Positions 1-64,000 of a stretch of 64,000 nucleotides of DNA are shown in pieces. Position 1 is the stretch's first letter. Every line of letters starts with the position of its first letter. Origin of the DNA: Fibrobacter sp. UWR3 (GTDB lineage Bacteria; Fibrobacterota; Fibrobacteria; Fibrobacterales; Fibrobacteraceae); NCBI RefSeq assembly GCF_900143055.1, contig NZ_FRCW01000001.1, forward strand, positions 124,001-188,000, read 5' to 3'. The notes below the pieces were generated by a model. That model saw only the letters and a program-made list of their open reading frames with translations, did no database searches and was not told the DNA's origin. Both the position numbers and the translations under genes were made by a program.

Positions 1-832
1 AGAACAATGCTGAATCGCCTTTTTTTATGAGGAGATAAATTAAAAATGTATAAGTGGCTAAGTATGCAAAATGATTCATTGCATAACGCTTAAATGTAGT
101 CTTACTACTTTTTGTAGAAGAAAATGATGAGCCGTGTGCATTGTCATTTCTTAAAGAGTATAGTATTCCTAGGAATAAGAAGTATAATAGAAGTTTGCGC
201 GACGGAGAACAATTGTAATTATCAACGCAAACGCTTTGTTGGTTGAAAATTTTTTTGAACAAGCATGCAGCATTTCTTTTTGAGACTACATTTGATGAGT
301 TTAAATCAGGATATTTGCGAAGTATAGCTTCCACTAAATCGTATTGATCCGATATAAGATTATTACGTTGATTTTCAGTAATTCTTTGTTTGACTTTTGG
401 TTCAGTAACGATTCTGTCAATAAAATAGATATTCAATTGTATGGGAATGGCTGAACAAAGATGTTTTATTATATCATTTAAGTCGCTGTTTCTATTTGCA
501 TCTTGATCAACTTCGTCGATAAAATCCTTTAATCGCTTGGTAATGTTTGTGGAGGAGAATAACTGCTCTGAATAATTCTCAAAGCCAATAAATATGTAGA
601 AAAACGCTTTATCTGGTTTGTAAGGCATGGTTTCTAATGCATCTATAATACTGCTAATGGCTTTATTGTACTCTTCGTCATCAGAATACCATAATGTAAA
701 TGGTGTAAATAACTTTCCTATATCTGTAAAATCGTCACATTTCTTTTTATACTCTATTTCTTTAGGAAATAAATCTGATTTTGGCCATTTGTTGATAAAA
801 TCTATTCTTTTTTGTGCGAAAGCAACCGACAT
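1..832 (-). CDS. HEPN-motif protein, 3' end beyond window
   Basis: An open frame reads leftward from an ATG at 832 to the window edge, giving 277 codons without a stop. AAGGAA lies about 8 nt before the ATG and decides the start. The protein is Lys/Ile/Asn-rich. Its last third is hydrophobic helix followed by R-N-D-N-A-H-G, which fits the Rx4-6H signature of HEPN ribonuclease domains found in abortive-infection and toxin proteins. No other domain is recognised. The DNA is much more AT-rich than the core genes, which suggests transfer, and the neighbours are broken accessory genes. A defence or toxin role is inference from one motif and the context; the missing C-terminus could change it. Confidence 0.6.
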   Translation of the reverse strand, partial: MSVAFAQKRIDFINKWPKSDLFPKEIEYKKKCDDFTDIGKLFTPFTLWYSDDEEYNKAISSIIDALETMPYKPDKAFFYIFIGFENYSEQLFSSTNITKRLKDFIDEVDQDANRNSDLNDIIKHLCSAIPIQLNIYFIDRIVTEPKVKQRITENQRNNLISDQYDLVEAILRKYPDLNSSNVVSKRNAACLFKKIFNQQSVCVDNYNCSPSRKLLLYFLFLGILYSLRNDNAHGSSFSSTKSSKTTFKRYAMNHFAYLATYTFLIYLLIKKGDSALF

Positions 833-931
833 AGAAATTCCTTTTTTATGTGGGAAAAATAGAAAATTCTTGAATAAATTATATTCGTATGAAATTGTAT
901 TTACTCAAAAAGAAAGGCTGCGTTAGGGATA

Positions 932-1077
932 GTGACCCCTTGGGGACAAGACTCGCATAGCGAGGCTTGGTTCTAGGAGGCGAGCGGCAAGCGTAAGCGC
1001 GGGCGATTGCCCCTAGAATATAGCCCGACCCGCGCGTGCGCGGGGAACGCCCAACTAGCGTCCGTTCCCCGGACCAC
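932..1077 (+). other. Structured non-coding leader element
   Basis: No coding frame is convincing here. Several inverted repeats are packed together: CCCCTTGGGG; CTCGC-ATA-GCGAG; an outer TTCTAGG/CCTAGAA pair enclosing GGCAA/TTGCC; GGGGAACG/CGTTCCCC; and GTCCG-TTCCC-CGGAC at 1060-1074. The last hairpin sits directly before CACATGGA and the ATG of the next gene. The same hairpin-then-CATGGA layout precedes the genes at 2213, 3748 and 5415. It may be a 5' leader RNA or a dispersed repeat; the sequence does not decide. Confidence 0.45.
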
Positions 1078-2033
1078 ATGGAACATTCCAAGTTCAGGGG
1101 CGATGCCCGCTATGCGACTCTGCTCGATGTCATGAGCAGCATGGAACTGGTCTACAAGAAAAACCAGAACCTGTTCGTCTATGTCGCCAAGAACAAGCGT
1201 AGCGGAAACAACCGGATTAACTGGCAGCGGACTAAAGCAAAAAAGACGCCCTTTATTCAGGGCGATTCGCCAATCTACATGGAGCTGGTGAACAAGAAGA
1301 AATTTTTTGATTAGGACGACCGCAGAAGAAAAACGAAGACGGCAAGATAATCGACCACCTGTACAAGGAAAAGTCGCTGATATTCGCCGACGGGAGCGAA
1401 AGCATTTGGCACATTGGCGAAAGCAAGTATTATAAAGAAGAAAACGAGGTGCTCGGCCAGTCGGTTGCAAAGCAGTACACCTACGCCAAGAACAATGTCC
1501 AAGACTTTTTCTCTCCCGATTTTGTCGATGGCAATGACGAATGCTATAGTTCGGGTGTCCATCAAGGAGTTCGCTACAGGGACTCGGTGACAGAAGGCTA
1601 CAGCGTCACGCCGAACTTCTTTATCCGCGGATTTGTCCCAAAGTACGAAAACGACGATCAGTACGGCGATCCGTATTTTTCGAAGAAAGGCGAAACAAAG
1701 GATATCGTTGAGCCCAACGAAGATGATATGTGGGGTAAGCGCAACCGCCATTTCCGTGCGCTAGTGGGCCGCGTGTTCCAGCCTGCGGGAACGCCTCATT
1801 GCCTGATACTCGCGCTGGAGCAAAGTGCCGTGAACGCTTCGCTGGAAGGCGCCTTGGATAAAGATTACGAAAAAATTCGTCAAATTGTTAAAGACGAAAA
1901 GTGCGAAATATTCCAAGTGTGGCCCCATGAAATTTGGGATAACGGTAATTCCCAGAAATGGGACGATGAAAGCCTGCAGCAAAACAAAGTCACTGAATTG
2001 GGTGTGGTTGACGCACTTGTAAAATTTTCTTAG
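1078..2033 (+). pseudogene. Frameshifted gene of unknown function
   Basis: Coding sequence starts at ATG 1078 and stops at TAG 1312 just after a T6 run (1303-1308). It resumes in another frame from about 1311 and runs open to the TAG ending at 2033. One lost base near 1309 would join both parts into a protein of about 318 residues. The second half has an intact-looking acidic and aromatic composition and contains Q-V-W-P-H-E-I-W near its C-terminus. No family is recognised. A short copy of that C-terminal stretch recurs at 3257-3334, so this gene type existed at least twice here. A smaller product from GTG or ATG codons inside the second half (such as 1449) cannot be excluded. Confidence 0.55.
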
Positions 2034-2212
2034 GCCCCTTGCCAACTTTTTAGATATTAGGTACATTAAAGCTGCACGTGGTTCTCTGTCAAATGGAGAG
2101 TCGCGTTTTTTTTATTCCGATTTTATCGAGGTCAAAATTTTTGACCTCGGTGCAGGAATAAGGGGACGCCTCTAACATCAACTAGCCGCGAACGCGGCTA
2201 CATGGAGGCTGC
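2034..2212 (+). promoter_or_regulatory. Leader of the AlbA-type gene, with hairpins
   Basis: This gap holds a weak CTCT/AGAG stem followed by a T8 run (2084-2114), possibly a terminator. It also holds a strong 11-bp-arm inverted repeat CGAGGTCAAAA/TTTTGACCTCG at 2127-2149. A final hairpin, AGCCGCG-AA-CGCGGCT at 2184-2199, is followed by ACATGGAGGCT, which supplies the ribosome-binding site for the ATG at 2213. The last part matches in layout, though not in stem sequence, the leaders before the two DUF1016 genes. Confidence 0.4.
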
Positions 2213-3255
2213 ATGGCTACGAAAGTTTTGGTTAAAGAATGTCAATACGCTGAATTTAAACAGTCTTGGCAAGATGAATACCTGAAATGGATTTGCGCAT
2301 TCGCAAATACCGAAGGCGGGTCGCTTTTTGTCGGCGTTGACGATAAAGGCTATGCTTTGTTCATGCAGGGGCGCACTTGGGATTCCGTTTCTGTTCCCGG
2401 AATTTCGACGAAGGAGTTGGATCACGGAGCGCTAAATGACACGGGCGGCCATGATGTGTTTCTATCCTGACCCGGAAAGCTGGGTTACGGGAGCGTACAT
2501 AAAGATTGGTTTTTTCGCGACCGAAGCGGATATTTTGTATCAAGACGAAATCCATGGACCGCTTTTGATTCAGGTCGAGCGGGCGATGGACTTGATTTTC
2601 ACGAAATACATGAAGGCGTTGGTGAGTTACGAGGGAATCAATCGCCAGGAGCGGTTCTTTTTCCCGCCCGACGCTTTCAGGGAATTGTTGTTGAACGCCG
2701 TCGTCCATAAGGATTACACTGAAACGACTCCTATCCAAATCAAGATTTATTCTGACCGTATCTGGATGTGGAATCCGGGCAACATGCCGGAAGAAGTGAA
2801 GGTGAAGGACCTTTTCAAAAAGCATGTTTCTAAACCGCGTAACCCCAATATCGCCAATGTGTTTTTTAAGAGCGGCTATGTGGAAAGCTGGGGACGCGGC
2901 TATTACAACATTGAATTGGCTTGCGAAGAAACTGATTCCAAGCTCCCTAAGCCAAAGGCCGAATTTGGCGGGCTTACGGTTGAATGCCGTGCAAGCGACC
3001 AGTATAAGGAACTTGCTAGTAAATGGAATATAGGGGGGGGTGAATCCGCCTATAAATCCGCCTATAAATAAGACGCAACAAGTTCTATTGGATTTGGTTA
3101 AAGAAAACAACAATTATACTTATGATGATTTAGCGTCGTTAACAAATAAGCACCGCGATACTGTTCGTGAGAACTTGAAAAAACTCCAGGAACTTGGCCT
3201 TATCCGTAGAGTCGGTGCTCGCAAGAATGGCCATTGGGAAATTGTTGAGAAATAA
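2213..3255 (+). pseudogene. AlbA_2/HATPase/winged-helix regulator, broken
   Basis: Three fragments in three frames together resemble one transcriptional regulator of the Schlafen AlbA_2 family. 2213-2470 carries the AlbA_2 DNA-binding start (C-A-F-A-N-T-E-G-G), then jumps directly to R-T-W-D-S-V-S-V-P, so most of the domain's second half is deleted. 2436-3071 carries the middle with A-F-R-E-L-L-L-N-A-V-V-H and E-S-W-G-R-G-Y, typical of the HATPase_c_4 part. 3040-3255 is a winged-helix tail that begins with tandem N-P-P-I. Fragments two and three are separated by one base at a G8 tract (3033-3040); seven Gs would join them. The upstream deletions make function as a full regulator unlikely. Confidence 0.75.
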
Positions 3256-3256
3256 A

Positions 3257-3334
3257 ATCCAAGTGTGGCCCCATGAAATATGGGAAGGCGAAGACCTTCG
3301 CAAAAATCGCGGATGGAAAGCCGTCGAAGAATAG
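3257..3334 (+). pseudogene. Remnant C-terminus of the 1078-2033 gene type
   Basis: Right after the winged-helix stop, a 25-codon open stretch ending in TAG contains Q-V-W-P-H-E-I-W. Its DNA is nearly identical over about 30 bases to 1911-1945 inside the frameshifted gene, then diverges. No start codon or upstream body is present, so it is read as a leftover tail of a second paralogue removed by rearrangement. Confidence 0.5.
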
Positions 3335-3342
3335 CGCGGGCG

Positions 3343-3371
3343 TTGACTTTTCTCAAACCTCTTTGTATATT
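3343..3371 (+). promoter_or_regulatory. Promoter of the first DUF1016 leader
   Basis: TTGACT (3343-3348) and TATATT (3366-3371) are separated by exactly 17 bp. The same pair with a different 17-bp spacer sequence occurs at 5052-5080. Boxes conserved while the spacer diverges is what a working promoter predicts. Transcription would start at about 3378, the beginning of the conserved leader. Confidence 0.7.
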
Positions 3372-3377
3372 TATCCC

Positions 3378-3747
3378 CGTATTACGACAATCCCTGCGAC
3401 AGTCGGCATAGGCCTTGCGGCCCGTACGTGCATCCGCGGTGGGGTTCATCAACCTTCTTGTTGATGTTGTTGGATAGCTGGCAGGAGAAACAGCCTGCTC
3501 GAGTGTGTGGCGGAAGCCATGCCAAGTAACGCCGGGGAAAGCCCCCGCCAACAGCATCGCAAGAGCATCCCAAATCAAACATAAACAAACCTTGATTGCG
3601 TCCGCAGTGTAGGCGCAATTCTCGCTTTGAACGGTAATTCTCCGTTAAAATCGACCGCCGACGGCGGGCGAATTGAAAAAATGCAGAAATTGCCGCAGCC
3701 CGGAGCGGGATGGAACCGGTCACAAATTGTGACCACATGGAGACTAT
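3378..3747 (+). ncRNA. Structured leader RNA, copy 1
   Basis: From the expected start site to the DUF1016 ATG lies about 370 nt that closely matches 5087-5414. Stems visible in both copies include GGCC-TTGC-GGCC, CATCAAC-CTTCTT-GTTGATG, GCAGG/CCTGC with a variable loop, GTGTGGC-GGAA-GCCATGC with a GNRA loop, CGGGG/CCCCG, TTGCGTCCGC/GTAGGCGCAA, CCCG-GAG-CGGG, and GGTCAC-AAATT-GTGACC just before the ribosome-binding site. Several differ between copies by compensatory changes. This copy has about 45 extra bases near 3650-3695. It may be a cis-regulatory leader or a separate RNA bound by the protein. I recognise no named RNA family. Confidence 0.65.
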
Positions 3748-4809
3748 ATGACTAAAAATAAAGAGAACGTCCCTGCAAAAGCGGTGGAATCACTGTTCAA
3801 CAAGGTCTCGAACTTGATTGAGCAGGCCCGCGTGCGTGTGGCTGCGGCAATGAATGTTGCCGAAGTCTACACGAAATACCAGATTGGGCGATTAATCGTA
3901 GAAGATGAGCAAAAAGGTAAGTATCGAGCGGAATATGGCAAGCAGATTCTATCGAAGTTGTCAGAACGATTGTTATCAACCTATGAAAGTGGGTGGACCG
4001 TTGATACGCTCAAGCGTTGTCGCTTCTTTTATCGTATTTATTGTCCCCAGCAAATTGGGGCAACAGTGTTGCCCCAATCTGAAGTTTTGCCCGATTTTAC
4101 CCTTTCGTGGTCCCATTACCTGGTTCTCATGCGCATCAAGAATGCCGATGAGCGGCGCTTTTACGAAATTGAGGCCACTTCCGGGAACTGGTCTGTTCGC
4201 GAGTTGCAGCGGCAGTATGGTTCAAGCTTGTACGAACGTCTTGCACTGAGCTGGGACAAGGAACAGGTCGCCCGCCTGTCGCGGGTTGGCAACGTGGTGG
4301 AAAAACCGGAGGATATCATCAAGAATCCGGTGACGCTTGAATTTGTTGGCTTGAAGCCGGACGCTTCGTATTCGGAATCGAAACTGGAATCTGCTATCAT
4401 CGGTAAATTGCAAGATTTCCTGCTTGAATTGGGGAAAGGATTCCTGTTCGAAGCGCGTCAGAAGCGTTTCTCCTTTGACGAGGACAACTACTATGTGGAC
4501 TTGGTCTTGTACAATCGTCTGCTGCAGTGCTATGTGCTCGTTGACTTGAAGGTCGATAAGTTGACGCACCAGGACTTGGGCCAAATGCAGATGTACGTAA
4601 ACTATTACGACCGCTATGTAAAGCAGGATTTTGAAAAGCCGACTATCGGCATTCTGCTTTGCAAGGAGAAGAAGGATACCCTTGTGAAGTTGACTTTGCC
4701 CGAAGATGCGAATATTTACGCCTCCGCCTATGAGCTGTACCTGCCGGACAAGAAACTATTGCAGGCGAAGGTCAAGGAATGGGTAAATGAATTTGAAAAT
4801 GCAAGATAA
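3748..4809 (+). CDS. DUF1016 (YhcG-type) PD-(D/E)XK nuclease
   Basis: 353 residues. The N-terminal half is the helical DUF1016 domain (roughly residues 10-165, with the W-S-H-Y stretch around residue 115). The C-terminal half is a PD-(D/E)XK fold: D in Y-Y-V-D-L-V-L-Y and the D-L-K motif in V-L-V-D-L-K, followed by a Q-M-Q-M-Y-V-N-Y helix. Family members accompany restriction systems and other defence loci, but their target is not settled. The start has GGAG 8 nt upstream, within the conserved CATGGAGACTAT leader end. A paralogue lies at 5415-6455 behind the same leader. The gene is intact, unlike its upstream neighbours. Confidence 0.88.
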   Translation: MTKNKENVPAKAVESLFNKVSNLIEQARVRVAAAMNVAEVYTKYQIGRLIVEDEQKGKYRAEYGKQILSKLSERLLSTYESGWTVDTLKRCRFFYRIYCPQQIGATVLPQSEVLPDFTLSWSHYLVLMRIKNADERRFYEIEATSGNWSVRELQRQYGSSLYERLALSWDKEQVARLSRVGNVVEKPEDIIKNPVTLEFVGLKPDASYSESKLESAIIGKLQDFLLELGKGFLFEARQKRFSFDEDNYYVDLVLYNRLLQCYVLVDLKVDKLTHQDLGQMQMYVNYYDRYVKQDFEKPTIGILLCKEKKDTLVKLTLPEDANIYASAYELYLPDKKLLQAKVKEWVNEFENAR

Positions 4810-4855
4810 GAGTATTGTGAAGATGCGCCCTTCAAGCAACTAATGGAGAAATACG

Positions 4856-5041
4856 ATGAAGAAAAAATCAGAAGAAGAGAACAAGAAAGATAATACTGGA
4901 TGGAATGCCTTCTTGGAATTGCGCAGGCAGGCATTGCACAATATGCAACAGCTTTCCGCCGATGCCGAGAAGGCAGGTTCCGCAGGCATGACGCTCGACG
5001 AAATCAACGCTGAGATCGCTGCAGCCAGGAGCGGGAAGTAA
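4856..5041 (+). CDS. Orphan antitoxin-like small protein
   Basis: 61 residues, very Lys/Glu-rich at the N-terminus, ending in M-T-L-D-E-I-N-A-E-I-A-A-A-R, a C-terminal pattern typical of small antitoxins paired with PIN or RelE-type toxins. The start at 4856 has GGAG 8 nt upstream. No toxin gene lies on either side: the next DNA is the promoter and leader of the second DUF1016 gene. It follows the first DUF1016 gene by 46 bp in the same direction and could be co-transcribed with it. It is either an orphan left after loss of its toxin or a partner of the nuclease; the second is only a possibility. Confidence 0.55.
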   Translation: MKKKSEEENKKDNTGWNAFLELRRQALHNMQQLSADAEKAGSAGMTLDEINAEIAAARSGK

Positions 5042-5051
5042 CGCGCAGGCG

Positions 5052-5080
5052 TTGACTTCCTGCTGGTCTCTTTGTATATT
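5052..5080 (+). promoter_or_regulatory. Promoter of the second DUF1016 leader
   Basis: TTGACT (5052-5057) and TATATT (5075-5080) are separated by 17 bp. The arrangement is identical to 3343-3371, while the spacer sequence between the boxes differs. Confidence 0.7.
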
Positions 5081-5086
5081 TATCCC

Positions 5087-5414
5087 CGTATTACGACAAT
5101 CCCTGCGACAGTCGGCATAGGCCTTGCGGCCCGTACGTGCATCCGCGGTGGGGTTCATCAACCTTCTTGTTGATGTTGTTGGATAGCTGGCAGGAACACG
5201 ACCTGCTCGAGTGTGTGGCGAAAGCCGCGCCAGGTAACGCCGAGGAAGACCCTCGCCAACAGCACCGCAAGAGCATCCCAAAACATAAAGAAACCCTAAT
5301 TGCGCCTACAGTGTAGGTGTAGTTCCCGCTTTGAACGGCTGTTTTCCATTTTAAATTGCCGCAGCCCGGAGCGGGAAGTAACCGGTCGCAAATTGCGACC
5401 TCATGGAGGCTATA
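5087..5414 (+). ncRNA. Structured leader RNA, copy 2
   Basis: Second copy of the 3378-3747 leader. The first 110 nt are identical; later parts differ mostly in loops and in paired positions. The GNRA-capped stem reads GTGTGGC-GAAA-GCCGCGC instead of GTGTGGC-GGAA-GCCATGC. The CGGGG/CCCCG stem becomes CGAGG/CCTCG. The TTGCGTCCGC arm becomes TTGCGCCTAC opposite GTAGGTGTAG. The terminal hairpin becomes GGTCGC-AAATT-GCGACC (5384-5400), directly before the CATGGAGG ribosome-binding site. These paired changes argue for a maintained RNA structure. Confidence 0.65.
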
Positions 5415-6455
5415 ATGAAGTCAAAAGAAGTTATCTCTACGAAGCTGATCCAAGATGCCAAGCAAATCATCGAAAATGCGCGAAAGAATGCGGTCAGGAG
5501 TGTTGATTTCTGTCGTGTCCAGATGTATTGGAATCTTGGCCGTCGGATTTTCGAAGAAGAACAGCATGGTAAGAAGCGTGCCGATTACGGGGCGTATATC
5601 GTGAAATCGCTTGCTGAAAAGCTGGAAGCGGAATATGGGAGCGGTTTTTCTAAGCGTCAATTGGAATTTTGCCGCCAATTTTTCATTACCTATCCAATTG
5701 CGAATACAGTGTGTTCGCAATTAAACTGGTCCCAATACAAGCTTCTTCTGGCTATACATGATAAAGATAAAAGGGAATATTATCAACACGAATCGGTAAA
5801 TAACGCATGGACTAAACGCGAACTCGAACGCCAAATCAACAGCCAACTATACGAACGCCTTTTGCTCAGTAACGACAAGGAATCCGTGCTGGCGGTCGCT
5901 CGCAAGGAGCGCATCCCTGAAACTCCGCAAGAGGTCATCAAGGATCCGATGATATTGGAATTTGTTGGGTTGAAAATGAATTCGGCCTTTTATGAAACCG
6001 ATTTGGAAGGTGCGATTATTTCGCATATTACGGATTTTCTTCTCGAACTGGGTAAGGGTTTTTCCTTTGTTGCACGGCAGAAGCGGATTATGCTCGAAGA
6101 CGATGAATTCTTCATCGACCTCGTTCTTTACAACAGGCTGCTTCGCTGTTTTGTGATTATTGAAATCAAGACGGGCAAAATCACGCATCAGGATATAGGC
6201 CAACTCCAGATGTACGTGAATTACCACGACCGAGTCGAGAAATTGCCTGAAGAGAACCCGACCATCGGCATTCTTTTGTGCGCGGGCAAAAACGATTCTG
6301 CTGTGAAAATGACTTTGCCCGAAGGCAACAAAACTATCCTCGCTAGTGAGTATAAGTTGTATCTGCCCACCACCGAGCAATTGGTCGGTGAAATCAACGA
6401 GGCCAAGGAACTCGCGAAAAAAAGAACTGCCCAACCAAACAAAGGAGGACGTTGA
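5415..6455 (+). CDS. DUF1016 (YhcG-type) PD-(D/E)XK nuclease, paralogue
   Basis: 346 residues from ATG 5415. An in-frame ATG at 5403 overlaps the GGAGG ribosome-binding site itself, so the second ATG is chosen. It has the same two-domain layout as 3748-4809: a helical DUF1016 N-terminus, then D in F-F-I-D-L-V-L-Y and E-I-K in V-I-I-E-I-K, then Q-L-Q-M-Y-V-N-Y-H-D. The N-terminal halves have diverged more than the nuclease halves, as expected if the N-terminus sets specificity. The frame ends at TGA 6453-6455 and stays open in the same frame afterwards into a winged-helix domain (see 6474-6713). Confidence 0.87.
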   Translation: MKSKEVISTKLIQDAKQIIENARKNAVRSVDFCRVQMYWNLGRRIFEEEQHGKKRADYGAYIVKSLAEKLEAEYGSGFSKRQLEFCRQFFITYPIANTVCSQLNWSQYKLLLAIHDKDKREYYQHESVNNAWTKRELERQINSQLYERLLLSNDKESVLAVARKERIPETPQEVIKDPMILEFVGLKMNSAFYETDLEGAIISHITDFLLELGKGFSFVARQKRIMLEDDEFFIDLVLYNRLLRCFVIIEIKTGKITHQDIGQLQMYVNYHDRVEKLPEENPTIGILLCAGKNDSAVKMTLPEGNKTILASEYKLYLPTTEQLVGEINEAKELAKKRTAQPNKGGR

Positions 6456-6473
6456 AAATCCTTCTATTACGCA

Positions 6474-6713
6474 TTGAAAAAAACTACCCAATCCTACCCC
6501 AAAAAACTACCCAAAAAAACTACCCAGAAAACTACCCAGAAAATACTTGATGCGATATCAAATAATCCTAATGTGACTAGGTTGGAGTTATCAGAAATTT
6601 GTGGAATAACTGCTGACGGCGTAAAATGGCAATTGAGAAATCTCACAAAGTCTGGGCGCATTGCTCGCATCGGCGGGGATCGTGGAGGCCATTGGGAGGT
6701 GCATGATAAATAA
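6474..6713 (+). pseudogene. Orphan winged-helix tail of an AlbA/HATPase regulator
   Basis: 79 residues if started at TTG 6474. The first 25 are Lys/Thr/Gln/Pro repeats encoded by a repeated 12-mer (AAAACTACCCAG type). A winged-helix fold follows, ending G-G-H-W-E-V-H-D-K. This is the normal C-terminal module of AlbA_2/HATPase regulators, like 3040-3255, which ends G-H-W-E-I-V-E-K. It is in the same frame as the preceding DUF1016 gene, separated by its TGA and six sense codons. No good ribosome-binding site serves the TTG. It is most likely a leftover from a replaced regulator; a stop-readthrough fusion is possible but unsupported. Confidence 0.5.
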
Positions 6714-6789
6714 TCCCGGCCATTTTTCTATATTTCCGTGTGTTTAAGGCCGTGCCTTAAGAACCATTTGACACAAGAAAAGGAACGCT

Positions 6790-8457
6790 ATGCCAGCTTT
6801 TGATCCGAATGCGAAAAAGATGCTGATTTCGGGAAACGAGGCCATCTCGCTTTCCATGCGCCACTGCAACGTGCAGTTTGCCGCGGGTTACCCGGGTACC
6901 CCCTCTACCGAAATCCTCGAGGACTATTCTGAACTCGGCGGGTATGCCCAGTGGGCCCCGAACGAGAAGGTCGCCGCCGAAGTGGCCCTGGGTGCAGCCT
7001 TTGGCCATGCCCGCAGCGTGGTCACCATGAAGATGGTGGGCCTCAACGTGGCAAGCGACGTACTCTACACCGCGACCTACACGGGCGTAGATGGCGGCAT
7101 GGTGTGGATTGTTGCCGATGACCCGGGCCAGGGCAGTTCCCAGAACGAACAGGACACGCGTAACCATGCGAAGGCGTCTGTTTGCCCGATGTTCGAGCCC
7201 AGCAACTCGCAGGAAGCCTACGACTTCTTCCGCATCGCCATGCAGACGAGCGAAAAGTTCAAGATTCCGGTAATCCTTCGCATGACGACCCGCGTGGACC
7301 ACTCCAAGTCCATCGTCGTGCCGAAGGAAGAACTTCCGGCGATGGTGCCGAACTTCGAACGTAACATCGCCCAGCACGTGATGGTGCCCGGCTTCTCTAA
7401 GCCCGCGGGCCGCAAGCTCCGTGCCAAGATGGACGAGATGGAAGCTTGGAACGTGGCCGAAGGCCCGAACAAGGTGGAAATGCGCAGCGCCGACATGGGC
7501 ATTATCACGAGCGGCATCAGCTACCACCACGTGCGTGAAGCCGCCCCGGAAGCAAGCATCCTCAAGCTCGGCATGACCTACCCGCTGCCGATGCAGCTCA
7601 TCAAGGATTTTGCGAAGAAATTCGAGGGCAAGCGCCTGCTCGTGATCGAAGAGAACGACCCGTGGCTCGCCGAGAACATCAAGGCCGCGGGCATCCAGTG
7701 CGAAAGCAAGTACGACCCGATTTTCCGCTTCGGCGAACTTGACGTGAACCGCGTGCGCCGCATTATCGCGGGCGACAAGAATCCGGACCCGGTTCCGGTG
7801 AAGGGCAAGCCGCCTATGCTCTGCCCGGGCTGCCCGCACCGCAGCTCTTTCGCGGTTCTCAAGGAACTCGACTGCATCGTCTCCGGCGACATCGGCTGCT
7901 ACACGCTGGCAGCCCTCCCGCCCATCAGCGCGATGGACTACATGATTGACATGGGCGCCGCTATCGGCATGGGCATTGGCCTGCGTAACGTGCTCCCGCG
8001 CGAACAGGCCAAGAAGGTCGTCTCCGTGATTGGCGACTCCACCTTCGTGCACAGCGGCATCACTGGCCTCGTGGAAGCGGGCTACAACCGCCCCGACACC
8101 GGCCATGTGGTCATCATTCTCGACAACAGCATCACCGCCATGACGGGCCAGCAGGAACACCCGGGTACGGGCCGTCACCTCGACCATAGCCCGGCCTACA
8201 AGCTGGACTACGGCGCCATCGCGAAGACTGCCGGCTTTGACAACGTGTACGAAGTGAACCAGGTCAAGGAACCCGAGAAGTTCAAGGAACTCGTGAAGGA
8301 AGCGCTCGAGAAGGACGAGCTCACGCTTATCGTGGCGAAGAGCCCCTGCATCCTCGCTCTCAAGAGCATCCTCGCCTGGGACAAGGCCAACAAGGAAAAG
8401 GCGGAAAAGGCTCTCGCCGAGTCCGAAGCCGCTGCAAAGAAGAACGGCAACTTTTAA
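6790..8457 (+). CDS. iorA: Indolepyruvate:ferredoxin oxidoreductase, alpha subunit
   Basis: 555 residues. The N-terminal pyruvate-ferredoxin-oxidoreductase-type domain has G-Y-P-G-T-P-S-T-E-I and E-K-V-A-A-E-V-A. The C-terminal thiamine-pyrophosphate domain has C-P-G-C-P-H-R, G-D-I-G-C-Y-T and G-D-S-T-F-V-H-S-G. The enzyme oxidatively decarboxylates aryl-pyruvates to aryl-acetyl-CoA, or works in reverse. The family usually ends in a two-cluster ferredoxin domain with Cys motifs. This protein stops at A-A-K-K-N-G-N-F with no such cysteines, so the electron relay must be elsewhere. GGAACG precedes the ATG. iorB follows after 15 bp. Confidence 0.9.
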   Translation: MPAFDPNAKKMLISGNEAISLSMRHCNVQFAAGYPGTPSTEILEDYSELGGYAQWAPNEKVAAEVALGAAFGHARSVVTMKMVGLNVASDVLYTATYTGVDGGMVWIVADDPGQGSSQNEQDTRNHAKASVCPMFEPSNSQEAYDFFRIAMQTSEKFKIPVILRMTTRVDHSKSIVVPKEELPAMVPNFERNIAQHVMVPGFSKPAGRKLRAKMDEMEAWNVAEGPNKVEMRSADMGIITSGISYHHVREAAPEASILKLGMTYPLPMQLIKDFAKKFEGKRLLVIEENDPWLAENIKAAGIQCESKYDPIFRFGELDVNRVRRIIAGDKNPDPVPVKGKPPMLCPGCPHRSSFAVLKELDCIVSGDIGCYTLAALPPISAMDYMIDMGAAIGMGIGLRNVLPREQAKKVVSVIGDSTFVHSGITGLVEAGYNRPDTGHVVIILDNSITAMTGQQEHPGTGRHLDHSPAYKLDYGAIAKTAGFDNVYEVNQVKEPEKFKELVKEALEKDELTLIVAKSPCILALKSILAWDKANKEKAEKALAESEAAAKKNGNF

Positions 8458-8472
8458 CGGAGATTAATTTGT

Positions 8473-8946
8473 ATGAGCGTAGTTAACGTGAAATTTGCCG
8501 GCCTCGGTGGCACAGGCGTTATCAAGGCGAGCGACGTGATGGCGGAACTCGTGTTCGAACAGGGTTACGACGTGAAGAAGGCCGAAGTGCACGGCATGAG
8601 CCAGCGCGGCGGTTCCATCGCAAGCGACGTCCGCTTTGCGAAGGGCGAAGAGGTGCAGTCCCCGATGATCCCGACGGGCGAGGCCGACTACCTGGTGGTA
8701 TTCGACGAGACGCAGGTCGTGGTGAACGAGGCCTTCCTCAAGCAGGGCGGCGTGCTCCTCACTCCGGCGGACATCGATGTCTCGAAGCTCGAGAACGTGA
8801 AGGCCCTGAACGTCGCGATGCTCGGCAAGCTCAGCAAGCATTTCGACTTCACGGTGGACCAGTGGACGGTCGCCCTGAACAAGCTCTTCGCCGAAAAGTT
8901 CCACGAAGGCAACAAGAAGGCGTTCATGCTTGGCCGCGAAGGCTAA
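8473..8946 (+). CDS. iorB: Indolepyruvate:ferredoxin oxidoreductase, beta subunit
   Basis: 157 residues of the pyruvate-ferredoxin-oxidoreductase gamma-type domain. It starts with the G-L-G-G-T-G-V-I nucleotide-binding loop (around residue 11) and contains H-G-M-S-Q-R-G-G, a hallmark of this subunit. It pairs with the iorA product; the 15-bp spacing and shared direction indicate one operon. At 157 residues it is shorter than the roughly 190-200 usual for the family, ending after the second half of the domain without an extension. Confidence 0.88.
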   Translation: MSVVNVKFAGLGGTGVIKASDVMAELVFEQGYDVKKAEVHGMSQRGGSIASDVRFAKGEEVQSPMIPTGEADYLVVFDETQVVVNEAFLKQGGVLLTPADIDVSKLENVKALNVAMLGKLSKHFDFTVDQWTVALNKLFAEKFHEGNKKAFMLGREG

Positions 8947-8954
8947 TCGCTAAC

Positions 8955-8992
8955 TGTCATCCTGGAGGGTTCGCAGAACCCGATAGGATCTA
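8955..8992 (+). repeat. Dispersed TGTCAT...ATCTAT palindrome
   Basis: TGTCATCCTGGA, then the hairpin GGGTTC-GCA-GAACCC, then GATAGGATCTATG. The outer motif TGTCATyC...GGATCTAT recurs at 16959-16988 and 39945-39998, and in degenerate form at 39892-39924 and 20338-20440, always between genes. It may also act as a terminator for iorAB, though no T-run follows. Confidence 0.6.
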
Positions 8993-9063
8993 TGCCTGAT
9001 TTAGGCCTTTGAGGGTCCGGAAACACCAATCCGGGCCCTTAAATATTTGTACTTTGTGCATAA

Positions 9064-10053
9064 ATGGCACGGTTTTTGCAGTATATACTGCGCGCGCTGA
9101 AATGTGCGCTGTACCGCGGTTCTCGGTGTATGCCCGGACCGCGTTATGCCGTTGTGCCTGTGGCGCTGTGCGTGGCCCTGTTCATGGGCTGCGAAGAAAT
9201 CGAAGAAGAAAAGCCGTGGATTCACGTGGACCGTCCGCAGATGCTGTTTACCGACACGACGCTTTTGGACTGCTACGACAAGGACGTTCTCTCGTGGAAA
9301 TTGAAGACCGCGTATTTGGAACGCTGGTCCGACAAGGAGGTGGTGTTCATGCGTCCGGTGCTCGTAGATATCTACGATTCCGTGGGCGAACGCGTTGCCT
9401 TCTTGCGTGCGGACTCGGGCCGCATGGATATGCACTTTACCTACGTGTATGCCTACGGGCACGTGTACGCGCTGACCCCGAAGGGGGCGTCGGTGCGTGC
9501 GGATTCGCTCTTGTGGAACAAGCGCGACAACATGGTGCGCACCGACAGTTACGTGCGCGTGGTTTCCGAGGATGGCGACGTGCTGCAGGGCAAGGGATTC
9601 GAGAGCGACGCCCGTATGGACAACTGGCGCATTCTTTCGAACGTGACGGGTATTTTCCAGGATGCGGCGAAGCGCATGAAGGAAGAGGACAAGAAGCAGG
9701 CGGAAGAACTCGAGAAGAAGCCCGATTCTACGGCGGCGCCTGCCGTGGCGCACCCGGCTCCGGTCGCTAAAGCTGCGCCGCCACAGCCCGCGAAAGTCGC
9801 TCCGCCACAACCTGCTCCGGTAAAGGCTGCGCCTGCAAATGCTGCGCCGGTAAAGAATGCGCCGGGCAAGGCTCCGGCCGCTCAGCCCGCGGATTCCGCG
9901 TCCACCAGGCAGAAAGGCCGCTTCAAGTCGATTGTACGCCGGGGTGTTTCCGAGAGAATTACGGAAGATACTGCCGCGATGCCTGCACCTCAAGAAGAAT
10001 CTGCCGCAGACCCGAATGGGGGAACGCGCCCGCGGGCAAAGAGGCGCGAATGA
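9064..10053 (+). CDS. lptC: LPS export protein LptC with Ala/Pro tail
   Basis: 329 residues. A hydrophobic signal ending F-M-G-C gives a lipobox near residue 43, after a longer cationic lead than usual. An internal ATG at residue 23 is an alternative start. Residues about 50-205 form the LptC/OstA-like beta-jellyroll (V-D-R-P-Q-M-L-F-T-D, then W-K-L-K-T). LptC passes LPS from the LptBFG extractor to LptA across the periplasm. The family is usually about 190-220 residues; here a further 120 are Lys/Glu-rich and then Ala/Pro/Lys repeats (A-P-P-Q-P-A-K type), a likely periplasm-spanning or wall-contacting tail. The stop overlaps the lptA start by 4 bp. Confidence 0.8.
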   Translation: MARFLQYILRALKCALYRGSRCMPGPRYAVVPVALCVALFMGCEEIEEEKPWIHVDRPQMLFTDTTLLDCYDKDVLSWKLKTAYLERWSDKEVVFMRPVLVDIYDSVGERVAFLRADSGRMDMHFTYVYAYGHVYALTPKGASVRADSLLWNKRDNMVRTDSYVRVVSEDGDVLQGKGFESDARMDNWRILSNVTGIFQDAAKRMKEEDKKQAEELEKKPDSTAAPAVAHPAPVAKAAPPQPAKVAPPQPAPVKAAPANAAPVKNAPGKAPAAQPADSASTRQKGRFKSIVRRGVSERITEDTAAMPAPQEESAADPNGGTRPRAKRRE

Positions 10054-11441
10054 TGCAGGCATTTGGACAACGTTGTCTTGAACTGCGGGGGCGCCGTTAC
10101 CCGCGGGTCTGCCTGCGGGTTTTCGCCATCCTGCTTGCGCTTGCATTGCTCCTCCCGGTAGGTGCGTTCGCGCAGTCGTCCCCGCTTATCATGAAGCACG
10201 CGGATAACCTCGCCGTCGCGCGCAAGCGGGGTTCCTTGTTGCTGGAAGGCCGCGTGTTCTTTGTGCACGATAGCGTGCAGTTCCGTACCCAGCGCGCCAC
10301 CTGGAACAAGGATGCGGAAGTTGTGAACTGCGACGGCGGTTTTTTGTTCACGCACCCCTCGGGCTTTATCCAGGCGAAGAGCGGCATGTACCGCAAAAAG
10401 CAGAGCCTTGCCACCGCGATGGGCGATGTAATTGCGGGCGACTCCGCAAGCTCGTACAGGTTTACGGGTGACTTTTTGGAATACGACCGCGAGAACGAAA
10501 TCCTCACGATGCCGCAGAAGCCCAAGCTGTACCAGTACGAAAAGCGCAAGGACGGCGGTACGGACACGCTCACCATCGAGGCGAACAAGATTATCTACAA
10601 CAAGAAGGCCTCCTTTGCCGAGGCGTACAAGAACGTGAAGGTGACGCAGAGCGACATGGTGGTCACTTGCGATACGGGCTATTTTGACCGCGCGAACAGC
10701 TGGCTTTCGCTGAAGGGCCACCCTACGTTCGATATGAAGAACTACCACCTCACGGGCGATTCCATCTACCTCACGATAGACGAGAACAAGAAGACCCTCA
10801 CCTCGGCACTCGTGATAAGGAACGCACACGGCATCTCGAAGGAAAACCCGAAGAAGAACGCGCCTGGCAACGTGACGGAAGCGTTCGGCGATACGCTGTT
10901 CTGCGAGTTCAAGGACAACAAGATTGAGCGCCTGTACGTGAACCTGAACGCGAAGGGGTTCTTTTACGAGACGGACCTGCCCGACTACAGGAACCTGATG
11001 GACGGGAACCGCCTCGACATGTATTTCAAGAAGGGCAAGATGGACCACGCCGTCGTTTCGGGCAAGGCGCAGAGCACCTACTTCTACGTGAAGAAGGACC
11101 GCACGGTCTCGGGCAAGAACGAGGCCGCGGGCGATACCATCAACATCGTGTTCGACCCGCTCAAGAATGCGGTAAAGACGCTCAGGCTGCTGGGCCGCAG
11201 TACCATCGCGAGCGGGCGCTACGTGGACCTCGAAAAGGAACAGCGCGAGAAGGCCGCGAAGGAAAAGGCACTCAGGGATTCGCTTGCGGCTGCCGGCGTC
11301 TCCGATACGACCGGCTTGACAAAAACCCGCGCCGGTAACGATAAGAAGGAGCGCCGCAAGCCGAACGCGCTCAGGCCCTCGATGAACAAGATGATAAAAC
11401 GCGCGAAGGAAAGCAAAAGGAAGGAGGAAGAATCTCCATGA
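10050..11441 (+). CDS. lptA: OstA/LptA-like LPS transport protein
   Basis: 463 residues. The signal peptide ends G-A-F-A-Q near residue 40. Repeated OstA beta-taco strands follow (A-R-K-R-G-S-L-L-L-E-G-R-V and similar), with I-E-A-N-K-I-I-Y and D-T-G-Y-F-D repeats. LptA forms the periplasmic bridge for LPS. At 463 residues it is over twice the classic LptA length and resembles the long OstA-like proteins of Bacteroidota and Fibrobacterota. The C-terminal 60 residues are very basic and charged. It is translationally coupled on both sides: ATGA overlaps with lptC and lptB. Confidence 0.78.
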   Translation: MMQAFGQRCLELRGRRYPRVCLRVFAILLALALLLPVGAFAQSSPLIMKHADNLAVARKRGSLLLEGRVFFVHDSVQFRTQRATWNKDAEVVNCDGGFLFTHPSGFIQAKSGMYRKKQSLATAMGDVIAGDSASSYRFTGDFLEYDRENEILTMPQKPKLYQYEKRKDGGTDTLTIEANKIIYNKKASFAEAYKNVKVTQSDMVVTCDTGYFDRANSWLSLKGHPTFDMKNYHLTGDSIYLTIDENKKTLTSALVIRNAHGISKENPKKNAPGNVTEAFGDTLFCEFKDNKIERLYVNLNAKGFFYETDLPDYRNLMDGNRLDMYFKKGKMDHAVVSGKAQSTYFYVKKDRTVSGKNEAAGDTINIVFDPLKNAVKTLRLLGRSTIASGRYVDLEKEQREKAAKEKALRDSLAAAGVSDTTGLTKTRAGNDKKERRKPNALRPSMNKMIKRAKESKRKEEESP

Positions 11442-12175
11442 AAAGCTTGGTAAGTACAATCCGTACGGACAAACTCCGCAAGGTCTACGGCGGTCGCCAG
11501 GTGGTGAGCGACGTGTCCATCAGCGTTTCGCAGGGCGAAATCGTCGGGCTTCTCGGGCCCAACGGTGCCGGCAAGACAACTTCCTTCTACATGATTGTGG
11601 GCATGGTGCGCCCCGATTCGGGCCACATATTCCTCGACGATATCGAGATGACGGACAAGCCCATGTACAAGCGCGCGCGCCTCGGGGTGGGCTACCTCCC
11701 GCAAGAGGCTTCCATATTCCGCAAGCTCTCCGTTGAAGACAACATAATGGCAATTCTCGAGACGCAGGGCCTCAAGCGCCGCGAGCGCAAGATGCGCCTG
11801 GAACAGCTGCTCGAGGAATTCAAGATTACGCATATCCGCAAGACGAAATCCATGAGCTGCTCGGGTGGCGAACGCCGCCGCCTCGAGATTGCGCGTGCGC
11901 TCGCGAGCGACCCCTCCTTCCTGTTGCTCGATGAACCTTTCGCGGGTATCGACCCGATTGCCGTTGCCGACATCCAGTCCATCATTTCGGGGCTCAAGGA
12001 CCGCGGCATGGGCATCCTCATTACCGACCATAACGTGCGCGAGACGCTTTCCATTACCGACCGTGCCTACATTATGTACAAGAGCCAGGTGCTGACCGAG
12101 GGTTCGTCCGAATACCTGGCGAACGACCCGGAAGCGCGCCGTATATACCTGGGCGACAGTTTCCGCCTGGACTAG
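11438..12175 (+). CDS. lptB: LPS export ABC transporter ATPase LptB
   Basis: 245 residues. Walker A G-P-N-G-A-G-K-T lies at about 40-47, the Q-loop at G-Y-L-P-Q-E-A, signature C-S-G-G-E-R-R-R, Walker B L-L-L-D-E-P-F-A-G-I-D-P, and the switch His in I-T-D-H-N-V-R-E-T. This is the standard LptB sequence plan. It powers LPS extraction from the inner membrane with LptF and LptG, which are not in this window. AAGGAGGAAG precedes the ATG, and the start overlaps the lptA stop. rpoN follows 8 bp after the stop, the order found in many Gram-negatives. Confidence 0.95.
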   Translation: MKSLVSTIRTDKLRKVYGGRQVVSDVSISVSQGEIVGLLGPNGAGKTTSFYMIVGMVRPDSGHIFLDDIEMTDKPMYKRARLGVGYLPQEASIFRKLSVEDNIMAILETQGLKRRERKMRLEQLLEEFKITHIRKTKSMSCSGGERRRLEIARALASDPSFLLLDEPFAGIDPIAVADIQSIISGLKDRGMGILITDHNVRETLSITDRAYIMYKSQVLTEGSSEYLANDPEARRIYLGDSFRLD

Positions 12176-12183
12176 GAGTTTTG

Positions 12184-13869
12184 ATGAACTTAGGCATGCA
12201 AATAGGACAGTCCCAGCGACTCGAGCAGAACATCTCGCCGCAGATGTTGCAGGCGGCTGCTATTCTGCAGAAGACTTCGCAGGAACTGGATATCGCCATC
12301 AACGAGGAACTTTCGGCAAACCCGCTCCTTGAAATGGACGATGAGGTGCCCGAGGATACGGGTGCCGAAGAGAGTGCGGACGATTCGGGCGACGACGGTG
12401 AAATTCGCGAGATGGATTTCGAGAGCGGAAATCTTGAGGATACCGCCGACCACGATTACGACATTTCGGACAACGTTATCGATACCGACATGGAGCGCCG
12501 CTTGACTGACGGGTCCTATGACGAGGACGCTCCGTTCAAGGATTTAAACGCGCCTTCCAAGGATGCCTCGGACGAGTGGGACCGCCCGCAGAAGGACCGC
12601 GACAAGAGCCTGCAAGATAATTTGCGCGACCAGTTGCGCGACTGGAACGGCAATTCGCTATTGGTGGAGCAACTCAAGGACGAGGGCTGCTCCGAGGAAC
12701 ATTTCCGCACGCTGGTGCAGTACCTTATCGATAGCCTCGACGAGGACGGTTTTTTGCAGGGTGCACCCGACGAAGTGATGATGAAGATGGCCGCCGATAG
12801 GGGCGAGGACAAGTTTATTGTCGAGATGGAACGCGTAATCCGCGACGAGATTCCGCTGGAAAGCGCGAGCATGCCCGTGGCGGAGGCTTTCCACGTGCTG
12901 CAGGGGTTCACTCCCCGCGGTATCGGAGCCCGCGGGATGCAGGAATCCTTCATTATCCAGGCGCAGTACGTCGAGGGCTTCCCGGAACTCACTCTCCGTA
13001 TACTGAAGGAACATTTCGACGACCTGATGGAACTGCGCTACCCGAAGATTGCGAAGGCGCTCTCCGTGCCGGTAGATGAAGTGCTGAAGGCTGTCCGGTA
13101 TATTTCGAAGCTTACGCCGCACCCGGGCAGGCTCATCTCCAACGCACCCACGCAGATAAAGCAGGTGGACCTGCGCGTGGAACGCAAGGGTGGCAAGTTC
13201 GAGGTGGAATGCACGCAGGATTCTTGGAAGAAGGTCAAGCGCCTTCACGTGAACAAGCTGTATGCCGACATGCTCACCGACGGTTCCAAGCTCGACAAGG
13301 AAACGCGCGAGTACATCCTGAACAACAAGCGCAAGGCGGAAGAGTTTATCAGTGCGGCGAACAACAGGTTCTCTACCATGGAACTCGTGATGAGGGCTAT
13401 CGTGAAGCGGCAGCCTGCATTCTTCAAGAACGGCCCTGCATTTTTAAAGCCGATGGTGCTGCAAGATATCGCGAGCGAGGTGAAACGCGACCTTTCGACG
13501 ATTAGCCGCGTGACTAACGGCAAGTACGTGGAGACCCCCTTCGGGATATTCGAGCTCAAGGACTTCTTTACCTCGGGCGTGCGCCAGCAGGGCAAGCGCG
13601 CGGGCGTGCAGCCTGCCGCCGAAGATGCTCCGCTGGGCCCGGCCGTGAACGCCGGGGAAGAGGGTGACGAGGATGTCGTCGGCTCGGCCCGGATCCTCGA
13701 GGCCATCAAGGACCTGGTGGACGGCGAGAACAAGAAAAAGCCCCTCTCGGACCAGGCCATCGCCGACGCCCTGGCTGCCCAGGGCATCCAGGTGGCGCGC
13801 CGCACGGTGGCAAAATACCGCGAGGAACGCCTCAAGATACTCCCCGCCCGCCAGCGAAAGCTGCTCTAA
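12184..13869 (+). CDS. rpoN: RNA polymerase sigma-54 factor
   Basis: 561 residues from ATG 12184 (a TTG three bases upstream is in frame but has no advantage). Region I is Gln/Leu-rich (Q-S-Q-R-L-E-Q-N-I-S-P-Q-M-L) for activator contact. A long acidic region II follows (about residues 55-140). The core-binding and HTH domains come next, and the C-terminal RpoN box A-R-R-T-V-A-K-Y-R-E near residue 540. The protein directs transcription from GG-N10-GC promoters with enhancer-binding ATPases. An 80-residue Ala/Gly/Glu-rich segment between the HTH and RpoN box regions is longer than in enteric RpoN. Confidence 0.95.
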   Translation: MNLGMQIGQSQRLEQNISPQMLQAAAILQKTSQELDIAINEELSANPLLEMDDEVPEDTGAEESADDSGDDGEIREMDFESGNLEDTADHDYDISDNVIDTDMERRLTDGSYDEDAPFKDLNAPSKDASDEWDRPQKDRDKSLQDNLRDQLRDWNGNSLLVEQLKDEGCSEEHFRTLVQYLIDSLDEDGFLQGAPDEVMMKMAADRGEDKFIVEMERVIRDEIPLESASMPVAEAFHVLQGFTPRGIGARGMQESFIIQAQYVEGFPELTLRILKEHFDDLMELRYPKIAKALSVPVDEVLKAVRYISKLTPHPGRLISNAPTQIKQVDLRVERKGGKFEVECTQDSWKKVKRLHVNKLYADMLTDGSKLDKETREYILNNKRKAEEFISAANNRFSTMELVMRAIVKRQPAFFKNGPAFLKPMVLQDIASEVKRDLSTISRVTNGKYVETPFGIFELKDFFTSGVRQQGKRAGVQPAAEDAPLGPAVNAGEEGDEDVVGSARILEAIKDLVDGENKKKPLSDQAIADALAAQGIQVARRTVAKYREERLKILPARQRKLL

Positions 13870-14045
13870 AAAGCCTTTTTGGGGCAAATTTCGCCATTTT
13901 GGGGCCCTTATATTCCAATTCGGATTAATTATTCGTAAAAAAACTTTCATTTACTTGGTTTTTTCGGAAAAAAAGATGTATATACTCTAGATGCGAGGCG
14001 AACGGCCTTGCAAAAAATGCCATCTTTACTTACGGAGGTATCAAT
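13870..14045 (+). promoter_or_regulatory. rpoN-hpf gap with possible promoter
   Basis: This 176-bp AT-rich gap contains TTGGTT, 18 bp, then TATATACT near 13957-13988, a plausible though weak promoter for hpf. TTACGGAGGTATCAAT is a strong ribosome-binding site for the ATG at 14046. No clear terminator follows rpoN. Confidence 0.35.
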
Positions 14046-14363
14046 ATGGATATTCAGTTTTCTGCTCGTCACTTCAACGCATCTGCAGGTCTCCAGGACC
14101 GTATTCAGGAAGAAATGGACAAGTTGGCCAAGTTCTACCCTAACATCACGAATGCTTCCGTAATCCTTGACCACGAAGTCGAACACCAGCGCCACTGCGA
14201 AATCACCGTGAACATTACCGGTTCCGTGGTCGTGGGCTCTGCCGACGAAGACAACATGGGCAAGGCGGTAGACGTGGCGCTCGAACGCGTGAAGGTCCAG
14301 CTGAAGAAGGCGAACGACAAGCAGAACGACCACCGCGCACAACCCGTTTCCAACCTGACGTAA
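14046..14363 (+). CDS. hpf: Short ribosome hibernation factor
   Basis: 105 residues of the HPF/RaiA (S30AE) family, short type, without the dimerising C-terminal domain of long HPF. It begins M-D-I-Q-F-S-A-R-H-F and has the basic C-terminal helix D-V-A-L-E-R-V-K-V-Q-L-K-K. It binds the 30S subunit and stalls or dimerises ribosomes in stationary phase. Its place directly behind rpoN is conserved across Gram-negatives. GGAGG lies 8 nt upstream. hprK begins 3 bp after its stop. Confidence 0.92.
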   Translation: MDIQFSARHFNASAGLQDRIQEEMDKLAKFYPNITNASVILDHEVEHQRHCEITVNITGSVVVGSADEDNMGKAVDVALERVKVQLKKANDKQNDHRAQPVSNLT

Positions 14364-14366
14364 GCC

Positions 14367-15398
14367 GTGTCTGAATCCAGGTTGAAAGACATCAAGATCC
14401 TGCACCGGGAAAAACTCTCGGTGCGGGACTTTTTTGCACATTTCGGAAAGGACCTGCAGCTCGCGCTCCATTCCCCGGAAGGCGACCTCGACACGAACAT
14501 TGCCGAAAGCGGTATCCACCGCCCCGGGCTTGCGATGGCGGGCTACACGAAGGTCTACAGCTCCAAGCAGATTCAGGTGGTGGGCCATACGGAATGGAAC
14601 TACCTCGAAAGCCTCGGGCCCGAGGGCCGCAAGAAGGTGTTCGAGAACCTCTCCGTTTTCCGTGCCCCGATGTGGGTGGTGACCCACGCGCAGATGCCGC
14701 ATGCCGAACTCAAGGAGATGTGCTCCAAGCTGCATATCCCGCTGTTCTCGACCACGCTGCATACCTACGAGTTCAACAAGGTTGCCCAGAGAATTCTCGA
14801 GGAATTCTTTGCGCCGCACTCCATTATCCACGGGAGTCTCGTGGACGTGTATGGCATCGGCATGCTCTTTATTGGCGATAGCAACGTGGGCAAGTCGGAA
14901 TGCGTGCTCGAACTCGTGGAAAGCGGGCACCGCATGGTTGCAGACGACGTTGTACACATCAGTCACGTGGGGAACGCGATTACCGGGCGCCCTGACCCGC
15001 TGATACGCCACCACATGGAAATTCGCGGCGTGGGCATTCTCGATGTCCGCTCCATGTTCGGCATTCACGCTATCCGCAAGGTGAAGAAAATCGAGGTGAT
15101 CGTTGAACTCCAGCCGTGGCAGCGCGACGTGCGGTACGAACGCACGGGCCTCAACGAGCAGGAGGAGGTCGTGATGGGGGTCCATATCCCGAAGATTGTA
15201 CTCCCCGTGGCGCCGGGCAAGAACCTCACCGTGATTTCCGAGGTTATCGCGATGAACTCGCTCATGAAGATGAACGGCCAGGACGTGGCCCGCGACTTCA
15301 ACGAGGACCTGATGAAGAAAATCAAGGCGAAAGCGAAGGGCGAGTACACCGATGGCCTGCAAGAAATGGACATCGAGCACTGGTCGCTCTACGAATAA
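14367..15398 (+). CDS. hprK: HPr kinase/phosphorylase
   Basis: 343 residues from GTG 14367, close behind the hpf stop. The N-terminal HprK domain covers about residues 1-150. Walker A G-D-S-N-V-G-K-S lies at 169-176; the family usually has Gly in place of the Asn. The signature M-E-I-R-G-V-G-I-L-D-V follows. The enzyme phosphorylates HPr on a Ser to regulate carbon metabolism. No ptsH or ptsI is in this window, but the rpoN-hpf-hprK link is common in bacteria with a regulatory rather than transporting PTS. Confidence 0.92.
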   Translation: MSESRLKDIKILHREKLSVRDFFAHFGKDLQLALHSPEGDLDTNIAESGIHRPGLAMAGYTKVYSSKQIQVVGHTEWNYLESLGPEGRKKVFENLSVFRAPMWVVTHAQMPHAELKEMCSKLHIPLFSTTLHTYEFNKVAQRILEEFFAPHSIIHGSLVDVYGIGMLFIGDSNVGKSECVLELVESGHRMVADDVVHISHVGNAITGRPDPLIRHHMEIRGVGILDVRSMFGIHAIRKVKKIEVIVELQPWQRDVRYERTGLNEQEEVVMGVHIPKIVLPVAPGKNLTVISEVIAMNSLMKMNGQDVARDFNEDLMKKIKAKAKGEYTDGLQEMDIEHWSLYE

Positions 15399-15424
15399 CC
15401 TTATAAATGCTATCTTTCCCGCCG

Positions 15425-16342
15425 ATGAACCAGCTCCTGAAGACAATCAAGGCAAACCTGTTCCCTTTTATCGTGTTCATGATATTGGTGTCGGCGTGTG
15501 TTTTTGGATGGTACTTCTACCACCCCTCGAGCCCGTACCACGCGCGCTACAGCTTTGTGGTGAGCTACCAGGAAGTCGGTACGCTCTCGCCGGGTAACCG
15601 CGTGGTGGTTCGCGGTATCGCGAAGGGCCAGATCCTGAAGGTGGAACTGACCGACGATGCCGTGTTCGTGAAGGTGGAAGTGCTTGCCGATGCGAAGATT
15701 TCCAGGCATTCCGAGTTCAGGCTCATCAACGCGGGCCTTATGGGCGAACGCGAAATGAACATCTTGACTGCGGATGACGATGACTGGATTGCAGACGGCG
15801 ATACCGTGCTGGGCGCCTACGACGACGGCATTGCAGGTGTCGGGATGGTGTTCCTGAACGCGATTGCCGACCTCGACACGATGAGGCAGATGGTGGTGGC
15901 ACTCAAGGATTCGCTTACGATCGGTACGTCGGGCAAGAAGATGGAACGAATCGTGAAGAAGGGCAAGAACCTGGTGCGTGCGGGAGAGAACCTGGTTACG
16001 GAGACGCGCAACGACGCGCAGGCCGTGCTCGACAAGGCCGAGTCCACGCTCCAGAAGGTCCGTGGCGTGATTGACGATGCTGCCTCCAAGGGGGCGGTAT
16101 CTGTCGAGAAGGGTTCTGCCATGCTTGCCCACGTAGATAGCGTGCTGGCCCAGGTGAAGGCCACCAAGGAAGAACTTGACGCGGTGTCGGCAAGGCTGGA
16201 CAAGACCGACAATACGGCCGGCCTGGTCGCTACGGGCAAGGGAAAGTTGGTTAAGGAATTAGACAAGATTTCGGTTGACATCGACAAGCTGACTTCCGAT
16301 ATAAAAAAGAGCGGTTTGAAGTTAAATGTGGATATTTTTTAA
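15425..16342 (+). CDS. MlaD/MCE-family lipid transport protein
   Basis: 305 residues from ATG 15425 (an in-frame ATG at 15407 would put six residues before it). One N-terminal membrane helix lies at about residues 12-33. The MCE domain follows (Y-Q-E-V-G-T-L-S-P-G-N-R-V-V-V-R-G-I-A-K-G), then a long helical C-terminus (about 140-305) with coiled-coil heptads. The family binds phospholipid or other hydrophobic ligands in hexameric rings for transport between membranes. It is the last gene of the lpt-rpoN-hprK run. An AT-rich inverted repeat with GTGGA...TTCCAC arms (16327-16357) after its stop may terminate the operon. Confidence 0.82.
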   Translation: MNQLLKTIKANLFPFIVFMILVSACVFGWYFYHPSSPYHARYSFVVSYQEVGTLSPGNRVVVRGIAKGQILKVELTDDAVFVKVEVLADAKISRHSEFRLINAGLMGEREMNILTADDDDWIADGDTVLGAYDDGIAGVGMVFLNAIADLDTMRQMVVALKDSLTIGTSGKKMERIVKKGKNLVRAGENLVTETRNDAQAVLDKAESTLQKVRGVIDDAASKGAVSVEKGSAMLAHVDSVLAQVKATKEELDAVSARLDKTDNTAGLVATGKGKLVKELDKISVDIDKLTSDIKKSGLKLNVDIF

Positions 16343-16421
16343 AAAAAATGTTCCACTTTGTAAAAAAAAAGATATTTTCCGCATATAATGTGTTTAACGG
16401 ACCCTATGAAAGGAGCGTGCC

Positions 16422-16895
16422 ATGAGTGAAAAGAAACCCGCTAAAATGAGTGATGCCGATCTGAAGTTCTTCGAGGAGATGCTCATCGAGAAACGTCGCC
16501 AGCTGGTGACGGCTCAGAGCGATTCTGAAAGGGCAAGTTCGTTCCAGGGCCAGAAGAACCAGGCGGGCGACGGTAGCGATTCCGACAGCGCCGACTCCGC
16601 GACGGACTACAATACGCTCGAAACCACGTTCTCGCTCGCGGCCCGCGAAGGCAAGTACCTCGTGTACCTCGAAGAGGCGTTGAAGCGCATTCACGACGGC
16701 ACGTTTGGCGTGTGCAAGGTCTGCAAGAAGCTTATCCCGAAGGCCCGCCTCATGGCCGTGCCGACTGCCACCAAGTGCGTGAACTGCAAGGAAGAGACGA
16801 AGAAGAAGGAACAGGAAAACAACCGTATGGAAATGGCCCGACTCTTCGCCGAAGCGCAGCGCAAGGAGATGCAGAAGAGAGCCGCCGGCCGCTAA
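16422..16895 (+). CDS. DksA/TraR-type zinc finger regulator
   Basis: 157 residues. The N-terminal half is helical with conserved acidic residues in a loop (D-G-S-D-S-D-S-A-D). The C-terminal C4 zinc finger has C-K-V-C at about 98-101 and C-V-N-C at about 119-122, the spacing of DksA/TraR proteins. It is then followed by a basic, Lys/Glu/Arg-rich helix. Such proteins enter the RNA polymerase secondary channel and tune transcription with ppGpp. A TATAAT box at 16384-16389 and AAAGGAG before the ATG indicate its own promoter. Confidence 0.85.
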   Translation: MSEKKPAKMSDADLKFFEEMLIEKRRQLVTAQSDSERASSFQGQKNQAGDGSDSDSADSATDYNTLETTFSLAAREGKYLVYLEEALKRIHDGTFGVCKVCKKLIPKARLMAVPTATKCVNCKEETKKKEQENNRMEMARLFAEAQRKEMQKRAAGR

Positions 16896-16958
16896 TGCGA
16901 ATGCGGCCCGCATTTTTTTCATCGTCACGCCGAAGCCCGCAGGGGCAAGGGCGTCCAC

Positions 16959-16988
16959 TGTCATCCCCGGCTCCGGCCGGGGATCTAT
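16959..16988 (+). repeat. Dispersed TGTCAT...ATCTAT palindrome
   Basis: TGTCAT, then CCCCGGC-TCCG-GCCGGGG, then ATCTAT. It shares its borders with 8955-8992 and 39945-39998, but the central stem differs. Confidence 0.6.
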
Positions 16989-17007
16989 GTTTATAGCGGA
17001 TTTTTGG

Positions 17008-17056
17008 AAAAAAGCAGACCAAATGGGTGGAAGGCGCACGTTTAGTCTGCTTTTTT
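17008..17056 (+). terminator. Rho-independent terminator
   Basis: A perfect 12-bp arm pair, AAAAAAGCAGAC and GTCTGCTTTTTT, with a 25-nt loop. It lies about 110 bp after the DksA-like stop, and its A/T-flanked stem can work in both directions. A second, shorter CAGACC/GGTCTG pair lies at 17182-17217 just beyond the end of the serine hydrolase gene. 17057-17181 holds nothing else recognised. Confidence 0.7.
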
Positions 17057-17218
17057 ATAGTTTGTGTGTAAAGAAAGGCCTCAAAAAAGGCGTTCGGGGA
17101 GGCAAAATAGGGCCAGACGGGGGCGAAATAGGAGAAATTGCCTCTTTTGCAGCCCGAATTTGTTTAATTTATCCGTAAAACGGCAGACCAAATCGCACTT
17201 TTGATTGCCACAGGTCTG

Positions 17219-18346
17219 CTAAAATCCAAAAAACGCGTCGGCAAGTGATGCGCGGAAGGCGTGAATGCGGTCGGCGCTTGCCTCGCGGTGCGGGTACGTG
17301 AAGTCACTGAGAAGCACGACTGCGGCGCCGGCGATGGGGTCGGCGACGATGCTCGCCCCGGTGAACCCGGTCTTCCCGAACGCATGGGGCGACACGCGCG
17401 ACCCCATGAACTTGCCCTGGGCAAGTTCCCAGCCGAGGGCTGTGCAGGCGCCGTTCGCAGCACCTGCCGGCGAATCTCCCGCAGTAGAATTGCCCGCCGG
17501 CAAAAACTGTGCGGCACCTTCCCGAGTAAACGCGTTCTCGCTTACCATTTTCAATATGCCCGCGGGTGCGACGCGGATCTCGCTCCCGTTCGCGCCGGCT
17601 GCAATCCCGTCGTTCATGACCATATGCACGAACTTGAGCAGGTCGGGCACGCAGCTGAACATGCCGGCGCTCCCTACCGGGAAAAGCTTGCGCAATACCC
17701 ACGCGCTCTCGTCGTGAATCTCCCCGCAAATCTCGCGCCCGCGGAACTCGCATATTTCCGTCGGGGCAATTTCTTCGCGAGGAATCGCATTCCACTCGCG
17801 GGTCAGCGGGTCCCAGCCGCTGCGCGTCATGTCGAGCGGCTCGAAGAACCGCTCGCGGCCCTGCTGTTGCAGGTCCTTGCCCGTAAGACGCTGCAGTATA
17901 ATCCCGAGCAGCACGCTGGCCGGGTTCCCGTAGTTGAAATCCGCTCCGGGCGCCTTTGCAAACTTGTATGTAAATAGGGCGTTCAGGATACCTTCGGGCG
18001 GGAGCGTGCGCAAGGTCTTCATCGGCACGCGGTAATCCAGGCTGTGCGTCAGCAGGTGGAATACGCAGATATCCTCGCGGTAGTTTGTCTGCAATTCGGG
18101 GATGTAGTCTATTACCCGGTCGTCAAGGTGCAACTTGCCCTCCAGAATGTAGCAGAGGGCGAGTGTCGACGTGGGGCAGACCTTCGTGAGGCTAGCGATG
18201 TCGAAAACCGTATCTGCGGGCGTATTGAGCGCGACCGTGCGCGTGGTGCCGTCGGGCAGAATGAATCCCGCGACCGCCTTGTGGAACACCCCGGCGGATT
18301 CCCCCTGTGAAAGGAGCCTTTCGATATTGCTTTCGTTGAACGCCAT
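17219..18346 (-). CDS. Class C beta-lactamase-family serine hydrolase
   Basis: 375 residues. The penicillin-binding-like catalytic set is present: S-L-T-K (SxxK, about residue 52), Y-G-N (YxN, about 139) and H-A-F-G-K-T-G near residue 338 (KTG). No signal peptide is evident, so a cytoplasmic esterase or peptidase is more likely than a secreted beta-lactamase. GAAAGG lies a short distance upstream of the ATG on the minus strand. It stands alone, between the terminator on its 3' side and a divergent lipoprotein gene. Confidence 0.85.
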   Translation of the reverse strand: MAFNESNIERLLSQGESAGVFHKAVAGFILPDGTTRTVALNTPADTVFDIASLTKVCPTSTLALCYILEGKLHLDDRVIDYIPELQTNYREDICVFHLLTHSLDYRVPMKTLRTLPPEGILNALFTYKFAKAPGADFNYGNPASVLLGIILQRLTGKDLQQQGRERFFEPLDMTRSGWDPLTREWNAIPREEIAPTEICEFRGREICGEIHDESAWVLRKLFPVGSAGMFSCVPDLLKFVHMVMNDGIAAGANGSEIRVAPAGILKMVSENAFTREGAAQFLPAGNSTAGDSPAGAANGACTALGWELAQGKFMGSRVSPHAFGKTGFTGASIVADPIAGAAVVLLSDFTYPHREASADRIHAFRASLADAFFGF

Positions 18347-18479
18347 GGCTGGAATTATAGCAAACCCGTGGATGGCCCTGATACTGTTTTGTCCGACAGG
18401 CTGCTTTTTGGGGCGATTGGCGACGCTCGTTTTGCTCGTTAAGAACTTATTTTACAAGAAAAAGCGATGCGAGTTTATT

Positions 18480-18908
18480 ATGAAACAGCTTATTACGAAA
18501 CCGTTTTTTATGTTTGTCCTTTTGGCGGCCGTGCTTAACCTCACCGGTTGCGCCATATTGCTGAACGTTAAGAAAGACACCCAGGACATCATCATCGTAG
18601 CGGAAGATGGCGGGGTATACGATTTTTATGTGGATAACAGTATCGTTTGCCGTAATACCGATAGGTGTGTCTATGTCCATAGCAAGGGAACCCCCTGCCA
18701 GCATACCTTCGACCTCAAGAGAGGGGATGATATTTACGGCACCTTGTTTTACGGCTATTGGGAAGAAAAGTCGACTTTAGCCAAGATGATGTCCGTATCC
18801 AAGCGTGAAGACAACGCATGCCCCGAAGAATGGGAAGGGGAAGCGATACACGTAATCGTGGAAATAGACCCCGATATCGATGGTCGCGAGGATTCTGCTG
18901 CCAGATAG
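18480..18908 (+). CDS. Small lipoprotein, function unknown
   Basis: 142 residues from ATG 18480. The open frame extends further upstream, but that part overlaps the divergent gene and lacks a signal. Residues 1-23 form a signal ending L-T-G-C, a lipobox. The mature part has four further cysteines (C-R, D-R-C, P-C-Q, A-C-P) and is acidic at its end. No family is recognised. The gene sits alone upstream of a Nudix gene with a 20-bp gap. Confidence 0.7.
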   Translation: MKQLITKPFFMFVLLAAVLNLTGCAILLNVKKDTQDIIIVAEDGGVYDFYVDNSIVCRNTDRCVYVHSKGTPCQHTFDLKRGDDIYGTLFYGYWEEKSTLAKMMSVSKREDNACPEEWEGEAIHVIVEIDPDIDGREDSAAR

Positions 18909-18928
18909 TTTTTATTATCTTGTCTTTT

Positions 18929-19468
18929 ATGCAAGAAGAGCAAATCGACATCCTGAACGCCGACGGCACCCCCGCGGGTTATTCCTGCGGGCGCACGCGC
19001 GTGCATGCGGAAGGCCTGTGGCACCGCACGGTACATATTTGGGCGTTCAACCGCGAAGGGAAAATTCTTTTCCAGTTGCGGGCCCGCGTGAAGGAAAATA
19101 ACCCCGGACTTCTGGACACGAGCTGCGCGGGGCATATCTCTGCGGGTGATACCAGCGTGAACGCCGCCGTGCGCGAACTGCGCGAGGAACTGGGCGTGCG
19201 AAAAAGTTCGCGCGACCTCGAATATTTATTCGAGGCGACACACGAAAGTGTGCTCAACGGCGGCAGCTACCTGGACAACGAATACTACGACGTTTACAGG
19301 ACTACCCTCACCGACGAGGAGGCTGCATCCCTCGTGCCGCAACCCGGTGAAGTCGACGATTTTGTCTGGATGACGCGCGATGAATTTTTCGCGAAGCGCA
19401 AGCTGCACCCCGAAAAGTTCGTGGATCACCCGAAGGATTACCAGTGGCTCATGGAGAATGCAAAATGA
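18929..19468 (+). CDS. Nudix hydrolase, isomerase-like subgroup
   Basis: 179 residues from ATG 18929. The Nudix box is G-H-I-S-A-G-D-T...R-E-L-R-E-E-L-G-V, with Asp where the first Glu is usual. The overall plan (H-R-T-V-H-I-W before the box, C-A-G-H-I-S-A-G) matches the YfcD/isopentenyl-isomerase-like Nudix subgroup. The substrate cannot be told from sequence. The stop overlaps the next start (ATGA), so it is coupled to the patatin gene. Confidence 0.85.
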   Translation: MQEEQIDILNADGTPAGYSCGRTRVHAEGLWHRTVHIWAFNREGKILFQLRARVKENNPGLLDTSCAGHISAGDTSVNAAVRELREELGVRKSSRDLEYLFEATHESVLNGGSYLDNEYYDVYRTTLTDEEAASLVPQPGEVDDFVWMTRDEFFAKRKLHPEKFVDHPKDYQWLMENAK

Positions 19469-20337
19469 CGATGTACAGGAATGCGGCCCTCGTGCTTGAA
19501 GGCGGCGGAATGCGTGGCGCCTACCTTTCGGGCGTGCTCGACGTGATGCACGATAACGGGCTCAAGTTCGGTGGCTATGCTGGGACGTCCGCGGGTGCCA
19601 CGCACCTTTGCAGCTACCTTTCGGAACAGCGCGAAAGAAACAGGCGCATCGATGTCGTCCATTCGGCGAGCAAGCGCTACATGGGCTGGGGGAACCTCAT
19701 CCGCACTGGCGAATTCTTTGAGGTCGATTACTGCTACAGGCAGATTCCCTACGTTATTGACCCGTTCGATTTCGAGAAGTTCCGCGAGAATGCGACCGAG
19801 TCCGAGTTCTATGCGGCGGCATCGAACCTGGAAACGGGCGAGGCGGCTTACCTGCTGACCCGCGACCTCGACACGCCCGAAGGCATGGACAGGATCCGTG
19901 CGTCGGCATCGCTCCCGCTGATGAGCCACATCGTAAATGTCGATGGCATGAAGCTCTTGGATGGCGGTGTCGCCGACAGCATCCCGTTCGAAATCATGGC
20001 GAAGAAGGGATTTGAAAAGCTGATCGTCATCGTGACGCAGCCCGAGGGTTACGTGAAGAAACCGAACTCGCTTGTTCCTTTGTTCAAAATCATCTACCGC
20101 AAGTACCCGAAGTTTATCGAGGCGGTAAGGACGCGCCACATACGCTATAACGAGTGCCTGAAAACGCTCGATGAATGGTGCAATCGCGGGACTGCGTTCC
20201 GTATCCGCCCGAGCGAAAGTTTCGATATCTCGCGCCTCGAGAAGGACAAGTCCAAGCTCGCGCGCCTCTACGATTTGGGCGTGAAGGACATGACCGCCCT
20301 CATGCCAAAGCTGTTGAATTTCTTAGAGAGTAAATGA
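19465..20337 (+). CDS. Patatin-like phospholipase
   Basis: 290 residues from ATG 19465, overlapping the Nudix stop by 4 bp (a GTG at 19444 is in frame but lies inside the upstream gene). The oxyanion loop is G-G-G-M-R-G, the nucleophile elbow G-T-S-A-G, and the catalytic Asp is in D-G-G-V-A-D. These form the Ser-Asp dyad of bacterial patatin lipases, close to the RssA/YjjU type. No signal peptide is present. A second patatin gene with different motif residues lies at 36735-37619. Confidence 0.88.
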   Translation: MTMYRNAALVLEGGGMRGAYLSGVLDVMHDNGLKFGGYAGTSAGATHLCSYLSEQRERNRRIDVVHSASKRYMGWGNLIRTGEFFEVDYCYRQIPYVIDPFDFEKFRENATESEFYAAASNLETGEAAYLLTRDLDTPEGMDRIRASASLPLMSHIVNVDGMKLLDGGVADSIPFEIMAKKGFEKLIVIVTQPEGYVKKPNSLVPLFKIIYRKYPKFIEAVRTRHIRYNECLKTLDEWCNRGTAFRIRPSESFDISRLEKDKSKLARLYDLGVKDMTALMPKLLNFLESK

Positions 20338-20440
20338 CGTGTCATTCTGAGCTATACGAAACTAAGAACTTTAGTTCTCAAGTTGAGTTATGCCCTTTGG
20401 GTAGGAGTGAAACGGAGTCGAAGAATCTAGTCGAGAAGAA
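20338..20440 (+). repeat. Dispersed TGTCATTCTGAG...GAATCTAG element
   Basis: It begins GTGTCATTCTGAG and ends GTCGAAGAATCTAGTCGAG. Inside are the palindrome AAGAAC-TTT-AGTTCT and the short CCCTTTGGG. It has the same TGTCAT and ATCTA borders as the shorter elements at 8955, 16959 and 39945, but a longer centre. Confidence 0.5.
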
Positions 20441-20443
20441 CCT

Positions 20444-20683
20444 ATGTCTAAAGCAATTGCCGGTCGCAGGTACCGCCATTACAAGAAAGATACGATGATC
20501 TATACGGTCGTTACCGCCGATGCCCTTGACTGCGAAACGGTTGAACCCGTCGTAGTGTACCGCAGCGAGTACGAGACTCCCGACCACCCGAAGGGAACGC
20601 TCTGGGTGCGCTCCCGCAAGGATTTCGAGAGCCGCGTGATGCTCCCCGATGGCGTCGAGATGGACCGCTTTACGGAAATTTGA
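20444..20683 (+). CDS. DUF1653 protein
   Basis: 79 residues covering a full DUF1653 domain: R-R-Y-R-H-Y-K-K near the start, then E-P-V-V-V-Y-R-S and L-W-V-R-S-R-K-D-F. The family is small and widespread, with no assigned reaction. The upstream DNA is the dispersed repeat ending only a few bases before the start, so the ribosome-binding site lies at the repeat edge. Confidence 0.85.
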   Translation: MSKAIAGRRYRHYKKDTMIYTVVTADALDCETVEPVVVYRSEYETPDHPKGTLWVRSRKDFESRVMLPDGVEMDRFTEI

Positions 20684-20701
20684 TTGCCTCCGATTTGAGA
20701 A

Positions 20702-21178
20702 ATGTATAGTTTGAAGAAGGAAATTTTTTTCATCTTGTTATTCGGCCTGTTTGCCCATGCAGAACAGTCGGATTTGTATTCGTTCTATTACAAGGGTGAA
20801 CGGATAGAAGTTTGCCAGAAGGGGTGCCAGGTAAAATACGAAAAAAAGTACGATGGTATAGTTCTTCGCCACGAAGGGACTTCCGTGTATTTGATAGGCT
20901 ATGGTGGTGATGTTGTAGGGTTCTTGTATGACTCCGGCTTCCGACTAGATAAAATGAGTGTGAATAATGAGTTTGTGGATGGTACGATGGTGAAGACGAA
21001 GAATTATACATATAAACTAAACGAGCTGTATGCGACAATGACTAATTATAATATATACCTTCGGCATGGCTTCTTTTTTGGTAATATACCTCCAGATTTT
21101 ATGGAAGAATTGAAAAAGGACGATAAAAAAATTATTTTCACGATAGCCCCAAGAAAGGCTATCAGGACTGTAAAATAA
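20702..21178 (+). CDS. Small secreted protein, function unknown
   Basis: 158 residues. A signal peptide ends A-H-A near residue 20. The mature part is Tyr/Lys-rich with a C-Q-K-G-C pair. Its DNA is distinctly AT-richer than the DUF1653 gene before it. No family is recognised. It lies 13 bp before the FISUMP lipoprotein in the same direction and may be co-expressed with it. Confidence 0.6.
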   Translation: MYSLKKEIFFILLFGLFAHAEQSDLYSFYYKGERIEVCQKGCQVKYEKKYDGIVLRHEGTSVYLIGYGGDVVGFLYDSGFRLDKMSVNNEFVDGTMVKTKNYTYKLNELYATMTNYNIYLRHGFFFGNIPPDFMEELKKDDKKIIFTIAPRKAIRTVK

Positions 21179-21191
21179 GAAGGAGAAACAA

Positions 21192-22196
21192 ATGAATCTC
21201 AAGAAGTTTTCTACAGCCACTGCGGCACTTGCTTTCGGGATTGCGCTTGTCGCATGCGACGACAGTTCCAGCGGACCTTCGCCCGAGCCGGGTTCCAGCG
21301 AGTCCCTGGGCCCTTCCGATGTCACACCGATGTCGAGCGATGACGAGACAAGTGTGTCCAGCAGCAGTGCCGCGGCGCCCGCAAGTTCTGCCGCGAAGGA
21401 ATGCTTCAAGGATGGCATGGCAAGCATTACCGTACGCAACATGGAACGCAAGAATATTACGTGCCCGAACACCATGACGATATACGATTACGACTTGCAG
21501 ATTCTCTACAAGTGCGTAGGCGATGCGCTTATCGAGACCGACATGGCGCCCTGCGGCGATGCCTCTTCCGTCACACCGCAGTCGAGCAGTTCCTCAAAGA
21601 TCCCTGAGCCTGTCGAAGGGTCCAGTAGCGGTTCCCTTGTGGAATACGGCACGCTCACTGATTCCCGCGACGGCAAGAACTACAAGACTGTCGTTATCGG
21701 CGGCAAGACCTGGATGGCCGAGAACCTGAACTTTGACAACAGTGCTACTGCCACAGGTTCCATCGATTCCAGCTTCTGCTACGACGGTATTCCCGCGAAC
21801 TGCGAAAAGTATGGCCGCCTCTACCAGGAATACGCCGCGACGGCCGTGTGCCCCGAGGGTTGGCGCCTCCCCACCGCAAGCGACTGGCGCGACCTGACCA
21901 CTACGGCGAAGAGCGAGTTCGGCGACAACAACGGCTCCCTGCGCGCCGTGGGCGAGTGGGAAAATACGATTTTTGGAGACAACGTAACAGCCACGAACGC
22001 AAGCGGGTTCTCCGCTCTCCCGGCAGGTTACCGCGCCAAGACGGGCGAATGCGACGGCGAGGGCACCAAGGCCTATTTCTGGGGCGAAGACAACATGAAT
22101 CACTACGCCTGGATACTCTCGAATCAGTACGACATGGAGAAGGAATCCATGCAGCGCGGGTACTTCGCCTACGCCGTGCGTTGCGTCAAGGACTAG
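21192..22196 (+). CDS. FISUMP-domain lipoprotein
   Basis: 334 residues. The lipobox is L-V-A-C at about residue 22, followed by a Ser/Pro-rich linker (about 24-70), a small Cys-containing domain (about 70-120), and a second Ser linker. The C-terminal FISUMP domain (about 152-334) has Y-K-T-V-V-I-G-G-K-T-W-M-A-E-N-L, C-P-E-G-W-R-L-P-T and F-A-Y-A-V-R-C-V. This domain is characteristic of Fibrobacter surface proteins. The second linker contains K-I-P-E-P-V-E-G, encoded by a CCTGAGCCTGTCGAAGG stretch that looks like an inserted short repeat. AGAAGGAG precedes the ATG. Confidence 0.88.
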   Translation: MNLKKFSTATAALAFGIALVACDDSSSGPSPEPGSSESLGPSDVTPMSSDDETSVSSSSAAAPASSAAKECFKDGMASITVRNMERKNITCPNTMTIYDYDLQILYKCVGDALIETDMAPCGDASSVTPQSSSSSKIPEPVEGSSSGSLVEYGTLTDSRDGKNYKTVVIGGKTWMAENLNFDNSATATGSIDSSFCYDGIPANCEKYGRLYQEYAATAVCPEGWRLPTASDWRDLTTTAKSEFGDNNGSLRAVGEWENTIFGDNVTATNASGFSALPAGYRAKTGECDGEGTKAYFWGEDNMNHYAWILSNQYDMEKESMQRGYFAYAVRCVKD

Positions 22197-22214
22197 TAAA
22201 TCAGGAACCGCGGA

Positions 22215-23129
22215 CTAGGAACCGCGTTTCATCTCGGCCATGACCATGCCCGCGACAATCGCTACCGCACCCGCGATGGCGACAGGCGTGATGCGTTCCC
22301 CGAGGGCGATGACCGCCGTAATGATGGTGACGAGCGGGATGGCGTAGATGTAGTTGCTCGCGAGCACCGTGCCGAGCTGCTTCAGCACCTTGTTCCATGC
22401 GAGGTAGCCGAGCAGCGACGAGAAAACCGTGAGGCAGACGAAGTTGAACGATACGACCGGTTCCGCGAAATTTTGCCACGGGATATCGAACGTTTTGTGG
22501 ATATCGCCACCTGCCTCGAAGAATAGCGCGGGCAGCGACATGAGCGCCCCGTAAAAGAACATCTTGCGGGTTATGAACAAAGTAGAATACACGCCGTTGA
22601 ACTGGCGCACGACCAGCGAATAGATGGCCCACATGACGGACGAGGTGAACGCGAGCATGTCGCCTACGGGCGAAAGCTTCAGGATGAACTTGCCGTTCAG
22701 CACCACGAGCACCATCCCGACAAACGTAATCAGGCACCCGACAACCTGCCGCTTGCCGAGGCGCTCCGCCTTGTACAGGATGCCCCCGAAAATCATGGTG
22801 AGCAGCGGGTTCGTGCAGACGATGAGCGAGACGTTGCTGCTGGGCGAAAGCGAGAGCGCCGTGTTCTCGGCCCAGAAGTAGAGCGTACAGCCCGTGATAC
22901 CGCAGATGAACAGGATGATTTCGTGCTTCCAGTTTTGGCAGCGGAACTTCTTGTGGGATGCCGCGAGCAAGATAAGGTAGGTGACTGCGAACCGCAGCGT
23001 AAAAATCTGTACTGCGGTAAAGCCGTGATTCAGGAGCACCTTCGTGCTTACGAAACTCGTGCCCCAGAACGCAATCGTCGCGATGGCGAGGATATGCCAG
23101 AGGGCCATGTTGTTGCGCGCGGGTGTCAT
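22215..23129 (-). CDS. EamA-family (DMT) transporter
   Basis: 304 residues from ATG 23129 (a TTG nine bases upstream and an ATG at 23108 are alternatives; none has a clear ribosome-binding site). Ten predicted membrane helices in two EamA repeats include F-W-G-T-S-F near the start and G-Y-L-A-W-N in the second repeat. Members export amino acids or other metabolites. It is divergent from metY across a 22-bp palindrome, so the two may share a repressor, and a sulfur amino acid or related substrate is a reasonable guess. Confidence 0.82.
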   Translation of the reverse strand: MTPARNNMALWHILAIATIAFWGTSFVSTKVLLNHGFTAVQIFTLRFAVTYLILLAASHKKFRCQNWKHEIILFICGITGCTLYFWAENTALSLSPSSNVSLIVCTNPLLTMIFGGILYKAERLGKRQVVGCLITFVGMVLVVLNGKFILKLSPVGDMLAFTSSVMWAIYSLVVRQFNGVYSTLFITRKMFFYGALMSLPALFFEAGGDIHKTFDIPWQNFAEPVVSFNFVCLTVFSSLLGYLAWNKVLKQLGTVLASNYIYAIPLVTIITAVIALGERITPVAIAGAVAIVAGMVMAEMKRGS

Positions 23130-23178
23130 CGATGCCAAAGATAGAAAAAGGGATGCTTAACCGTCGGTCGATTTTAAA

Positions 23179-23200
23179 TTTATGCAAATATTTGCATAAA
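23179..23200. promoter_or_regulatory. Perfect 22-bp palindromic operator
   Basis: TTTATGCAAAT and its exact reverse complement abut without a spacer, ending 4 bp before the -35 box of the metY promoter. Such a site is typical of a dimeric repressor or activator. It lies between divergent eamA and metY and could control both. Confidence 0.6.
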
Positions 23201-23204
23201 CGCA

Positions 23205-23232
23205 TTGACAAGGTATAGTCTTTTTCTATATT
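23205..23232 (+). promoter_or_regulatory. metY promoter
   Basis: TTGACA (23205-23210), 16 bp, TATATT (23227-23232). The leader to the ATG is about 75 nt and contains CGACC-CCG-GGTCG near 23258. No known riboswitch pattern was recognised. Confidence 0.7.
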
Positions 23233-23312
23233 TACCTACATAACAAATAGGTTTGGCGACCCCGGGTCGATGACTATCTATATTTGAATGCGTAATTAAA
23301 CAAGAGGCAAAA

Positions 23313-24590
23313 ATGTCCAAGATCGAAACTTTGTGCGTACAGGGCGGCTGGCAGCCGAAAAACGGCGAACCGCGCGTCCTCCCCATCTACCAGAGCACCA
23401 CTTTCAAGTACGAGTCCAGCAACGCGATGGCCGACCTGTTCGACCTGAAGGCCAGCGGCTACTTCTACACGCGCCTGCAGAACCCGACCAACGATGCCGT
23501 GGCATCCAAGATTGCGGCCATGGAAGGCGGTGTGGCTGCCATGCTCACGAGTTCCGGTCAGGCGGCGAACTTCTTTGCCGTGTTCAACATCTGCGAGGCG
23601 GGCGACCACTTCATCAGCACCAGCGCCATCTACGGCGGTACGAGCAACCTCTTCAGCGTTACCATGAAGAAGCTCGGCATCGAATGCACGTTCGTTGACC
23701 AGGACGCTAGCGACGAGGAAATCGAGAAGGCCTTCCGCCCGAACACCAAGTGCTTCTTCGGCGAAACGGTGGCTAACCCGGCCGGCAAGATTTTGGACCT
23801 CAAGCGCTTCGCCGACATCGCCCACAAGCACGGCGTGCCGATGATTGTGGACAACACGTTCCCGACTCCGATTCTCTGCCGCCCGATCGAATTCGGCGTT
23901 GACATCGTGACGCATTCCACCACCAAGTACATGGACGGTCATGCGATGGCTGTGGGTGGCTGCATCGTGGATAGCGGAAACTTTGACTGGGAAGCCCATC
24001 ACGACAAGTTCAAGGGCTTAACCGAACCGGACCCGAGCTACCACGGCCTTGCCTACACGAAGGCTTTCGGCAAGGGCGCCTTCATCACGAAGGCTACGGC
24101 CCAGCTCATGCGCGACCTCGGCAGCATCCAGGCTCCGCAGAACGCGTTCCTCCTGAACGTTGGCCTTGAAACGCTTCACCTGCGCATGCCGCGCCACTGC
24201 GAGAACGCTCTCGCCTGCGCAAAGTTCCTGCAGAACCACCCGAAGGTGGCCTGGGTGGACTACGCGGGCCTCGAGGGCAACAAGTACCACGAACTCGCGA
24301 AGAAGCAGTTCAAGGGCGGGCTCCCGTGCGGCGTTCTCACCTTCGGTATCAAGGGTGGCCGTGAAAAGAGCATCCAGTTCATGGACAACCTCAAGATGAT
24401 TTGCATCGTGACCCACGTGGCCGACGCCCGCAGCTGCGTGCTGCATCCGGCAAGCCACACGCACCGCCAGCTCAGCGACGAACAGCTCATCGAAGCAGGC
24501 GTCGCGCCTGACCTGATCCGCTTCAGCGTGGGCATCGAGAACGTCGAAGACATCATCGCGGACCTCACGCAGGCCCTCGACAAGGTGTAA
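23313..24590 (+). CDS. metY: O-acetylhomoserine sulfhydrylase
   Basis: 425 residues of the Cys/Met metabolism PLP enzyme family. The PLP Lys is in H-S-T-T-K-Y-M-D-G-H (about residue 204). S-S-G-Q-A-A-N forms the phosphate loop and D-N-T-F-P-T-P the cofactor-binding Asp region. The length and the R-L-Q-N-P-T-N start fit MetY, which makes homocysteine from O-acetylhomoserine and sulfide. CAAGAGGC precedes the ATG. It is monocistronic, facing the convergent sulfatase gene. Confidence 0.9.
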   Translation: MSKIETLCVQGGWQPKNGEPRVLPIYQSTTFKYESSNAMADLFDLKASGYFYTRLQNPTNDAVASKIAAMEGGVAAMLTSSGQAANFFAVFNICEAGDHFISTSAIYGGTSNLFSVTMKKLGIECTFVDQDASDEEIEKAFRPNTKCFFGETVANPAGKILDLKRFADIAHKHGVPMIVDNTFPTPILCRPIEFGVDIVTHSTTKYMDGHAMAVGGCIVDSGNFDWEAHHDKFKGLTEPDPSYHGLAYTKAFGKGAFITKATAQLMRDLGSIQAPQNAFLLNVGLETLHLRMPRHCENALACAKFLQNHPKVAWVDYAGLEGNKYHELAKKQFKGGLPCGVLTFGIKGGREKSIQFMDNLKMICIVTHVADARSCVLHPASHTHRQLSDEQLIEAGVAPDLIRFSVGIENVEDIIADLTQALDKV

Positions 24591-24610
24591 TTCAAACGGC
24601 GCATAAGCGC

Positions 24611-26557
24611 CTAAAAGAACACTTTGTTCCGCTTGTTGTCGAAGATGGAATTGTGCTGCAGGAATCTATATTCTTGCAGCATTTCTTTTTCTTTGCCGCT
24701 GGCGTAGTTGTAGTTGAGGAACTTGTGGTGTTCTGTGGAATAGAATCCCCAGGAGTTCATGGCGGGGATTTGCTGCTGCATGTCGCTCAGGAACCTGTTG
24801 TAGGCGGGTAGCCCAATGCCTGCGACCTTGTACACATAGTTGCCCAGGTAGTTGAGGCTTGTCAGGGGTACGTCTACGGATTTTGATTCGTAGTTTGTCC
24901 ACACGAAGAAGGGTACTTTGTACAACTTTTGACGGTCCTTCAGGGTTGCGAAATTTTTGCCGTAGAGGTCTATGTAGAAATGTTTGTTTAGCCCCGGGAA
25001 GTGGTCGCCATAGAATACAATGACGACTTTCTCTTTAACTTGTTCAAAATAGTGCAGCAGGTATTTTAGCGCCTTGTCGGATTCGCGGATGAGGCCTGTG
25101 TAGAGTTCTGCGTCGGGGTATCCTGGGTATTGCTTTAGCGAGACCTGGAGCTTTTGGCTTTTCCCGTCGGGAATGTAGCCGCTGTGGTTCTGCATGGTGA
25201 CGCCGTAAAGGAACAACGGCTTTTTCTTGTGCTTGAATTTGTCGATGATGTATTCGAACATCTCCTGGTCGCTCACGTAGCCGCGGAGCATTTTCTTTTG
25301 CGGGTAATCTTCCAGGAAGGTGGTAGTTTCGAAACCGAGAAGCGGCCAGATGGTTTCTCTGGACCAGCCCTGCCTATGGAACGGGTGCGTGGCGATGGTC
25401 TCGTAGCCGAGCCCCCTGAGGTAGGTGGCCATGGAGTAGGCGGGCGCCTTTATGTACATCTGGTAGACGGATATGCCGTGGTTGAAGAACGCCATGGAAT
25501 TGCCCGTCAGGAATTCGTATTCGGAGTTGGCCGTGCCGCCGCCATAGACGGACGAAAGCGCGAGCCCTTTGACGGCGTTCTTGTGGAGCGTCTTGTAGAA
25601 AAGCGTGTCGCCGAATTCCGGGTTCAATGTGCTGATGTCGGCATAGGCTTCGTCCATGATGACGATGATGGAGGGGCGCTCCGCAGTGGAGTCGGCGCGT
25701 GTAGAGTCGGCGGAAGTTGTGCTAGCGGGAACTGTGCCGGCGGCAGAGTCGGTGGGATGTGCGGCGTAGCGCTCGGCGATTTTTTCTGTTATCTCGTAGG
25801 AATACCCTTCCGGAACCTGCTTGAGGGTGGTGACAATCTGCGCGAAGAAGTTGACCAGGAACCCGTTGTGGGTCGAGCCCATCTTTTCCCAGCTCATCAC
25901 GTAGACGGAGGGGAGCCTCGCGATGGAAATGCCTGCCGCCGCCACACACAAGATGGCAGAAACAATGCGTACAAGCTTTCGCTTGTTGAATTGTGCGGGC
26001 TTGAGGCAGAAGCCCATGTGCAAAATAAGCAGGTACGAGAACAGCCCGCAGGTGGGGTTGAATGTCCAGCCGAAATTGTAGTTGCCAGCGACGTTTTTTG
26101 CAATCCCGATGGCCAAGAAATCCATGGGGGTGAACTCGTTCCCGCGGAATTTGAAAATGTAGTAGTTCGCAAGGGAAAGGAGCAAAAACGGAATGATGCC
26201 TACGGCAAATGAAAGTCTCGGCTTTAGCGTGATGGCCAGCAGGAGCAGCGGGAATGTAGCAAGCATCAGGAGTTCTGCTATAAAGTTCCTCCAGTGCGCA
26301 ATAATGACGAGCCCGATGTGCGTGTCGGCAAAACTCTGCGAGACCTGGGTAGAAAGGAAGCAGGCTATGAAAAACCAGATGAAGGTGTAGGTAGTGTTCT
26401 TTTGCGGGGTCGTTTCGAATTTTTTGCAGCCGATGAGGGCAAAGGCGATGCCGAAGGGGATGCCTGCCACGATATAGCCCATCGCCGTGAAGGTCAAAAA
26501 AGCGATTGTGCCTAGTGCGATTCCGGTGTTGCGGTGTGTAAGGTAGGCGCGGAGCAA
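24611..26557 (-). CDS. LTA-synthase-family membrane sulfatase
   Basis: 648 residues. Five or so membrane helices cover about residues 1-215. A Ser/Thr/Ala linker follows (about 270-290), then an alkaline-phosphatase-like sulfatase domain: I-I-V-I-M-D-E-A with a metal-binding acid, the nucleophile Thr in G-G-G-T-A-N-S-E, and G-D-H-F-P-G-L near the end. In Gram-negatives such enzymes transfer glycerophosphate or phosphoethanolamine to glycans. The substrate here is unknown. The following gene starts upstream of it with almost no gap, so the two are likely one operon. Confidence 0.85.
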   Translation of the reverse strand: MLRAYLTHRNTGIALGTIAFLTFTAMGYIVAGIPFGIAFALIGCKKFETTPQKNTTYTFIWFFIACFLSTQVSQSFADTHIGLVIIAHWRNFIAELLMLATFPLLLLAITLKPRLSFAVGIIPFLLLSLANYYIFKFRGNEFTPMDFLAIGIAKNVAGNYNFGWTFNPTCGLFSYLLILHMGFCLKPAQFNKRKLVRIVSAILCVAAAGISIARLPSVYVMSWEKMGSTHNGFLVNFFAQIVTTLKQVPEGYSYEITEKIAERYAAHPTDSAAGTVPASTTSADSTRADSTAERPSIIVIMDEAYADISTLNPEFGDTLFYKTLHKNAVKGLALSSVYGGGTANSEYEFLTGNSMAFFNHGISVYQMYIKAPAYSMATYLRGLGYETIATHPFHRQGWSRETIWPLLGFETTTFLEDYPQKKMLRGYVSDQEMFEYIIDKFKHKKKPLFLYGVTMQNHSGYIPDGKSQKLQVSLKQYPGYPDAELYTGLIRESDKALKYLLHYFEQVKEKVVIVFYGDHFPGLNKHFYIDLYGKNFATLKDRQKLYKVPFFVWTNYESKSVDVPLTSLNYLGNYVYKVAGIGLPAYNRFLSDMQQQIPAMNSWGFYSTEHHKFLNYNYASGKEKEMLQEYRFLQHNSIFDNKRNKVFF

Positions 26558-26558
26558 T

Positions 26559-27494
26559 TTATTTTATCCCGTTTGCCTTGTAGTACGGCACGTCGTTCAG
26601 CACTTCCTTGACCCACCCGCTCTTGAGCGGGCTCTTGCGCCATTCAACGCCGACCCCTTGCAGGTCGCGTTCCGGGTAGAACGTGGCGATGGCGTCCTCG
26701 TTATTTTGTGCGGAATCAAGCGCGGCGCGGAGTCTCTTTGCCCCGAGGTAAATCTGTGCCAGCCCTTCGCCGGAATCGAGCGCGAGCAGGCCCCTGCGGC
26801 GGTTCGCGCTCTCGTAATTGAAGTCGAAATCGGAAATGTGACGCATGAGCGACATGAGCACGGCGGGGTCCACCTTCTCGCGGATGCTTGCCTCCATGGC
26901 AGGCAGCGCGCAGAGTTGCTCGTTGTTCCACTGCGTTCCCTTGTACGTAATTGTCAGCTGGTGGCTTTCGCCGATACTCTGCATGCCCATCGTGTAGCGG
27001 GGCCCGAGTTTCTTCTTTACGCCCTTGAGGATGTTTATGGTGCGGTTCCTGAACTGTTTGTAGCCGTCGAACGATAGCGTGAGCGTGTCGTCGAGCCGCA
27101 CGAGCCTTGCGGTGGTGGGCTTCTTGACCACGTCCTTGTAGACGGCGACGAGGGCGGGCATCATGTAGGCGAGTTCGGGTTGCGCCTGGTCGAGGTTGCA
27201 GGCAGTATCGATGGTGATGGCGCCCTGGTCGCGCATGCCGATGATGATTCCGCGGGAGTAGTCCGTAAACAGCGTGTCGGTCTCGAGCGCGGGTGCCTCT
27301 TCGCCGGAGCGCTGGTACACGAATGCGAGCGCGATGGCGAGGATGCACAAGGGCGGTATCGCGACGGCGATGCGGACCTTGTTGCTGCGCCAGAGAACGC
27401 GGAACATGCGCATACCTTTCTGCGTGCGCAAGAAGAGCAGCACGATGCATGCGGCTATGATAAGCCAGAGGATTACGAGCGCTATAAATACCAC
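26559..27494 (-). CDS. Membrane-anchored protein with degenerate lysozyme-like region
   Basis: 312 codons from GTG 27494. The frame is open much further upstream, but that part lies antisense to groES and is not counted. It has one membrane helix (about residues 3-24) and another near 38-55, then a soluble domain. Residues about 225-275 (V-D-P-A-V-L-M-S-L-M-R-H-I-S-D-F) resemble the start of a lytic transglycosylase fold, but the catalytic Glu position is occupied by Ile. It was matched by eye only. It sits directly upstream of the sulfatase gene, 1 bp apart. An alternative start is the ATG that begins M-R-M-F. Confidence 0.6.
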   Translation of the reverse strand: MVFIALVILWLIIAACIVLLFLRTQKGMRMFRVLWRSNKVRIAVAIPPLCILAIALAFVYQRSGEEAPALETDTLFTDYSRGIIIGMRDQGAITIDTACNLDQAQPELAYMMPALVAVYKDVVKKPTTARLVRLDDTLTLSFDGYKQFRNRTINILKGVKKKLGPRYTMGMQSIGESHQLTITYKGTQWNNEQLCALPAMEASIREKVDPAVLMSLMRHISDFDFNYESANRRRGLLALDSGEGLAQIYLGAKRLRAALDSAQNNEDAIATFYPERDLQGVGVEWRKSPLKSGWVKEVLNDVPYYKANGIK

Positions 27495-27524
27495 ACGTGT
27501 AATATAAATTCTATTTTTGTGCCT

Positions 27525-27908
27525 ATGATGGATTCTTTGAAAAATGTTGCCGTAATTGGCGACCGCGTATTGATAAAGCCTCTCGAAGCGTCGAACCGTA
27601 CGGGCAGCGGGCTGTACCTGCCGCCGAGTGTAAAGGACCACGATGCCGTGCATGCGGGGCTCGTGATGCGCGTTGGCCCGGGTTACCCGATTCCTGCAAA
27701 CCGCGACCCGGATTCCATCTTTACCGGCGAGAACAACGAGCAGGTGAACTACGTGCCCCTGCAGGTGCACGAGGGCGACGAGGCCCTGTACCTGCACGCA
27801 AGCGGAACCGAGATAGAGATAAACGGCGAGAAGTACGTTATCGTGGGGCAGAACGCGATTCTGCTCGTGCTCCGTAACGAGATTCCCGACAGTATCGACA
27901 ACCTCTAG
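27525..27908 (+). CDS. groS: GroES-type co-chaperonin
   Basis: 127 residues from ATG 27525 (a second ATG follows at once). The Cpn10 fold has V-A-V-I-G-D-R-V-L-I-K-P-L near the start and Y-V-I-V-G-Q-N-A-I-L-L-V near the end. The mobile-loop region is G-S-G-L-Y-L-P-P. It is about 30 residues longer than ordinary GroES, with an insert around residues 62-80 (N-R-D-P-D-S-I-F-T-G-E-N-N). No groL gene is in the window, so this may be a second, specialised copy. It is divergent from the 26559-27494 gene with about 30 bp between starts. Confidence 0.82.
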   Translation: MMDSLKNVAVIGDRVLIKPLEASNRTGSGLYLPPSVKDHDAVHAGLVMRVGPGYPIPANRDPDSIFTGENNEQVNYVPLQVHEGDEALYLHASGTEIEINGEKYVIVGQNAILLVLRNEIPDSIDNL

Positions 27909-27935
27909 TTTTCAGCATTCGGGTTTGTAGAAAAC

Positions 27936-29414
27936 CTATGCGCCCTTGCTCACAAGCAGCTCGTGCGCTTCCTTGATTTTCGTGATAATGCCGGAGGCGG
28001 ATTCGAAGATGTCCTTGATCTGGTTCAGGATCTCGTCGAACAGTTTCTGGTTGCAGAACAGTTCGTTCCTGTGTTTTTTCAGGTCGCGGTAGACGTCGCG
28101 CAGGCGGATGAGGTTCTTCGATTCCTTTTCCATCGTCTCGTTGATTTCCTTTCGGATTTCCTCGATTTCTGCCTTCTTCTGGGCGATGATATCGGGGTCG
28201 TTTTCCTTGAGGATGTACGTCGGGAGCGTTGCGTAGTCTTCGAACTTGCCGCCCTTGAAGGTCACGTTGTTGTTGGACCTTACGGCATTGGTACGCAGCC
28301 CGATTCCCTTTACCGAGGAATCGATGGCGATGCTGCAGTTCGTGGTGCCGTGGAAGTTGCAGCGCACGCGGGTCTCGACCTTGCGCAGTTCGTTATAGGG
28401 GTTGAAGTCCTCTTCGGTTTCGATATAGCGGACGGGCACGTACAGCGGGGTGGATTCGCCGGCAATGGTTACCTTGTATGTGACGCATGTTTCGCCCGCG
28501 AATTCGCGGGTGTCGTACGTGTTGTTGCTGGTGAACAGGTTCCGCTTGATGCGCTTCATCAGGTCTTCGGTATCGTATTGTTCGCCGAGAATCTCGGGGA
28601 TATCCTTCAGGAGGATTTCTACCGCGATGTTCTTGAAACCTTCGATAATTACGTTGTTGGTAATCGTGCGGCCCCAGATGTTTGTGCCCAGGAAGAACGT
28701 GTCCATGAGGCTCGTTTCGCTACGGTCGTTGAAGAATGCGGATGCCTTCGCTATCTTGCTCAGTACGAGCCACTTCTTGACGGATACGTAGATGTTGTTC
28801 TTGTCGCAGAGTTCCGCAAGCTTGCCGATCATGGTGAGGGAGTTCTGCGAGAATACGACCTTCTGGATATCCTGCCCCCACTTGCCGAATTCATCCCGGG
28901 TAATGGTGAGGTCGGGATTGATGTTTGTCTCTGTCACGTCGTTCTGTGCGGTCAGCAGCTGGCACAGGCTTTGCGGGGAAATGCTGTCGGGCAACGATAC
29001 GGTAAGGGCGAGCTTGTCGATGATGTCGCCGCGGGTAAGGGCCACCTCGGGGCGTATGTCGCCGGAAACGATGAGCGGGATGCGGTCGCGGTCCTGCAGC
29101 GCAATCTGTACCCAGTTCCTGATGTTCTCGTTGCTCGGGTCGTAGCTCTTGAACACGATGATGTCGTAGGCGTTTAATTTGGAGGGGACTTCTTGCTGGC
29201 GGCGGCCTACCTTAAGCGCCTTGGCGTCCTTGAAGGCGGCGATTAGCCTGTCGAGGATAATTCCCTTGCCCGAGCCGGAACGGCCGTAGATGTAGAACGG
29301 TTCGCCGATAATCATGGTGAGGAATGCGAGCTGGATGCAGTACTCGCGTTCCGGAATCCCTACGGAAAGCTGTTCCATCAGTTCGGTAATGCGCTGTTTC
29401 AAAGCCATTTTCAA
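27936..29414 (-). CDS. RavA-like AAA+ ATPase
   Basis: 492 residues. Walker A is G-R-S-G-S-G-K-G near residue 44. The AAA+ core covers about 1-230, followed by a beta-rich middle domain (about 300-390) and a C-terminal coiled coil (about 400-470, E-I-E-E-I-R-K-E-I-N-E). The layout fits the MoxR/RavA branch. A clear Walker B D-E pair is missing: the matching strand reads D-I-I-V-F-K-S-Y-D. No VWA-domain partner (ViaA type) lies nearby. It is convergent with groS, separated by 27 bp. Confidence 0.68.
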   Translation of the reverse strand: MKMALKQRITELMEQLSVGIPEREYCIQLAFLTMIIGEPFYIYGRSGSGKGIILDRLIAAFKDAKALKVGRRQQEVPSKLNAYDIIVFKSYDPSNENIRNWVQIALQDRDRIPLIVSGDIRPEVALTRGDIIDKLALTVSLPDSISPQSLCQLLTAQNDVTETNINPDLTITRDEFGKWGQDIQKVVFSQNSLTMIGKLAELCDKNNIYVSVKKWLVLSKIAKASAFFNDRSETSLMDTFFLGTNIWGRTITNNVIIEGFKNIAVEILLKDIPEILGEQYDTEDLMKRIKRNLFTSNNTYDTREFAGETCVTYKVTIAGESTPLYVPVRYIETEEDFNPYNELRKVETRVRCNFHGTTNCSIAIDSSVKGIGLRTNAVRSNNNVTFKGGKFEDYATLPTYILKENDPDIIAQKKAEIEEIRKEINETMEKESKNLIRLRDVYRDLKKHRNELFCNQKLFDEILNQIKDIFESASGIITKIKEAHELLVSKGA

Positions 29415-29505
29415 TCCCTTTTAGTCATTATGTTGATGCGGGGCCGGTGGCCGCGGCAATCTGCCAAATAATATAAAAATAAGATTCCTGTAGAATGTGC
29501 CCGGC

Positions 29506-30414
29506 TTAGGCGCCGAGCCCGCAATAGGCCCTAATGGCTTCCGCCGCGGGGGCGGAAACCTCGATTTCCTGGTAGGCGACAAACACGTTCGGGTGCAGGC
29601 GCCACTTTTCGGGGAGCCGCGCGAAGTCCTTTTCTGTCATCACGAGCGATGCCCCCTGGGCCAGGAACTTCATGATAGTTTGTTCAAAACGGCGGTCGTG
29701 GTCGGGGCGGGCGATGAAACCCGCGGGTTCAATGCCATAGGAGGCGAGGTCTTGCCGGAAACGCTCCGGGTCGCCTATGCCGCAGATGGCGACGGGGCCC
29801 GCGGGGCAGGGCTCGTTGCCCGCGTTGGCGATGCGCCCGATACGGAACCGGATGTCGCCTTGCCCGAGGGTGACTGCGGGCTCTTCGTGGTCGCGGGGGA
29901 GGCTGCGGTTCTTGCCGGCGGGCACGAGGTCCGCAATCCGCTGCGGGGTGCCTGCGCGGTCTAGCCGGATGGTGATGGCGCCCGAAAGCCGCGAGTCCTC
30001 GAACCCGTCGTCGCAGATGATGAAGTCGTAATCGCTATCGAGCGCGTGTGCGGTGCGGTAGCGGTTAGGGGTCGCGATTACGTGTACCTGCGGCATGCCC
30101 GCGAATTTCTGCCGGAGCATTGCGGCTTCGTCTTGCGCGCGGTCGTGGCACAGGATGGCGATTCGGGGCGCGGCGCCTTCTTTACCCGCGGCAGAACTGT
30201 TGCCGTCATTGCCTGCGGCATCGTTCTCGGAAATAAACTGCGCGAGCCATGCGACAAACGGGGTCTTGCCCGCGCCGCCCGCAAGGAAGCTCCCGACGAC
30301 AATCAGGCGCGCATGCCCGAGGGGGCTGCCCTGCCGTAGGCAAAAGCGGTGATGCACTTTGTACGCAATGTAGTAGATGCCTGCAAGGGCGAGGAGTATC
30401 AGGCGAAAAAGCAT
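29506..30414 (-). CDS. lpxK: Tetraacyldisaccharide 4'-kinase (lipid A)
   Basis: 302 residues. An N-terminal membrane-associated helix is followed by the modified Walker A G-S-F-L-A-G-G-A-G-K-T-P (about residues 41-52) and D-D-G-F-E-D, the LpxK counterpart of D-D-G-F-Q. It phosphorylates the lipid A disaccharide at the inner membrane. The family averages about 320-350 residues, so this is slightly short. A low-complexity Gly/Asn/Ala insert (about 70-85) is present. It lies 24 bp downstream of aroC in the same direction. Confidence 0.88.
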   Translation of the reverse strand: MLFRLILLALAGIYYIAYKVHHRFCLRQGSPLGHARLIVVGSFLAGGAGKTPFVAWLAQFISENDAAGNDGNSSAAGKEGAAPRIAILCHDRAQDEAAMLRQKFAGMPQVHVIATPNRYRTAHALDSDYDFIICDDGFEDSRLSGAITIRLDRAGTPQRIADLVPAGKNRSLPRDHEEPAVTLGQGDIRFRIGRIANAGNEPCPAGPVAICGIGDPERFRQDLASYGIEPAGFIARPDHDRRFEQTIMKFLAQGASLVMTEKDFARLPEKWRLHPNVFVAYQEIEVSAPAAEAIRAYCGLGA

Positions 30415-30438
30415 GGGCGCTGCCCTCCTGTCCTCAGA

Positions 30439-31521
30439 TTACAGGCAGTTGCGCTTCTGCTGCAGGTACAGGTCTGCAAGCACGAGCGCGGCCATGCTCT
30501 CGACAATTACGGGAGCGCGTACGGCGACGCAAGGGTCGTGCCGGCCCTTGGCGGCGAGTTCGCCGTTTTCGCCATCCCTGCTGGCCGTCTTCTGCGACTG
30601 CGAAATCGTCGCCGTCGGCTTGAACGCGAGCCTGCATTCGATATCGGCGCCGTTGCTGATTCCGCCCACGCAGCCGCCCGCATTGTTCGTGCGTGTGCGG
30701 AACTTGCCGTCTTCAAAGTAAATCTCGTCGTTGTGCTCGCTGCCGCGCATTCTCGTTCCGGCAAAGCCGCTCCCGATCTCGAATCCCTTGCATGCCGGGA
30801 TGCTGAGCATCGCCTGCGCAAGCAGTGCGTCGAGCCTGTCGAACACGGGTTCGCCGAGCGTCGCGGGTACGTTCCTCACGAGCAGTTTCACCGTGCCGCC
30901 TACACTGTCCCCGTCCTTCTTCGCGGCGAGGATTTCCTGTTCCATCTTCTCGCTGAACGTTTCTACCGGGCAGCGTACCGGGGATGCCTCTATCTTTTCG
31001 CGCGTGAGCGTGCCGGTATCGAATTTGCCGCATTCAATCGTGCCTACGGAATCCACCCAGGCGAGGAACTCCGTGCCTGCCACCTGGGCCAAAAACTTCT
31101 GGGCCACCGCTCCCGCACATACGCGACCGATGGTCTCGCGTGCGGAACTGCGTCCGCCCCCGCGGTAGTCGCGGAACCCGTACTTGAGGTCGTAGCAGAG
31201 GTCTGCGTGCCCCGGCCTGTACCACTTGGCGATTTCGGAATAGTCTCCGCTTCTCTGGTCCTCGTTGAACACCGCGAACGATATCGGGGTGCCGGTCGTC
31301 TTGCCCTCGAAGACACCGCTCAGGATGCGGACCTGGTCCTTCTCGTCGCGGGCGGTGGTCAGCTTGCCCTGTCCGGGTCGCCTGCGGTCCAGGAACGCCT
31401 GGATGTCGGCTTCGCAAAGGGGGAGGCCTGCGGGGCAGCCGTCCAGGACGGCACCGACTGCCTGTCCGTGGGATTCGCCCCATGTGGTAACGGAAAAAAT
31501 TTTGCCAAAAGTGCTAGACAT
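30439..31521 (-). CDS. aroC: Chorismate synthase
   Basis: 360 residues. It starts with G-K-I-F-S-V-T-T-W-G-E-S-H-G, the first AroC signature, and carries G-G-G-R-S-S-A-R-E-T and a Arg/Asn-rich FMN-binding region. It makes chorismate from EPSP, the last shared step to aromatic amino acids. The C-terminal D-G-E-N-G-E-L-A-A-K-G-R-H-D-P is the second signature. Its stop is 24 bp before lpxK. Confidence 0.95.
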   Translation of the reverse strand: MSSTFGKIFSVTTWGESHGQAVGAVLDGCPAGLPLCEADIQAFLDRRRPGQGKLTTARDEKDQVRILSGVFEGKTTGTPISFAVFNEDQRSGDYSEIAKWYRPGHADLCYDLKYGFRDYRGGGRSSARETIGRVCAGAVAQKFLAQVAGTEFLAWVDSVGTIECGKFDTGTLTREKIEASPVRCPVETFSEKMEQEILAAKKDGDSVGGTVKLLVRNVPATLGEPVFDRLDALLAQAMLSIPACKGFEIGSGFAGTRMRGSEHNDEIYFEDGKFRTRTNNAGGCVGGISNGADIECRLAFKPTATISQSQKTASRDGENGELAAKGRHDPCVAVRAPVIVESMAALVLADLYLQQKRNCL

Positions 31522-31627
31522 GCCCCAAAATATAGATAATGCGCAAAAAAAACATTTTTGGTCACATTTGGACTCGCTACGGGCTCAAAGTTTATTATCT
31601 TTTACATAGGTTTTAGGAGATATCCTA

Positions 31628-32209
31628 GTGTCTAAGTTTGGAAACATATTGCTGTTGCTGGTCCTCGCACTTTCCATGGAAGTGTTCGCCCAGCGCAATA
31701 ACGAATTGGAGTTCGCAGGGATTCCGTTCGGTGCTTCCCGTGAAACTGTCATCGAAGAAGTCATGAAGATGGGCTACGAGCCCTACGGCCAGATGGGTGC
31801 CGGTGAACGCGTCGTGCTTCCGATGTTCAGGTTCGGGGAACTGCCGGTCCAGGTGTCCTTCATTTTTAACGGCAACGACAAGTTCTATGCCTTCGAGATC
31901 CGTACCGGCAAGGTGGAAGAATCCCGCAAGTTCAAGGCTATCGAGGCCGCCGAATACATGTCGGACCAGTTTACGCTCAAGTACGGCAAGCCCGCCCAGG
32001 CGCCTACGGTCAACGAGACGAACCTGGTCGATGGCCGCAACAACTACCAGGAGTGGTACGGCGTCAAGTTGCTGAACGCCTTCACCGCAGTCATCAAGAA
32101 GGGCGGCAAGTACTTCGTGCTCGGCTATGTGGAACACCGCACGCTCATGAAGGAAACTGCCGGCGGCAAGCCGAAGAAGGAAAAGGCTTCCGCGGCCCCG
32201 GTATTCTAG
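31628..32209 (+). CDS. Secreted protein of unknown function
   Basis: 193 residues from GTG 31628, with GGAGATATCCTA upstream. A signal peptide ends V-F-A-Q near residue 22. The mature part is beta-rich, with F-G-A-S-R-E-T-V-I-E-E near its start, a pattern seen in small periplasmic proteins of Fibrobacter-like genomes. The C-terminal tail is Lys/Ala-rich. It is monocistronic: terminator 40 bp downstream, divergent from aroC. Confidence 0.6.
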   Translation: MSKFGNILLLLVLALSMEVFAQRNNELEFAGIPFGASRETVIEEVMKMGYEPYGQMGAGERVVLPMFRFGELPVQVSFIFNGNDKFYAFEIRTGKVEESRKFKAIEAAEYMSDQFTLKYGKPAQAPTVNETNLVDGRNNYQEWYGVKLLNAFTAVIKKGGKYFVLGYVEHRTLMKETAGGKPKKEKASAAPVF

Positions 32210-32248
32210 CTCGGACCTCCACCCTAAGTCTAAGATACAAAACAAGTT

Positions 32249-32280
32249 AGGCTTCCTTCCCGGAAGCCTGTTTTTGTTTT
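32249..32280 (+). terminator. Rho-independent terminator
   Basis: AGGCTTCC-TTCCC-GGAAGCCT followed by GTTTTTGTTTT, placed 40 bp after the secreted-protein stop and facing the convergent fur gene. Confidence 0.85.
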
Positions 32281-32316
32281 ATATAAAGTAATGTAAGCGC
32301 CGCTCGGGCCTTGGAT

Positions 32317-32718
32317 TTACTTGTTGCAGGCGGCGCACTTCCCGTACAGGTACAGCGAGACGGCGCTCAGGGAGGATCCCTTGGGGAGCATCTTCTCGCA
32401 GTTCTCGGGAATGGTGAAGATGTCGCTCACCGCACCGCACTTTTCGCACTTGAAGTGCGTTTGCGGCTTGATTTCGCCGTCGTATCTCAGGTAGCCTTCC
32501 CCGAAATCGAGCGAGAGGATGAGCCCGTGCTTCGCGAAGAGTTCGAGCGTGTTGTACACGGTGGTGCGCGAGAGTCCGGGGTTTTCGGGCAGCAGCGCCT
32601 TGTAGATGGTGTCGACCGAGGGGTGGCTGTGTACGCTCTTGATGTAGTCGAGGATTTGCACCCGCTGTGCCGACGGGCGAATCCTGTGTTCCTGTAAGGT
32701 GACTGCCGAAGAACTCAC
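32317..32718 (-). CDS. Fur-family metalloregulator
   Basis: 133 residues. The N-terminal winged helix (R-I-R-P-S-A-Q-R-V-Q-I-L) is followed by a dimerisation domain with the structural zinc site C-E-K-C (about 91-94) and C-A-A-C (about 128-131). H-F-K-C-E-K-C matches the Fur/PerR plan. Whether it senses iron, zinc or peroxide cannot be read with certainty; its shortness and acidic central part favour a PerR-like role. It lies just downstream of trkA, in the same direction. Confidence 0.85.
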   Translation of the reverse strand: MSSSAVTLQEHRIRPSAQRVQILDYIKSVHSHPSVDTIYKALLPENPGLSRTTVYNTLELFAKHGLILSLDFGEGYLRYDGEIKPQTHFKCEKCGAVSDIFTIPENCEKMLPKGSSLSAVSLYLYGKCAACNK

Positions 32719-32739
32719 TGCCTGCTCCCCTGCGGTGGC

Positions 32740-33396
32740 CTAGCTCTTGAACTTGTCCACCGCCTCGTTCGGGCCGATGAGGAAGAGAACGTCGTCCTCT
32801 TGCAGCACGATGTCGGCGAGGTTACCGATCTTGGGGGTCGGTTCCTGCGGGTCGCGGATGGCGATGACCTGCACGCCGTACTTGTGGGTGATGTTCAGGT
32901 CCTTGAGCGTCTTTCCGATGAAGTCCTTGGGGCATACCACCTCGACGATGCTGAAGCCTTCCATGAACGGGAGGAAGTCGAGCATGTTCGGGCGGTTCAG
33001 GCGCTCGGCAAGCGCGATGGCGCTGTCGCGTTCCGGGTGGAAGATGTCGGAGACGCCGAGTTTCTCGAGAATGCTCGAGTGTGCGGCGCTACTCGACTTC
33101 GCGATGATGTGCTTCACGCCGAGTTCTTTCAGGTTCAGTACGGTAAGCAGGCTCGCCTCGAGGTTCTCGCCGATACAGACGATAACGCAGTCCGCCTTCT
33201 GGAGCGGGATGCTCGCGAGTTGCTTTTTGCGGGTAGAGTCGGCGACCATCGCCTGAGATACGATGCTCGAGATGTCCTGCACCTTCTCGGGGTGGTTGTC
33301 GACCACGAGCACGTCGTGCCCGAGGCTCGTCAGGTGACGCGCCAAAAAGATAGCCGAGTTTCCGAGGCCGATGATGATGTACTGTTTAGATGCCAT
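32740..33396 (-). CDS. TrkA/KtrA potassium uptake regulator
   Basis: 218 residues. The N-terminal RCK-N domain with Rossmann loop G-L-G-N-S-A-I-F-L-A (about 10-19) and acidic D-N-H-P-E-K is followed by an RCK-C domain from about 135. It gates the TrkH-type channel in response to nucleotide. The trkH gene lies immediately upstream, separated by an inverted-repeat stretch, so they form one functional unit. Confidence 0.9.
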   Translation of the reverse strand: MASKQYIIIGLGNSAIFLARHLTSLGHDVLVVDNHPEKVQDISSIVSQAMVADSTRKKQLASIPLQKADCVIVCIGENLEASLLTVLNLKELGVKHIIAKSSSAAHSSILEKLGVSDIFHPERDSAIALAERLNRPNMLDFLPFMEGFSIVEVVCPKDFIGKTLKDLNITHKYGVQVIAIRDPQEPTPKIGNLADIVLQEDDVLFLIGPNEAVDKFKS

Positions 33397-33424
33397 GGGC
33401 TGAAAGATAGATTTTTAGACGAGA

Positions 33425-33536
33425 GACGGGAGAAAAAGTGTGAAGTGTGGGGTGTGAAATGAGAAATTATAAAGCAATCATTCCACATTCTACATTACAC
33501 ACTACACATTACACATTTCACATGCGGCTACGCCGC
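33425..33536. repeat. Imperfect inverted repeat between trkH and trkA
   Basis: GTGTGAAGTGTGGGGTGTGA on the left is largely complementary to a CTACATTACACACTACACAT-type tract on the right, with about 45 nt between. The right tract itself is a degenerate direct repeat of ACACATTAC units. GCGGC-TAC-GCCGC (33525-33537) closes the region at the trkH stop. It could attenuate trkA relative to trkH. Confidence 0.45.
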
Positions 33537-34940
33537 TTAGCCTACCATGATGTCTTCTTCGGCGTACCAGGTGGTGTTCTGCACCCTGCCCGCGACCGCG
33601 GAAATCAGGAAAAGCGGACCCATACGGCCGATAAACATCACGCAGCAGATTACAATTTGGCCCACGGTGGAAAGTTCGCCGGTAAGCCCCATCGAGAGCC
33701 CGCAGGTGCTGTAGGCGCTGATGACCTCGAAGAGAATCTTGAGGAAGGGGGAGCCGTTCTCGTTGAACCCGGTACCCGCCGGGATTTCGGTAATGAGGAG
33801 GACCATCGTCGCGAGCGCGATGACCACGATTGCCACCACGAAGATTCGCACGGCCTTGTCGACCGTGGTTTCGGGAATGGTGCGATTCATGACCTGGGTC
33901 TTTTCGCGCCCGAGCAGGCGGTTGAACCCGAGCAGCCCGATGACCGCCGCCGTGGTGACCTTGATGCCGCCACCGCAGCTTCCGGGGTTTGCCCCGATGA
34001 ACATGATGATGGCGAAGAAGAACAGCGAGGAGGCGCACAGTGCCGGGGTGTCTACGGTGTTGAGGCCCGCAGTACGGCTCGTGAAGGCCATGAAGAACGT
34101 CGTCTGGAGCTTATCGAAAAAGCTTAGGCCGTTGAGCGTGTTGCCCCATTCGGTTATCATGAAGGCGACGATGCTTACCCCAATGATGACGAACGTGCAG
34201 AACGTGGCGACGCGGGTATGGAGCGATATCTTGCGGAACTTGCGTTCCTTGAAGTCGAAGGCGTACTGCAGTTCGGTGATGGCGAGGAACCCGAAGGCGC
34301 CGGCCAGCGCGAGTATGCAGGTGGTGATGTTCATGACCGGGTTCAGCTGGAACCGCACGAGTGAGTCGGGGAACAGCGTGAAACCGACGTTACAGAACGA
34401 ACTTACCGCTTGGAACAGCGAGCAGAAGATGCGGTCGGAGAGTTCCATGTCGCCAAACTGCGTAAAGTAGAGTACGCCGCCGATGGCTTCCAGTATGAAC
34501 GTGAAGGGGAGGACGGCCATGAGGATGCGCTTGGCATCGACGTTGCCCTCCTGCGTGAAGTCGGCGAGCAGCACTGACTGGTGGTTAAAGCCCGGATGCA
34601 TGCCTGCAAGCAATATGAGCACGGTAGATACGGTCATGATACCGAGGCCGCCCAGCTGCATGAGGACGATGAGCACCCAGTTGCCGAATGTCGAGAAGGT
34701 GCTGCTGATGTCGATGACGGAAAGGCCGGTCACGCACACTGCGGATGTGGCCGTGAAGAGCGCCTGGAGGAAGTCAATGGGTTCGCGTGTCGAGACCGGC
34801 AGGCGCAGGAGCACCGCGCCCACGGTTATGAGCATCAGGTAGCCGAGAACCACCAGGGTAATCGGGTTGGCCTGCCTCTTCGGCTTGAAGACGTTCTCGG
34901 ACGTCGTATCGGCGAATGCTTGATACTTGGAACGAAGCAT
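33537..34940 (-). CDS. TrkH/KtrB-type potassium channel subunit
   Basis: 467 residues with repeated membrane-pore-membrane units. The selectivity-filter stretches are visible as T-A-V-C-V-T-G-L (about 90), S-F-C-N-V-G-F (about 185), R-T-A-G-L-N (about 290) and S-T-C-G-L-S (about 415). It forms the K+ translocating dimer with the RCK protein encoded just downstream. The start faces the divergent BASS transporter with 38 bp between start codons. Confidence 0.92.
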   Translation of the reverse strand: MLRSKYQAFADTTSENVFKPKRQANPITLVVLGYLMLITVGAVLLRLPVSTREPIDFLQALFTATSAVCVTGLSVIDISSTFSTFGNWVLIVLMQLGGLGIMTVSTVLILLAGMHPGFNHQSVLLADFTQEGNVDAKRILMAVLPFTFILEAIGGVLYFTQFGDMELSDRIFCSLFQAVSSFCNVGFTLFPDSLVRFQLNPVMNITTCILALAGAFGFLAITELQYAFDFKERKFRKISLHTRVATFCTFVIIGVSIVAFMITEWGNTLNGLSFFDKLQTTFFMAFTSRTAGLNTVDTPALCASSLFFFAIIMFIGANPGSCGGGIKVTTAAVIGLLGFNRLLGREKTQVMNRTIPETTVDKAVRIFVVAIVVIALATMVLLITEIPAGTGFNENGSPFLKILFEVISAYSTCGLSMGLTGELSTVGQIVICCVMFIGRMGPLFLISAVAGRVQNTTWYAEEDIMVG

Positions 34941-34978
34941 GGTGCGAAATTTAGCAATTTTCTAGATTTGGGCGCGTT

Positions 34979-35890
34979 ATGAAGAACCTGCGTGCCATTC
35001 TGATGCCTGTAGCGATTCTCCTCGGGATTCTGATTCCGCAGGCGCATGTGCTTTCGCCCATGATGCCGTTTTTGATCGGCACCATGATGTTCCTGACCTT
35101 CGTGACGAAAATTCCCCCGCAGACGCACGGCTATACCTTCAAGATTGAAATCCGGGCGCTCGTGGTTAGCCTCCTGCTTGTCGCCGCCCTTGCCGGAATC
35201 GTGAAACTGTTCGACCTCCCGCGCGAGGTGCTGCTCGGTGGGGCCATCATCGCGCTCTGCCCGCCTGCAAATGCCGCCCCCGCGATGGCCAAGATGCTCG
35301 GCGGTTCGGCGTCGCTCGCCCTCAAGATATTCCTGAGCGGAAACCTCATCGCGTGCTTCTCCATCCCGATTGTTTTCGGGTACCTTACCGGCGCCGATGC
35401 GAGCCTGAGCGAAATCTCGATGAAGATTTTCAACACCATCCAGCCCATCATCAGTATCCCGCTGGCGTTCGCGCTCGGGCTCCGCGCTTTTTACCCGGAA
35501 CTTGCCGACCGTGCGGCGAAATTCCAGAAATACACGATGTTCGTGTGGACTTTCTCGGTATTCGTAATCCTCGCGAAGGCAAGTTACGACATACGCGAGA
35601 TGGGATTCTGGGACCTGTGGAATAGCGGCAAGCTCCCGATGATGGCAGGGATTTCGCTCTTGCTCTGCATACTGCTTTATGCCCTCGGGTGGTATGTCGA
35701 AAGGAACCGCCGCCCGATTGAAAGCGCGCAGAGCATGGGGCAGAAGAACACGACTCTCGTCATCTGGATTTCTACTTTGTACGCGGGCCCCGTGGTGGCG
35801 CTCGCCCCCACGTGCTACGTGGTGTGGCAGAACCTGGTGCTCAGTTATTTGAGCGCGAGAATCAAGACGAAGGATTCGAATCCGGAATAA
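34979..35890 (+). CDS. BASS-family sodium-dependent transporter
   Basis: 303 residues, about nine or ten membrane helices. P-P-A-N-A-A-P-A-M-A-K and G-G-S-A-S-L-A-L in the fourth-helix region resemble the crossover of bile-acid:sodium symporter family proteins. Substrates in bacteria include pantoate, sulfur compounds and organic acids; none can be assigned here. The stop lies 14 bp before the AlkD-like gene. Confidence 0.75.
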   Translation: MKNLRAILMPVAILLGILIPQAHVLSPMMPFLIGTMMFLTFVTKIPPQTHGYTFKIEIRALVVSLLLVAALAGIVKLFDLPREVLLGGAIIALCPPANAAPAMAKMLGGSASLALKIFLSGNLIACFSIPIVFGYLTGADASLSEISMKIFNTIQPIISIPLAFALGLRAFYPELADRAAKFQKYTMFVWTFSVFVILAKASYDIREMGFWDLWNSGKLPMMAGISLLLCILLYALGWYVERNRRPIESAQSMGQKNTTLVIWISTLYAGPVVALAPTCYVVWQNLVLSYLSARIKTKDSNPE

Positions 35891-35903
35891 TTATATTTAT
35901 TCC

Positions 35904-36665
35904 ATGACCTACGCCGAACTTGTAAAGCGCCTCTTGGCCGAACAGGACCTGAAGTACCGCGACTTTCACGCGTCGCTCCTGCCGAATATCGACAAGAAGA
36001 CGATTATCGGCGTGCGCGTGCCCACGATGAGGAAGATCGCGAAGGAGTTCGCGGCGGCTGGTTCCGCGGCTGCAAAAACCGTGCCGGCCGATGTCGCGCG
36101 CTTCCTGGACAAGCTCCCGCACAAGTATTTCGAAGAAAACCAGGTACACCTCCTTGTGGTCGAGCGCATCAAGGATACGGACGAGTGCCTGCGCCGTATC
36201 GAGCAGTTTTTGCCGTACATAGACAACTGGGCGGTTTGCGACGGCAAGTCTCCGAAGGCGCTGCTCAGGGACGAGGCTCGTTTTTTGGCCCGCATCAAGG
36301 CGTGGCTCAAGTCGCGCGAGCCTTACACGGTGCGCTTCGGCGTGAACATGCTGATGAACTTTTTCTTGGACGAACGTTTCGACAAGAAGCACCTGGAAAT
36401 GGTCGCCGCGATTGACGAGAACCTGTTCGACGATTCCGATACCGGCGCCGCGGGCGGTAAGGTTCGTGCCACCGACCGCTACTATGTGCAGATGGTAATC
36501 GCCTGGTACTTCGCGACCGCGCTCGCCAAGCAGTGGAACGCGACCTTCCCCTATATTAAGAACCGCAGGCTTTCGCCCTGGATTCACGCGAAGACTATCC
36601 AGAAGGCCTGCGAGAGCTACCGCATTACCGACGAGCAGAAAAAGATACTGCGCGCCCTGAAGTAG
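35904..36665 (+). CDS. AlkD-like DNA alkylation repair protein
   Basis: 253 residues of HEAT-like helical repeats. G-V-R-V-P-T-M-R-K-I-A-K near residue 33, then N-W-A-V-C-D (about 110) and the Y-Y-V-Q-M-V-I-A-W motif (about 193) are the conserved points of this family, which excises bulky cationic lesions. An R-Y-D-type catalytic trio cannot be fixed by eye. It is probably co-transcribed with the BASS gene. Confidence 0.85.
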   Translation: MTYAELVKRLLAEQDLKYRDFHASLLPNIDKKTIIGVRVPTMRKIAKEFAAAGSAAAKTVPADVARFLDKLPHKYFEENQVHLLVVERIKDTDECLRRIEQFLPYIDNWAVCDGKSPKALLRDEARFLARIKAWLKSREPYTVRFGVNMLMNFFLDERFDKKHLEMVAAIDENLFDDSDTGAAGGKVRATDRYYVQMVIAWYFATALAKQWNATFPYIKNRRLSPWIHAKTIQKACESYRITDEQKKILRALK

Positions 36666-36679
36666 TTTCGGGCAAAAGA

Positions 36680-36711
36680 AATTTGGGACAGCCGAGGGGC
36701 TGCCCCAAATT
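36680..36711. terminator. Bidirectional hairpin terminator
   Basis: AATTTGGG-A-CAGCC, loop GAGG, GGCTG-C-CCCAAATT: 13 paired bases with one mismatch, between the convergent AlkD-like and patatin genes. There is no long T-run, but the AT-rich outer stem suits either direction. Confidence 0.65.
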
Positions 36712-36734
36712 GTGTGTTGAGGTGTAAGTTCTTG

Positions 36735-37619
36735 TTATTTTTCCGGCGTTTCGGTAATGAACTTGACGACATCCTTGCCGACTTCGTCGTAGTACTTGTC
36801 CCAGATATCCGAAACTTCGTCGATAATCTTCATGTTGTCCATCTCGTACGGCTTCGTTACCTTGGGCGCGAGACGCATCACGTTGTCCTTGCCGAGGTTC
36901 GCCTTCGCCATGAACTTGCCGGAGTTGCCCGTGCGTGCCACCCATTCGTCGAGAATATACTTGCCCCAGCCGATGATGCTCTTGTCCGTGAGTTCTGCAG
37001 GCGGGTGGTCCATTCCCGTGTTGAACGAGATGATGCGCAGGTTGTCCTTGTAGGCCTTGTACCTGACCAGTGCGGATTCGAGAACCATGACGGGGTCGTT
37101 CGCCCACATGCCGCCATCGCAGTAGGTTTCGGTATTGCCCTTCCATTCGCGGCTCACGGTGTTGAAGTACGTGGGCGCAGAACAGCTCGAGAGCACGGCG
37201 AACCACTGCGGCGTATCGCCGTCGTCCTTGCCCCATACCTTTTCCACGCTCTTGCCGTTCAGGAATGTTGCGGGAATGTAGACGGGCTTCTTGAATTCGT
37301 ACATGTGCTTCTTGAAGTTTTCCTGAAGCATCTTCTTCAGGTACGAATTGTCGTAGCGGTAGTAGCTCTTCGACAATATGCGGGTCGAGCTGACCTTCTT
37401 GAAAATCTTGGGAAGGTTATCCTTGTACAGGTTGTAGAGCGTTTCTGCGGTCATCCCGTTTGCAAGGCCGGTGGCTACGATGGAACCGGTAGATGTGCCC
37501 GCAAAGGCATCGCCGACGCTTGCGAGTTTCTTGCCGAGATCCGCTTCGAGGCGGCGCATAAACTGGAGAGGCCCGATTCCGAGCGCCCCGCCGCCGGTGA
37601 TAGAGATGCCGAGTTTCAT
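36735..37619 (-). CDS. Patatin-like phospholipase
   Basis: 294 residues from ATG 37619, with AGGAGTAATAGA upstream; the 25 codons before it have no ribosome-binding site. G-G-G-A-L-G-I-G is the oxyanion loop, G-T-S-T-G the nucleophile elbow and D-G-G-M-W-A the catalytic Asp site. It resembles the CapV-like and plant-type patatins more than the 19465-20337 enzyme. No signal peptide is present and no cyclase gene lies beside it, so a CBASS effector role is not supported. Confidence 0.87.
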   Translation of the reverse strand: MKLGISITGGGALGIGPLQFMRRLEADLGKKLASVGDAFAGTSTGSIVATGLANGMTAETLYNLYKDNLPKIFKKVSSTRILSKSYYRYDNSYLKKMLQENFKKHMYEFKKPVYIPATFLNGKSVEKVWGKDDGDTPQWFAVLSSCSAPTYFNTVSREWKGNTETYCDGGMWANDPVMVLESALVRYKAYKDNLRIISFNTGMDHPPAELTDKSIIGWGKYILDEWVARTGNSGKFMAKANLGKDNVMRLAPKVTKPYEMDNMKIIDEVSDIWDKYYDEVGKDVVKFITETPEK

Positions 37620-37808
37620 TCTATTACTCCTGTTGTAGATAACGTTGTTCTTTGAATGGCGTATAAAATAATTATTTTTATCTGGCCGGAACATTGTTTC
37701 TTGGTAAAAGATTTTCTACATTTTGGTCACTTTTTGGGGTAGAAGGCGAGGTCGTTCCGGTTTTAGGCTTGGGTCGGGTGGTCCGGAATATCTATATTTT
37801 CTGCTGAA

Positions 37809-39524
37809 ATGCGTATCAGGGAATCATTTAGCGGTCGCCGGTTCAGGTCGATGCTCTTTACGGCATCGGTATCCGTCTGTGCTGAATTCGTGAACGTGTT
37901 CATCGACAAGGTGGTCGCGGCGCAGTTTCTGGGCGATACCGCACTTGCTGCAATCTCGTTCTTCACTCCGCTATTCTCGTTCATATTCTTCATGAGCGCC
38001 GTCGTGATGGTGGGGAGCCTCGTGTGCTATTCCATCGAGCTGGGGCGCATGAACAAGGAGAAGGCTGACCGCTTTTTTGGCCAGAGCCTTATTCTCTCGT
38101 TTATTGTCGGCGTGTTCATGGTCGTGCTGTTTTCTGCAGGCAAGGGAATCATGTTCGGCGTCATGGAGGTTGAACCCGAACTGCTCAACTACGTGAACGA
38201 GTTCTACGGCTGGTTCCTGGGGCTCGCCTTCATTATCCCGCTAAACAATACGTTGCAGGAGATGGTCTACGTGGACGGCGACACGGGAACCTGCAAGGCC
38301 TCGTATGCCGCGCTCCTGCTCGGCAACCTCGTACTTTCGTGCATATTCTGTCGGTTCATGGGAATGTCCGGGATTGCCCTCGGTACGCTCCTGTCGGTGA
38401 TGCTCAGCATCATAGTACTTTGTACGCACTTTGCCCGCAAGAACAATTCGCTCCGGTTCGTGTGGCACTTTAACATACGCGATTCCATGTCGGTAATCCG
38501 GTTCAGCATCGCGGAGGCGTGCGAGTTCTTTTTCTTTGCGCTGTTCGCTGGCCTCATGAACCTTTACTTTGTTGCAAATTTCGGCAGTGACCGCATTACG
38601 GTGCTTTCGGTTGTTTACGAAATCGTGGAACTGAGCGTCGTGTTTAACGGCATATGGATGGCGGCAGAACCGCTCATAAACATCTATCGTGGCGAAGATA
38701 ATGACCGTGGAGTGCTCCAGGTGATGCGCTTCGTGAACTGGACGGTGCTCAAGGAGAGCCTGCTTGCGACCGCGATTCTCCTGTTTTGTGCCCCGCTGCT
38801 CACGCACGTGTTCCATATCCGTTCCGAGGAACTTGCCGGCGAAATGGCCTTTGCGATACGCGCGTGTGCCGTAGGCCTATGCCCGCTTGCTCTGGTGAAA
38901 ATCTACGCGGCGTTCCACGTACACGAAAAGCCTGTGCTCTCCTTCATATTCATTCTCTTCGTGATGTTCCTGAGCCCTGTCGTATGCGTGATGGGTGCGG
39001 GTGCGCTGTGGGGCGGCGAATACGTGTGGCTGGGCTTTGGTGCGGCTCCCTTCTTGGCGATGGGGCTATGCGCGGGCGTACAGGTGCTGATTTATGGCAG
39101 GGCGCGATTCCCGCTGTTGCTCGAACACCTCACGGTTGCGGATTACTGGCACATGCACGACATGCTCCTGACACCGGAAAACCTGATTGCCTACCGCGAC
39201 AGCGTGGGGGAACTGCTCAAGCGCAAGTCGGTGAACGAGATGAGTGTCGTGAAGGCGATGCTGTTGCTCGAGGAGATGGGCATGAGCGTTTATGAACGTA
39301 ATGCCGGCCGCCGCGTGTTTGTCGAATTTGCCGTGCTTTTGCGCGAAAAGGACTTTGTGCTTGTTATCAAGGACGACGGCAAGATTATGGACCTTACCGA
39401 TTTGGAACAGTCGGTGACGGGTCTGCGCGCCTACCTGGTGAACATGTTCATGACGGTCCAGCGCGAAAAGCAGTACCTGCTTACGTCGAACTACAACCGG
39501 CACGTTTTCCGGTTCGACCGCTAG
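37809..39524 (+). CDS. MATE-type transporter with C-terminal GHKL-like domain
   Basis: 571 residues. Residues about 15-430 form 12 membrane helices of the MATE/MOP fold (G-D-T-A-L-A-A-I-S near the start). About 140 soluble residues follow: the stretch V-V-K-A-M-L-L-L-E-E-M-G, the D-D-G-K-I-M-D loop and a final strand N-R-H-V-F-R-F resemble a small HATPase_c_2 (anti-sigma-kinase-like) ATP-binding domain. Ordinary MATE exporters end near residue 450-480. The fusion suggests nucleotide or regulator control of transport, or a sensor. The substrate is unknown. It is monocistronic with its own 110-bp upstream gap. Confidence 0.78.
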   Translation: MRIRESFSGRRFRSMLFTASVSVCAEFVNVFIDKVVAAQFLGDTALAAISFFTPLFSFIFFMSAVVMVGSLVCYSIELGRMNKEKADRFFGQSLILSFIVGVFMVVLFSAGKGIMFGVMEVEPELLNYVNEFYGWFLGLAFIIPLNNTLQEMVYVDGDTGTCKASYAALLLGNLVLSCIFCRFMGMSGIALGTLLSVMLSIIVLCTHFARKNNSLRFVWHFNIRDSMSVIRFSIAEACEFFFFALFAGLMNLYFVANFGSDRITVLSVVYEIVELSVVFNGIWMAAEPLINIYRGEDNDRGVLQVMRFVNWTVLKESLLATAILLFCAPLLTHVFHIRSEELAGEMAFAIRACAVGLCPLALVKIYAAFHVHEKPVLSFIFILFVMFLSPVVCVMGAGALWGGEYVWLGFGAAPFLAMGLCAGVQVLIYGRARFPLLLEHLTVADYWHMHDMLLTPENLIAYRDSVGELLKRKSVNEMSVVKAMLLLEEMGMSVYERNAGRRVFVEFAVLLREKDFVLVIKDDGKIMDLTDLEQSVTGLRAYLVNMFMTVQREKQYLLTSNYNRHVFRFDR

Positions 39525-39549
39525 TCAAACTAATTGTTGTATTGTAACC

Positions 39550-39891
39550 ATGCCGAGTTCAGAGAAGTTACGTGACCATGTTTTGGAGCAGTTCAATGGA
39601 AAGCTGCTTGAAGGTGGCTTCCGCGTGACGACCCGCAAGATGATGGGCGAGTACATCCTCTATGCCGACGGAAAAATCTTCGGCGGGATTTACGATGACC
39701 GCTTGCTGGTGAAGCCCATGCCGGCGGCTGTGGCGATGCTCCCCGGCGCAAAGAAGCAACTGCCCTACGAAGGTGCAAAGCCCATGCTCCGTGTGACCAA
39801 CGAACAGATTGCCGATAGCAAGTTTTTGGCGAAGCTTCTGGACGCGATGCTGCCCGAACTGCCCGCCGCAAAGCCATCAAAGAAGAAGTGA
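39550..39891 (+). CDS. TfoX N-terminal domain protein
   Basis: 113 residues. R-K-M-M-G-E-Y-I-L-Y and G-I-Y-D-D-R-L-L-V-K are the TfoX_N core. The C-terminal domain of Sxy/TfoX is absent and replaced by a Lys-rich tail (A-A-K-P-S-K-K-K). Stand-alone TfoX_N proteins are common and not proven competence regulators. A C-terminal scrap of a second copy remains at 41690-41743. Confidence 0.85.
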   Translation: MPSSEKLRDHVLEQFNGKLLEGGFRVTTRKMMGEYILYADGKIFGGIYDDRLLVKPMPAAVAMLPGAKKQLPYEGAKPMLRVTNEQIADSKFLAKLLDAMLPELPAAKPSKKK

Positions 39892-39998
39892 TGTTATTCT
39901 GGAGGCTCGAAGAGTCGATAGAATGTCATTCCCGTCGCTTTACTTGTCATCCCCGCGACCTGTGGTGAGCGTCGCCGAACCAAGGCGGGGATCTATAA
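39892..39998 (+). repeat. Cluster of dispersed TGTCAT elements
   Basis: Three elements in a row: TGTTATTCTGGAGGCTCGAAG...GATAGAAT (39892-39924, a decayed form of 8955-8992), a short GTCATTCCCGTCG stub, and TGTCATCCCCGC...GCGGGGATCTATAATC (39945-39998) with an internal GCGACC...GGTGAGCGTCGC. This suggests repeated insertion at one preferred spot. Confidence 0.55.
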
Positions 39999-40082
39999 TC
40001 CCGACGAACGCACGGAATTTGCTGATAACCTACGCTCATTTTCAAGCGCGTTAATATATCTTCATGAATATGGGGGTTAGTT

Positions 40083-40820
40083 ATGTTCTCGCCTAAACAC
40101 AATTTGTGGATGATTCTGGTATGCGTGTGCATGCTTGTTTTTCCGGCGTGGGCGGGTTCTTCAAAATCATATAGCGAAGATGAAAAGCCGACCGTTCTGG
40201 AGGTGATTTTGGGCCTTGCTGATTGGGCGACTTCTTGCGACAAGGACGATACGGAATGCCAGCGGAGAAAGGCGGCAGACGAGAAAGGTGCAGGCGAGGC
40301 GAGAGAACGGGAGAGGGAGCGCACACTCAAGGAGAACAGGAAAAAGTGGAACGAGAAAAACCGGAACTACAAGGACCATTATTTGGGATTGTCCTTGGCG
40401 GCCCCGTTTGTCGCCGAAGATAGGGAGGTGATGTTCGGACTGGATCTTGTTGTCGGTTTGGTTTTTCGGTTTGGTGAGTTTTACGCAATGGCGGGCGGGG
40501 GAGCGAATGCGTCGATGTACTTTCTCAATGGGGAATTATTCTACAGGCCGCCAATCGACGTGAACGGCATCTGGAAAATTGCGCCTGAAATCGGCATGGG
40601 CGTGACATCTTATAGGCCGTTCGATAGCGAGGATCGTGTTGAGCCCTTGTACCATTATTCAGTGGGCGTGCGCTACGAGCATACATTGCAGAGCCACAAG
40701 AATATCATCGAAGACGAGGACGTGCTGATTAACGGGGTGAGCGCCGGTTGCGCCGTGTGGATGAACTACGCCGATTTTGCCGGCGTCAAGTGCGACGTCC
40801 GATTCGGACTGTATTTGTAA
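40083..40820 (+). CDS. Secreted or outer-membrane protein, unknown
   Basis: 245 residues. A signal peptide ends A-W-A-G near residue 24. A short acidic stretch and a highly charged helix (about 55-95, Arg/Glu/Lys) follow, then alternating strands (about 100-245) with G-L-D-L-V-V-G-L-V-F and an aromatic last strand F-G-L-Y-L, which suggests a small beta barrel. No family is recognised. The C-terminal phrase V-L-I-N-G-V-S-A-G recurs as a scrap at 41750-41795, showing that this gene was also duplicated. Confidence 0.6.
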   Translation: MFSPKHNLWMILVCVCMLVFPAWAGSSKSYSEDEKPTVLEVILGLADWATSCDKDDTECQRRKAADEKGAGEARERERERTLKENRKKWNEKNRNYKDHYLGLSLAAPFVAEDREVMFGLDLVVGLVFRFGEFYAMAGGGANASMYFLNGELFYRPPIDVNGIWKIAPEIGMGVTSYRPFDSEDRVEPLYHYSVGVRYEHTLQSHKNIIEDEDVLINGVSAGCAVWMNYADFAGVKCDVRFGLYL

Positions 40821-40830
40821 GTCCGTTTTG

Positions 40831-41000
40831 TTTGATGAAGCTTGCAAATTGTTGGATGGAATGAATTCGGTTTTTGCCTAGATATTCTATTTTATAGATA
40901 ATGGCTCGCGGAATTTTATGGATTGTGTTGACGGTGTGCGCCCTGCTGTTTGTGGGGTGCTCGAACCATCCGCCTTCTGCGGCGCAGTTTATGAATGTGA
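40831..41000 (+). repeat. Duplicated segment, copy A
   Basis: About 170 bp (leader plus lipoprotein start) are nearly identical to 42479-42648, at an offset of 1648 bp. Both include TGCAAATTGTTGGATGGAAT and the ATGGCTCGCGG start. Confidence 0.85.
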
Positions 41001-41575
41001 GGAATGGAATTAATTTCGTTGCTGGCGGAGCGGTAAGAACAGGGGATTTAGATAACAGGAAAATTCCTGGGCGGGACGATGAATCGGTATCTTATGAAGA
41101 AGGGTATTGGAATACGGATTTAGCGCTGTCTTTTGCCTTTCCATATGCGGTAGTGGCGCTGGATTTAGAAGATTATACTTACAGAACCATTATGGGTGGC
41201 CGATCCCGGTATTTTGGGGTTCAGGGGTGGTACGGAATTGCAATCGATGAGCGCCGCGATGGGGCATCGTCGAGAATGTATCATGTGGGTGGAGTGATGC
41301 TTGTGGAACAGTATCCTGTATCTAAAAATTTCAAAGTGGGAATAAGTGAGCATGTATCCCGCAATTCGTATATGGTTGTCGATGATCCGGGGTGTTGCTC
41401 TATCAATACTTTGTATCCTGAGGTATATCCAGAATTTGGTGCCGGTGCTTATGTTGTGTATAAAGGTTTTTCGGCGGAATTTCGCTATGGAAGAGAAATC
41501 GGGGCGTCGAACAACCGCTTTTATTTTCAGTTGAACTATGCCATTTTCTTAGAGGAATGGAATTACAGCAAGTAG
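40901..41575 (+). CDS. Lipoprotein, paralogue of 42549-43190
   Basis: 224 residues. The signal ends L-F-V-G-C, a lipobox near residue 19. The mature part is strand-rich with Y-P-V-S-K-N-F-K-V-G-I-S-E-H-V-S-R-N and F-R-Y-G-R-E-I, shared with the second copy. The pattern suggests a beta-barrel-like or porin-associated lipoprotein. It is AT-rich compared with the core genes. There is no ribosome-binding site beyond a weak AGATAATG context. Confidence 0.65.
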   Translation: MARGILWIVLTVCALLFVGCSNHPPSAAQFMNVRNGINFVAGGAVRTGDLDNRKIPGRDDESVSYEEGYWNTDLALSFAFPYAVVALDLEDYTYRTIMGGRSRYFGVQGWYGIAIDERRDGASSRMYHVGGVMLVEQYPVSKNFKVGISEHVSRNSYMVVDDPGCCSINTLYPEVYPEFGAGAYVVYKGFSAEFRYGREIGASNNRFYFQLNYAIFLEEWNYSK

Positions 41576-41689
41576 CCACGGGGGTGTTAGGGGGTGCCCC
41601 TTTTTATGCTTTTACGAAAAGCAGTTCTTGACGCACGCTTCGGGGATTGCAGCGAAGGCGAGCAGGGTTATGCCGTACTTGGGCTGGAG

Positions 41690-41743
41690 TTTCTTGATGC
41701 GATGCTCCCGGAAGTGCCTGCTGCGAAAGCGAAGAAGAAATAA
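41690..41743 (+). pseudogene. Remnant C-terminus of a second tfoX
   Basis: The frame L-D-A-M-L-P-E-V-P-A-A-K-A-K-K-K-stop closely matches the end of the protein at 39550-39891. The upstream body is gone. The preceding 41604-41689 reads on the minus strand as the tail of some other gene (L-Q-P-K-Y-G-I-T-L-L-A-F-A-A-I-P-E), not recognised. Confidence 0.6.
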
Positions 41744-41749
41744 GTTCCG

Positions 41750-41795
41750 ACGGATGTGCTTATCAACGGGGTGAGCGCCGGCCGCGGTGTGATTT
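41750..41795 (+). pseudogene. Remnant C-terminus of a second 40083-type gene
   Basis: D-V-L-I-N-G-V-S-A-G followed by R-G-V-I matches the end of the 40083-40820 product (D-V-L-I-N-G-V-S-A-G-C-A-V). The similarity breaks off where the toxin gene's 3' end begins. Confidence 0.55.
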
Positions 41796-42091
41796 TATTT
41801 GTCAAACAGGTCCGAGTGCGTTCCTGTGCGGACAAGTTCCAATATCAATACATCGTCTTGTTTACGGTAAACCAAGAGCCAATCCGGCTTGATGTGAAGT
41901 TCTCTATGCCCGGACCAATTTCCTCCAAGAGCATGATCCCGATACTTGTCTTCAAGAGGGGCGTCATTTGCGAGCTTTGAAATAACGGCGTATAATTCCT
42001 CCATATCGTAATTTCGTTTCTTTGCTCGCTTGACATCTTTCTTGTATTGTGATGTCCATAGGATTTTGTATCTAGGTCCTTTCTCTACCAA
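41795..42091 (-). CDS. YafQ/RelE-family toxin
   Basis: 98 residues. Y-K-K-D-V-K-R-A-K-K-R near the start, L-G-G-N-W-S-G-H-R-E-L-H-I-K-P-D-W-L-L-V-Y in the middle and L-V-R-T-G-T-H-S-D-L-F at the end are the full YafQ-type endoribonuclease pattern, including the His and Asp/Phe catalytic region near the C-terminus. It cleaves ribosome-bound mRNA. Its start overlaps the antitoxin stop by 7 bp. Confidence 0.92.
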   Translation of the reverse strand: MVEKGPRYKILWTSQYKKDVKRAKKRNYDMEELYAVISKLANDAPLEDKYRDHALGGNWSGHRELHIKPDWLLVYRKQDDVLILELVRTGTHSDLFDK

Positions 42092-42366
42092 GATTTCATC
42101 TCCCGAATGGCTTCGTTGACCGTATACGTCTTCATCTTCGAGGGGTTCTTCTGGTATTTCGCATAAATTTCATCGGACTCTTCCATCGCCTTGATGGTAT
42201 CCCGATTCGGACGGTTGATGGAAATTTCAAAAGGGATTCTTCCTTCGCGTAGAACCTGCTTGGTAAATACGTTGTATAGCCCCGAGATGGTCATTCCCAC
42301 CTTTTCGCAAAAATCGGCGATGCCCTTTTTGTCGTCGTCGTCCAGTGTAATCGTCAGATTTGCCAT
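42085..42366 (-). CDS. RelB/DinJ-family antitoxin
   Basis: 93 residues. The N-terminal ribbon-helix-helix is L-T-I-T-L-D-D-D-D-K-K-G followed by G-M-T-I-S-G-L-Y-N-V-F-T-K-Q-V, typical of DinJ. The acidic C-terminal half wraps the toxin. It would repress its own promoter. It pairs with the overlapping YafQ-type gene. Confidence 0.9.
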   Translation of the reverse strand: MANLTITLDDDDKKGIADFCEKVGMTISGLYNVFTKQVLREGRIPFEISINRPNRDTIKAMEESDEIYAKYQKNPSKMKTYTVNEAIREMKSW

Positions 42367-42400
42367 TGTGCCCTCTTTTAAGTGGGTGGATTCTATGTGA

Positions 42401-42429
42401 AATATACATAAAAATCACAAAAAAGTCAA
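42401..42429 (-). promoter_or_regulatory. Toxin-antitoxin promoter
   Basis: On the minus strand: TTGACT (42429-42424), 17 bp, TATATT (42406-42401), 35 bp upstream of the antitoxin ATG. It has the same boxes as the DUF1016 leaders. Confidence 0.75.
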
Positions 42430-42478
42430 TGTTTTATGTGTGTATTTAACTGTTTTGACATTGTTTGGCTCTATTTTA

Positions 42479-42648
42479 TTTGATAAAGCCTGCAAATTGT
42501 TGGATGGAATGAATTCGGTTTTTGCCTAGATATTCTATTTTATAGATAATGGCTCGCGGAATTTTATGGATTGTGTTGATGGTGTGTGCCCTGCTGCTTG
42601 CGGGGTGCTCAAGTCATCCGCCTTCTGCGGCACAGTTTATGAATGTGA
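42479..42648 (+). repeat. Duplicated segment, copy B
   Basis: Matches 40831-41000 almost base for base; see that entry. The upstream border falls just after the toxin-antitoxin promoter region. Confidence 0.85.
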
Positions 42649-43190
42649 AAGAAGACGAAGGTGATATTGTTGTTGGAGGGACCGCTAAAATCGGTGACCT
42701 CCATCGAGGCAAGAATCGGTTGCAGAGTGACTATTCTGATGTAGAACTCTTTGGTGATTTAGATGTTTCTCTTTTGTTTAGATACAGCCATTTGGTTCTG
42801 GGACTTTATTCGGAAAATCTTTATTCGATAAGCGGCCTTGCTGGTTCCCGATGGGAATACGTAGGCGTTCAAGGCTGGTTCGGTATGTCTGTTTTAGTGG
42901 TTGACAAGCAAGTCCCTATTTACGGCGGATTGATGTTAATCGAAGAATATCCTGTAAGTAAAAATCTTAGAGTGGGGCTAAGTGAACACATTTCGCGTAA
43001 TGCCCACGGTGTAGATAAGAATGAAGCTGGTTTAGGTTCTCCGGCTACGGGTTTTTATCATGAGTTTGGTACCGGAATTTATTTGGCGTATAAGGCTTTC
43101 TCGGTAGAGTTGCGATATGGACGGGAATTTGATGAACCGAGAAATCGCTTTTATTTTATGGTAAATTATGGCTTTGATTCTGATGGCTAG
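42549..43190 (+). CDS. Lipoprotein, paralogue of 40901-41575
   Basis: 213 residues. The signal is nearly identical to the first copy, with lipobox L-L-A-G-C. The mature parts diverge except for Y-P-V-S-K-N-L-R-V-G-L-S-E-H-I-S-R-N and L-R-Y-G-R-E-F. A conserved leader and signal over a diverged body indicates duplication followed by change in the exposed part. It is complete and in frame, so likely functional. Confidence 0.65.
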   Translation: MARGILWIVLMVCALLLAGCSSHPPSAAQFMNVKEDEGDIVVGGTAKIGDLHRGKNRLQSDYSDVELFGDLDVSLLFRYSHLVLGLYSENLYSISGLAGSRWEYVGVQGWFGMSVLVVDKQVPIYGGLMLIEEYPVSKNLRVGLSEHISRNAHGVDKNEAGLGSPATGFYHEFGTGIYLAYKAFSVELRYGREFDEPRNRFYFMVNYGFDSDG

Positions 43191-43324
43191 GCTTTTAAAA
43201 AAGGGCAAAATGTCTAAGTTCTAAGCTCTAAGTTATGCCAACTTAATCCCCTATTTGCTTTTCTCCGTGGAATTTTGTATCTTAAAATCCGAAAAATTTG
43301 TAATTTGCTCACAGAGGTAAAACA
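43191..43324 (+). promoter_or_regulatory. Gap before the MoxR gene
   Basis: 134 bp containing an AAGTTCTAAGCTCTAAGTTA direct repeat near 43213-43235 and CAGAGGTAAAACA before the ATG. No clear promoter or terminator is seen. Confidence 0.3.
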
Positions 43325-44308
43325 ATGGATATTCAGGAACTTTCGGAAAAGGTGCGCCAGCAGAGTGCTTTTTGCATGAATTTGCTGCGTGAAGTGGAAG
43401 GGACGGTGATTGGCCAGAAGGCTCTGGTCGAAAGCATTTTGACGGGTATTCTGGCCGATGGTCACGTGCTGCTAGAGGGCTTGCCGGGCCTTGCCAAGAC
43501 GACTGCGGTGAAGGCTTTTGCCGATGCCGTGTCGCTGGATTTCAAGCGCATCCAGTTCACGCCCGACCTGTTGCCGGCCGACTTGCTGGGTACCACGATT
43601 TACAACGCGAAGGAAGCGAAGTTCGAGACCCGCAAGGGCCCGCTGTTTACGAACCTGGTGCTGGCCGATGAAATCAACCGTGCTCCTTCGAAGGTGCAGA
43701 GCGCGCTTCTCGAAGCGATGCAGGAACGCCACATCACCATCGGAGACGAGACGTTCAAGCTGGACGAACCGTTCCTGGTGCTTGCCACGCAGAACCCCAT
43801 CGAGCAGGAAGGTACGTATCCGCTGCCGGAAGCCCAGGTGGACCGTTTCCTGTTGAAGGTGAAGGTCAGCTACCCGAACAAGGCCGACGAAATGAAGATT
43901 CTCGACGCCGTTGCCGGTGCGGGGCTGCGCCAGCCGCAGGCTGTCGCCACGAAGGAAGATATCCTCGCCGCCCGTCAGCTGGTGAAGCAGGTGTACGTGG
44001 ACGAACGCGTGCGCGAATACATCGTGAACCTGGTGCTTGCCACCCGCGATCCGGGCAGCATCAAGCGCAGTGACCTGGTGGGCTTTGTGGAAGTGGGCGC
44101 CTCTCCGCGTGCCTCTATCGGCCTTGCCCAGGCATCGAAGGCCCATGCGTTTATCCAGGGCCGCGCCTACGTGACGCCCGAAGACGTGAAGGCCGTCGCC
44201 ATGGAAGTGCTCCGCCACCGCATTATCCTGAGCTACGAGGCCGAAGCGGAAGAAGTTTCTGCCGAGACCGTGGTGCAGAAGATTCTCGACAGCGTCGAAG
44301 TGCCGTAG
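43325..44308 (+). CDS. MoxR-family AAA+ ATPase
   Basis: 327 residues. Walker A-like G-L-P-G-L-A-K-T (about residues 57-64), Walker B L-V-L-A-D-E-I-N-R-A, sensor 1 A-T-Q-N-P-I-E-Q-E-G-T-Y-P-L-P-E-A-Q and arginine motif D-R-F give the textbook MoxR sequence. These ATPases assemble or activate partner complexes, often with DUF58 and VWA proteins encoded next to them; none follows here, as the next gene is an unrelated lipoprotein. GAGGTAAAACA lies before the ATG. Confidence 0.93.
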   Translation: MDIQELSEKVRQQSAFCMNLLREVEGTVIGQKALVESILTGILADGHVLLEGLPGLAKTTAVKAFADAVSLDFKRIQFTPDLLPADLLGTTIYNAKEAKFETRKGPLFTNLVLADEINRAPSKVQSALLEAMQERHITIGDETFKLDEPFLVLATQNPIEQEGTYPLPEAQVDRFLLKVKVSYPNKADEMKILDAVAGAGLRQPQAVATKEDILAARQLVKQVYVDERVREYIVNLVLATRDPGSIKRSDLVGFVEVGASPRASIGLAQASKAHAFIQGRAYVTPEDVKAVAMEVLRHRIILSYEAEAEEVSAETVVQKILDSVEVP

Positions 44309-44400
44309 TCGTAGCCATCTTTGGTGCATTAAACCCGCGCAGAAATCATTTGAAAAAAGAACGTCTCTTATCGGGGCGTTCTTTTTCTATTTTAAAAATC

Positions 44401-47154
44401 ATGAAACCTTGGCTGCCCCTATTTATGCAGTACTGCGCCATTCTCGCTTTGGCGCTTTTGGGGGCGTGCTCGAATTCCCAGATGGAATGTGTGGAGGATT
44501 CCAGCGAAAATGTGGGCATCCTGGCAGTTGACTCGGTCAAGGTGCCTGTGATATCGGTCGATTCCCTTAGGCCGGGAATGATGCGTGTCGCGCCTAACGG
44601 GGCATATGTCCTGTTGGGCGATGGCCGGATGCGGGTAAAATTGGATTATGATTATTCGCTTGGAATTCACGAAGTGACGTGTGGAGAATTTGATGCTGTC
44701 GCTAGGGAAGAAGATTGGTATTTCGTTTTGGATTGTGCGCAAGACGACTTGCCAGTGACTAATGTGACATATTATGATGCCGTGCTTTTTGCAAATGCCT
44801 ACAGTAAATCGCTTGGTTATGATACAGTTTATACCTATCACCGGCAATTATTTAACTCGAGTTCACATTTCGTGAATCTGGAGGGCCTTGCGGTTCGTAC
44901 GGATGTGGATGGTTTCCGCTTGCCAACGGAGGCGGAATGGGTGATGGCTGCATCGCTGTCGTGGAATCCTTGGCAGTATAGTTGGAATTCGTCGAATTCG
45001 AATTACGAGATTCATGCGCCTTGCGCTTTCCCGGATTCGCTAGGCTTTTGTGACCTGGCAGGAAACGTGCTTGAACTGACAAATGACTGGGCTGGCGATA
45101 TTGTTGATGCGACTATCGCGAGCAGCATGGGAGCGCTAGCGGGGAACATCTTGCTTGAGAAGGTGGTAAAGGGAGGTTCTGTGTATCAGTCGGCGAACAA
45201 CATGGACTTAGGTGGCAGGAAGGATGTCTATCCGGTGCAGGCTTCGGCTTTTTCGTCGTATATGGGCTTTCGTCTTGCTTTTGGAAAAATTCCGCATGCC
45301 ACTTGGCTGGATGCTGGTGGTGATGTCGCTTTGAATCCAGTGACATTGAAAACATTTTCTTCGGATATTCGTCAAAAAATGGGAACCGTCCATTCGAAAC
45401 TTGCGTTTAGGAACGATAAGTCGGGTAATTTGGCGTATGTGGATTTTTATGGAGGAATGCCTGGTGTTGTTGAGATTCCTGATAGTGTGCCCGTTTATCA
45501 TCCGGAAATTTCTCCAGATGGCAATAAGGTCGCTTTTTGTACGGGGATGGAAGGTGTCGGTGGCCCGTCTTCGGTATATGTGAGGAGCCTGAATGCGGCC
45601 GGTCGGCTTATCAAACTTGACGTGGAGAATGCGGCAATTCCTCGTTGGTATGTAAGTGAATATGGAGATACCTCTATCGTTTATGTTGATAATGCCGGTG
45701 ACAATAGCAATGACGCTGATTTTTTTGCGAGTGGAACATGGATGGTTCCTTTTTCAAATGAGCAGTTCGGGAAACCGGAGAAAATTTTGGTGGGTGCCTA
45801 TCACGGGGGTGTGTCACTGGCTGACCGCTATGCTGTTTCAGGTGCGCGCCGCCTTCGTGTGCATAGAAATGGTAAGGATGAAATCTGGTATGGTGGTGCG
45901 CAGGCGTGTAATGCGTCGCTTTCGAAGGATGGAAATAATCAAACGCTTTTTCTTGATTTTGGCGGTGATGTGGGAAGGGCGTTTGCTAACGAGAAGTATG
46001 GTGTACACGAACGGCTACTAGTTGTTGATAGTACCGGAAAGTTGATACATGCAATTCCAGCACCGAAAGGATATTCGTTTGACCATCCGGAATGGGTCAA
46101 TCGTGATAATTGGGTGGTGACTGCGCTAGTTAATGCAAAAGGTGAACACGTAAAACTTGTACTAGTGAATGTTCTTGATTCTAGCGTGGTGGATTTGGTT
46201 GAGGGCGAGGAGTTATGGCATCCAAATTTATGGGTGATGCCGGAAGTTCCTTTCGGTGATGGCTATTTTGACTTGGACAGTGCCGGCATGTATTGGGACC
46301 CTATTTATCAGGGTGGCTTAAGAACTGTAGGGCTGAAAATGCGGATGTTCTGGGATATGCATGATTCCTTGGAGGTGATTGCTGTAGGTAGTTCTCGCAC
46401 GGAAAGTGGATTTGATCCCGCATATATTTCGAAACAGGCGCTTAATTTTGGATATCCAGGCGGAGATATATGGGCTGGTCTCTATTTGGTGGAAAACTAT
46501 TTCGTGCCGCATACAAGGAATTTGAAATATTTAATATTCGAAATATCGTATGATTTGATGAATCAGTCATTGAATGCCAGAAATCAAACTGCATTAGGGC
46601 AAGCATCGGGATACTTTTATGATAAGAACCATAACTTCTGGAAGGATGGAGTGCCAGAAAACTTTGTGCGGGTTGTTGATGCGAATGTCCCATATACGAG
46701 CGAAGATTCGTTGCTCTATGTTAGTACGCGCGGATTGCTTAAGAAGGAATCACATGGTTGGGGGGATGAACCTATAATTGATCGGGACTCGATTATGCGA
46801 GAGGGTGAGTACCGACGTTTTATGAAAAGTATTGACAGCTTGACTGCTTTTATTGATAGTACGCAGGACAAAGGGTTTAAAATAGTTGGGTTGATTTTCC
46901 CGCAATCTCCGGAATATGCTAATACGGGAAGTTATGGACGGCATGGAGTTAGTAGAAGCCTTGCGATGAAAGTGGCTGCGTATTTTGATTCGTTAGCGAA
47001 TGTGTATCCTCATTTCGTCTTGATGGACGAGAATAAATTCGGAGCACATGACTACACGGATGCAATGACGAACGATTGCGACCATCTGAGTGTTGCTGGC
47101 GCGAAACAATTGTCTGTCCGATTAGATTCGCTGCTAAATGTTATTTCGCGATGA
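44401..47154 (+). CDS. TIGR02171-type Fibrobacter lipoprotein
   Basis: 917 residues from ATG 44401 (the frame's earlier TTG adds only a cationic lead). The lipobox is L-L-G-A-C. Residues about 55-290 are a formylglycine-enzyme-like (SUMF1/lectin) fold: G-I-H-E-V-T-C-G-E-F, F-R-L-P-T-E-A-E-W and A-G-N-V-L-E-L-T. About 300-640 is a beta-propeller-like stretch (S-P-D-G-N-K-V-A-F, W-V-N-R-D-N-W-V). About 640-917 resembles an SGNH hydrolase (A-V-G-S-S-R-T-E-S-G, and N-D-C-D-H-L-S near the end). It is AT-rich. The role is unknown; polysaccharide binding or deacetylation is a guess. Confidence 0.82.
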   Translation: MKPWLPLFMQYCAILALALLGACSNSQMECVEDSSENVGILAVDSVKVPVISVDSLRPGMMRVAPNGAYVLLGDGRMRVKLDYDYSLGIHEVTCGEFDAVAREEDWYFVLDCAQDDLPVTNVTYYDAVLFANAYSKSLGYDTVYTYHRQLFNSSSHFVNLEGLAVRTDVDGFRLPTEAEWVMAASLSWNPWQYSWNSSNSNYEIHAPCAFPDSLGFCDLAGNVLELTNDWAGDIVDATIASSMGALAGNILLEKVVKGGSVYQSANNMDLGGRKDVYPVQASAFSSYMGFRLAFGKIPHATWLDAGGDVALNPVTLKTFSSDIRQKMGTVHSKLAFRNDKSGNLAYVDFYGGMPGVVEIPDSVPVYHPEISPDGNKVAFCTGMEGVGGPSSVYVRSLNAAGRLIKLDVENAAIPRWYVSEYGDTSIVYVDNAGDNSNDADFFASGTWMVPFSNEQFGKPEKILVGAYHGGVSLADRYAVSGARRLRVHRNGKDEIWYGGAQACNASLSKDGNNQTLFLDFGGDVGRAFANEKYGVHERLLVVDSTGKLIHAIPAPKGYSFDHPEWVNRDNWVVTALVNAKGEHVKLVLVNVLDSSVVDLVEGEELWHPNLWVMPEVPFGDGYFDLDSAGMYWDPIYQGGLRTVGLKMRMFWDMHDSLEVIAVGSSRTESGFDPAYISKQALNFGYPGGDIWAGLYLVENYFVPHTRNLKYLIFEISYDLMNQSLNARNQTALGQASGYFYDKNHNFWKDGVPENFVRVVDANVPYTSEDSLLYVSTRGLLKKESHGWGDEPIIDRDSIMREGEYRRFMKSIDSLTAFIDSTQDKGFKIVGLIFPQSPEYANTGSYGRHGVSRSLAMKVAAYFDSLANVYPHFVLMDENKFGAHDYTDAMTNDCDHLSVAGAKQLSVRLDSLLNVISR

Positions 47155-47290
47155 CATCTGTCTTGGCGATTCTGTCGCCAATGCGTTTTCTCGTGATGAT
47201 GAACGCGAGTATCTCGATCCAGTTCAATAGCCAGGGAATGTTGCGCAGGATCCTTGTATAGTTTTCTTTTTTAGTTCCCGCCGGTTTCAC
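47141..47290 (-). pseudogene. Short RDD-family C-terminal fragment
   Basis: 49 codons from GTG 47290, overlapping the end of the next gene by 20 bp. W-I-E-I-L-A-F-I-I-T-R-K-R-I-G-D-R-I-A-K-T resembles the last helix and G-x-R-I-G-D-R-x-A signature of RDD membrane proteins, whose first helices are missing. It is either a remnant or a tiny membrane protein. Confidence 0.35.
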
Positions 47291-48026
47291 TCCAGCTCCA
47301 ACTAGAGGCATTCTTCAGTCCGTTGAAGTTGACGCTGCTTGTCACCTTTTCGTTGTCCCATTTCTGCCAGAGGTGAATGACCTTGCCTTCCTTTGTCGAG
47401 ATGACATATTCCCTTGCCGTGCTGCTCTTGTCGGATGTCTCGTACAGTTCGATATTGGTGATGGTGATGGGAATGCTCTTGCTTGTTTCCGTTGTTTCGA
47501 CATTGGATGCGGCGTAGCCGGTGCCGCCGATTGCAGTCTTTGTGATTTTGGGTTCTTCCCAGTCGAAGGTCAACTCAACTTTTTTCCTGTCCTTGACGCC
47601 GATGAATGCGAGAACGTCGGAATCTACCCGAATCATGAGCGTTTCCCATTCCTGTGGAGCCTTCTTTACGTACTTTGCTGCGCTTGCCTTGTCCATCTTC
47701 TTGTAGATGAGCCCGCAGTCGCCCTTGCTCTTGCTGAATTCCTCAATGGCGTTCCGGAACTTGACTGCCGTTTCTTCGATTTGCTTGTATTCTGCATCGG
47801 CCGCCTGTGCGCTCTTCTGTGCTTCGTCTGCAACCGCGCGCTGTTGCGAATCCCACTGGGCTTGCTGCATCGCGTAGCTGGGCTGCTTTCTCATTGTCTG
47901 AGCCATTATTTCGGCGTCTTCGTCGGTCATACTGGGGTCGCTATGCCAAAGCGGAAGTAATGAGAAAAGAAATGAATCAGTGAATGTGGCTGGAGCCCTT
48001 GATTTTATTGGGTTTTCTTTTCTCAT
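47271..48026 (-). CDS. Unknown protein, possibly 5'-truncated by prophage
   Basis: 251 residues if started at ATG 48026, which has no ribosome-binding site. Residues 14-28 are hydrophobic but without a clean signal peptide. About 35-110 is a Gln/Ala/Lys-rich helix, and about 120-251 is a strand-rich domain ending W-S-W-S-E-T-G-G-N. No family is recognised. An ATG at M-T-D-E-D is an alternative start. Its 5' end abuts the AT-rich DNA where the prophage appears to begin, so the original N-terminus may have been cut off. Confidence 0.5.
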   Translation of the reverse strand: MRKENPIKSRAPATFTDSFLFSLLPLWHSDPSMTDEDAEIMAQTMRKQPSYAMQQAQWDSQQRAVADEAQKSAQAADAEYKQIEETAVKFRNAIEEFSKSKGDCGLIYKKMDKASAAKYVKKAPQEWETLMIRVDSDVLAFIGVKDRKKVELTFDWEEPKITKTAIGGTGYAASNVETTETSKSIPITITNIELYETSDKSSTAREYVISTKEGKVIHLWQKWDNEKVTSSVNFNGLKNASSWSWSETGGN

Positions 48027-48242
48027 TTAACCCGAAAAATGAGTGTTTTTTGATTTTGCCGTTTTTTCACTATTTTCGCGGTTTCTTCATTTTGCGGAAA
48101 AAGATGTTTCACTTTTCGTGAGACATTTTTTTTGTGAATTGGCGTTTTTAAGCCGTTAAAGGCGTTTTGAATTTTTATTGAAAATTGGGGTGCGGACATT
48201 TGGTGCGGACATGTTTTTGTGGTTTGTCGCTTTTTGTGAGAC
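48027..48242. other. Candidate prophage end region with short repeats
   Basis: Non-coding and AT-rich. GGTGCGGACAT occurs twice in direct orientation (48189-48199 and 48202-48212), and GTGAGACA twice (48118-48125 and 48236-48243). TTTCAC-type words recur between. Multiple copies of a short word near the terminus are what transposase end-binding sites look like. The terminal dinucleotide and the 5-bp target duplication cannot be fixed without the other end. Confidence 0.4.
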
Positions 48243-48275
48243 AAAAAAAGAGGCAGGATTTTAGATCCTGCCTTA
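48243..48275 (-). terminator. Terminator of the prophage early operon
   Basis: On the minus strand AGGCAGGAT-CTAAA-ATCCTGCCT is followed by CTTTTTTTGT. It lies 22 bp after the last early gene. Confidence 0.8.
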
Positions 48276-48296
48276 AATTTTTGCGGGTGGTGGGAA

Positions 48297-48506
48297 TTAC
48301 TTTTGTTGAATGGATATGCGTTTTAAGAGCCACTCTTCAAACTTGTCTAAGTCGAAATTTTGGTCGTCGTAGCAGATATCTTCTTCGTATTCATCGTAGA
48401 GAGGACATTTTAGGCAATCACCATATTTATAGCCATGGTAATTACAGATATTTAGTGCTATTGTATGGATGCAATCTCTTTGTTTTTCTCTTTGATTTTC
48501 GGGCAT
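48297..48506 (-). CDS. Small Cys-rich phage protein
   Basis: 69 residues from ATG 48506, preceded by GGAGGTAAT (the earlier in-frame start lies before that site). Five cysteines (D-C, I-C-N, D-C-L-K-C, I-C-Y) suggest a metal-binding knot, and the C-terminal helix is basic. It is the last gene of the early operon. No family is recognised. Confidence 0.65.
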   Translation of the reverse strand: MPENQREKQRDCIHTIALNICNYHGYKYGDCLKCPLYDEYEEDICYDDQNFDLDKFEEWLLKRISIQQK

Positions 48507-48526
48507 ATTACCTCCAATATACAAAT

Positions 48527-49318
48527 CTAGCCTTCGGTTTTTTCACCTTTTTTCTTCTGGAATATGGCGGCGAATTCTTCGATGGTTGGCACTTGGAGCG
48601 TTCCTTTGCCGTAGGGGTTCGGGGAGCGCATCTGCGGGCATCCCGTGCCGAGTTTCCTGCTGGTGGCGTATTTCTTGACCATTTCGTGGACTTCGAAAAC
48701 GTTGAAGTTATAATCGAAGCGGTCGAAGCCGTAGAACTGGAGGACGGTGCCGATGTGCGGATCGTGGAAAACGAGCTTTTCTTTCTGCTTGGCGAGTTCA
48801 GCCGTTTTCTTGAGCAGCATGGGGAGCAGGAGTTCGAGCTGGTTGTCGGTTTCAGCCTGTTCAGGGGTCTTCTGTGAGCCCTGGAAGTCCTTCCAGTTCC
48901 TGAGCGCGGCATGCCAGTCAGAGAGCGGGAGCCCGGATTTCATCTTCCAGCCGGTCATCGAATAGTAGTTGTAGAAGCGCCTTGCGCAGTCTGCGGACTT
49001 GCCGAGCTTCGCGGCGTACTCTACGGCTTCGTCTTCGCTTGCAGGACGGTTGCCCACGTTTGTGCGGGTGTTCTTCCCGGAGCGCTTGACGGACACGACG
49101 CAGTAGTCATCCTTGATTCCCACGGCATCTTCTGCATGCATGATAAAGGTGATACGCACGGTCAGACTCCGGCCTGTTTCATTGCCGCCTTCGGTTTCGA
49201 AGAGCACCAGACGGTCGCCGACGCAGTAGAGCCTGTCAACCTTGTGGATGACGAAGGTCAAGTCGCCGTTCATGAGCGATTCAAAGTTCCTTTTTCTGAT
49301 TTTCAAGACGTATTCCAT
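48527..49318 (-). CDS. DUF3850-like (ASCH-fold) phage protein with helical tail
   Basis: 263 residues from ATG 49318 (23 codons upstream overlap the next gene and lack a signal). Residues 1-80 match the DUF3850/ASCH plan: V-L-K-I-R-K-R-N-F-E-S-L, V-G-D-R-L-V-L-F and K-D-D-Y-C-V-V-S-V. About 85-150 contains R-R-F-Y-N-Y-Y-S-M-T-G-W-K, often seen at the end of phage replication initiators. The rest is helical with a Lys tail. It overlaps nothing and follows the ASCH gene in the operon. An RNA- or nucleotide-binding role is inferred. Confidence 0.62.
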   Translation of the reverse strand: MEYVLKIRKRNFESLMNGDLTFVIHKVDRLYCVGDRLVLFETEGGNETGRSLTVRITFIMHAEDAVGIKDDYCVVSVKRSGKNTRTNVGNRPASEDEAVEYAAKLGKSADCARRFYNYYSMTGWKMKSGLPLSDWHAALRNWKDFQGSQKTPEQAETDNQLELLLPMLLKKTAELAKQKEKLVFHDPHIGTVLQFYGFDRFDYNFNVFEVHEMVKKYATSRKLGTGCPQMRSPNPYGKGTLQVPTIEEFAAIFQKKKGEKTEG

Positions 49319-49323
49319 AGCGT

Positions 49324-49701
49324 TTACCTCACGAATTGCCAGCTTTGCGGGGCCCTTTTGATGTGCAAATCTTCGGGATAGAGCCAATCGGGACCGTATT
49401 CATCGACGCCGCAAATCTCCCAACCGTAGAGCTTACCCCTGCCTTTTGCCTTGTATTTCTCGATTTCATCGAGAGAAACGCACGAATTTTCGACAATTTT
49501 GGGCGTTATTTCGGTGATTTCGTGGCAAAAATTCACGTATATGACGCCTGTGATACTTTTAAGGTCGGTGTCGTAGAGGTAAACCTTCAAACCGTCGCCG
49601 TCCAATGCTTTCGGGGCGGTCTTGCGAAGTTCCAGCGTCTTTTCGCCGCTGTAGATCAGTTCCGCCCACTTGTGGTGGATGCTCATCAGGATTTCTTTCA
49701 T
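49324..49701 (-). CDS. ASCH-domain protein
   Basis: 125 residues. H-H-K-W-A-E-L-I-Y-S-G-E-K-T-L-E-L-R-K is the ASCH start, a fold linked to RNA binding and nucleoside modification. The C-terminal half ends W-L-Y-P-E-D-L-H-I-K-R-A-P-Q-S-W-Q. AAAGGAGTAAAAG lies before the ATG. It lies next to a second ASCH-like gene. Confidence 0.8.
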   Translation of the reverse strand: MKEILMSIHHKWAELIYSGEKTLELRKTAPKALDGDGLKVYLYDTDLKSITGVIYVNFCHEITEITPKIVENSCVSLDEIEKYKAKGRGKLYGWEICGVDEYGPDWLYPEDLHIKRAPQSWQFVR

Positions 49702-49712
49702 CTTTTACTCCT

Positions 49713-50246
49713 TTACAGCAGGGCATTCACCTTGGCGGCGATTTCGAACATGCGTTCTTCCAGGTACTTGCCCGGGCAAGCCTTGTTCTTGAACCACTTG
49801 TGCAGCGTCATGTTCTGGATGAGTTCGCCGTCGCTGTCCTCTTGGCCGACCAGGGCCTTTTCGTTGTGCCAGCGGAGCTTGGTGATGCCGTTACGCTTGC
49901 AGATGTCAGCGACCAGGTAGATGAGGCTTGAGAATGCCGCATCGGTCACACGGTAAGGTGCTTTTTCATCGCTCGACACTTCGATGGTGACTGCACGGTG
50001 GTCATTGACGGCGTTACTGCTACACCAGCTGCGGTCGGATTCCTCGACATAGAGCGCGATGTGGCCCTGATCATCGATGCCGTAATTGGCAGAGGCCTTA
50101 CGGGCCTTGGCTGCGAACAGCTTGCCGAGCGCCCGCACGTTGATGTGACCTGCGGTGCAGTGGATGGTGATGGTGTCGATCTTGTGGTTTCGGGGTGTAG
50201 TCCTGTTCGGGCTTATCTCGGTGTGGGATACTAGCGGACTGTTCAT
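49713..50246 (-). CDS. Phage N-acetylmuramoyl-L-alanine amidase (endolysin)
   Basis: 177 residues of the amidase_2 (PGRP-like) fold. I-T-I-H-C-T-A-G has the first zinc His (about 29), the V-T-I-E-V-S region the catalytic strand, and L-H-K-W-F-K-N-K-A-C-P-G-K the second His and Cys ligands (about 148-156). No signal peptide is present, so it needs a holin; a small membrane protein is encoded directly upstream. It cleaves the peptide from MurNAc. TAGGAGTCAAA precedes the start. Confidence 0.9.
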   Translation of the reverse strand: MNSPLVSHTEISPNRTTPRNHKIDTITIHCTAGHINVRALGKLFAAKARKASANYGIDDQGHIALYVEESDRSWCSSNAVNDHRAVTIEVSSDEKAPYRVTDAAFSSLIYLVADICKRNGITKLRWHNEKALVGQEDSDGELIQNMTLHKWFKNKACPGKYLEERMFEIAAKVNALL

Positions 50247-50254
50247 TTTGACTC

Positions 50255-50371
50255 CTATAGTGATGAGGCTACCATGTAGAGTACGGTTATAGTGAGTGCG
50301 ACAAAGGCGACGCAGTAGGCCGCCTTTGCCGTGGTCTGGATGACCTTGAGTATGCCTTTTCGGGTAATCAT
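50255..50371 (-). CDS. Tiny membrane protein, holin candidate
   Basis: 38 residues from ATG 50371, overlapping the DUF1353 stop (ATGA). A basic start (M-I-T-R-K-G) is followed by one hydrophobic helix (about 18-37). Its place directly before the amidase is where holins or spanin partners sit. It is shorter than most holins. Confidence 0.5.
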   Translation of the reverse strand: MITRKGILKVIQTTAKAAYCVAFVALTITVLYMVASSL

Positions 50372-50877
50372 CTGAATGCGTTTGCCGTGATGGCCCTGCC
50401 GTTGAATCGCTTAAGCATGAAGCCCTTGTTGTCGAGCCACTGCATCTTCACGAGGGTCTTGTTGTGGTTGTAGATGTCGCCCTGGTCTTCGTCGAGCGTG
50501 TTGTAGTGGGAACCGGCAAAGAACTTGACCGCGTAATAGACGGCGTTGCGCTTGACGGTGCCCATGCCTGCGTGTTCCAGCATTTCGCGTAGGAGCCGGT
50601 CGGCAAGTTTCTTCGAGAGGAAACCGTGGTAGTTGACATCGTGGATGAGCCATGCGAGCGCAAGAAGGATGTCGCCTATTTTAGGAATGAACGGGTTCAC
50701 GACGGAAGGGCCGCTCCTGAAGTCGGTCATGTAGCCCGCCATGATTTCATACACCAGGGTTCCCGGAATGCAGTCGCACTGGATTTCGATGCGGAGCTTG
50801 TTCACGATTTCGTAGAGTTCCTGGTTCTTCAGGCTCCTTTTCCAGGTGGGGACTTGCGGCCTATACGCGATGTTCAC
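50368..50877 (-). CDS. DUF1353 phage protein
   Basis: 169 residues from GTG 50877, six bases after AAGGAG (a TTG two codons earlier abuts that site). G-Y-M-T-D-F-R-S-G-P-S-V-V and W-L-I-H-D-V-N-Y-H-G are the DUF1353 core, with S-K-K-L-A-D-R-L-L-R-E-M-L-E following. The family is common next to phage lysis genes; its activity is unknown. The start lies inside the 3' end of the preceding small zinc-ribbon gene. Confidence 0.82.
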   Translation of the reverse strand: MNIAYRPQVPTWKRSLKNQELYEIVNKLRIEIQCDCIPGTLVYEIMAGYMTDFRSGPSVVNPFIPKIGDILLALAWLIHDVNYHGFLSKKLADRLLREMLEHAGMGTVKRNAVYYAVKFFAGSHYNTLDEDQGDIYNHNKTLVKMQWLDNKGFMLKRFNGRAITANAFR

Positions 50878-51007
50878 GGTCAACTCCTTGGGGGTGGGTG
50901 GTGTCGCAGGCCTTGCAGACCCACTTGCGGTCTTCGAGCTTGCAGTATTTCTTGTGACCGCACCAGCTGCAGGTCACGTATTCGTTGTATATTCGGGTGT
51001 CTTTCAT
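50861..51007 (-). CDS. 48-residue zinc-ribbon protein
   Basis: M-K-D-T-R start at 51007. Two Cys pairs (C-S-W-C about 13-16, C-K-A-C about 32-35) form a zinc ribbon. Its last 17 bases overlap the DUF1353 start in another frame, which indicates translational coupling. The length is below common ORF cut-offs. Confidence 0.6.
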   Translation of the reverse strand: MKDTRIYNEYVTCSWCGHKKYCKLEDRKWVCKACDTTHPQGVDREHRV

Positions 51008-51102
51008 TTGGCCTCTGTTGTAAAAGGGGTTGCCTGCGGATGCTTCGCGGTTGCACCCGCAGGCGTCGTTTGCTGCTTATTGGTCAGCTTTGCCGAGTTT
51101 AG

Positions 51103-51175
51103 GGACGGTGCGGGGGCTCGAACCCCGCCGCCGAAGGCTTCACAACTCCTCCGACGTGGCCAACCGCAACCGCCC
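51103..51175 (-). tRNA. tRNA-like element, non-canonical
   Basis: 73 nt on the minus strand. The acceptor-like arms GGGCGGT and ACCGTCC pair in 7 positions with one G-T. The T-arm is GCGGGG-TTCGAGC-CCCCGC with a proper TTCGA loop. The anticodon-like arm GGAGG/CCTTC has a loop of 10 (containing TTGTGAA, a His-type loop) instead of 7, and the D-arm is weak. No CCA is encoded. It may be a degenerate phage tRNA or a tRNA mimic, or a chance hairpin pair. Confidence 0.35.
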
Positions 51176-51199
51176 GGGGACTACCGCCACGACAATGGC

Positions 51200-51343
51200 T
51201 TAAAACGTGACGGTAATCGAGAGTACCGCAGCGGACACCCAGTAGATGACCTTGCGGATATCTCCATCGACGACACCGTAGGCGACTGCCGCGGCAAGGT
51301 CGAGGAGAATGAGGATGAACGGGAAGATCTGAGCCTTCGTCAC
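51200..51343 (-). CDS. 47-residue membrane protein
   Basis: The GTG start at 51343 overlaps the stop of the upstream gene by one base (TAGTG). Two hydrophobic stretches (about 5-24 and 32-47) are separated by D-G-D-I-R-K. Small two-helix proteins of this kind can be holins. The sequence is in an operon of early genes, so a holin role is less certain here than for 50255-50371. Confidence 0.5.
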   Translation of the reverse strand: MTKAQIFPFILILLDLAAAVAYGVVDGDIRKVIYWVSAAVLSITVTF

Positions 51344-51528
51344 TAGCCCTTCTCCCACTTTTCGGCAAGGTCTTCCACCGCCTTGTGCGGGGTGGAACCC
51401 ACGCCACGGAGGAGCGGCTTGCCGTGGTTCTGCCTGAGCACGACCGCGTAGCCGAACTGGAAGTCGGCTTCGAGTTCGAGCTGGTCGCGGAAAAGGTCGA
51501 GTGTCCTGTAGGTTTCGCTATTCGGCAT
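51343..51528 (-). CDS. Small phage protein, unknown
   Basis: 61 residues, start overlapping the DUF3164 stop by about 11 bp. L-D-L-F-R-D-Q-L-E-L-E is followed by G-S-T-P-H-K-A-V-E-D-L-A-E-K-W, the last part resembling small phage proteins of the DUF1508/host-nuclease-inhibitor neighbourhood only loosely. No function is assigned. Confidence 0.6.
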   Translation of the reverse strand: MPNSETYRTLDLFRDQLELEADFQFGYAVVLRQNHGKPLLRGVGSTPHKAVEDLAEKWEKG

Positions 51529-52171
51529 CTTTCTTTTCCTTCTTGGCTGTTGCTACGATGTCGTTGAAGTTGAGCACGATGGTTTCCCACACTTCGCCGG
51601 AGTCCTTCTTCACCTTGCGCTTGAAGTTGATAGACTGCTTGGAGGACTTGACGATGATCGACTCTTTCAGCATGCGCATGGCCTTCTTCCATTCGGAATC
51701 CTCGATTTCGAGGTGCAAAAGCTTCATGAGCATGGCGGTGTTCACGCGGCCCTGCTTATCGACATTGAACGCCTGCGTGATGACCTTTCCCAGGTTCTCG
51801 TCGATACCGTCAAGACGGTCGTGGAGCCACTTGTCCACGATGGTCTTCACCATATGGAGTTTTTCGTCGAAGCCGATGTGGTCGTCGATTCGGCGCTCGA
51901 TGACAAGCGACTTGTCGAAATTCTGGAGGAGGATGTTTCCCTTCCAGTTCTCGCGGACACGGTTTTCCTTTGCGATTTCGTCGAGATACTTGTCGATGCT
52001 CCCGACGATTTCGACCTTGGTTTCCGCTATCTTTTCGGCGAGCTTCACGACCTTCTTGAAGGTTGCTTCCACCAGCTTGTCGCGCTTCTTGTCGATAGCG
52101 GGAATGTACTGTTCGGGCACGGGGCGGCCACGGTCGTCGAGCCAGTTCCCGTCTTTGTCTTTCTTTGCCAT
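51518..52171 (-). CDS. DUF3164 phage protein
   Basis: 217 residues. The order W-L-D-D-R-G-R-P-V-P, then a long helix (about 30-75), then F-D-E-K-L-H-M-V-K, then F-N-V-D-K-Q-G-R-V-N-T and I-V-K-S-S-K-Q is the DUF3164 plan found in Mu-like phages near gemA, in the slot of the Mu gam region. A DNA-end-protecting role has been suggested for the position, not shown for this family. It lies 4 bp after gemA. Confidence 0.85.
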   Translation of the reverse strand: MAKKDKDGNWLDDRGRPVPEQYIPAIDKKRDKLVEATFKKVVKLAEKIAETKVEIVGSIDKYLDEIAKENRVRENWKGNILLQNFDKSLVIERRIDDHIGFDEKLHMVKTIVDKWLHDRLDGIDENLGKVITQAFNVDKQGRVNTAMLMKLLHLEIEDSEWKKAMRMLKESIIVKSSKQSINFKRKVKKDSGEVWETIVLNFNDIVATAKKEKKDAE

Positions 52172-52175
52172 AGGG

Positions 52176-52643
52176 TTACCTCTGGTTAGTGTTCTTGTTT
52201 CGGTTAAATTCTTCGGGGCTCTGCGCCCCCATGGCGTGTATCGCCTTGATGAGCACCTTCGCGTCGTCCTTGCAGATCCAGGTGACCACTTCCACGCCGG
52301 TGAGCCGCTTGCAGAAGGCGTTCAGGGCCTTGCGGCGGTCTTCGGAAGTCTCTGCGCGGCTGACTTGCGCCCACATCGCCTCGATTGCCCGGAGCTGTGC
52401 GGGGCTTGCCTTGTGCTTGGCCCTGCCGGAGAGCTCGTTGAACTTCTGGGCCTTGCCGTGGACCTGTTCGCGCAGGCTCTTGATGAGCGAGCCGCGCTGC
52501 TGTGTCGAGAGCTGCTTGGAGCTTTCGACCTGGTAGCGGTCGCGCAGCATGTCGCGGTAAGCTTCGTCGTTCATCCCGAGCAGGCGCACAAGGCCGTGGA
52601 TTTGCCTGTACTGTTCGGCCCTCTTGTCGGCTGGAGTAGTCAT
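52176..52643 (-). CDS. gemA: GemA-type (DUF1018) phage regulator
   Basis: 155 residues. I-H-G-L-V-R-L-L-G-M-N-D-E-A-Y-R-D-M-L is the DUF1018 start; A-Q-L-R-A-I-E-A-M-W and A-F-C-K-R-L-T-G-V complete the pattern. In Mu, GemA alters host supercoiling-related expression. It lies 6 bp after the MuB-like gene. Confidence 0.88.
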   Translation of the reverse strand: MTTPADKRAEQYRQIHGLVRLLGMNDEAYRDMLRDRYQVESSKQLSTQQRGSLIKSLREQVHGKAQKFNELSGRAKHKASPAQLRAIEAMWAQVSRAETSEDRRKALNAFCKRLTGVEVVTWICKDDAKVLIKAIHAMGAQSPEEFNRNKNTNQR

Positions 52644-52649
52644 CTTGCC

Positions 52650-53546
52650 CTACCTTGCCACTACGAGCATCTGGGATGCGCTTTCGAGGATTTCGTTGTC
52701 GAGCGTGTCGCGGTCGTTGTTGCGCATGAGTTCCTTGCTCCACATTACAAGGTGCGAGAGCAGGCGGAAGTTGCGGCGGCAGATCTGGGCGGCGCGTTCG
52801 ATGCAGTTGCCTTCGTACTTTGGAAACCGGCTCTCGATGAACGCCTTCACGTCGGCATTGTCCAGGAGCTTTGCACGGCACGGTGCGCTGATGCGGCTGT
52901 TCAGCTGGGCGTAGTGGTTCTTGTCGCCCTGCACGTTCTTTTCGAGCCTGGGCATGCCGCAAAGGGCGATTCCCACGCCCGCCTTGTCGTGGACGCGGCG
53001 GATGAGTTCGAGCGCACGGTAGGGCAGGTGCTCGGCCTCGTCGATGATGACCAGACGGCCCGAGTCGTTCAGCTTGTTCACGACGCGCACGAGCTTTTCG
53101 TGCAGGCTACCGCGTTCGTCGAGACCGAGTTCTGCGCAGAGCTCGTCGAAGAGAGCCTTGGCGGTGTAGCCGTGGTCTGCCTCGATAAGGATGACGCTCG
53201 GGTGGGCCTTCGCGAATGCCTTCAGAGCGGTGGTCTTGCCGCAGCCCGCGTCACCCGTGAGCATGCCGCAAATCTGGTGGCTGAGCACGAGAGAGCAAAA
53301 CTTGTGGATGGTCTTGAAGCACTTGGTCTGCACGATGCCTTCGCTCTGCTTGATGGTGTCGCGCTGCGCCTCGATTTCCAGGAAGTCCTTCACCTTCTCG
53401 CAGATGGCGTCGATGTCGCCCGTGTAGGTGCCCTTGATGAAGTAGCTGAGCGTTGCGGGGCTTATGCCCATGGCGTTCGCCACCTTGGTCTGCGATGCCC
53501 CGGTGCGGGACATGTAGTCCTTGAGTTGCTTGATGATTGCGTCCAT
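52650..53546 (-). CDS. MuB-like transposition ATPase
   Basis: 298 residues. An N-terminal HTH (A-S-Q-T-K-V-A-N-A-M-G-I-S-P-A-T, about 17-32) is followed by an AAA+ domain with Walker A G-D-A-G-C-G-K-T (about 97-104) and Walker B L-V-I-I-D-E-A-E-H (about 160-168). MuB binds DNA, chooses targets and activates the transposase. The layout matches the AAA ATPases of Mu-like phages of Bacteroidota. The start has AAGGATAG before it; 108 bp separate it from the upstream small gene. Confidence 0.9.
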   Translation of the reverse strand: MDAIIKQLKDYMSRTGASQTKVANAMGISPATLSYFIKGTYTGDIDAICEKVKDFLEIEAQRDTIKQSEGIVQTKCFKTIHKFCSLVLSHQICGMLTGDAGCGKTTALKAFAKAHPSVILIEADHGYTAKALFDELCAELGLDERGSLHEKLVRVVNKLNDSGRLVIIDEAEHLPYRALELIRRVHDKAGVGIALCGMPRLEKNVQGDKNHYAQLNSRISAPCRAKLLDNADVKAFIESRFPKYEGNCIERAAQICRRNFRLLSHLVMWSKELMRNNDRDTLDNEILESASQMLVVAR

Positions 53547-53654
53547 ATTCTATCCTTTATGGTTGCTGGGTTAAAAGGGTTGCCTCCGGGGGCGGTTTCA
53601 GGGAGATCTTGTGTTGTGTTGCGGCAAAGTGAGCCTGCCCCCATCGGCTAAGTT

Positions 53655-53837
53655 CTAGAGGAGTCCCGCCTTTACCAGGCGTTCCTTGATGCGGTACCAG
53701 GTGCGTATCTCGTGCCGGTCCACATCGTCCGGGAACCGTCCGGCGCGTCTGATGATCATCAGCGCCTTGTCCACGTTGTTTTCGGCAACGGGGCCTGCGA
53801 CCGCACGGTAGATTTTCAAGAGCTGTTCGGAGTCCAT
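53655..53837 (-). CDS. Small phage protein between A and B
   Basis: 60 residues, start overlapping the MuA stop by one base (TAATG). A helical, Arg-rich protein (W-Y-R-I-K-E-R-L-V-K-A-G) with no recognised family. Its overlap with MuA and its place before MuB suggest coupling to transposition. Confidence 0.65.
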   Translation of the reverse strand: MDSEQLLKIYRAVAGPVAENNVDKALMIIRRAGRFPDDVDRHEIRTWYRIKERLVKAGLL

Positions 53838-55786
53838 TACATCGCCTCGCCTGTCAAGAGTTCATCCCATAGGTCGGTACTCGGCTTTTCTTCCACTTCG
53901 CCATCGACGATGTTGTAGAAGTCGGCGTTGCCCACCTTCTTTTCTGCCTTGAGCTGTTCGGAGTCGCGGTCGTGGCGCGTGAGGTGCGTGGGGCCTTGCG
54001 GCACGAAGATGTCCTGCGGGCCCACGGCGGTGCGCATCGCGCTGATATACTCTTCGGCCTGTTCCTTCGTCATGTCGGGGCAGATTTCCTTGAGCATCTT
54101 TTCTTCGTGGCGCTTGCGGGCGACCCCTTCGGCAATCAGTTGCTTGCCCACTGCATCGTCGTCCTTGACCATGGCGCCCACGGCGCTCTGCAGGGTGCAT
54201 TCGCCGATGAGCTTCTTGTTCTGGTCGTAGCACCAGGCGGTGCGCATGTCGTCGGGGTCGTAGCGGAAGGTGACCTCGCGGCCCTTCCATACCGGCATCC
54301 ATTCGGCCCAGTACCAGGAATCGAGCTGTGCCAGGTGGAAACCCATGTGCATGATGCGGCCCTTCACCGTGCGACTTACGAGCATGGAGAGAGTCTCGCG
54401 GCTCACCCTGCGCATCGGTTCGCGCTTCACGATTTCTGCGTTCCAAAGCTCGCGGCGGGTCATGCCGTTGTGGTGCTTTCCCTGGCAAGGGAGTCCGGGG
54501 AACACGTTCTGCATGTAGTCCTGCGCCATGTCGTAGAACTCTTCCCAGGTGGCGAAGTCGCCACGCTTGAGCACGCCCTTCAGGGGCTCCGGCTTCTCGA
54601 CCACGGTGCCGCCCTTGAAGCTGTTGAACAGCCTGTCAAAGCCGTTTTTAATGATCAAGAAGTTGCGTTCAATGATTTTTGCGCGGGCGTTGCGGACTAT
54701 GGCGAAGTGCATCTTGATGCCGAGGCGGCTTGCCATGGATTCGGCATACTGCTCGTCTTCCACAATCTGGTGACCACGGCTTTGGCCGGAGAAGTCGCGG
54801 TTACGGTATTCTCGACCGTTGTCCACGTAGATTTCTTCCGGAAGACCGTAGCGTTCGATGCCGTTGCGCATGGCACGCAGGGTGTTCTCGGTGCCCGGGG
54901 CATCGTGGTGCAGACACCAGCCCATGGGCATGTAAGTCTTGAAGTCCATGAAGAGCGTGATGTAGCAGGTGGCGGGCTTTTCTTGCCCCTGCACCTTGAC
55001 GAACACGTCCCACGTGCGGGTATCGCCCACCCATACCTGCCCCGCCTTGAGGTCGGAGTAGTCACGGTCGAGGTGGTAGCCCTTGTTATCGTAGAACTTC
55101 TTCTTGCCTTCGCGGGCAAAGTAGATGACATCGGGGGCGAACTCGCTCTTGAGCCTGCGCACGAATGCCGACTTGCTCGGGAAATCGTCTTCGCCCTTGC
55201 ATTCGCCGCGTTCCTTCGCCTTGCCGAACGCAATCATCCAGCTGGAAAACGCGCTCAGCTTGTTTGCGGTAAGGTAGGCGGTCTTGAAGTCGTCGAACAT
55301 CGTGTCGGTCACGGTGGAGCGCATGGTCTCGCGGTGGTTGATGAGCGAAATCTTGCCGCCGTCCTCGACCGAGGCGCGCTGGCGGTAGATGCTCTTGATG
55401 CTCGTCTTCATTTCGGGGTGGGCCTTGTTCCACTCGTCCACGAAACGCCCGAGTTCCTTTGTGCCCGTGATGCCTTCGCACTTGAGCAAAATGAGAGTCC
55501 ACTTGTCGAAGTTCTTCTTTGCGCGGTCGGTGGCGCGGTCATAGCTTCTGATGACCGTCTCCACGTCCTCTGCGCGGGTGGCGACTTCGGGGGCTTCGGG
55601 CAGGGTCTCCTGGACATAGCGGTTCGAGGCCTCGGCGGGAAGGCTGCGGACATCGATTTCGAGAACCTTGCGCCCGTCCTTTTCGCTCCAGCGGTAGTTC
55701 CACATGGAGACGCTACGGCGAACCTGCCTGTCGGATATCCCGAGAAGCTCCGCTGCCTTCGTTGAACTAATCCAGATCGGTTTCAT
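53837..55786 (-). CDS. MuA-like DDE transposase
   Basis: 649 residues. The N-terminal DNA-binding part has L-L-G-I-S-D-R-Q-V-R-R-S (about 14-25). The rve/DDE core has D in V-W-V-G-D-T-R-T-W (about 254), D in I-Y-V-D-N-G-R-E-Y (about 321) and E in K-I-I-E-R-N-F (about 372). A C-terminal Mu-transpos_C beta barrel and a MuB-contact tail follow. It catalyses replicative transposition of the phage. Its start overlaps the stop of a zinc-ribbon gene. Confidence 0.93.
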   Translation of the reverse strand: MKPIWISSTKAAELLGISDRQVRRSVSMWNYRWSEKDGRKVLEIDVRSLPAEASNRYVQETLPEAPEVATRAEDVETVIRSYDRATDRAKKNFDKWTLILLKCEGITGTKELGRFVDEWNKAHPEMKTSIKSIYRQRASVEDGGKISLINHRETMRSTVTDTMFDDFKTAYLTANKLSAFSSWMIAFGKAKERGECKGEDDFPSKSAFVRRLKSEFAPDVIYFAREGKKKFYDNKGYHLDRDYSDLKAGQVWVGDTRTWDVFVKVQGQEKPATCYITLFMDFKTYMPMGWCLHHDAPGTENTLRAMRNGIERYGLPEEIYVDNGREYRNRDFSGQSRGHQIVEDEQYAESMASRLGIKMHFAIVRNARAKIIERNFLIIKNGFDRLFNSFKGGTVVEKPEPLKGVLKRGDFATWEEFYDMAQDYMQNVFPGLPCQGKHHNGMTRRELWNAEIVKREPMRRVSRETLSMLVSRTVKGRIMHMGFHLAQLDSWYWAEWMPVWKGREVTFRYDPDDMRTAWCYDQNKKLIGECTLQSAVGAMVKDDDAVGKQLIAEGVARKRHEEKMLKEICPDMTKEQAEEYISAMRTAVGPQDIFVPQGPTHLTRHDRDSEQLKAEKKVGNADFYNIVDGEVEEKPSTDLWDELLTGEAM

Positions 55787-55953
55787 TAGCGGCTAGCCCT
55801 TCCGATGTAGAATGCACGGACGCGCTTGGTGCGCATGCATTCGCCGCAGAAGTGGTCCTGGTTCACGGTGATGCGTGCTTCCTTGCCGCAGATGTCGCAG
55901 TTTCGGTTGAGCGATACGGGAACGATGGTGTGAAGAGGGATGCTCGTAGTCAT
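55786..55953 (-). CDS. 55-residue zinc-finger phage protein
   Basis: ATG at 55953 preceded by AAGGAGATCCACA. C-D-I-C (about 20-23) and C-G-E-C (about 38-41) form a zinc ribbon, with a basic tail. The stop TAA overlaps the MuA ATG by one base. It is too short for usual ORF cut-offs but well supported by its coupling. Confidence 0.65.
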   Translation of the reverse strand: MTTSIPLHTIVPVSLNRNCDICGKEARITVNQDHFCGECMRTKRVRAFYIGRASR

Positions 55954-55998
55954 TGTGGATCTCCTTGTGAGTGGAAGTTTAAGGGCGTGCTTGGTCGG

Positions 55999-56802
55999 CT
56001 ATTCCAGCTGGTCGAGTGCGCGGGTGATGAGGAACTTCACGAACTCCTTGTTGTTGGGGAACGTGTGGCCCTCGTTGTAGAGCTTGAGCTTCGCGGCGTT
56101 GATTTTTTCGGTCAAGGGCTTCGGGAAGGTCATCGACGGCATCATGTTGGGGAACAGTTCGCACTGCACGGACTCTTCGGCAGGGGCGACCGTCGTGGCG
56201 TCGGTGGCCGCCGCGTAGTCGATTTTGCGGCGCACGGCGTACTTGCCCGTCTTGCGGATGGTCGGGAGCACGTCTTCGACGACCCACTTCTCGAACTTGC
56301 GGGCGTCGGGCATGCGGCTACGCATGATGAGACGGTAGAGGTCGGGTTCGTTGATGGCGATCATAGCACGGCCTTGTCCGTTGGCGTCCTTGACCGTGAT
56401 CTTCTTGCAGAGTTCGGTTTCGCCTTCCACCATGTCCTTCGAGTCGGTCACCTTGTCGCAGTGGGCGGCGATTGCCGCCTTGGTGTTCTTGTAGCCGAGA
56501 ACCTTGCACACGTCGTCGGCGACGAACCACACTTCCTTGTTCTCGTCCTGCACCATACGGATATCGGCTCCGTTGAAGATACGGTAGCGCAGCTTGAGCG
56601 CGGTCGCGGTGGTCGGGTCGAGCTCTTCTGCCTTGGGCGGTTCTTCCTTGACGGCGGGCAGGGTCTCGCCACGGACTTCACGGTCGAAGTCGGTATCACC
56701 TTCGCCCTGGATTTCGGGTTCTTTTTCGGGGAGCTGGTCTAACGATTCGTTAGAGCAGGTCTCGGCATTTTCGGGTTCCTCGTCGAAAATTTTCTTGATC
56801 AT
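55999..56802 (-). CDS. Bro-N domain antirepressor-like protein
   Basis: 267 residues from ATG 56802, which overlaps the upstream stop (TAATG); the frame's earlier part lies antisense to nothing but within another gene. An acidic lead (1-75) precedes the Bro-N domain: V-W-F-V-A-D-D-V-C-K-V-L-G-Y (about 93-106) and K-F-E-K-W-V-V-E-D-V-L-P-T-I-R-K. The tail (about 210-267) is helical. Bro-N proteins act as phage antirepressors or DNA-binding regulators. Confidence 0.85.
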   Translation of the reverse strand: MIKKIFDEEPENAETCSNESLDQLPEKEPEIQGEGDTDFDREVRGETLPAVKEEPPKAEELDPTTATALKLRYRIFNGADIRMVQDENKEVWFVADDVCKVLGYKNTKAAIAAHCDKVTDSKDMVEGETELCKKITVKDANGQGRAMIAINEPDLYRLIMRSRMPDARKFEKWVVEDVLPTIRKTGKYAVRRKIDYAAATDATTVAPAEESVQCELFPNMMPSMTFPKPLTEKINAAKLKLYNEGHTFPNNKEFVKFLITRALDQLE

Positions 56803-56984
56803 TATGCTACTCCTTTGGTGGTGAGCCCCAGGTCCTTGAGGATGGGAGCGAGTTGTTTGTTGGTGCGGTAGCCCGTGGCTACATCCCTTATATACTGGGC
56901 ACTGTAGGGCTTTCCGACGATTTCGGAGACCTTGGCGGCTGCCTTGCCCCATGCGATTTTAGTCACGGTGAAGTCGTTGGCCAT
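56802..56984 (-). CDS. Small DNA-binding protein, BcepMu gp16-like
   Basis: 60 residues. W-G-K-A-A-A-K-V-S-E-I-V-G-K-P-Y-S-A-Q-Y (first half) and V-A-T-G-Y-R-T-N form an HTH-like pattern seen in BcepMu gp16-type early proteins. It is the first gene after the early promoter. The stop overlaps the Bro-N start. Confidence 0.6.
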   Translation of the reverse strand: MANDFTVTKIAWGKAAAKVSEIVGKPYSAQYIRDVATGYRTNKQLAPILKDLGLTTKGVA

Positions 56985-57021
56985 TTGGCAAGTATCCTTG
57001 TTTTTAGTAGATTGTTTTGTG

Positions 57022-57037
57022 GTGGTATTATTACCAC
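57022..57037. promoter_or_regulatory. Palindromic site GTGGTA-TTAT-TACCAC
   Basis: A 6-bp-arm inverted repeat between the early promoter's -10 box and the first early gene. It differs from the repressor half-site, so it may bind a second regulator such as the first early protein. Confidence 0.45.
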
Positions 57038-57040
57038 TAC

Positions 57041-57100
57041 ATCAACAAATGTATATAAACATTTGTTGATTGTCAAGAGGTTTTATAAACATTTGTTGAT
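57041..57100. promoter_or_regulatory. Repressor operator array
   Basis: ATCAACAAATGT (57041-57052), 6 bp, ACATTTGTTGAT (57059-57070): a perfect 12-bp-arm inverted repeat. A third copy of ACATTTGTTGAT lies at 57089-57100, nine bases before the repressor ATG. A fourth, compact form ATCAACA-AA-TGTTGAT lies inside the repressor gene at 57343-57358. The sites cover the early promoter. Confidence 0.75.
57048..57076 (-). promoter_or_regulatory. Prophage early promoter
   Basis: On the minus strand TTGACA (57076-57071), 17 bp, TACATT (57053-57048). The -10 box and spacer are the operator itself, so a bound repressor would block polymerase directly. Confidence 0.7.
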
Positions 57101-57109
57101 TTTTTTTCT

Positions 57110-57595
57110 ATGTACTCTACTTTTCTCCGTCAAAAAATTGAAGAATCGGGTAAAACCCAGAAGGAAGTCGCTGCTCACGCAGGAATAACCACGGCAGCCC
57201 TTGCCAATTACCTAAACGGCTCCCGTAGCCCGCAACTTGACGTGGCTAAAAAGTTGTGCGATGCTTGCGGGTATGACCTAATTTTTCTAAAAAAGGGTTC
57301 AATAAGCGTAGATGAAGCAACAATCGTTGATTCTAACAAGAAATCAACAAATGTTGATGTAGACGTAAACGGAGCCATCGAGCTGTCGAACACGCCCGCA
57401 AGCCGCCTCGCCCAGCTCGTGGGGGTAAGCCCCGCCACGTTCACCGCCTGGGAGAACGGCACCGCCACGCCCACCGTCGAGGAACTCTCCCGCCTCTTCA
57501 ACCAGGTCGTCGCCCTCGCCCTGAGCTCCCGCCACGCCGCCACCACCCAAGCCACCGCCGAACCCGAAACACCCCCCGCCCAAGCCACCGCGTAA
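57110..57595 (+). CDS. Prophage repressor with two HTH domains
   Basis: 161 residues. The first Cro/cI-type HTH (about 6-55, T-Q-K-E-V-A-A-H-A-G-I-T) and a second (about 98-130, L-A-Q-L-V-G-V-S-P-A-T-F-T-A-W-E-N-G) are joined by a Asn/Asp-rich linker. The tail is Ala/Thr/Pro-rich. It is divergent from the early operon, with operators between, so it is read as the lysogeny repressor. No peptidase domain is present, hence no LexA-style self-cleavage. A G+C-rich second half contrasts with the AT-rich first half and may be a fused module. Confidence 0.82.
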   Translation: MYSTFLRQKIEESGKTQKEVAAHAGITTAALANYLNGSRSPQLDVAKKLCDACGYDLIFLKKGSISVDEATIVDSNKKSTNVDVDVNGAIELSNTPASRLAQLVGVSPATFTAWENGTATPTVEELSRLFNQVVALALSSRHAATTQATAEPETPPAQATA

Positions 57596-57717
57596 TCGGG
57601 AACATTATCGAGTTGATTCCGCGTTTTGGCAGAATGATATAATTTATGGTTTGGGCGGGGCCGAAAGCTGCCGCTCCAGCCAATAATGTCAATTGGCTTT
57701 AAAAAAAGGAAACGCAT

Positions 57718-58062
57718 ATGAAAAAGCGTGTCTGGTTCTCGGCAAACGATGTATTCTACATCTCTGCCGTAAGCAACTCCCCGGCTTTTGCCTATCCTGA
57801 TGGAACTCCGGTCATTCCAAACGGAATCGCTGTAGTTTACTATCAGTCGGAAAAGTCCAAGTACAAACTGTCTGAAGACCAGTGTTGGTTCGTTAGTTAT
57901 GGTCCCGGTGCTTGCGCCGACACCGCAATGCGAATGGCGATTGGTCAGCTTACAGCTCTGTACGGTGGATTGACGCCGCAAATTGCAGATGTTCAGGATC
58001 AAACGACGGAGCTTCGCCGTCTTCTGGATGCCTGCAATAAAATTTGCAGCCAGGGAACCTAA
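57718..58062 (+). CDS. Unknown prophage protein
   Basis: 114 residues. V-W-F-S-A-N-D-V-F-Y-I-S-A at the start, a Tyr-rich centre and a final helix with two Cys. No signal peptide or membrane helix. AAAAGGAAACGCAT precedes the ATG. It lies in the rightward block between the repressor and Mor, typical for lysogeny-expressed cargo. Confidence 0.6.
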   Translation: MKKRVWFSANDVFYISAVSNSPAFAYPDGTPVIPNGIAVVYYQSEKSKYKLSEDQCWFVSYGPGACADTAMRMAIGQLTALYGGLTPQIADVQDQTTELRRLLDACNKICSQGT

Positions 58063-58122
58063 ATAACCGATGGAGTCCGCCCTGCACCTGCGGGGCGGCA
58101 CCTTCTTTTTCAAGGAATTATT

Positions 58123-58962
58123 ATGCCCACCACGACCGTCATCGACACCATCCACCACGTCATCTACGACACCGTGCATACATCCGTATTTGATACTGTT
58201 CATACAGTCTCCTTCGATACGGTCAAGGTTGTACTGGATTCTTCTTTCACTCCGCAAGTTCTCCGTGATTCGCAAGCGTTCTACAGCTGGGCGTTCATGG
58301 CCATAGTCGCCATCATCGGTTTGGGCTCAGGAATACTTGCGTTCGTGTTGAATAAATTGTGGGACAAGAAAGTCGATATAGCGGTTGATAAGCTCAAACA
58401 GGATTTTGCACAAATTGCAGAGAAAAAGGCTAAAGACGCTTCCAGCATTGCCGCCAACGAAGCCGCGAGTCTTGCTGCTGAAAAATCGAAGACAGAATTT
58501 GAAAAGCTGATTGGCAAGCAAAAAGAGGATTTGAAATCTTTGAAAGATGAAAGCTCGCGTTTGTGGATGCAACAGGTGATTGATGATTTTTTGCTTATAA
58601 GAATTGAAAAAGATGCAGTGACTGCGGCTACGAAAATGATTCGACTTATGGATAAAATCATGATGAAACCTGATGAAGCGACAGCCAAGTTTGTTAAAAA
58701 TTTGTTCTTGCCGGAATTGAAAAAAACGGTGTATTCTATACAGTTCGCCGAAGGGTATGACTCGCTAGCCATTATGGTCATTGACGGACTGAACAACATA
58801 AAGTCTTCTATAGCCTTTAGTAATCTTGAGAAGAAATTCACTATTGACATTTGCAAAAGCATAGATGAAGTTGTATTCGAAATGAATAAAAGATTTGATG
58901 AGTTTAGGAAAATCAAGAGAGGAGAATCCACTTCAAAACCAGGGCGATTCCAAGTACCATAA
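58123..58962 (+). CDS. Membrane-anchored coiled-coil prophage protein
   Basis: 279 residues. The N-terminal 40 carry repeats D-T-I-H-H, D-T-V-H-T, D-T-V-H-T, D-T-V-K-V. One membrane helix (about 54-75) follows, then a long coiled coil with Lys/Glu/Ala heptads (about 80-150), then a helical domain. No family is recognised. It is AT-richer in its second half. Expressed from the repressor strand, it could alter the cell surface or exclude other phages; this is a guess from position and topology. Confidence 0.65.
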   Translation: MPTTTVIDTIHHVIYDTVHTSVFDTVHTVSFDTVKVVLDSSFTPQVLRDSQAFYSWAFMAIVAIIGLGSGILAFVLNKLWDKKVDIAVDKLKQDFAQIAEKKAKDASSIAANEAASLAAEKSKTEFEKLIGKQKEDLKSLKDESSRLWMQQVIDDFLLIRIEKDAVTAATKMIRLMDKIMMKPDEATAKFVKNLFLPELKKTVYSIQFAEGYDSLAIMVIDGLNNIKSSIAFSNLEKKFTIDICKSIDEVVFEMNKRFDEFRKIKRGESTSKPGRFQVP

Positions 58963-59122
58963 ACGGATAGATGAAGGCGATTGCATCGCATACAACTAGC
59001 GGCCAATTACATTTTCTGTAGAAGTTCTTGACATCATTCAATGTTATACGAACTGGATGTCGTGCGTCATCCTTGCTGCTTGACATCAATACCGTCTCGA
59101 CTATTCCAGGAACATTGATCAT
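58913..59122 (-). CDS. Small membrane protein, convergent with 58123 gene
   Basis: 69 residues from ATG 59122, with AAAGGAAATGAAAA before it. Two hydrophobic runs, L-V-V-C-D-A-I-A-F-I and V-L-G-I-A-L-V-L-K-W-I, end the protein. It overlaps the 3' end of the 58123 gene by 50 bp on the opposite strand. The good ribosome-binding site supports it, but it is short and unrecognised. Confidence 0.5.
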   Translation of the reverse strand: MINVPGIVETVLMSSSKDDARHPVRITLNDVKNFYRKCNWPLVVCDAIAFIYPFMVLGIALVLKWILLS

Positions 59123-59185
59123 TTTTCATTTCCTTTTTTATGTTGTTGTTTTTTTCGCGCATTTTGATTATATTTGGGATACAGA

Positions 59186-59482
59186 ATGAGCTTCTGGGAT
59201 TCCCTGACAATCGACGACCTTCCGAATGACGACCTGAAGTGGGTGGCAAACACCCTCGGGCTCGACATTGCCAAACGTATCTGGAAGAAGTTCGCGGGCA
59301 ACCATGTAGCCTGCCCAGCCAGGATGAACCCAACAGCAGTGCGCCGCTATATGCGCGACAACTTCGACAAGCCAGTTCACCAGCTTGCGTTTGAAACCGG
59401 AGTCAGCGAGCGCACGATCTACAGGTACATGAACGTGGTTGAAAAGAAGCCTGAAAACAAAGGGCAGCTGAGCCTGTTCTAG
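59186..59482 (+). CDS. Mor-like phage transcription activator
   Basis: 98 residues from ATG 59186 (earlier in-frame codons lie in the leader). A helical N-terminus with A-K-R-I-W-K-K-F-A-G is followed by a C-terminal HTH, F-E-T-G-V-S-E-R-T-I-Y-R-Y-M, the plan of the Mu Mor/C family. Mor turns on middle or late phage genes. It lies between the repressor block and the leftward head genes. Confidence 0.8.
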   Translation: MSFWDSLTIDDLPNDDLKWVANTLGLDIAKRIWKKFAGNHVACPARMNPTAVRRYMRDNFDKPVHQLAFETGVSERTIYRYMNVVEKKPENKGQLSLF

Positions 59483-59490
59483 CATACACT

Positions 59491-59745
59491 TTATTCCTTC
59501 ATCCATTCGCCGGTTCTTGCGTGGTGCAGATAGTTTTCGGCCTTGCGGATATCGTCTTTCCAGTCGTTGTCGGGCTTGAGTCCTGCGCGGCATTGATACT
59601 TGACGGCGGTGCCGATGTCGTAGGCGGCTTCACGCGGGAGTTCTTCGCGCTTCACGATGGCGTGGATAATCTTGATTGTCTCCACGGGCATTTCGTTGTA
59701 GTAGGCGCGTTTGGGCTTGTTTGTTTTGGGTGCGGGTTTTGTCAT
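59491..59745 (-). CDS. DUF3310-like small phage protein
   Basis: 84 residues. Y-D-I-G-T-A-V-K-Y-Q-C-R-A-G-L-K-P-D-N-D-W-K-D-D-I-R-K-A is close to the DUF3310 core (G-x-A-I-K-Y-l-x-R-x). It ends the leftward head operon, its start overlapping the gpG-like stop by 4 bp. The function is unknown. Confidence 0.7.
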   Translation of the reverse strand: MTKPAPKTNKPKRAYYNEMPVETIKIIHAIVKREELPREAAYDIGTAVKYQCRAGLKPDNDWKDDIRKAENYLHHARTGEWMKE

Positions 59746-60272
59746 TTGAGACCTCCTTTCTTTTTCATTTCATCGACGATTCTGTTTGCCAGGATATCCT
59801 TGATCTTGGTTTCGTCCTCTTCCTGGAGAAGCATGTAGGGGCGGGCGGGGATGTTTGCGCCCGGGTGGTGGGCGCTCTTGCGGTAGAATACCGTGCCGCC
59901 CACTGTGAAACGGAGCGCCCTGCGGTTCTTGGCCTTGATGTCGTGCGCGGGGATTGAGCCGCCGAACTGGTGGATATGGGCATATTTTTGGGGACCGGTC
60001 ATTACGGTGACGGCGTTGCCGTCGCCGTCAAGCTCGTAGTGGATTCCCTTCATGAGCGCCCCGGTGCCAACCAAAGTCTTTCCCTTGGGCTTTTTCGAGC
60101 TGGGCCACCGGACGGGTCGGCCACCTTCGCGAAAGTTTTGCTTGACGCTCTTTGTCACAAGGTTGCCGATAGCCGCCATGGCGGGCTTCAAGTCGCTTGC
60201 CGTCCGCTTCGCAATATCGATAATTTCGTTGAATTTATCGATTTTTACGTCTGCGTTGATAAAATCTGCCAT
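59742..60272 (-). CDS. Phage virion morphogenesis protein (Mu gpG type)
   Basis: 176 residues. K-A-N-F-G-like body with R-W-P-S-S-K-K, L-V-G-T-G-A-L-M-K-G-I and Y-A-H-I-H-Q-F-G-G are the typical phage virion morphogenesis (tail completion) pattern, ending in a Arg-rich P-A-R-P-Y-M-L segment. It completes tails or connects head and tail. The start at 60272 is preceded by GGAATTGCAACCCC. Confidence 0.87.
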   Translation of the reverse strand: MADFINADVKIDKFNEIIDIAKRTASDLKPAMAAIGNLVTKSVKQNFREGGRPVRWPSSKKPKGKTLVGTGALMKGIHYELDGDGNAVTVMTGPQKYAHIHQFGGSIPAHDIKAKNRRALRFTVGGTVFYRKSAHHPGANIPARPYMLLQEEDETKIKDILANRIVDEMKKKGGLK

Positions 60273-60322
60273 GGGGTTGCAATTCCTTGGGTAAAATGGT
60301 ATATTAGAGAGCGAGGTTAATC

Positions 60323-60550
60323 ATGATCACGGTTGACAAAGAAACAAGAAAGATTGAGTTCTATAAGAACAACGAAAGTGATAAAATATGGCGTGTTCGC
60401 TACATTGGTTGCACTGGTCTTCAAGCAGTTTCCTTTGACAAGAAAAAAATCTTGTTTCTTTTTGGTGACTATCCCAAGAATTTTACCAAGGAGGAAAAAG
60501 CCTTGTTTGACAAGGAAAATCCTTATTGGAAAAATTTGCTGGGTGGCTAA
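60323..60550 (+). CDS. Small protein, candidate immunity to the MuF toxin module
   Basis: 75 residues, GCGAGGTTAATC before the ATG. Charged and aromatic: W-R-V-R-Y-I-G-C-T-G-L-Q-A-V-S-F and L-F-G-D-Y-P-K-N-F-T. It is read rightward while all surrounding head genes are leftward, and ends 15 bp from the 3' end of the MuF gene. It is AT-rich like the C-terminal part of that gene. Small acidic or charged proteins next to toxin modules are commonly immunity proteins. This role is inference; no family is recognised. Confidence 0.6.
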   Translation: MITVDKETRKIEFYKNNESDKIWRVRYIGCTGLQAVSFDKKKILFLFGDYPKNFTKEEKALFDKENPYWKNLLGG

Positions 60551-60564
60551 AAGAAACATCGCTT

Positions 60565-62034
60565 TTACATTCCTTTCGTGTTGAAGAATCCTATTAACTC
60601 CCTAAATTTTGGGGAGTCTTTTAATTTTTCAATATCTATCAAATAGTCGAACCATTCTGTTTTGCTGATGTTCGTTCCAAATCGTTCTTTTAAAACAGAC
60701 TGATCTAGTATAAGGAATCCGTCAGCTTTCTTTTTGCCTTGCAACTCTAAAAATTCGAATGTATTGTTCTTTTTGCGAATAATTGCAGCATGTTCGCCGC
60801 TTCTGAAGTAGTATTCTTTTCCCGACTCAACATGCTTTAACAAAGTTTCAGCGTTCTCGAAACCATTGTTGCCTGTGGCCGCAAAACCACCAGATTTAGT
60901 AAAACTTTTGATAACAGAGTCATCTCCAAAAAAGGTGCGGCTCCGCCTTCCTCTGTAATCTTTGACATCGAATCCAAACTTGTTAGCAATATAAGCTAAA
61001 GCCTGAGAAGAACAGGCTCCAGGCGTTGGGTCTTTTTTCCCTAGCTTGTTGATTATCTGTTCTTCCGTTAGCGGTTTTCTTAATTTTTTTGCTTCAATAA
61101 ACTTTATGCCTTTTTCCCTGGCACTTTGAATTATCTGCTTGAATTCCTTGTTTCGCTCAATTCGTTCAGCTCGTCTTTCTCGTACAGCTTCGGCACGGCT
61201 CAGCGGTTTCGCCTTTACCGTCTTAATCTTGCTAAGGTCTAATTCAGGTTCTGTAGTCGTATTCTGCTTTTCGGTTTTTGCGTCAGCTTCGCTTGCGGCC
61301 TTCCTTGCTTCCGGATAATTTCTGAACAGCTTTTCTTCTTTCTCTTGCGTGAATTCCTTGAGCCGCTGGTTTTCGGCATCGGCGTCGCCGATACTGTAAT
61401 CCCAGTTCTCGCCGATGTTCCTGGTGTCGTTTGCGGCGGTCGGTGCCCTGGTCACCTTCTCGTCGCCACGGTCCATTTCGTATTTGCTGATGAACTCCTT
61501 TTCGCAAAGACAGCCAAAGCCGTTGGGCGGGCTGTGCTTTTCCCACCAGGGGTCATTTACAGGGAGCACGGTGCCGTTCCAGGCCTTGTGTTCCTCGCGG
61601 CTACCGGGGAGCATCATGCACACGTACTTGGCGTGGGTAAACACGTCGGGCATGGCCCTTGCCTGTCGCTCCTGGGCTGCCGCCGATGCGGTGAGCATGT
61701 TCGTCTGGTAAATGACCTTGGAACGCCACGCACCGTATTTCGGCTTTTCCATCTTCGCGTCAAAGCTGGGGTCTGCCGCCCGCCACTTGCTTGCAATCTT
61801 GTAGAAGTTGTCGCGGAAGTCTTGCAGGGAGTCTCCCTTTTCGATGGCCCTGTCAACCGCGTTTCGGAAATCGAGCAGGATGTCGGCACGCATTGCGCCG
61901 GCAACGGTGAACGCCCGGGTGTGCATTGCACCCTTGAGGCTGTTCCAGCGTTTTGTAGGAATGTTGATTTTCTTCTTGAAGTAATCGACGGCTTCCCTGT
62001 AGGCGCCCTGCTTGAATCCGAGTTCCTTAGCCAT
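60565..62034 (-). CDS. MuF-type minor head protein with papain-like C-terminal module
   Basis: 489 residues. About 1-210 is the phage Mu protein F-like head domain (R-A-F-T-V-A-G-A-M-R-A-D, W-R-S-K-V-I-Y-Q-T-N-M, and P-P-N-G-F-G-C-L-C). A charged helical linker follows (about 225-330). Residues 341-489 are AT-rich in DNA and carry Cys 341 in T-P-G-A-C-S-S-Q-A-L-A-Y-I at a helix start, and His 415 in S-G-E-H-A-A-I-I-R before a strand, as in papain-like toxins. MuF-fused toxins are a known phage trait. The family head domain alone is about 270-400 residues, so the tail is extra. Confidence 0.8.
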   Translation of the reverse strand: MAKELGFKQGAYREAVDYFKKKINIPTKRWNSLKGAMHTRAFTVAGAMRADILLDFRNAVDRAIEKGDSLQDFRDNFYKIASKWRAADPSFDAKMEKPKYGAWRSKVIYQTNMLTASAAAQERQARAMPDVFTHAKYVCMMLPGSREEHKAWNGTVLPVNDPWWEKHSPPNGFGCLCEKEFISKYEMDRGDEKVTRAPTAANDTRNIGENWDYSIGDADAENQRLKEFTQEKEEKLFRNYPEARKAASEADAKTEKQNTTTEPELDLSKIKTVKAKPLSRAEAVRERRAERIERNKEFKQIIQSAREKGIKFIEAKKLRKPLTEEQIINKLGKKDPTPGACSSQALAYIANKFGFDVKDYRGRRSRTFFGDDSVIKSFTKSGGFAATGNNGFENAETLLKHVESGKEYYFRSGEHAAIIRKKNNTFEFLELQGKKKADGFLILDQSVLKERFGTNISKTEWFDYLIDIEKLKDSPKFRELIGFFNTKGM

Positions 62035-63532
62035 TGACGATTCCCGCCTTTTTCAGGATGGAGAAACGGCCTGCAAGGTCTGCGGCAAGGAACGCCTGTT
62101 CCATTTCGTCGGCGATTTTGTCCATGGGCATTTCGCCGTAGCAACCGCCCAGTTTGTCGCGGACTTCTTCGAGGCTCTTTGCGTTTTCCACCAGTTCCCT
62201 GATGGGTGCCAGGATATCGACCTTTTCGCATTCGTCTTCTAGGTGTTCGGTGAATGCGTTCACCTGGTTTCGGAGTTCGTGGGCGGTCTTTCTGACCTTG
62301 CCCTTCTTTTCGGGGCCTTCGGCAAACATGCCGCCTTGCTGAACTTCGGTCATCTCGAAATACTTCTCGTCGATTCCGTAGATGTCGCTGATGTACTGGG
62401 CATTGAACTTGACTCCCAGCTGCGAGAGCTTTGCGTCGCGTTCAAGGCGTGCCTGCTGCATGTCTTCCGGGAGAATGATGTTCATCCACGGTATGACCTT
62501 TTCGCCAGGCCAGTTGATTTCGTATATCCAGCGGATGAGCTGATTGAAGCTGGATTCAATCATAGCGGCATCGTCAAGTGCCAAGTCCAGGCGCACGTCG
62601 TTATGCACGGTAGCCATGGCCTGGGTGCCGCCCGAGTTCGTCTGTTCGGTGGTTAGGGTCTCGCCAAGCCACGCCTTGCTGATTTCGGAATCCGCCCAAG
62701 CCACGATTTCGCTGTGGGGGTTGGTGCCGCTCATCTTGGTTTCCAGGAGTTCCACGGAACCTGTCTGCGGGATGACCGCCACGGCGTCGCGCACAAGCCC
62801 CGAAAGCATCCTGAGGAAGGTGTTCTGTTCCTTGTCGGTCGCTCCCGGAGGAATCTTCCCGACGGCCTTGGGCTTGCCGTATTTTTCGACGAATATCATC
62901 CAGAACTTGAGACCGCCCTTCTTGAAGGCCATGGGCCAGAAGCAACGGGCATAGACAGGCTCGCCATAGGGATTGGTGGCCGTGGGGCGGTTGCGGGTCA
63001 CAATGAACTTGCGGTCGGGTACGGGAACCTTCGCGTTAAACTTGTTCTGGAATAGCAGCCTGCCTTCGTCATCGAAGCGGAACCATTCCTGCGGGCGGTC
63101 CTTGATGGCGACAGGCAGAATGAGCGTTCCGTAGGCCGTGGATACAGAATCCCACACGATTTCGTGGACGGCGAAACCGAAGCCGATGGCCTGGAGCATC
63201 TGCGAAATGGTGTTGCGCAGTTCCAGGTTCCAGAAGTATTCTTCAAGCATCTTCGCTTTCTTGGGGTCGCCCTTGCTACCGTCGATGGTCCAGGTGCGAC
63301 TGGTGATGGAAGCGAAACGCTTGCTCTTGACGGCATCGAGGTGCCCGTCCACGAAGTTTCGGTAGACCTTGATGTTTCCACCCTGCGCCTTGAGGATAGG
63401 GTCGGGGTTGGGCAGGTAATCTTCGCCCGTGACAAAAGTCGCTGCCGCCCGGGTGGCCACTTCAGTCGCCAGGCGGAGTTTTTCACCGCCGTTCTGGGTG
63501 TTTTCGGTCTGTTTTTTCCTTTTTTTGCTCAT
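62027..63532 (-). CDS. DUF935 portal protein (Mu gp29 type)
   Basis: 501 residues. I-T-S-R-T-W-T-I near the start, A-I-G-F-G-F-A-V-H-E-I-V-W and R-P-T-A-T-N-P-Y-G are the DUF935 pattern. G-E-T-L-T-T-E-Q-T-N-S-G-G marks the stem region. It forms the ring through which DNA enters the head. It overlaps the MuF gene by 8 bp, the usual coupling. Confidence 0.9.
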   Translation of the reverse strand: MSKKRKKQTENTQNGGEKLRLATEVATRAAATFVTGEDYLPNPDPILKAQGGNIKVYRNFVDGHLDAVKSKRFASITSRTWTIDGSKGDPKKAKMLEEYFWNLELRNTISQMLQAIGFGFAVHEIVWDSVSTAYGTLILPVAIKDRPQEWFRFDDEGRLLFQNKFNAKVPVPDRKFIVTRNRPTATNPYGEPVYARCFWPMAFKKGGLKFWMIFVEKYGKPKAVGKIPPGATDKEQNTFLRMLSGLVRDAVAVIPQTGSVELLETKMSGTNPHSEIVAWADSEISKAWLGETLTTEQTNSGGTQAMATVHNDVRLDLALDDAAMIESSFNQLIRWIYEINWPGEKVIPWMNIILPEDMQQARLERDAKLSQLGVKFNAQYISDIYGIDEKYFEMTEVQQGGMFAEGPEKKGKVRKTAHELRNQVNAFTEHLEDECEKVDILAPIRELVENAKSLEEVRDKLGGCYGEMPMDKIADEMEQAFLAADLAGRFSILKKAGIVNG

Positions 63533-63663
63533 GCAGTCCTCGGTGTATTTCTAATCTCGTTGAATGGCCGTTCAAATTCGTTGAATTTTGATTTTCTAAA
63601 ATCGGATGACCGTTTACTAGTCCAAAACAAAAACGGGCTAAAAAGGGCCTTTCTGTGCGATTG
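63533..63663 (-). other. Gap between portal and terminase genes
   Basis: 131 bp, AT-richer than its neighbours. It contains TTGAAT...CGTTGAA repeats and no open frame. Phage head genes are normally packed tightly, so a gap here is a little unusual. Confidence 0.3.
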
Positions 63664-64000
63664 TCAGAAACCGTTAAAATTCATGCTTTCCCCTTTGAAC
63701 GGATTTGCGGTCTGGATGAATACCGGACCCGCGTCACTTGCGTTTTTCGCATGGTATGCCAAAGCCGCTCCCCAGAAGAAGTCGCCGTGGCCCTGCTCGG
63801 TGCTTGCGGCATCGTAGCGCACGTTCCCGGCACTTGTGACAATTTTACGGACGGCGTGGATGCTTTCGGCCTGTTCGTCCTCGATTTTGGTGTCGATGCC
63901 CGGGAACTTCGGGCATTTCTCGATGATAATCTTCTGGTCTTCAAACGCCTGCAAAAGATTGATGGCAAGGTCGGCCTTTACCGTGTTGGAGAAAAGGACG
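63664..64000 (-). CDS. Terminase large subunit (Mu gp28 type), 5' part outside window
   Basis: The last 111 residues are visible; the frame is open to the window edge. V-R-Y-D-A-A-S-T-E-Q-G-H-G-D-F-F-W-G-A-A-L-A-Y is the C-terminal nuclease-domain end seen in Mu gp28-like terminases (H-x-D-x-F-W-A). It cuts and packages phage DNA. Any codon inside the window is too far downstream to be the start. Confidence 0.8.
   Translation of the reverse strand, partial: VLFSNTVKADLAINLLQAFEDQKIIIEKCPKFPGIDTKIEDEQAESIHAVRKIVTSAGNVRYDAASTEQGHGDFFWGAALAYHAKNASDAGPVFIQTANPFKGESMNFNGF

Follow-up and report, generated by a model that had tools for sequence, protein, structure and literature searches.

The window analyzed here is a stretch of 64,000 nucleotides from Fibrobacter sp. 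UWR3 (contig NZ_FRCW01000001.1, positions 124,001 to 188,000), and the gene under study occupies positions 37809–39524 of its forward strand as an intact ORF with an ATG start (571 aa plus stop). Near it lie a patatin-like gene, which is divergent, and genes for DNA-alkylation repair and TfoX-N; no promoter was picked up when the region upstream of the ORF was scanned. The product joins a MATE-type membrane domain to an RsbW-like tail that is probably a pseudokinase. The membrane domain (residues 1–430; 37809–39098, forward strand) matches Pfam MatE (PF01554) over residues 20–175 (E 5.3e-14; 52.7 bits versus a curated cut-off of 24.9), and the nearest solved structures by sequence are MATE/MOP transporters. 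An AlphaFold2 model of the full-length protein, built from 22 homologues (mean pLDDT 86.7, pTM 0.86), shows a long helical membrane part up to approximately residue 429, followed by a separate alpha/beta domain (residues 447–571). When this model was compared with known structures by Foldseek, the MATE fold was retrieved (6fhz, 3vvs, 4mlb; E 5e-12 to 6fhz), with target TM scores between 0.77 and 0.82 for several MATE structures. By profile and predicted fold, the transporter part is a MATE exporter of the MOP superfamily, and this membership predicts that the protein exports a substrate in an ion-coupled manner. The count of 12 membrane helices and the cytoplasmic side of the tail are those expected from the MATE fold; in the secondary structure of the model, helices were merged, and a hydropathy scan gave no clean count.

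The tail (residues 445–571; 39141–39521, forward strand) is barely discernible by Pfam, where, searched alone, it gave a weak match to HATPase_c_2 (E 0.17). Searching its profile against the PDB by sequence yielded one chance match and nothing else, and a viral structure library contained no significant match. Modeled on its own, the tail reached a mean pLDDT of 71, with low values at the N-terminus and in the region of the former ATP lid. The closest structural neighbors by VIA-align were RsbW (6m37, Z 14.5), SpoIIAB (1th8, Z 14.3), and Usfx (8ih8, Z 14.3); scores to this group ranged from 13 to 14.5, that to SiaB was 11.5, and those to histidine kinases were about 8. Most of the best neighbors were taken from complexes with STAS proteins. 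Comparing the tail profile with that of RsbW kinases from related operons (hhalign) resulted in a probability of 95.5 (E 1.4e-8). As judged from the predicted structure, the tail thus has the GHKL fold of the anti-sigma kinases RsbW and SpoIIAB, and the proposal made from the letters alone, a MATE transporter fused to a GHKL-like domain of the anti-sigma type and related to HATPases, stands. A reading of the tail as a two-component histidine kinase was discarded: its best folds are of the RsbW class, and it directly follows the MATE domain.

Whether this fold still carries the residues for ATP-driven catalysis is another matter. The N-box (residues 488–498, EEMGMSVYERN; 39270–39302, forward strand) is degenerate, with Ser493 at the position of the Mg-binding asparagine. 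In one alignment of 47 distinct fused tails from the window's clade, not a single one had this asparagine (the replacements being L, T, F, S, V, A, E, or H), and the N-box Glu/Asp was kept; the asparagine is present in all 15 comparison sequences having that column, of which 13 are kinases of the RsbW type and two are distant fusions (L027 and L028). The G2 box/ATP lid, of which a remnant can be aligned at residues 537–540 (39417–39428, forward strand), is approximately 10 residues shorter in the clade than in the kinases and has lost most of its glycines, the third being kept in only 2 of the 47 tails. The G1 box (residues 522–528, DDGKIMD; 39372–39392, forward strand; D522 and G524) is retained, the aspartate of its D-x-G motif in 45 and the glycine in all 47 tails. 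Because the N-box asparagine is lost and the lid is shortened and degenerate, phosphotransfer by the tail, for instance onto a STAS protein, is unlikely, and the tail is probably a pseudokinase; because the G1 D-x-G pair is kept, it may still bind some ligand weakly. The ATP-binding capacity suggested by the sequence-only reading is therefore not borne out in any member of the clade that was compared, apart from the remaining G1 motif. More distant homologues differ in this respect, with the N-box asparagine being retained in the fusions L026, L027, L028, L089, and L094; ATP-binding residues are thus not missing from every homologue. Among the fusions sampled from Bacillota (L089–L100), the N-box varies, with Asn in L089 and L094 and Val in L100, so its loss may have occurred more than once.

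Despite the degenerate catalytic motifs, other positions of the tail are strictly conserved. Across 22 homologues, M492, N498, E506, T559, N563, and R564 do not vary, the last three lying in a conserved motif near the C-terminus (residues 554–564, KQYLLTSNYNR; 39468–39500, forward strand). Pairwise omega values (NG86) were between 0.00 and 0.18 for the tail and between 0.06 and 0.16 for the membrane part, which is the same range, also for pairs inside the clade of orphan copies to which that of the window belongs. That the tail is a vestige without present function, as its degenerate catalytic residues and the orphan state of the window's copy would permit, is very improbable in view of this purifying selection, orphan clade included, and of the lack of any stop or truncation in 44 genes.

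The same fusion was sought in other genomes and found in Fibrobacter, Spirochaetota, and Bacillota. In Fibrobacter, 44 full-length, stop-free genes are present in 35 of 80 genomes, with the named homologues of 96–97% identity being Fibrobacter MAGs; outside this genus, homologues occur in Treponema/Spirochaetia, Selenomonadales, and Traorella. As the fusion is full-length and free of stops in all 44 genes and recurs in Spirochaetota and Bacillota, it is real and not a chance join. Two Fibrobacter genomes and one other genome of the phylum encode distant MATE-GHKL fusions, and a 200-genome sample of one Bacillota class contains 20 such genes. In a tree of the MATE part alone, all rows with degenerate tails form one clade (100/100), the sister of which is L089, a fusion with an intact N-box (99/95); that of the window falls within the Fibrobacter rows. 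Split fusions (L067, L072, and L073) were taken as possible frameshifts and left out. In one of these, from a Traorella MAG (L067:10001-11704), separate ORFs encode a MATE part of 452 aa and a tail portion of approximately 100 aa, owing to a frameshift or a natural split.

The sequence-only reading had proposed that the fusion could sense or signal through a partner-switch system, and at the level of the family a link to such systems was recovered. When 16 Fibrobacter genomes were searched with profiles for STAS, SpoIIE, and HATPase_c_2, a small STAS or SpoIIE gene was found within 5 kb of 13 of the 21 fusions versus 1 of 64 plain MATE genes (Fisher p 3e-9, a value overstated by the relatedness of the genomes), and the only linked plain MATE gene adjoins a fusion cluster. 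Among the named loci, 24 of 39 carry a partner gene within 1.5 kb, many of them separated by only 2–25 bases or overlapping. All three kinds of partner, the STAS anti-anti-sigma protein, the SpoIIE phosphatase, and the RsbW kinase, are encoded directly beside the fusion in relatives, in the orders SpoIIE::RsbW-STAS-fusion (G026 and G007), RsbW-STAS-fusion (L044/L045), SpoIIE::RsbW-fusion-STAS (L042), and STAS-fusion-SpoIIE-RsbW (two Spirochaetia). The distant Fibrobacter fusions that keep the asparagine (L027/L028) face a divergent STAS-SpoIIE-RsbW operon (L108/L109), and in the sample of the Bacillota class SpoIIE lies within 5 kb of 8 of the 20 fusions. Every aligned STAS protein has the phosphoacceptor serine, and the SpoIIE partners in G026 and L107 have dCache and HAMP sensors. 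With the profiles used, neither STAS nor SpoIIE was seen near the Treponema members L051–L053 and L058, and no sigma factor was among the few annotated neighbors of the pseudokinase loci. Co-regulation alone could account for the linkage.

A single-module nonribosomal peptide synthetase (NRPS; adenylation, carrier, and condensation) is, in many loci, encoded by the gene that precedes either the fusion or STAS; in several cases, genes for a carboxynorspermidine-decarboxylase-like (NspC-like) protein and for a protein of 380 aa that has no Pfam match come before it. In most genomes with such an NRPS-fusion cluster, the sole condensation domain found is the one in that cluster. Because no condensation domain was found in the genome of the window (G000) nor in G045, G059, G029, and G026, the window's clade has been uncoupled from the NRPS. 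Single-module NRPS genes (A-T-C) near genes for the MATE-pseudokinase and SpoIIE were observed in L062 (4404-9683, forward strand), L054, L059, L065, L046, and L048; these loci belong to Fibrobacter and Spirochaetia, and the NRPS cluster may have been shared or transferred.

Beside the window's own copy, the link to a partner switch did not hold. Anti-anti-sigma partners were searched for near the gene, and none is encoded on its contig; in the window's genome, STAS genes are present only on contigs C2 and C8, and SpoIIE only on C6. Likewise, 7 of 7 named loci of the orphan clade have no linked partner within the stretch covered. The neighborhood is only partly kept in this clade, a DNA-alkylation gene also preceding the fusion in L040. 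As the window's clade nests within partner-linked rows (L008, L009, L010, L042, and L043), its orphan state is, by phylogenetic placement, a derived one. G029 has its orphan fusion arranged in tandem with a MATE gene of the usual, tail-less kind (L110:8709-11831). Candidate partners for the window's copy are encoded elsewhere in the genome: contig C8 carries GGDEF-GGDEF-RsbW-RsbV (L104:8246-11303), and contig C6 encodes a dCache-HAMP-SpoIIE-RsbW protein. The sister species G007 has the same gene order as C8 with the fusion attached (GGDEF-GGDEF-SpoIIE::RsbW-RsbV-fusion), and the identity between both loci is 82% for RsbV, 80% for RsbW, and 48% for the first GGDEF protein. Since the C8 locus is syntenic with the linked locus of G007, the simplest reading is that it constitutes the likely partner module of the window's copy, unlinked and acting in trans. 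The GGDEF-GGDEF-RsbW-RsbV locus, noted at L104 and at L103:9023-15769, also hints that cyclic di-GMP and partner switching may be connected.

The gene arrangements suggest a signaling switch that acts directly on a transporter and not on gene expression. In the ancestral arrangement, the MATE-tail fusion would be the output of a partner switch, in which a SpoIIE-type phosphatase (with a dCache/HAMP sensor in some relatives) and an RsbW-type kinase set the phosphorylation state of the STAS protein. Once dephosphorylated, the STAS protein would bind to the RsbW-like tail, as RsbV binds to RsbW, without being phosphorylated there, and the STAS-bound tail would gate or assemble the exporter. In the window's genome, where the transporter is unlinked from such a module, it would be served in trans by the GGDEF-GGDEF-RsbW-RsbV proteins of C8. 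We lend slightly more belief than doubt to the core of this proposal, namely, that the exporter with its degenerate RsbW/SpoIIAB tail is a partner-switch output whose export is gated by docking of the dephosphorylated STAS protein. What computation shows is the fusion with its fold, the lost N-box asparagine and lid, the purifying selection on the tail, the gene linkage in the family, and the synteny of C8; the docking itself, its effect on export in either direction (on or off), the substrate, and the putative action in trans are inferences. The wider reading, with the exporter as the direct output, the pseudo-RsbW domain as STAS receptor, secretion controlled post-translationally and not via a sigma factor, and the cargo in many relatives probably being a nonribosomal peptide, falls just short of an even chance.

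The information could also flow in the opposite direction, with the transporter being the sensor, its conformation or substrate load making the tail hold or release the STAS protein, which, when free, would have its effect on another target: a sigma factor, a diguanylate cyclase, or the kinase. Linkage between fusion and partner genes fits this equally, GGDEF genes lie directly upstream of the switch in G007 and at the C8 locus, and the distant fusions with an N-box asparagine could be transporter-controlled kinases. However, many clusters have no recognizable downstream target beyond the exporter and the NRPS, and a separate SpoIIE with its own N-terminal region already serves as input, which makes a sensing transporter unlikely, albeit the strongest competitor of export gated by STAS docking. 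RsbW and SpoIIAB are dimers, and the tail, sharing the fold of this family, might pair with an active RsbW kinase and bring it to, or restrain it at, the membrane without binding STAS at all. Although several operons contain, or lie near, a gene for a kinase that looks active, most NRPS-linked loci have STAS and SpoIIE near the fusion and no RsbW gene, and such pairing is accordingly quite doubtful. Similarly improbable is that the tail senses a nucleotide or another small ligand to gate the MATE domain, the partner-switch genes nearby merely controlling expression: 45 of 47 tails do retain the D-x-G motif of their adenine pocket, but the N-box asparagine and the lid have disappeared from all members or almost all, the closest folds are STAS-binding kinases, and the partners are linked across several phyla in differing gene orders.

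Partner switches are known chiefly for governing sigma factors; a few act on other outputs, for example diguanylate cyclases. The classical RsbU-RsbV-RsbW and SpoIIE-SpoIIAA-SpoIIAB systems (sigma-B and sigma-F) share with the present one a SpoIIE-type PP2C phosphatase, a STAS protein with a serine, and a GHKL kinase, and the fold of RsbW/SpoIIAB is that of the tail; here, in contrast, a membrane exporter carries the RsbW-like domain as a fusion, and catalytic motifs of this domain are gone. ClbM is the MATE exporter of the colibactin NRPS cluster, which resembles the many relatives in which the fusion gene lies beside NRPS genes, whereas the window's own genome lacks a condensation domain; we know of no GHKL tail or partner switch associated with ClbM. 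In the SiaABCD system of Pseudomonas aeruginosa, unphosphorylated SiaC activates the diguanylate cyclase SiaD (PMC8457831). There too, a phosphatase and a kinase together govern the phosphorylation state of a binding partner, and the direct target of this partner is not a sigma factor; that target, however, is a cyclase with a stalk domain, whereas the output proposed here is an exporter that bears a pseudo-RsbW tail. SulP/SLC26 transporters carry a C-terminal STAS domain (PMC8256260) and are, therefore, likewise fused to one half of the RsbV/RsbW pair; SulP holds the STAS half, whereas this MATE protein holds the RsbW half, with STAS being a separate protein. In the excerpted text of a coculture transcriptome study of F. 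succinogenes UWB7, the efflux genes reported are TolC, RND, and ABC components, not this gene (PMC8406330). The open-access papers searched described neither a MATE-RsbW fusion nor control of a MATE exporter by a partner switch, although a database may already mention it. If the proposal is true, a transporter carrying half of a partner switch would represent a new output class and a new way of regulating MATE exporters, and would add a pseudokinase with a testable role to the bacterial GHKL superfamily. The family spans Fibrobacter, Treponema, and Bacillota, many of them from rumen or gut; its genes often adjoin the sole condensation-domain gene detected in a genome, a hint that a switch may control the release of a small NRPS product.

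Downstream of the fusion gene, the window contains two similar predicted lipoproteins (40901–41575 and 42549–43190, both on the forward strand), each starting with MARGILWIVL. Between them, on the reverse strand (41795–42366), lies a small gene pair resembling a toxin of the RelE/YafQ type and its antitoxin.
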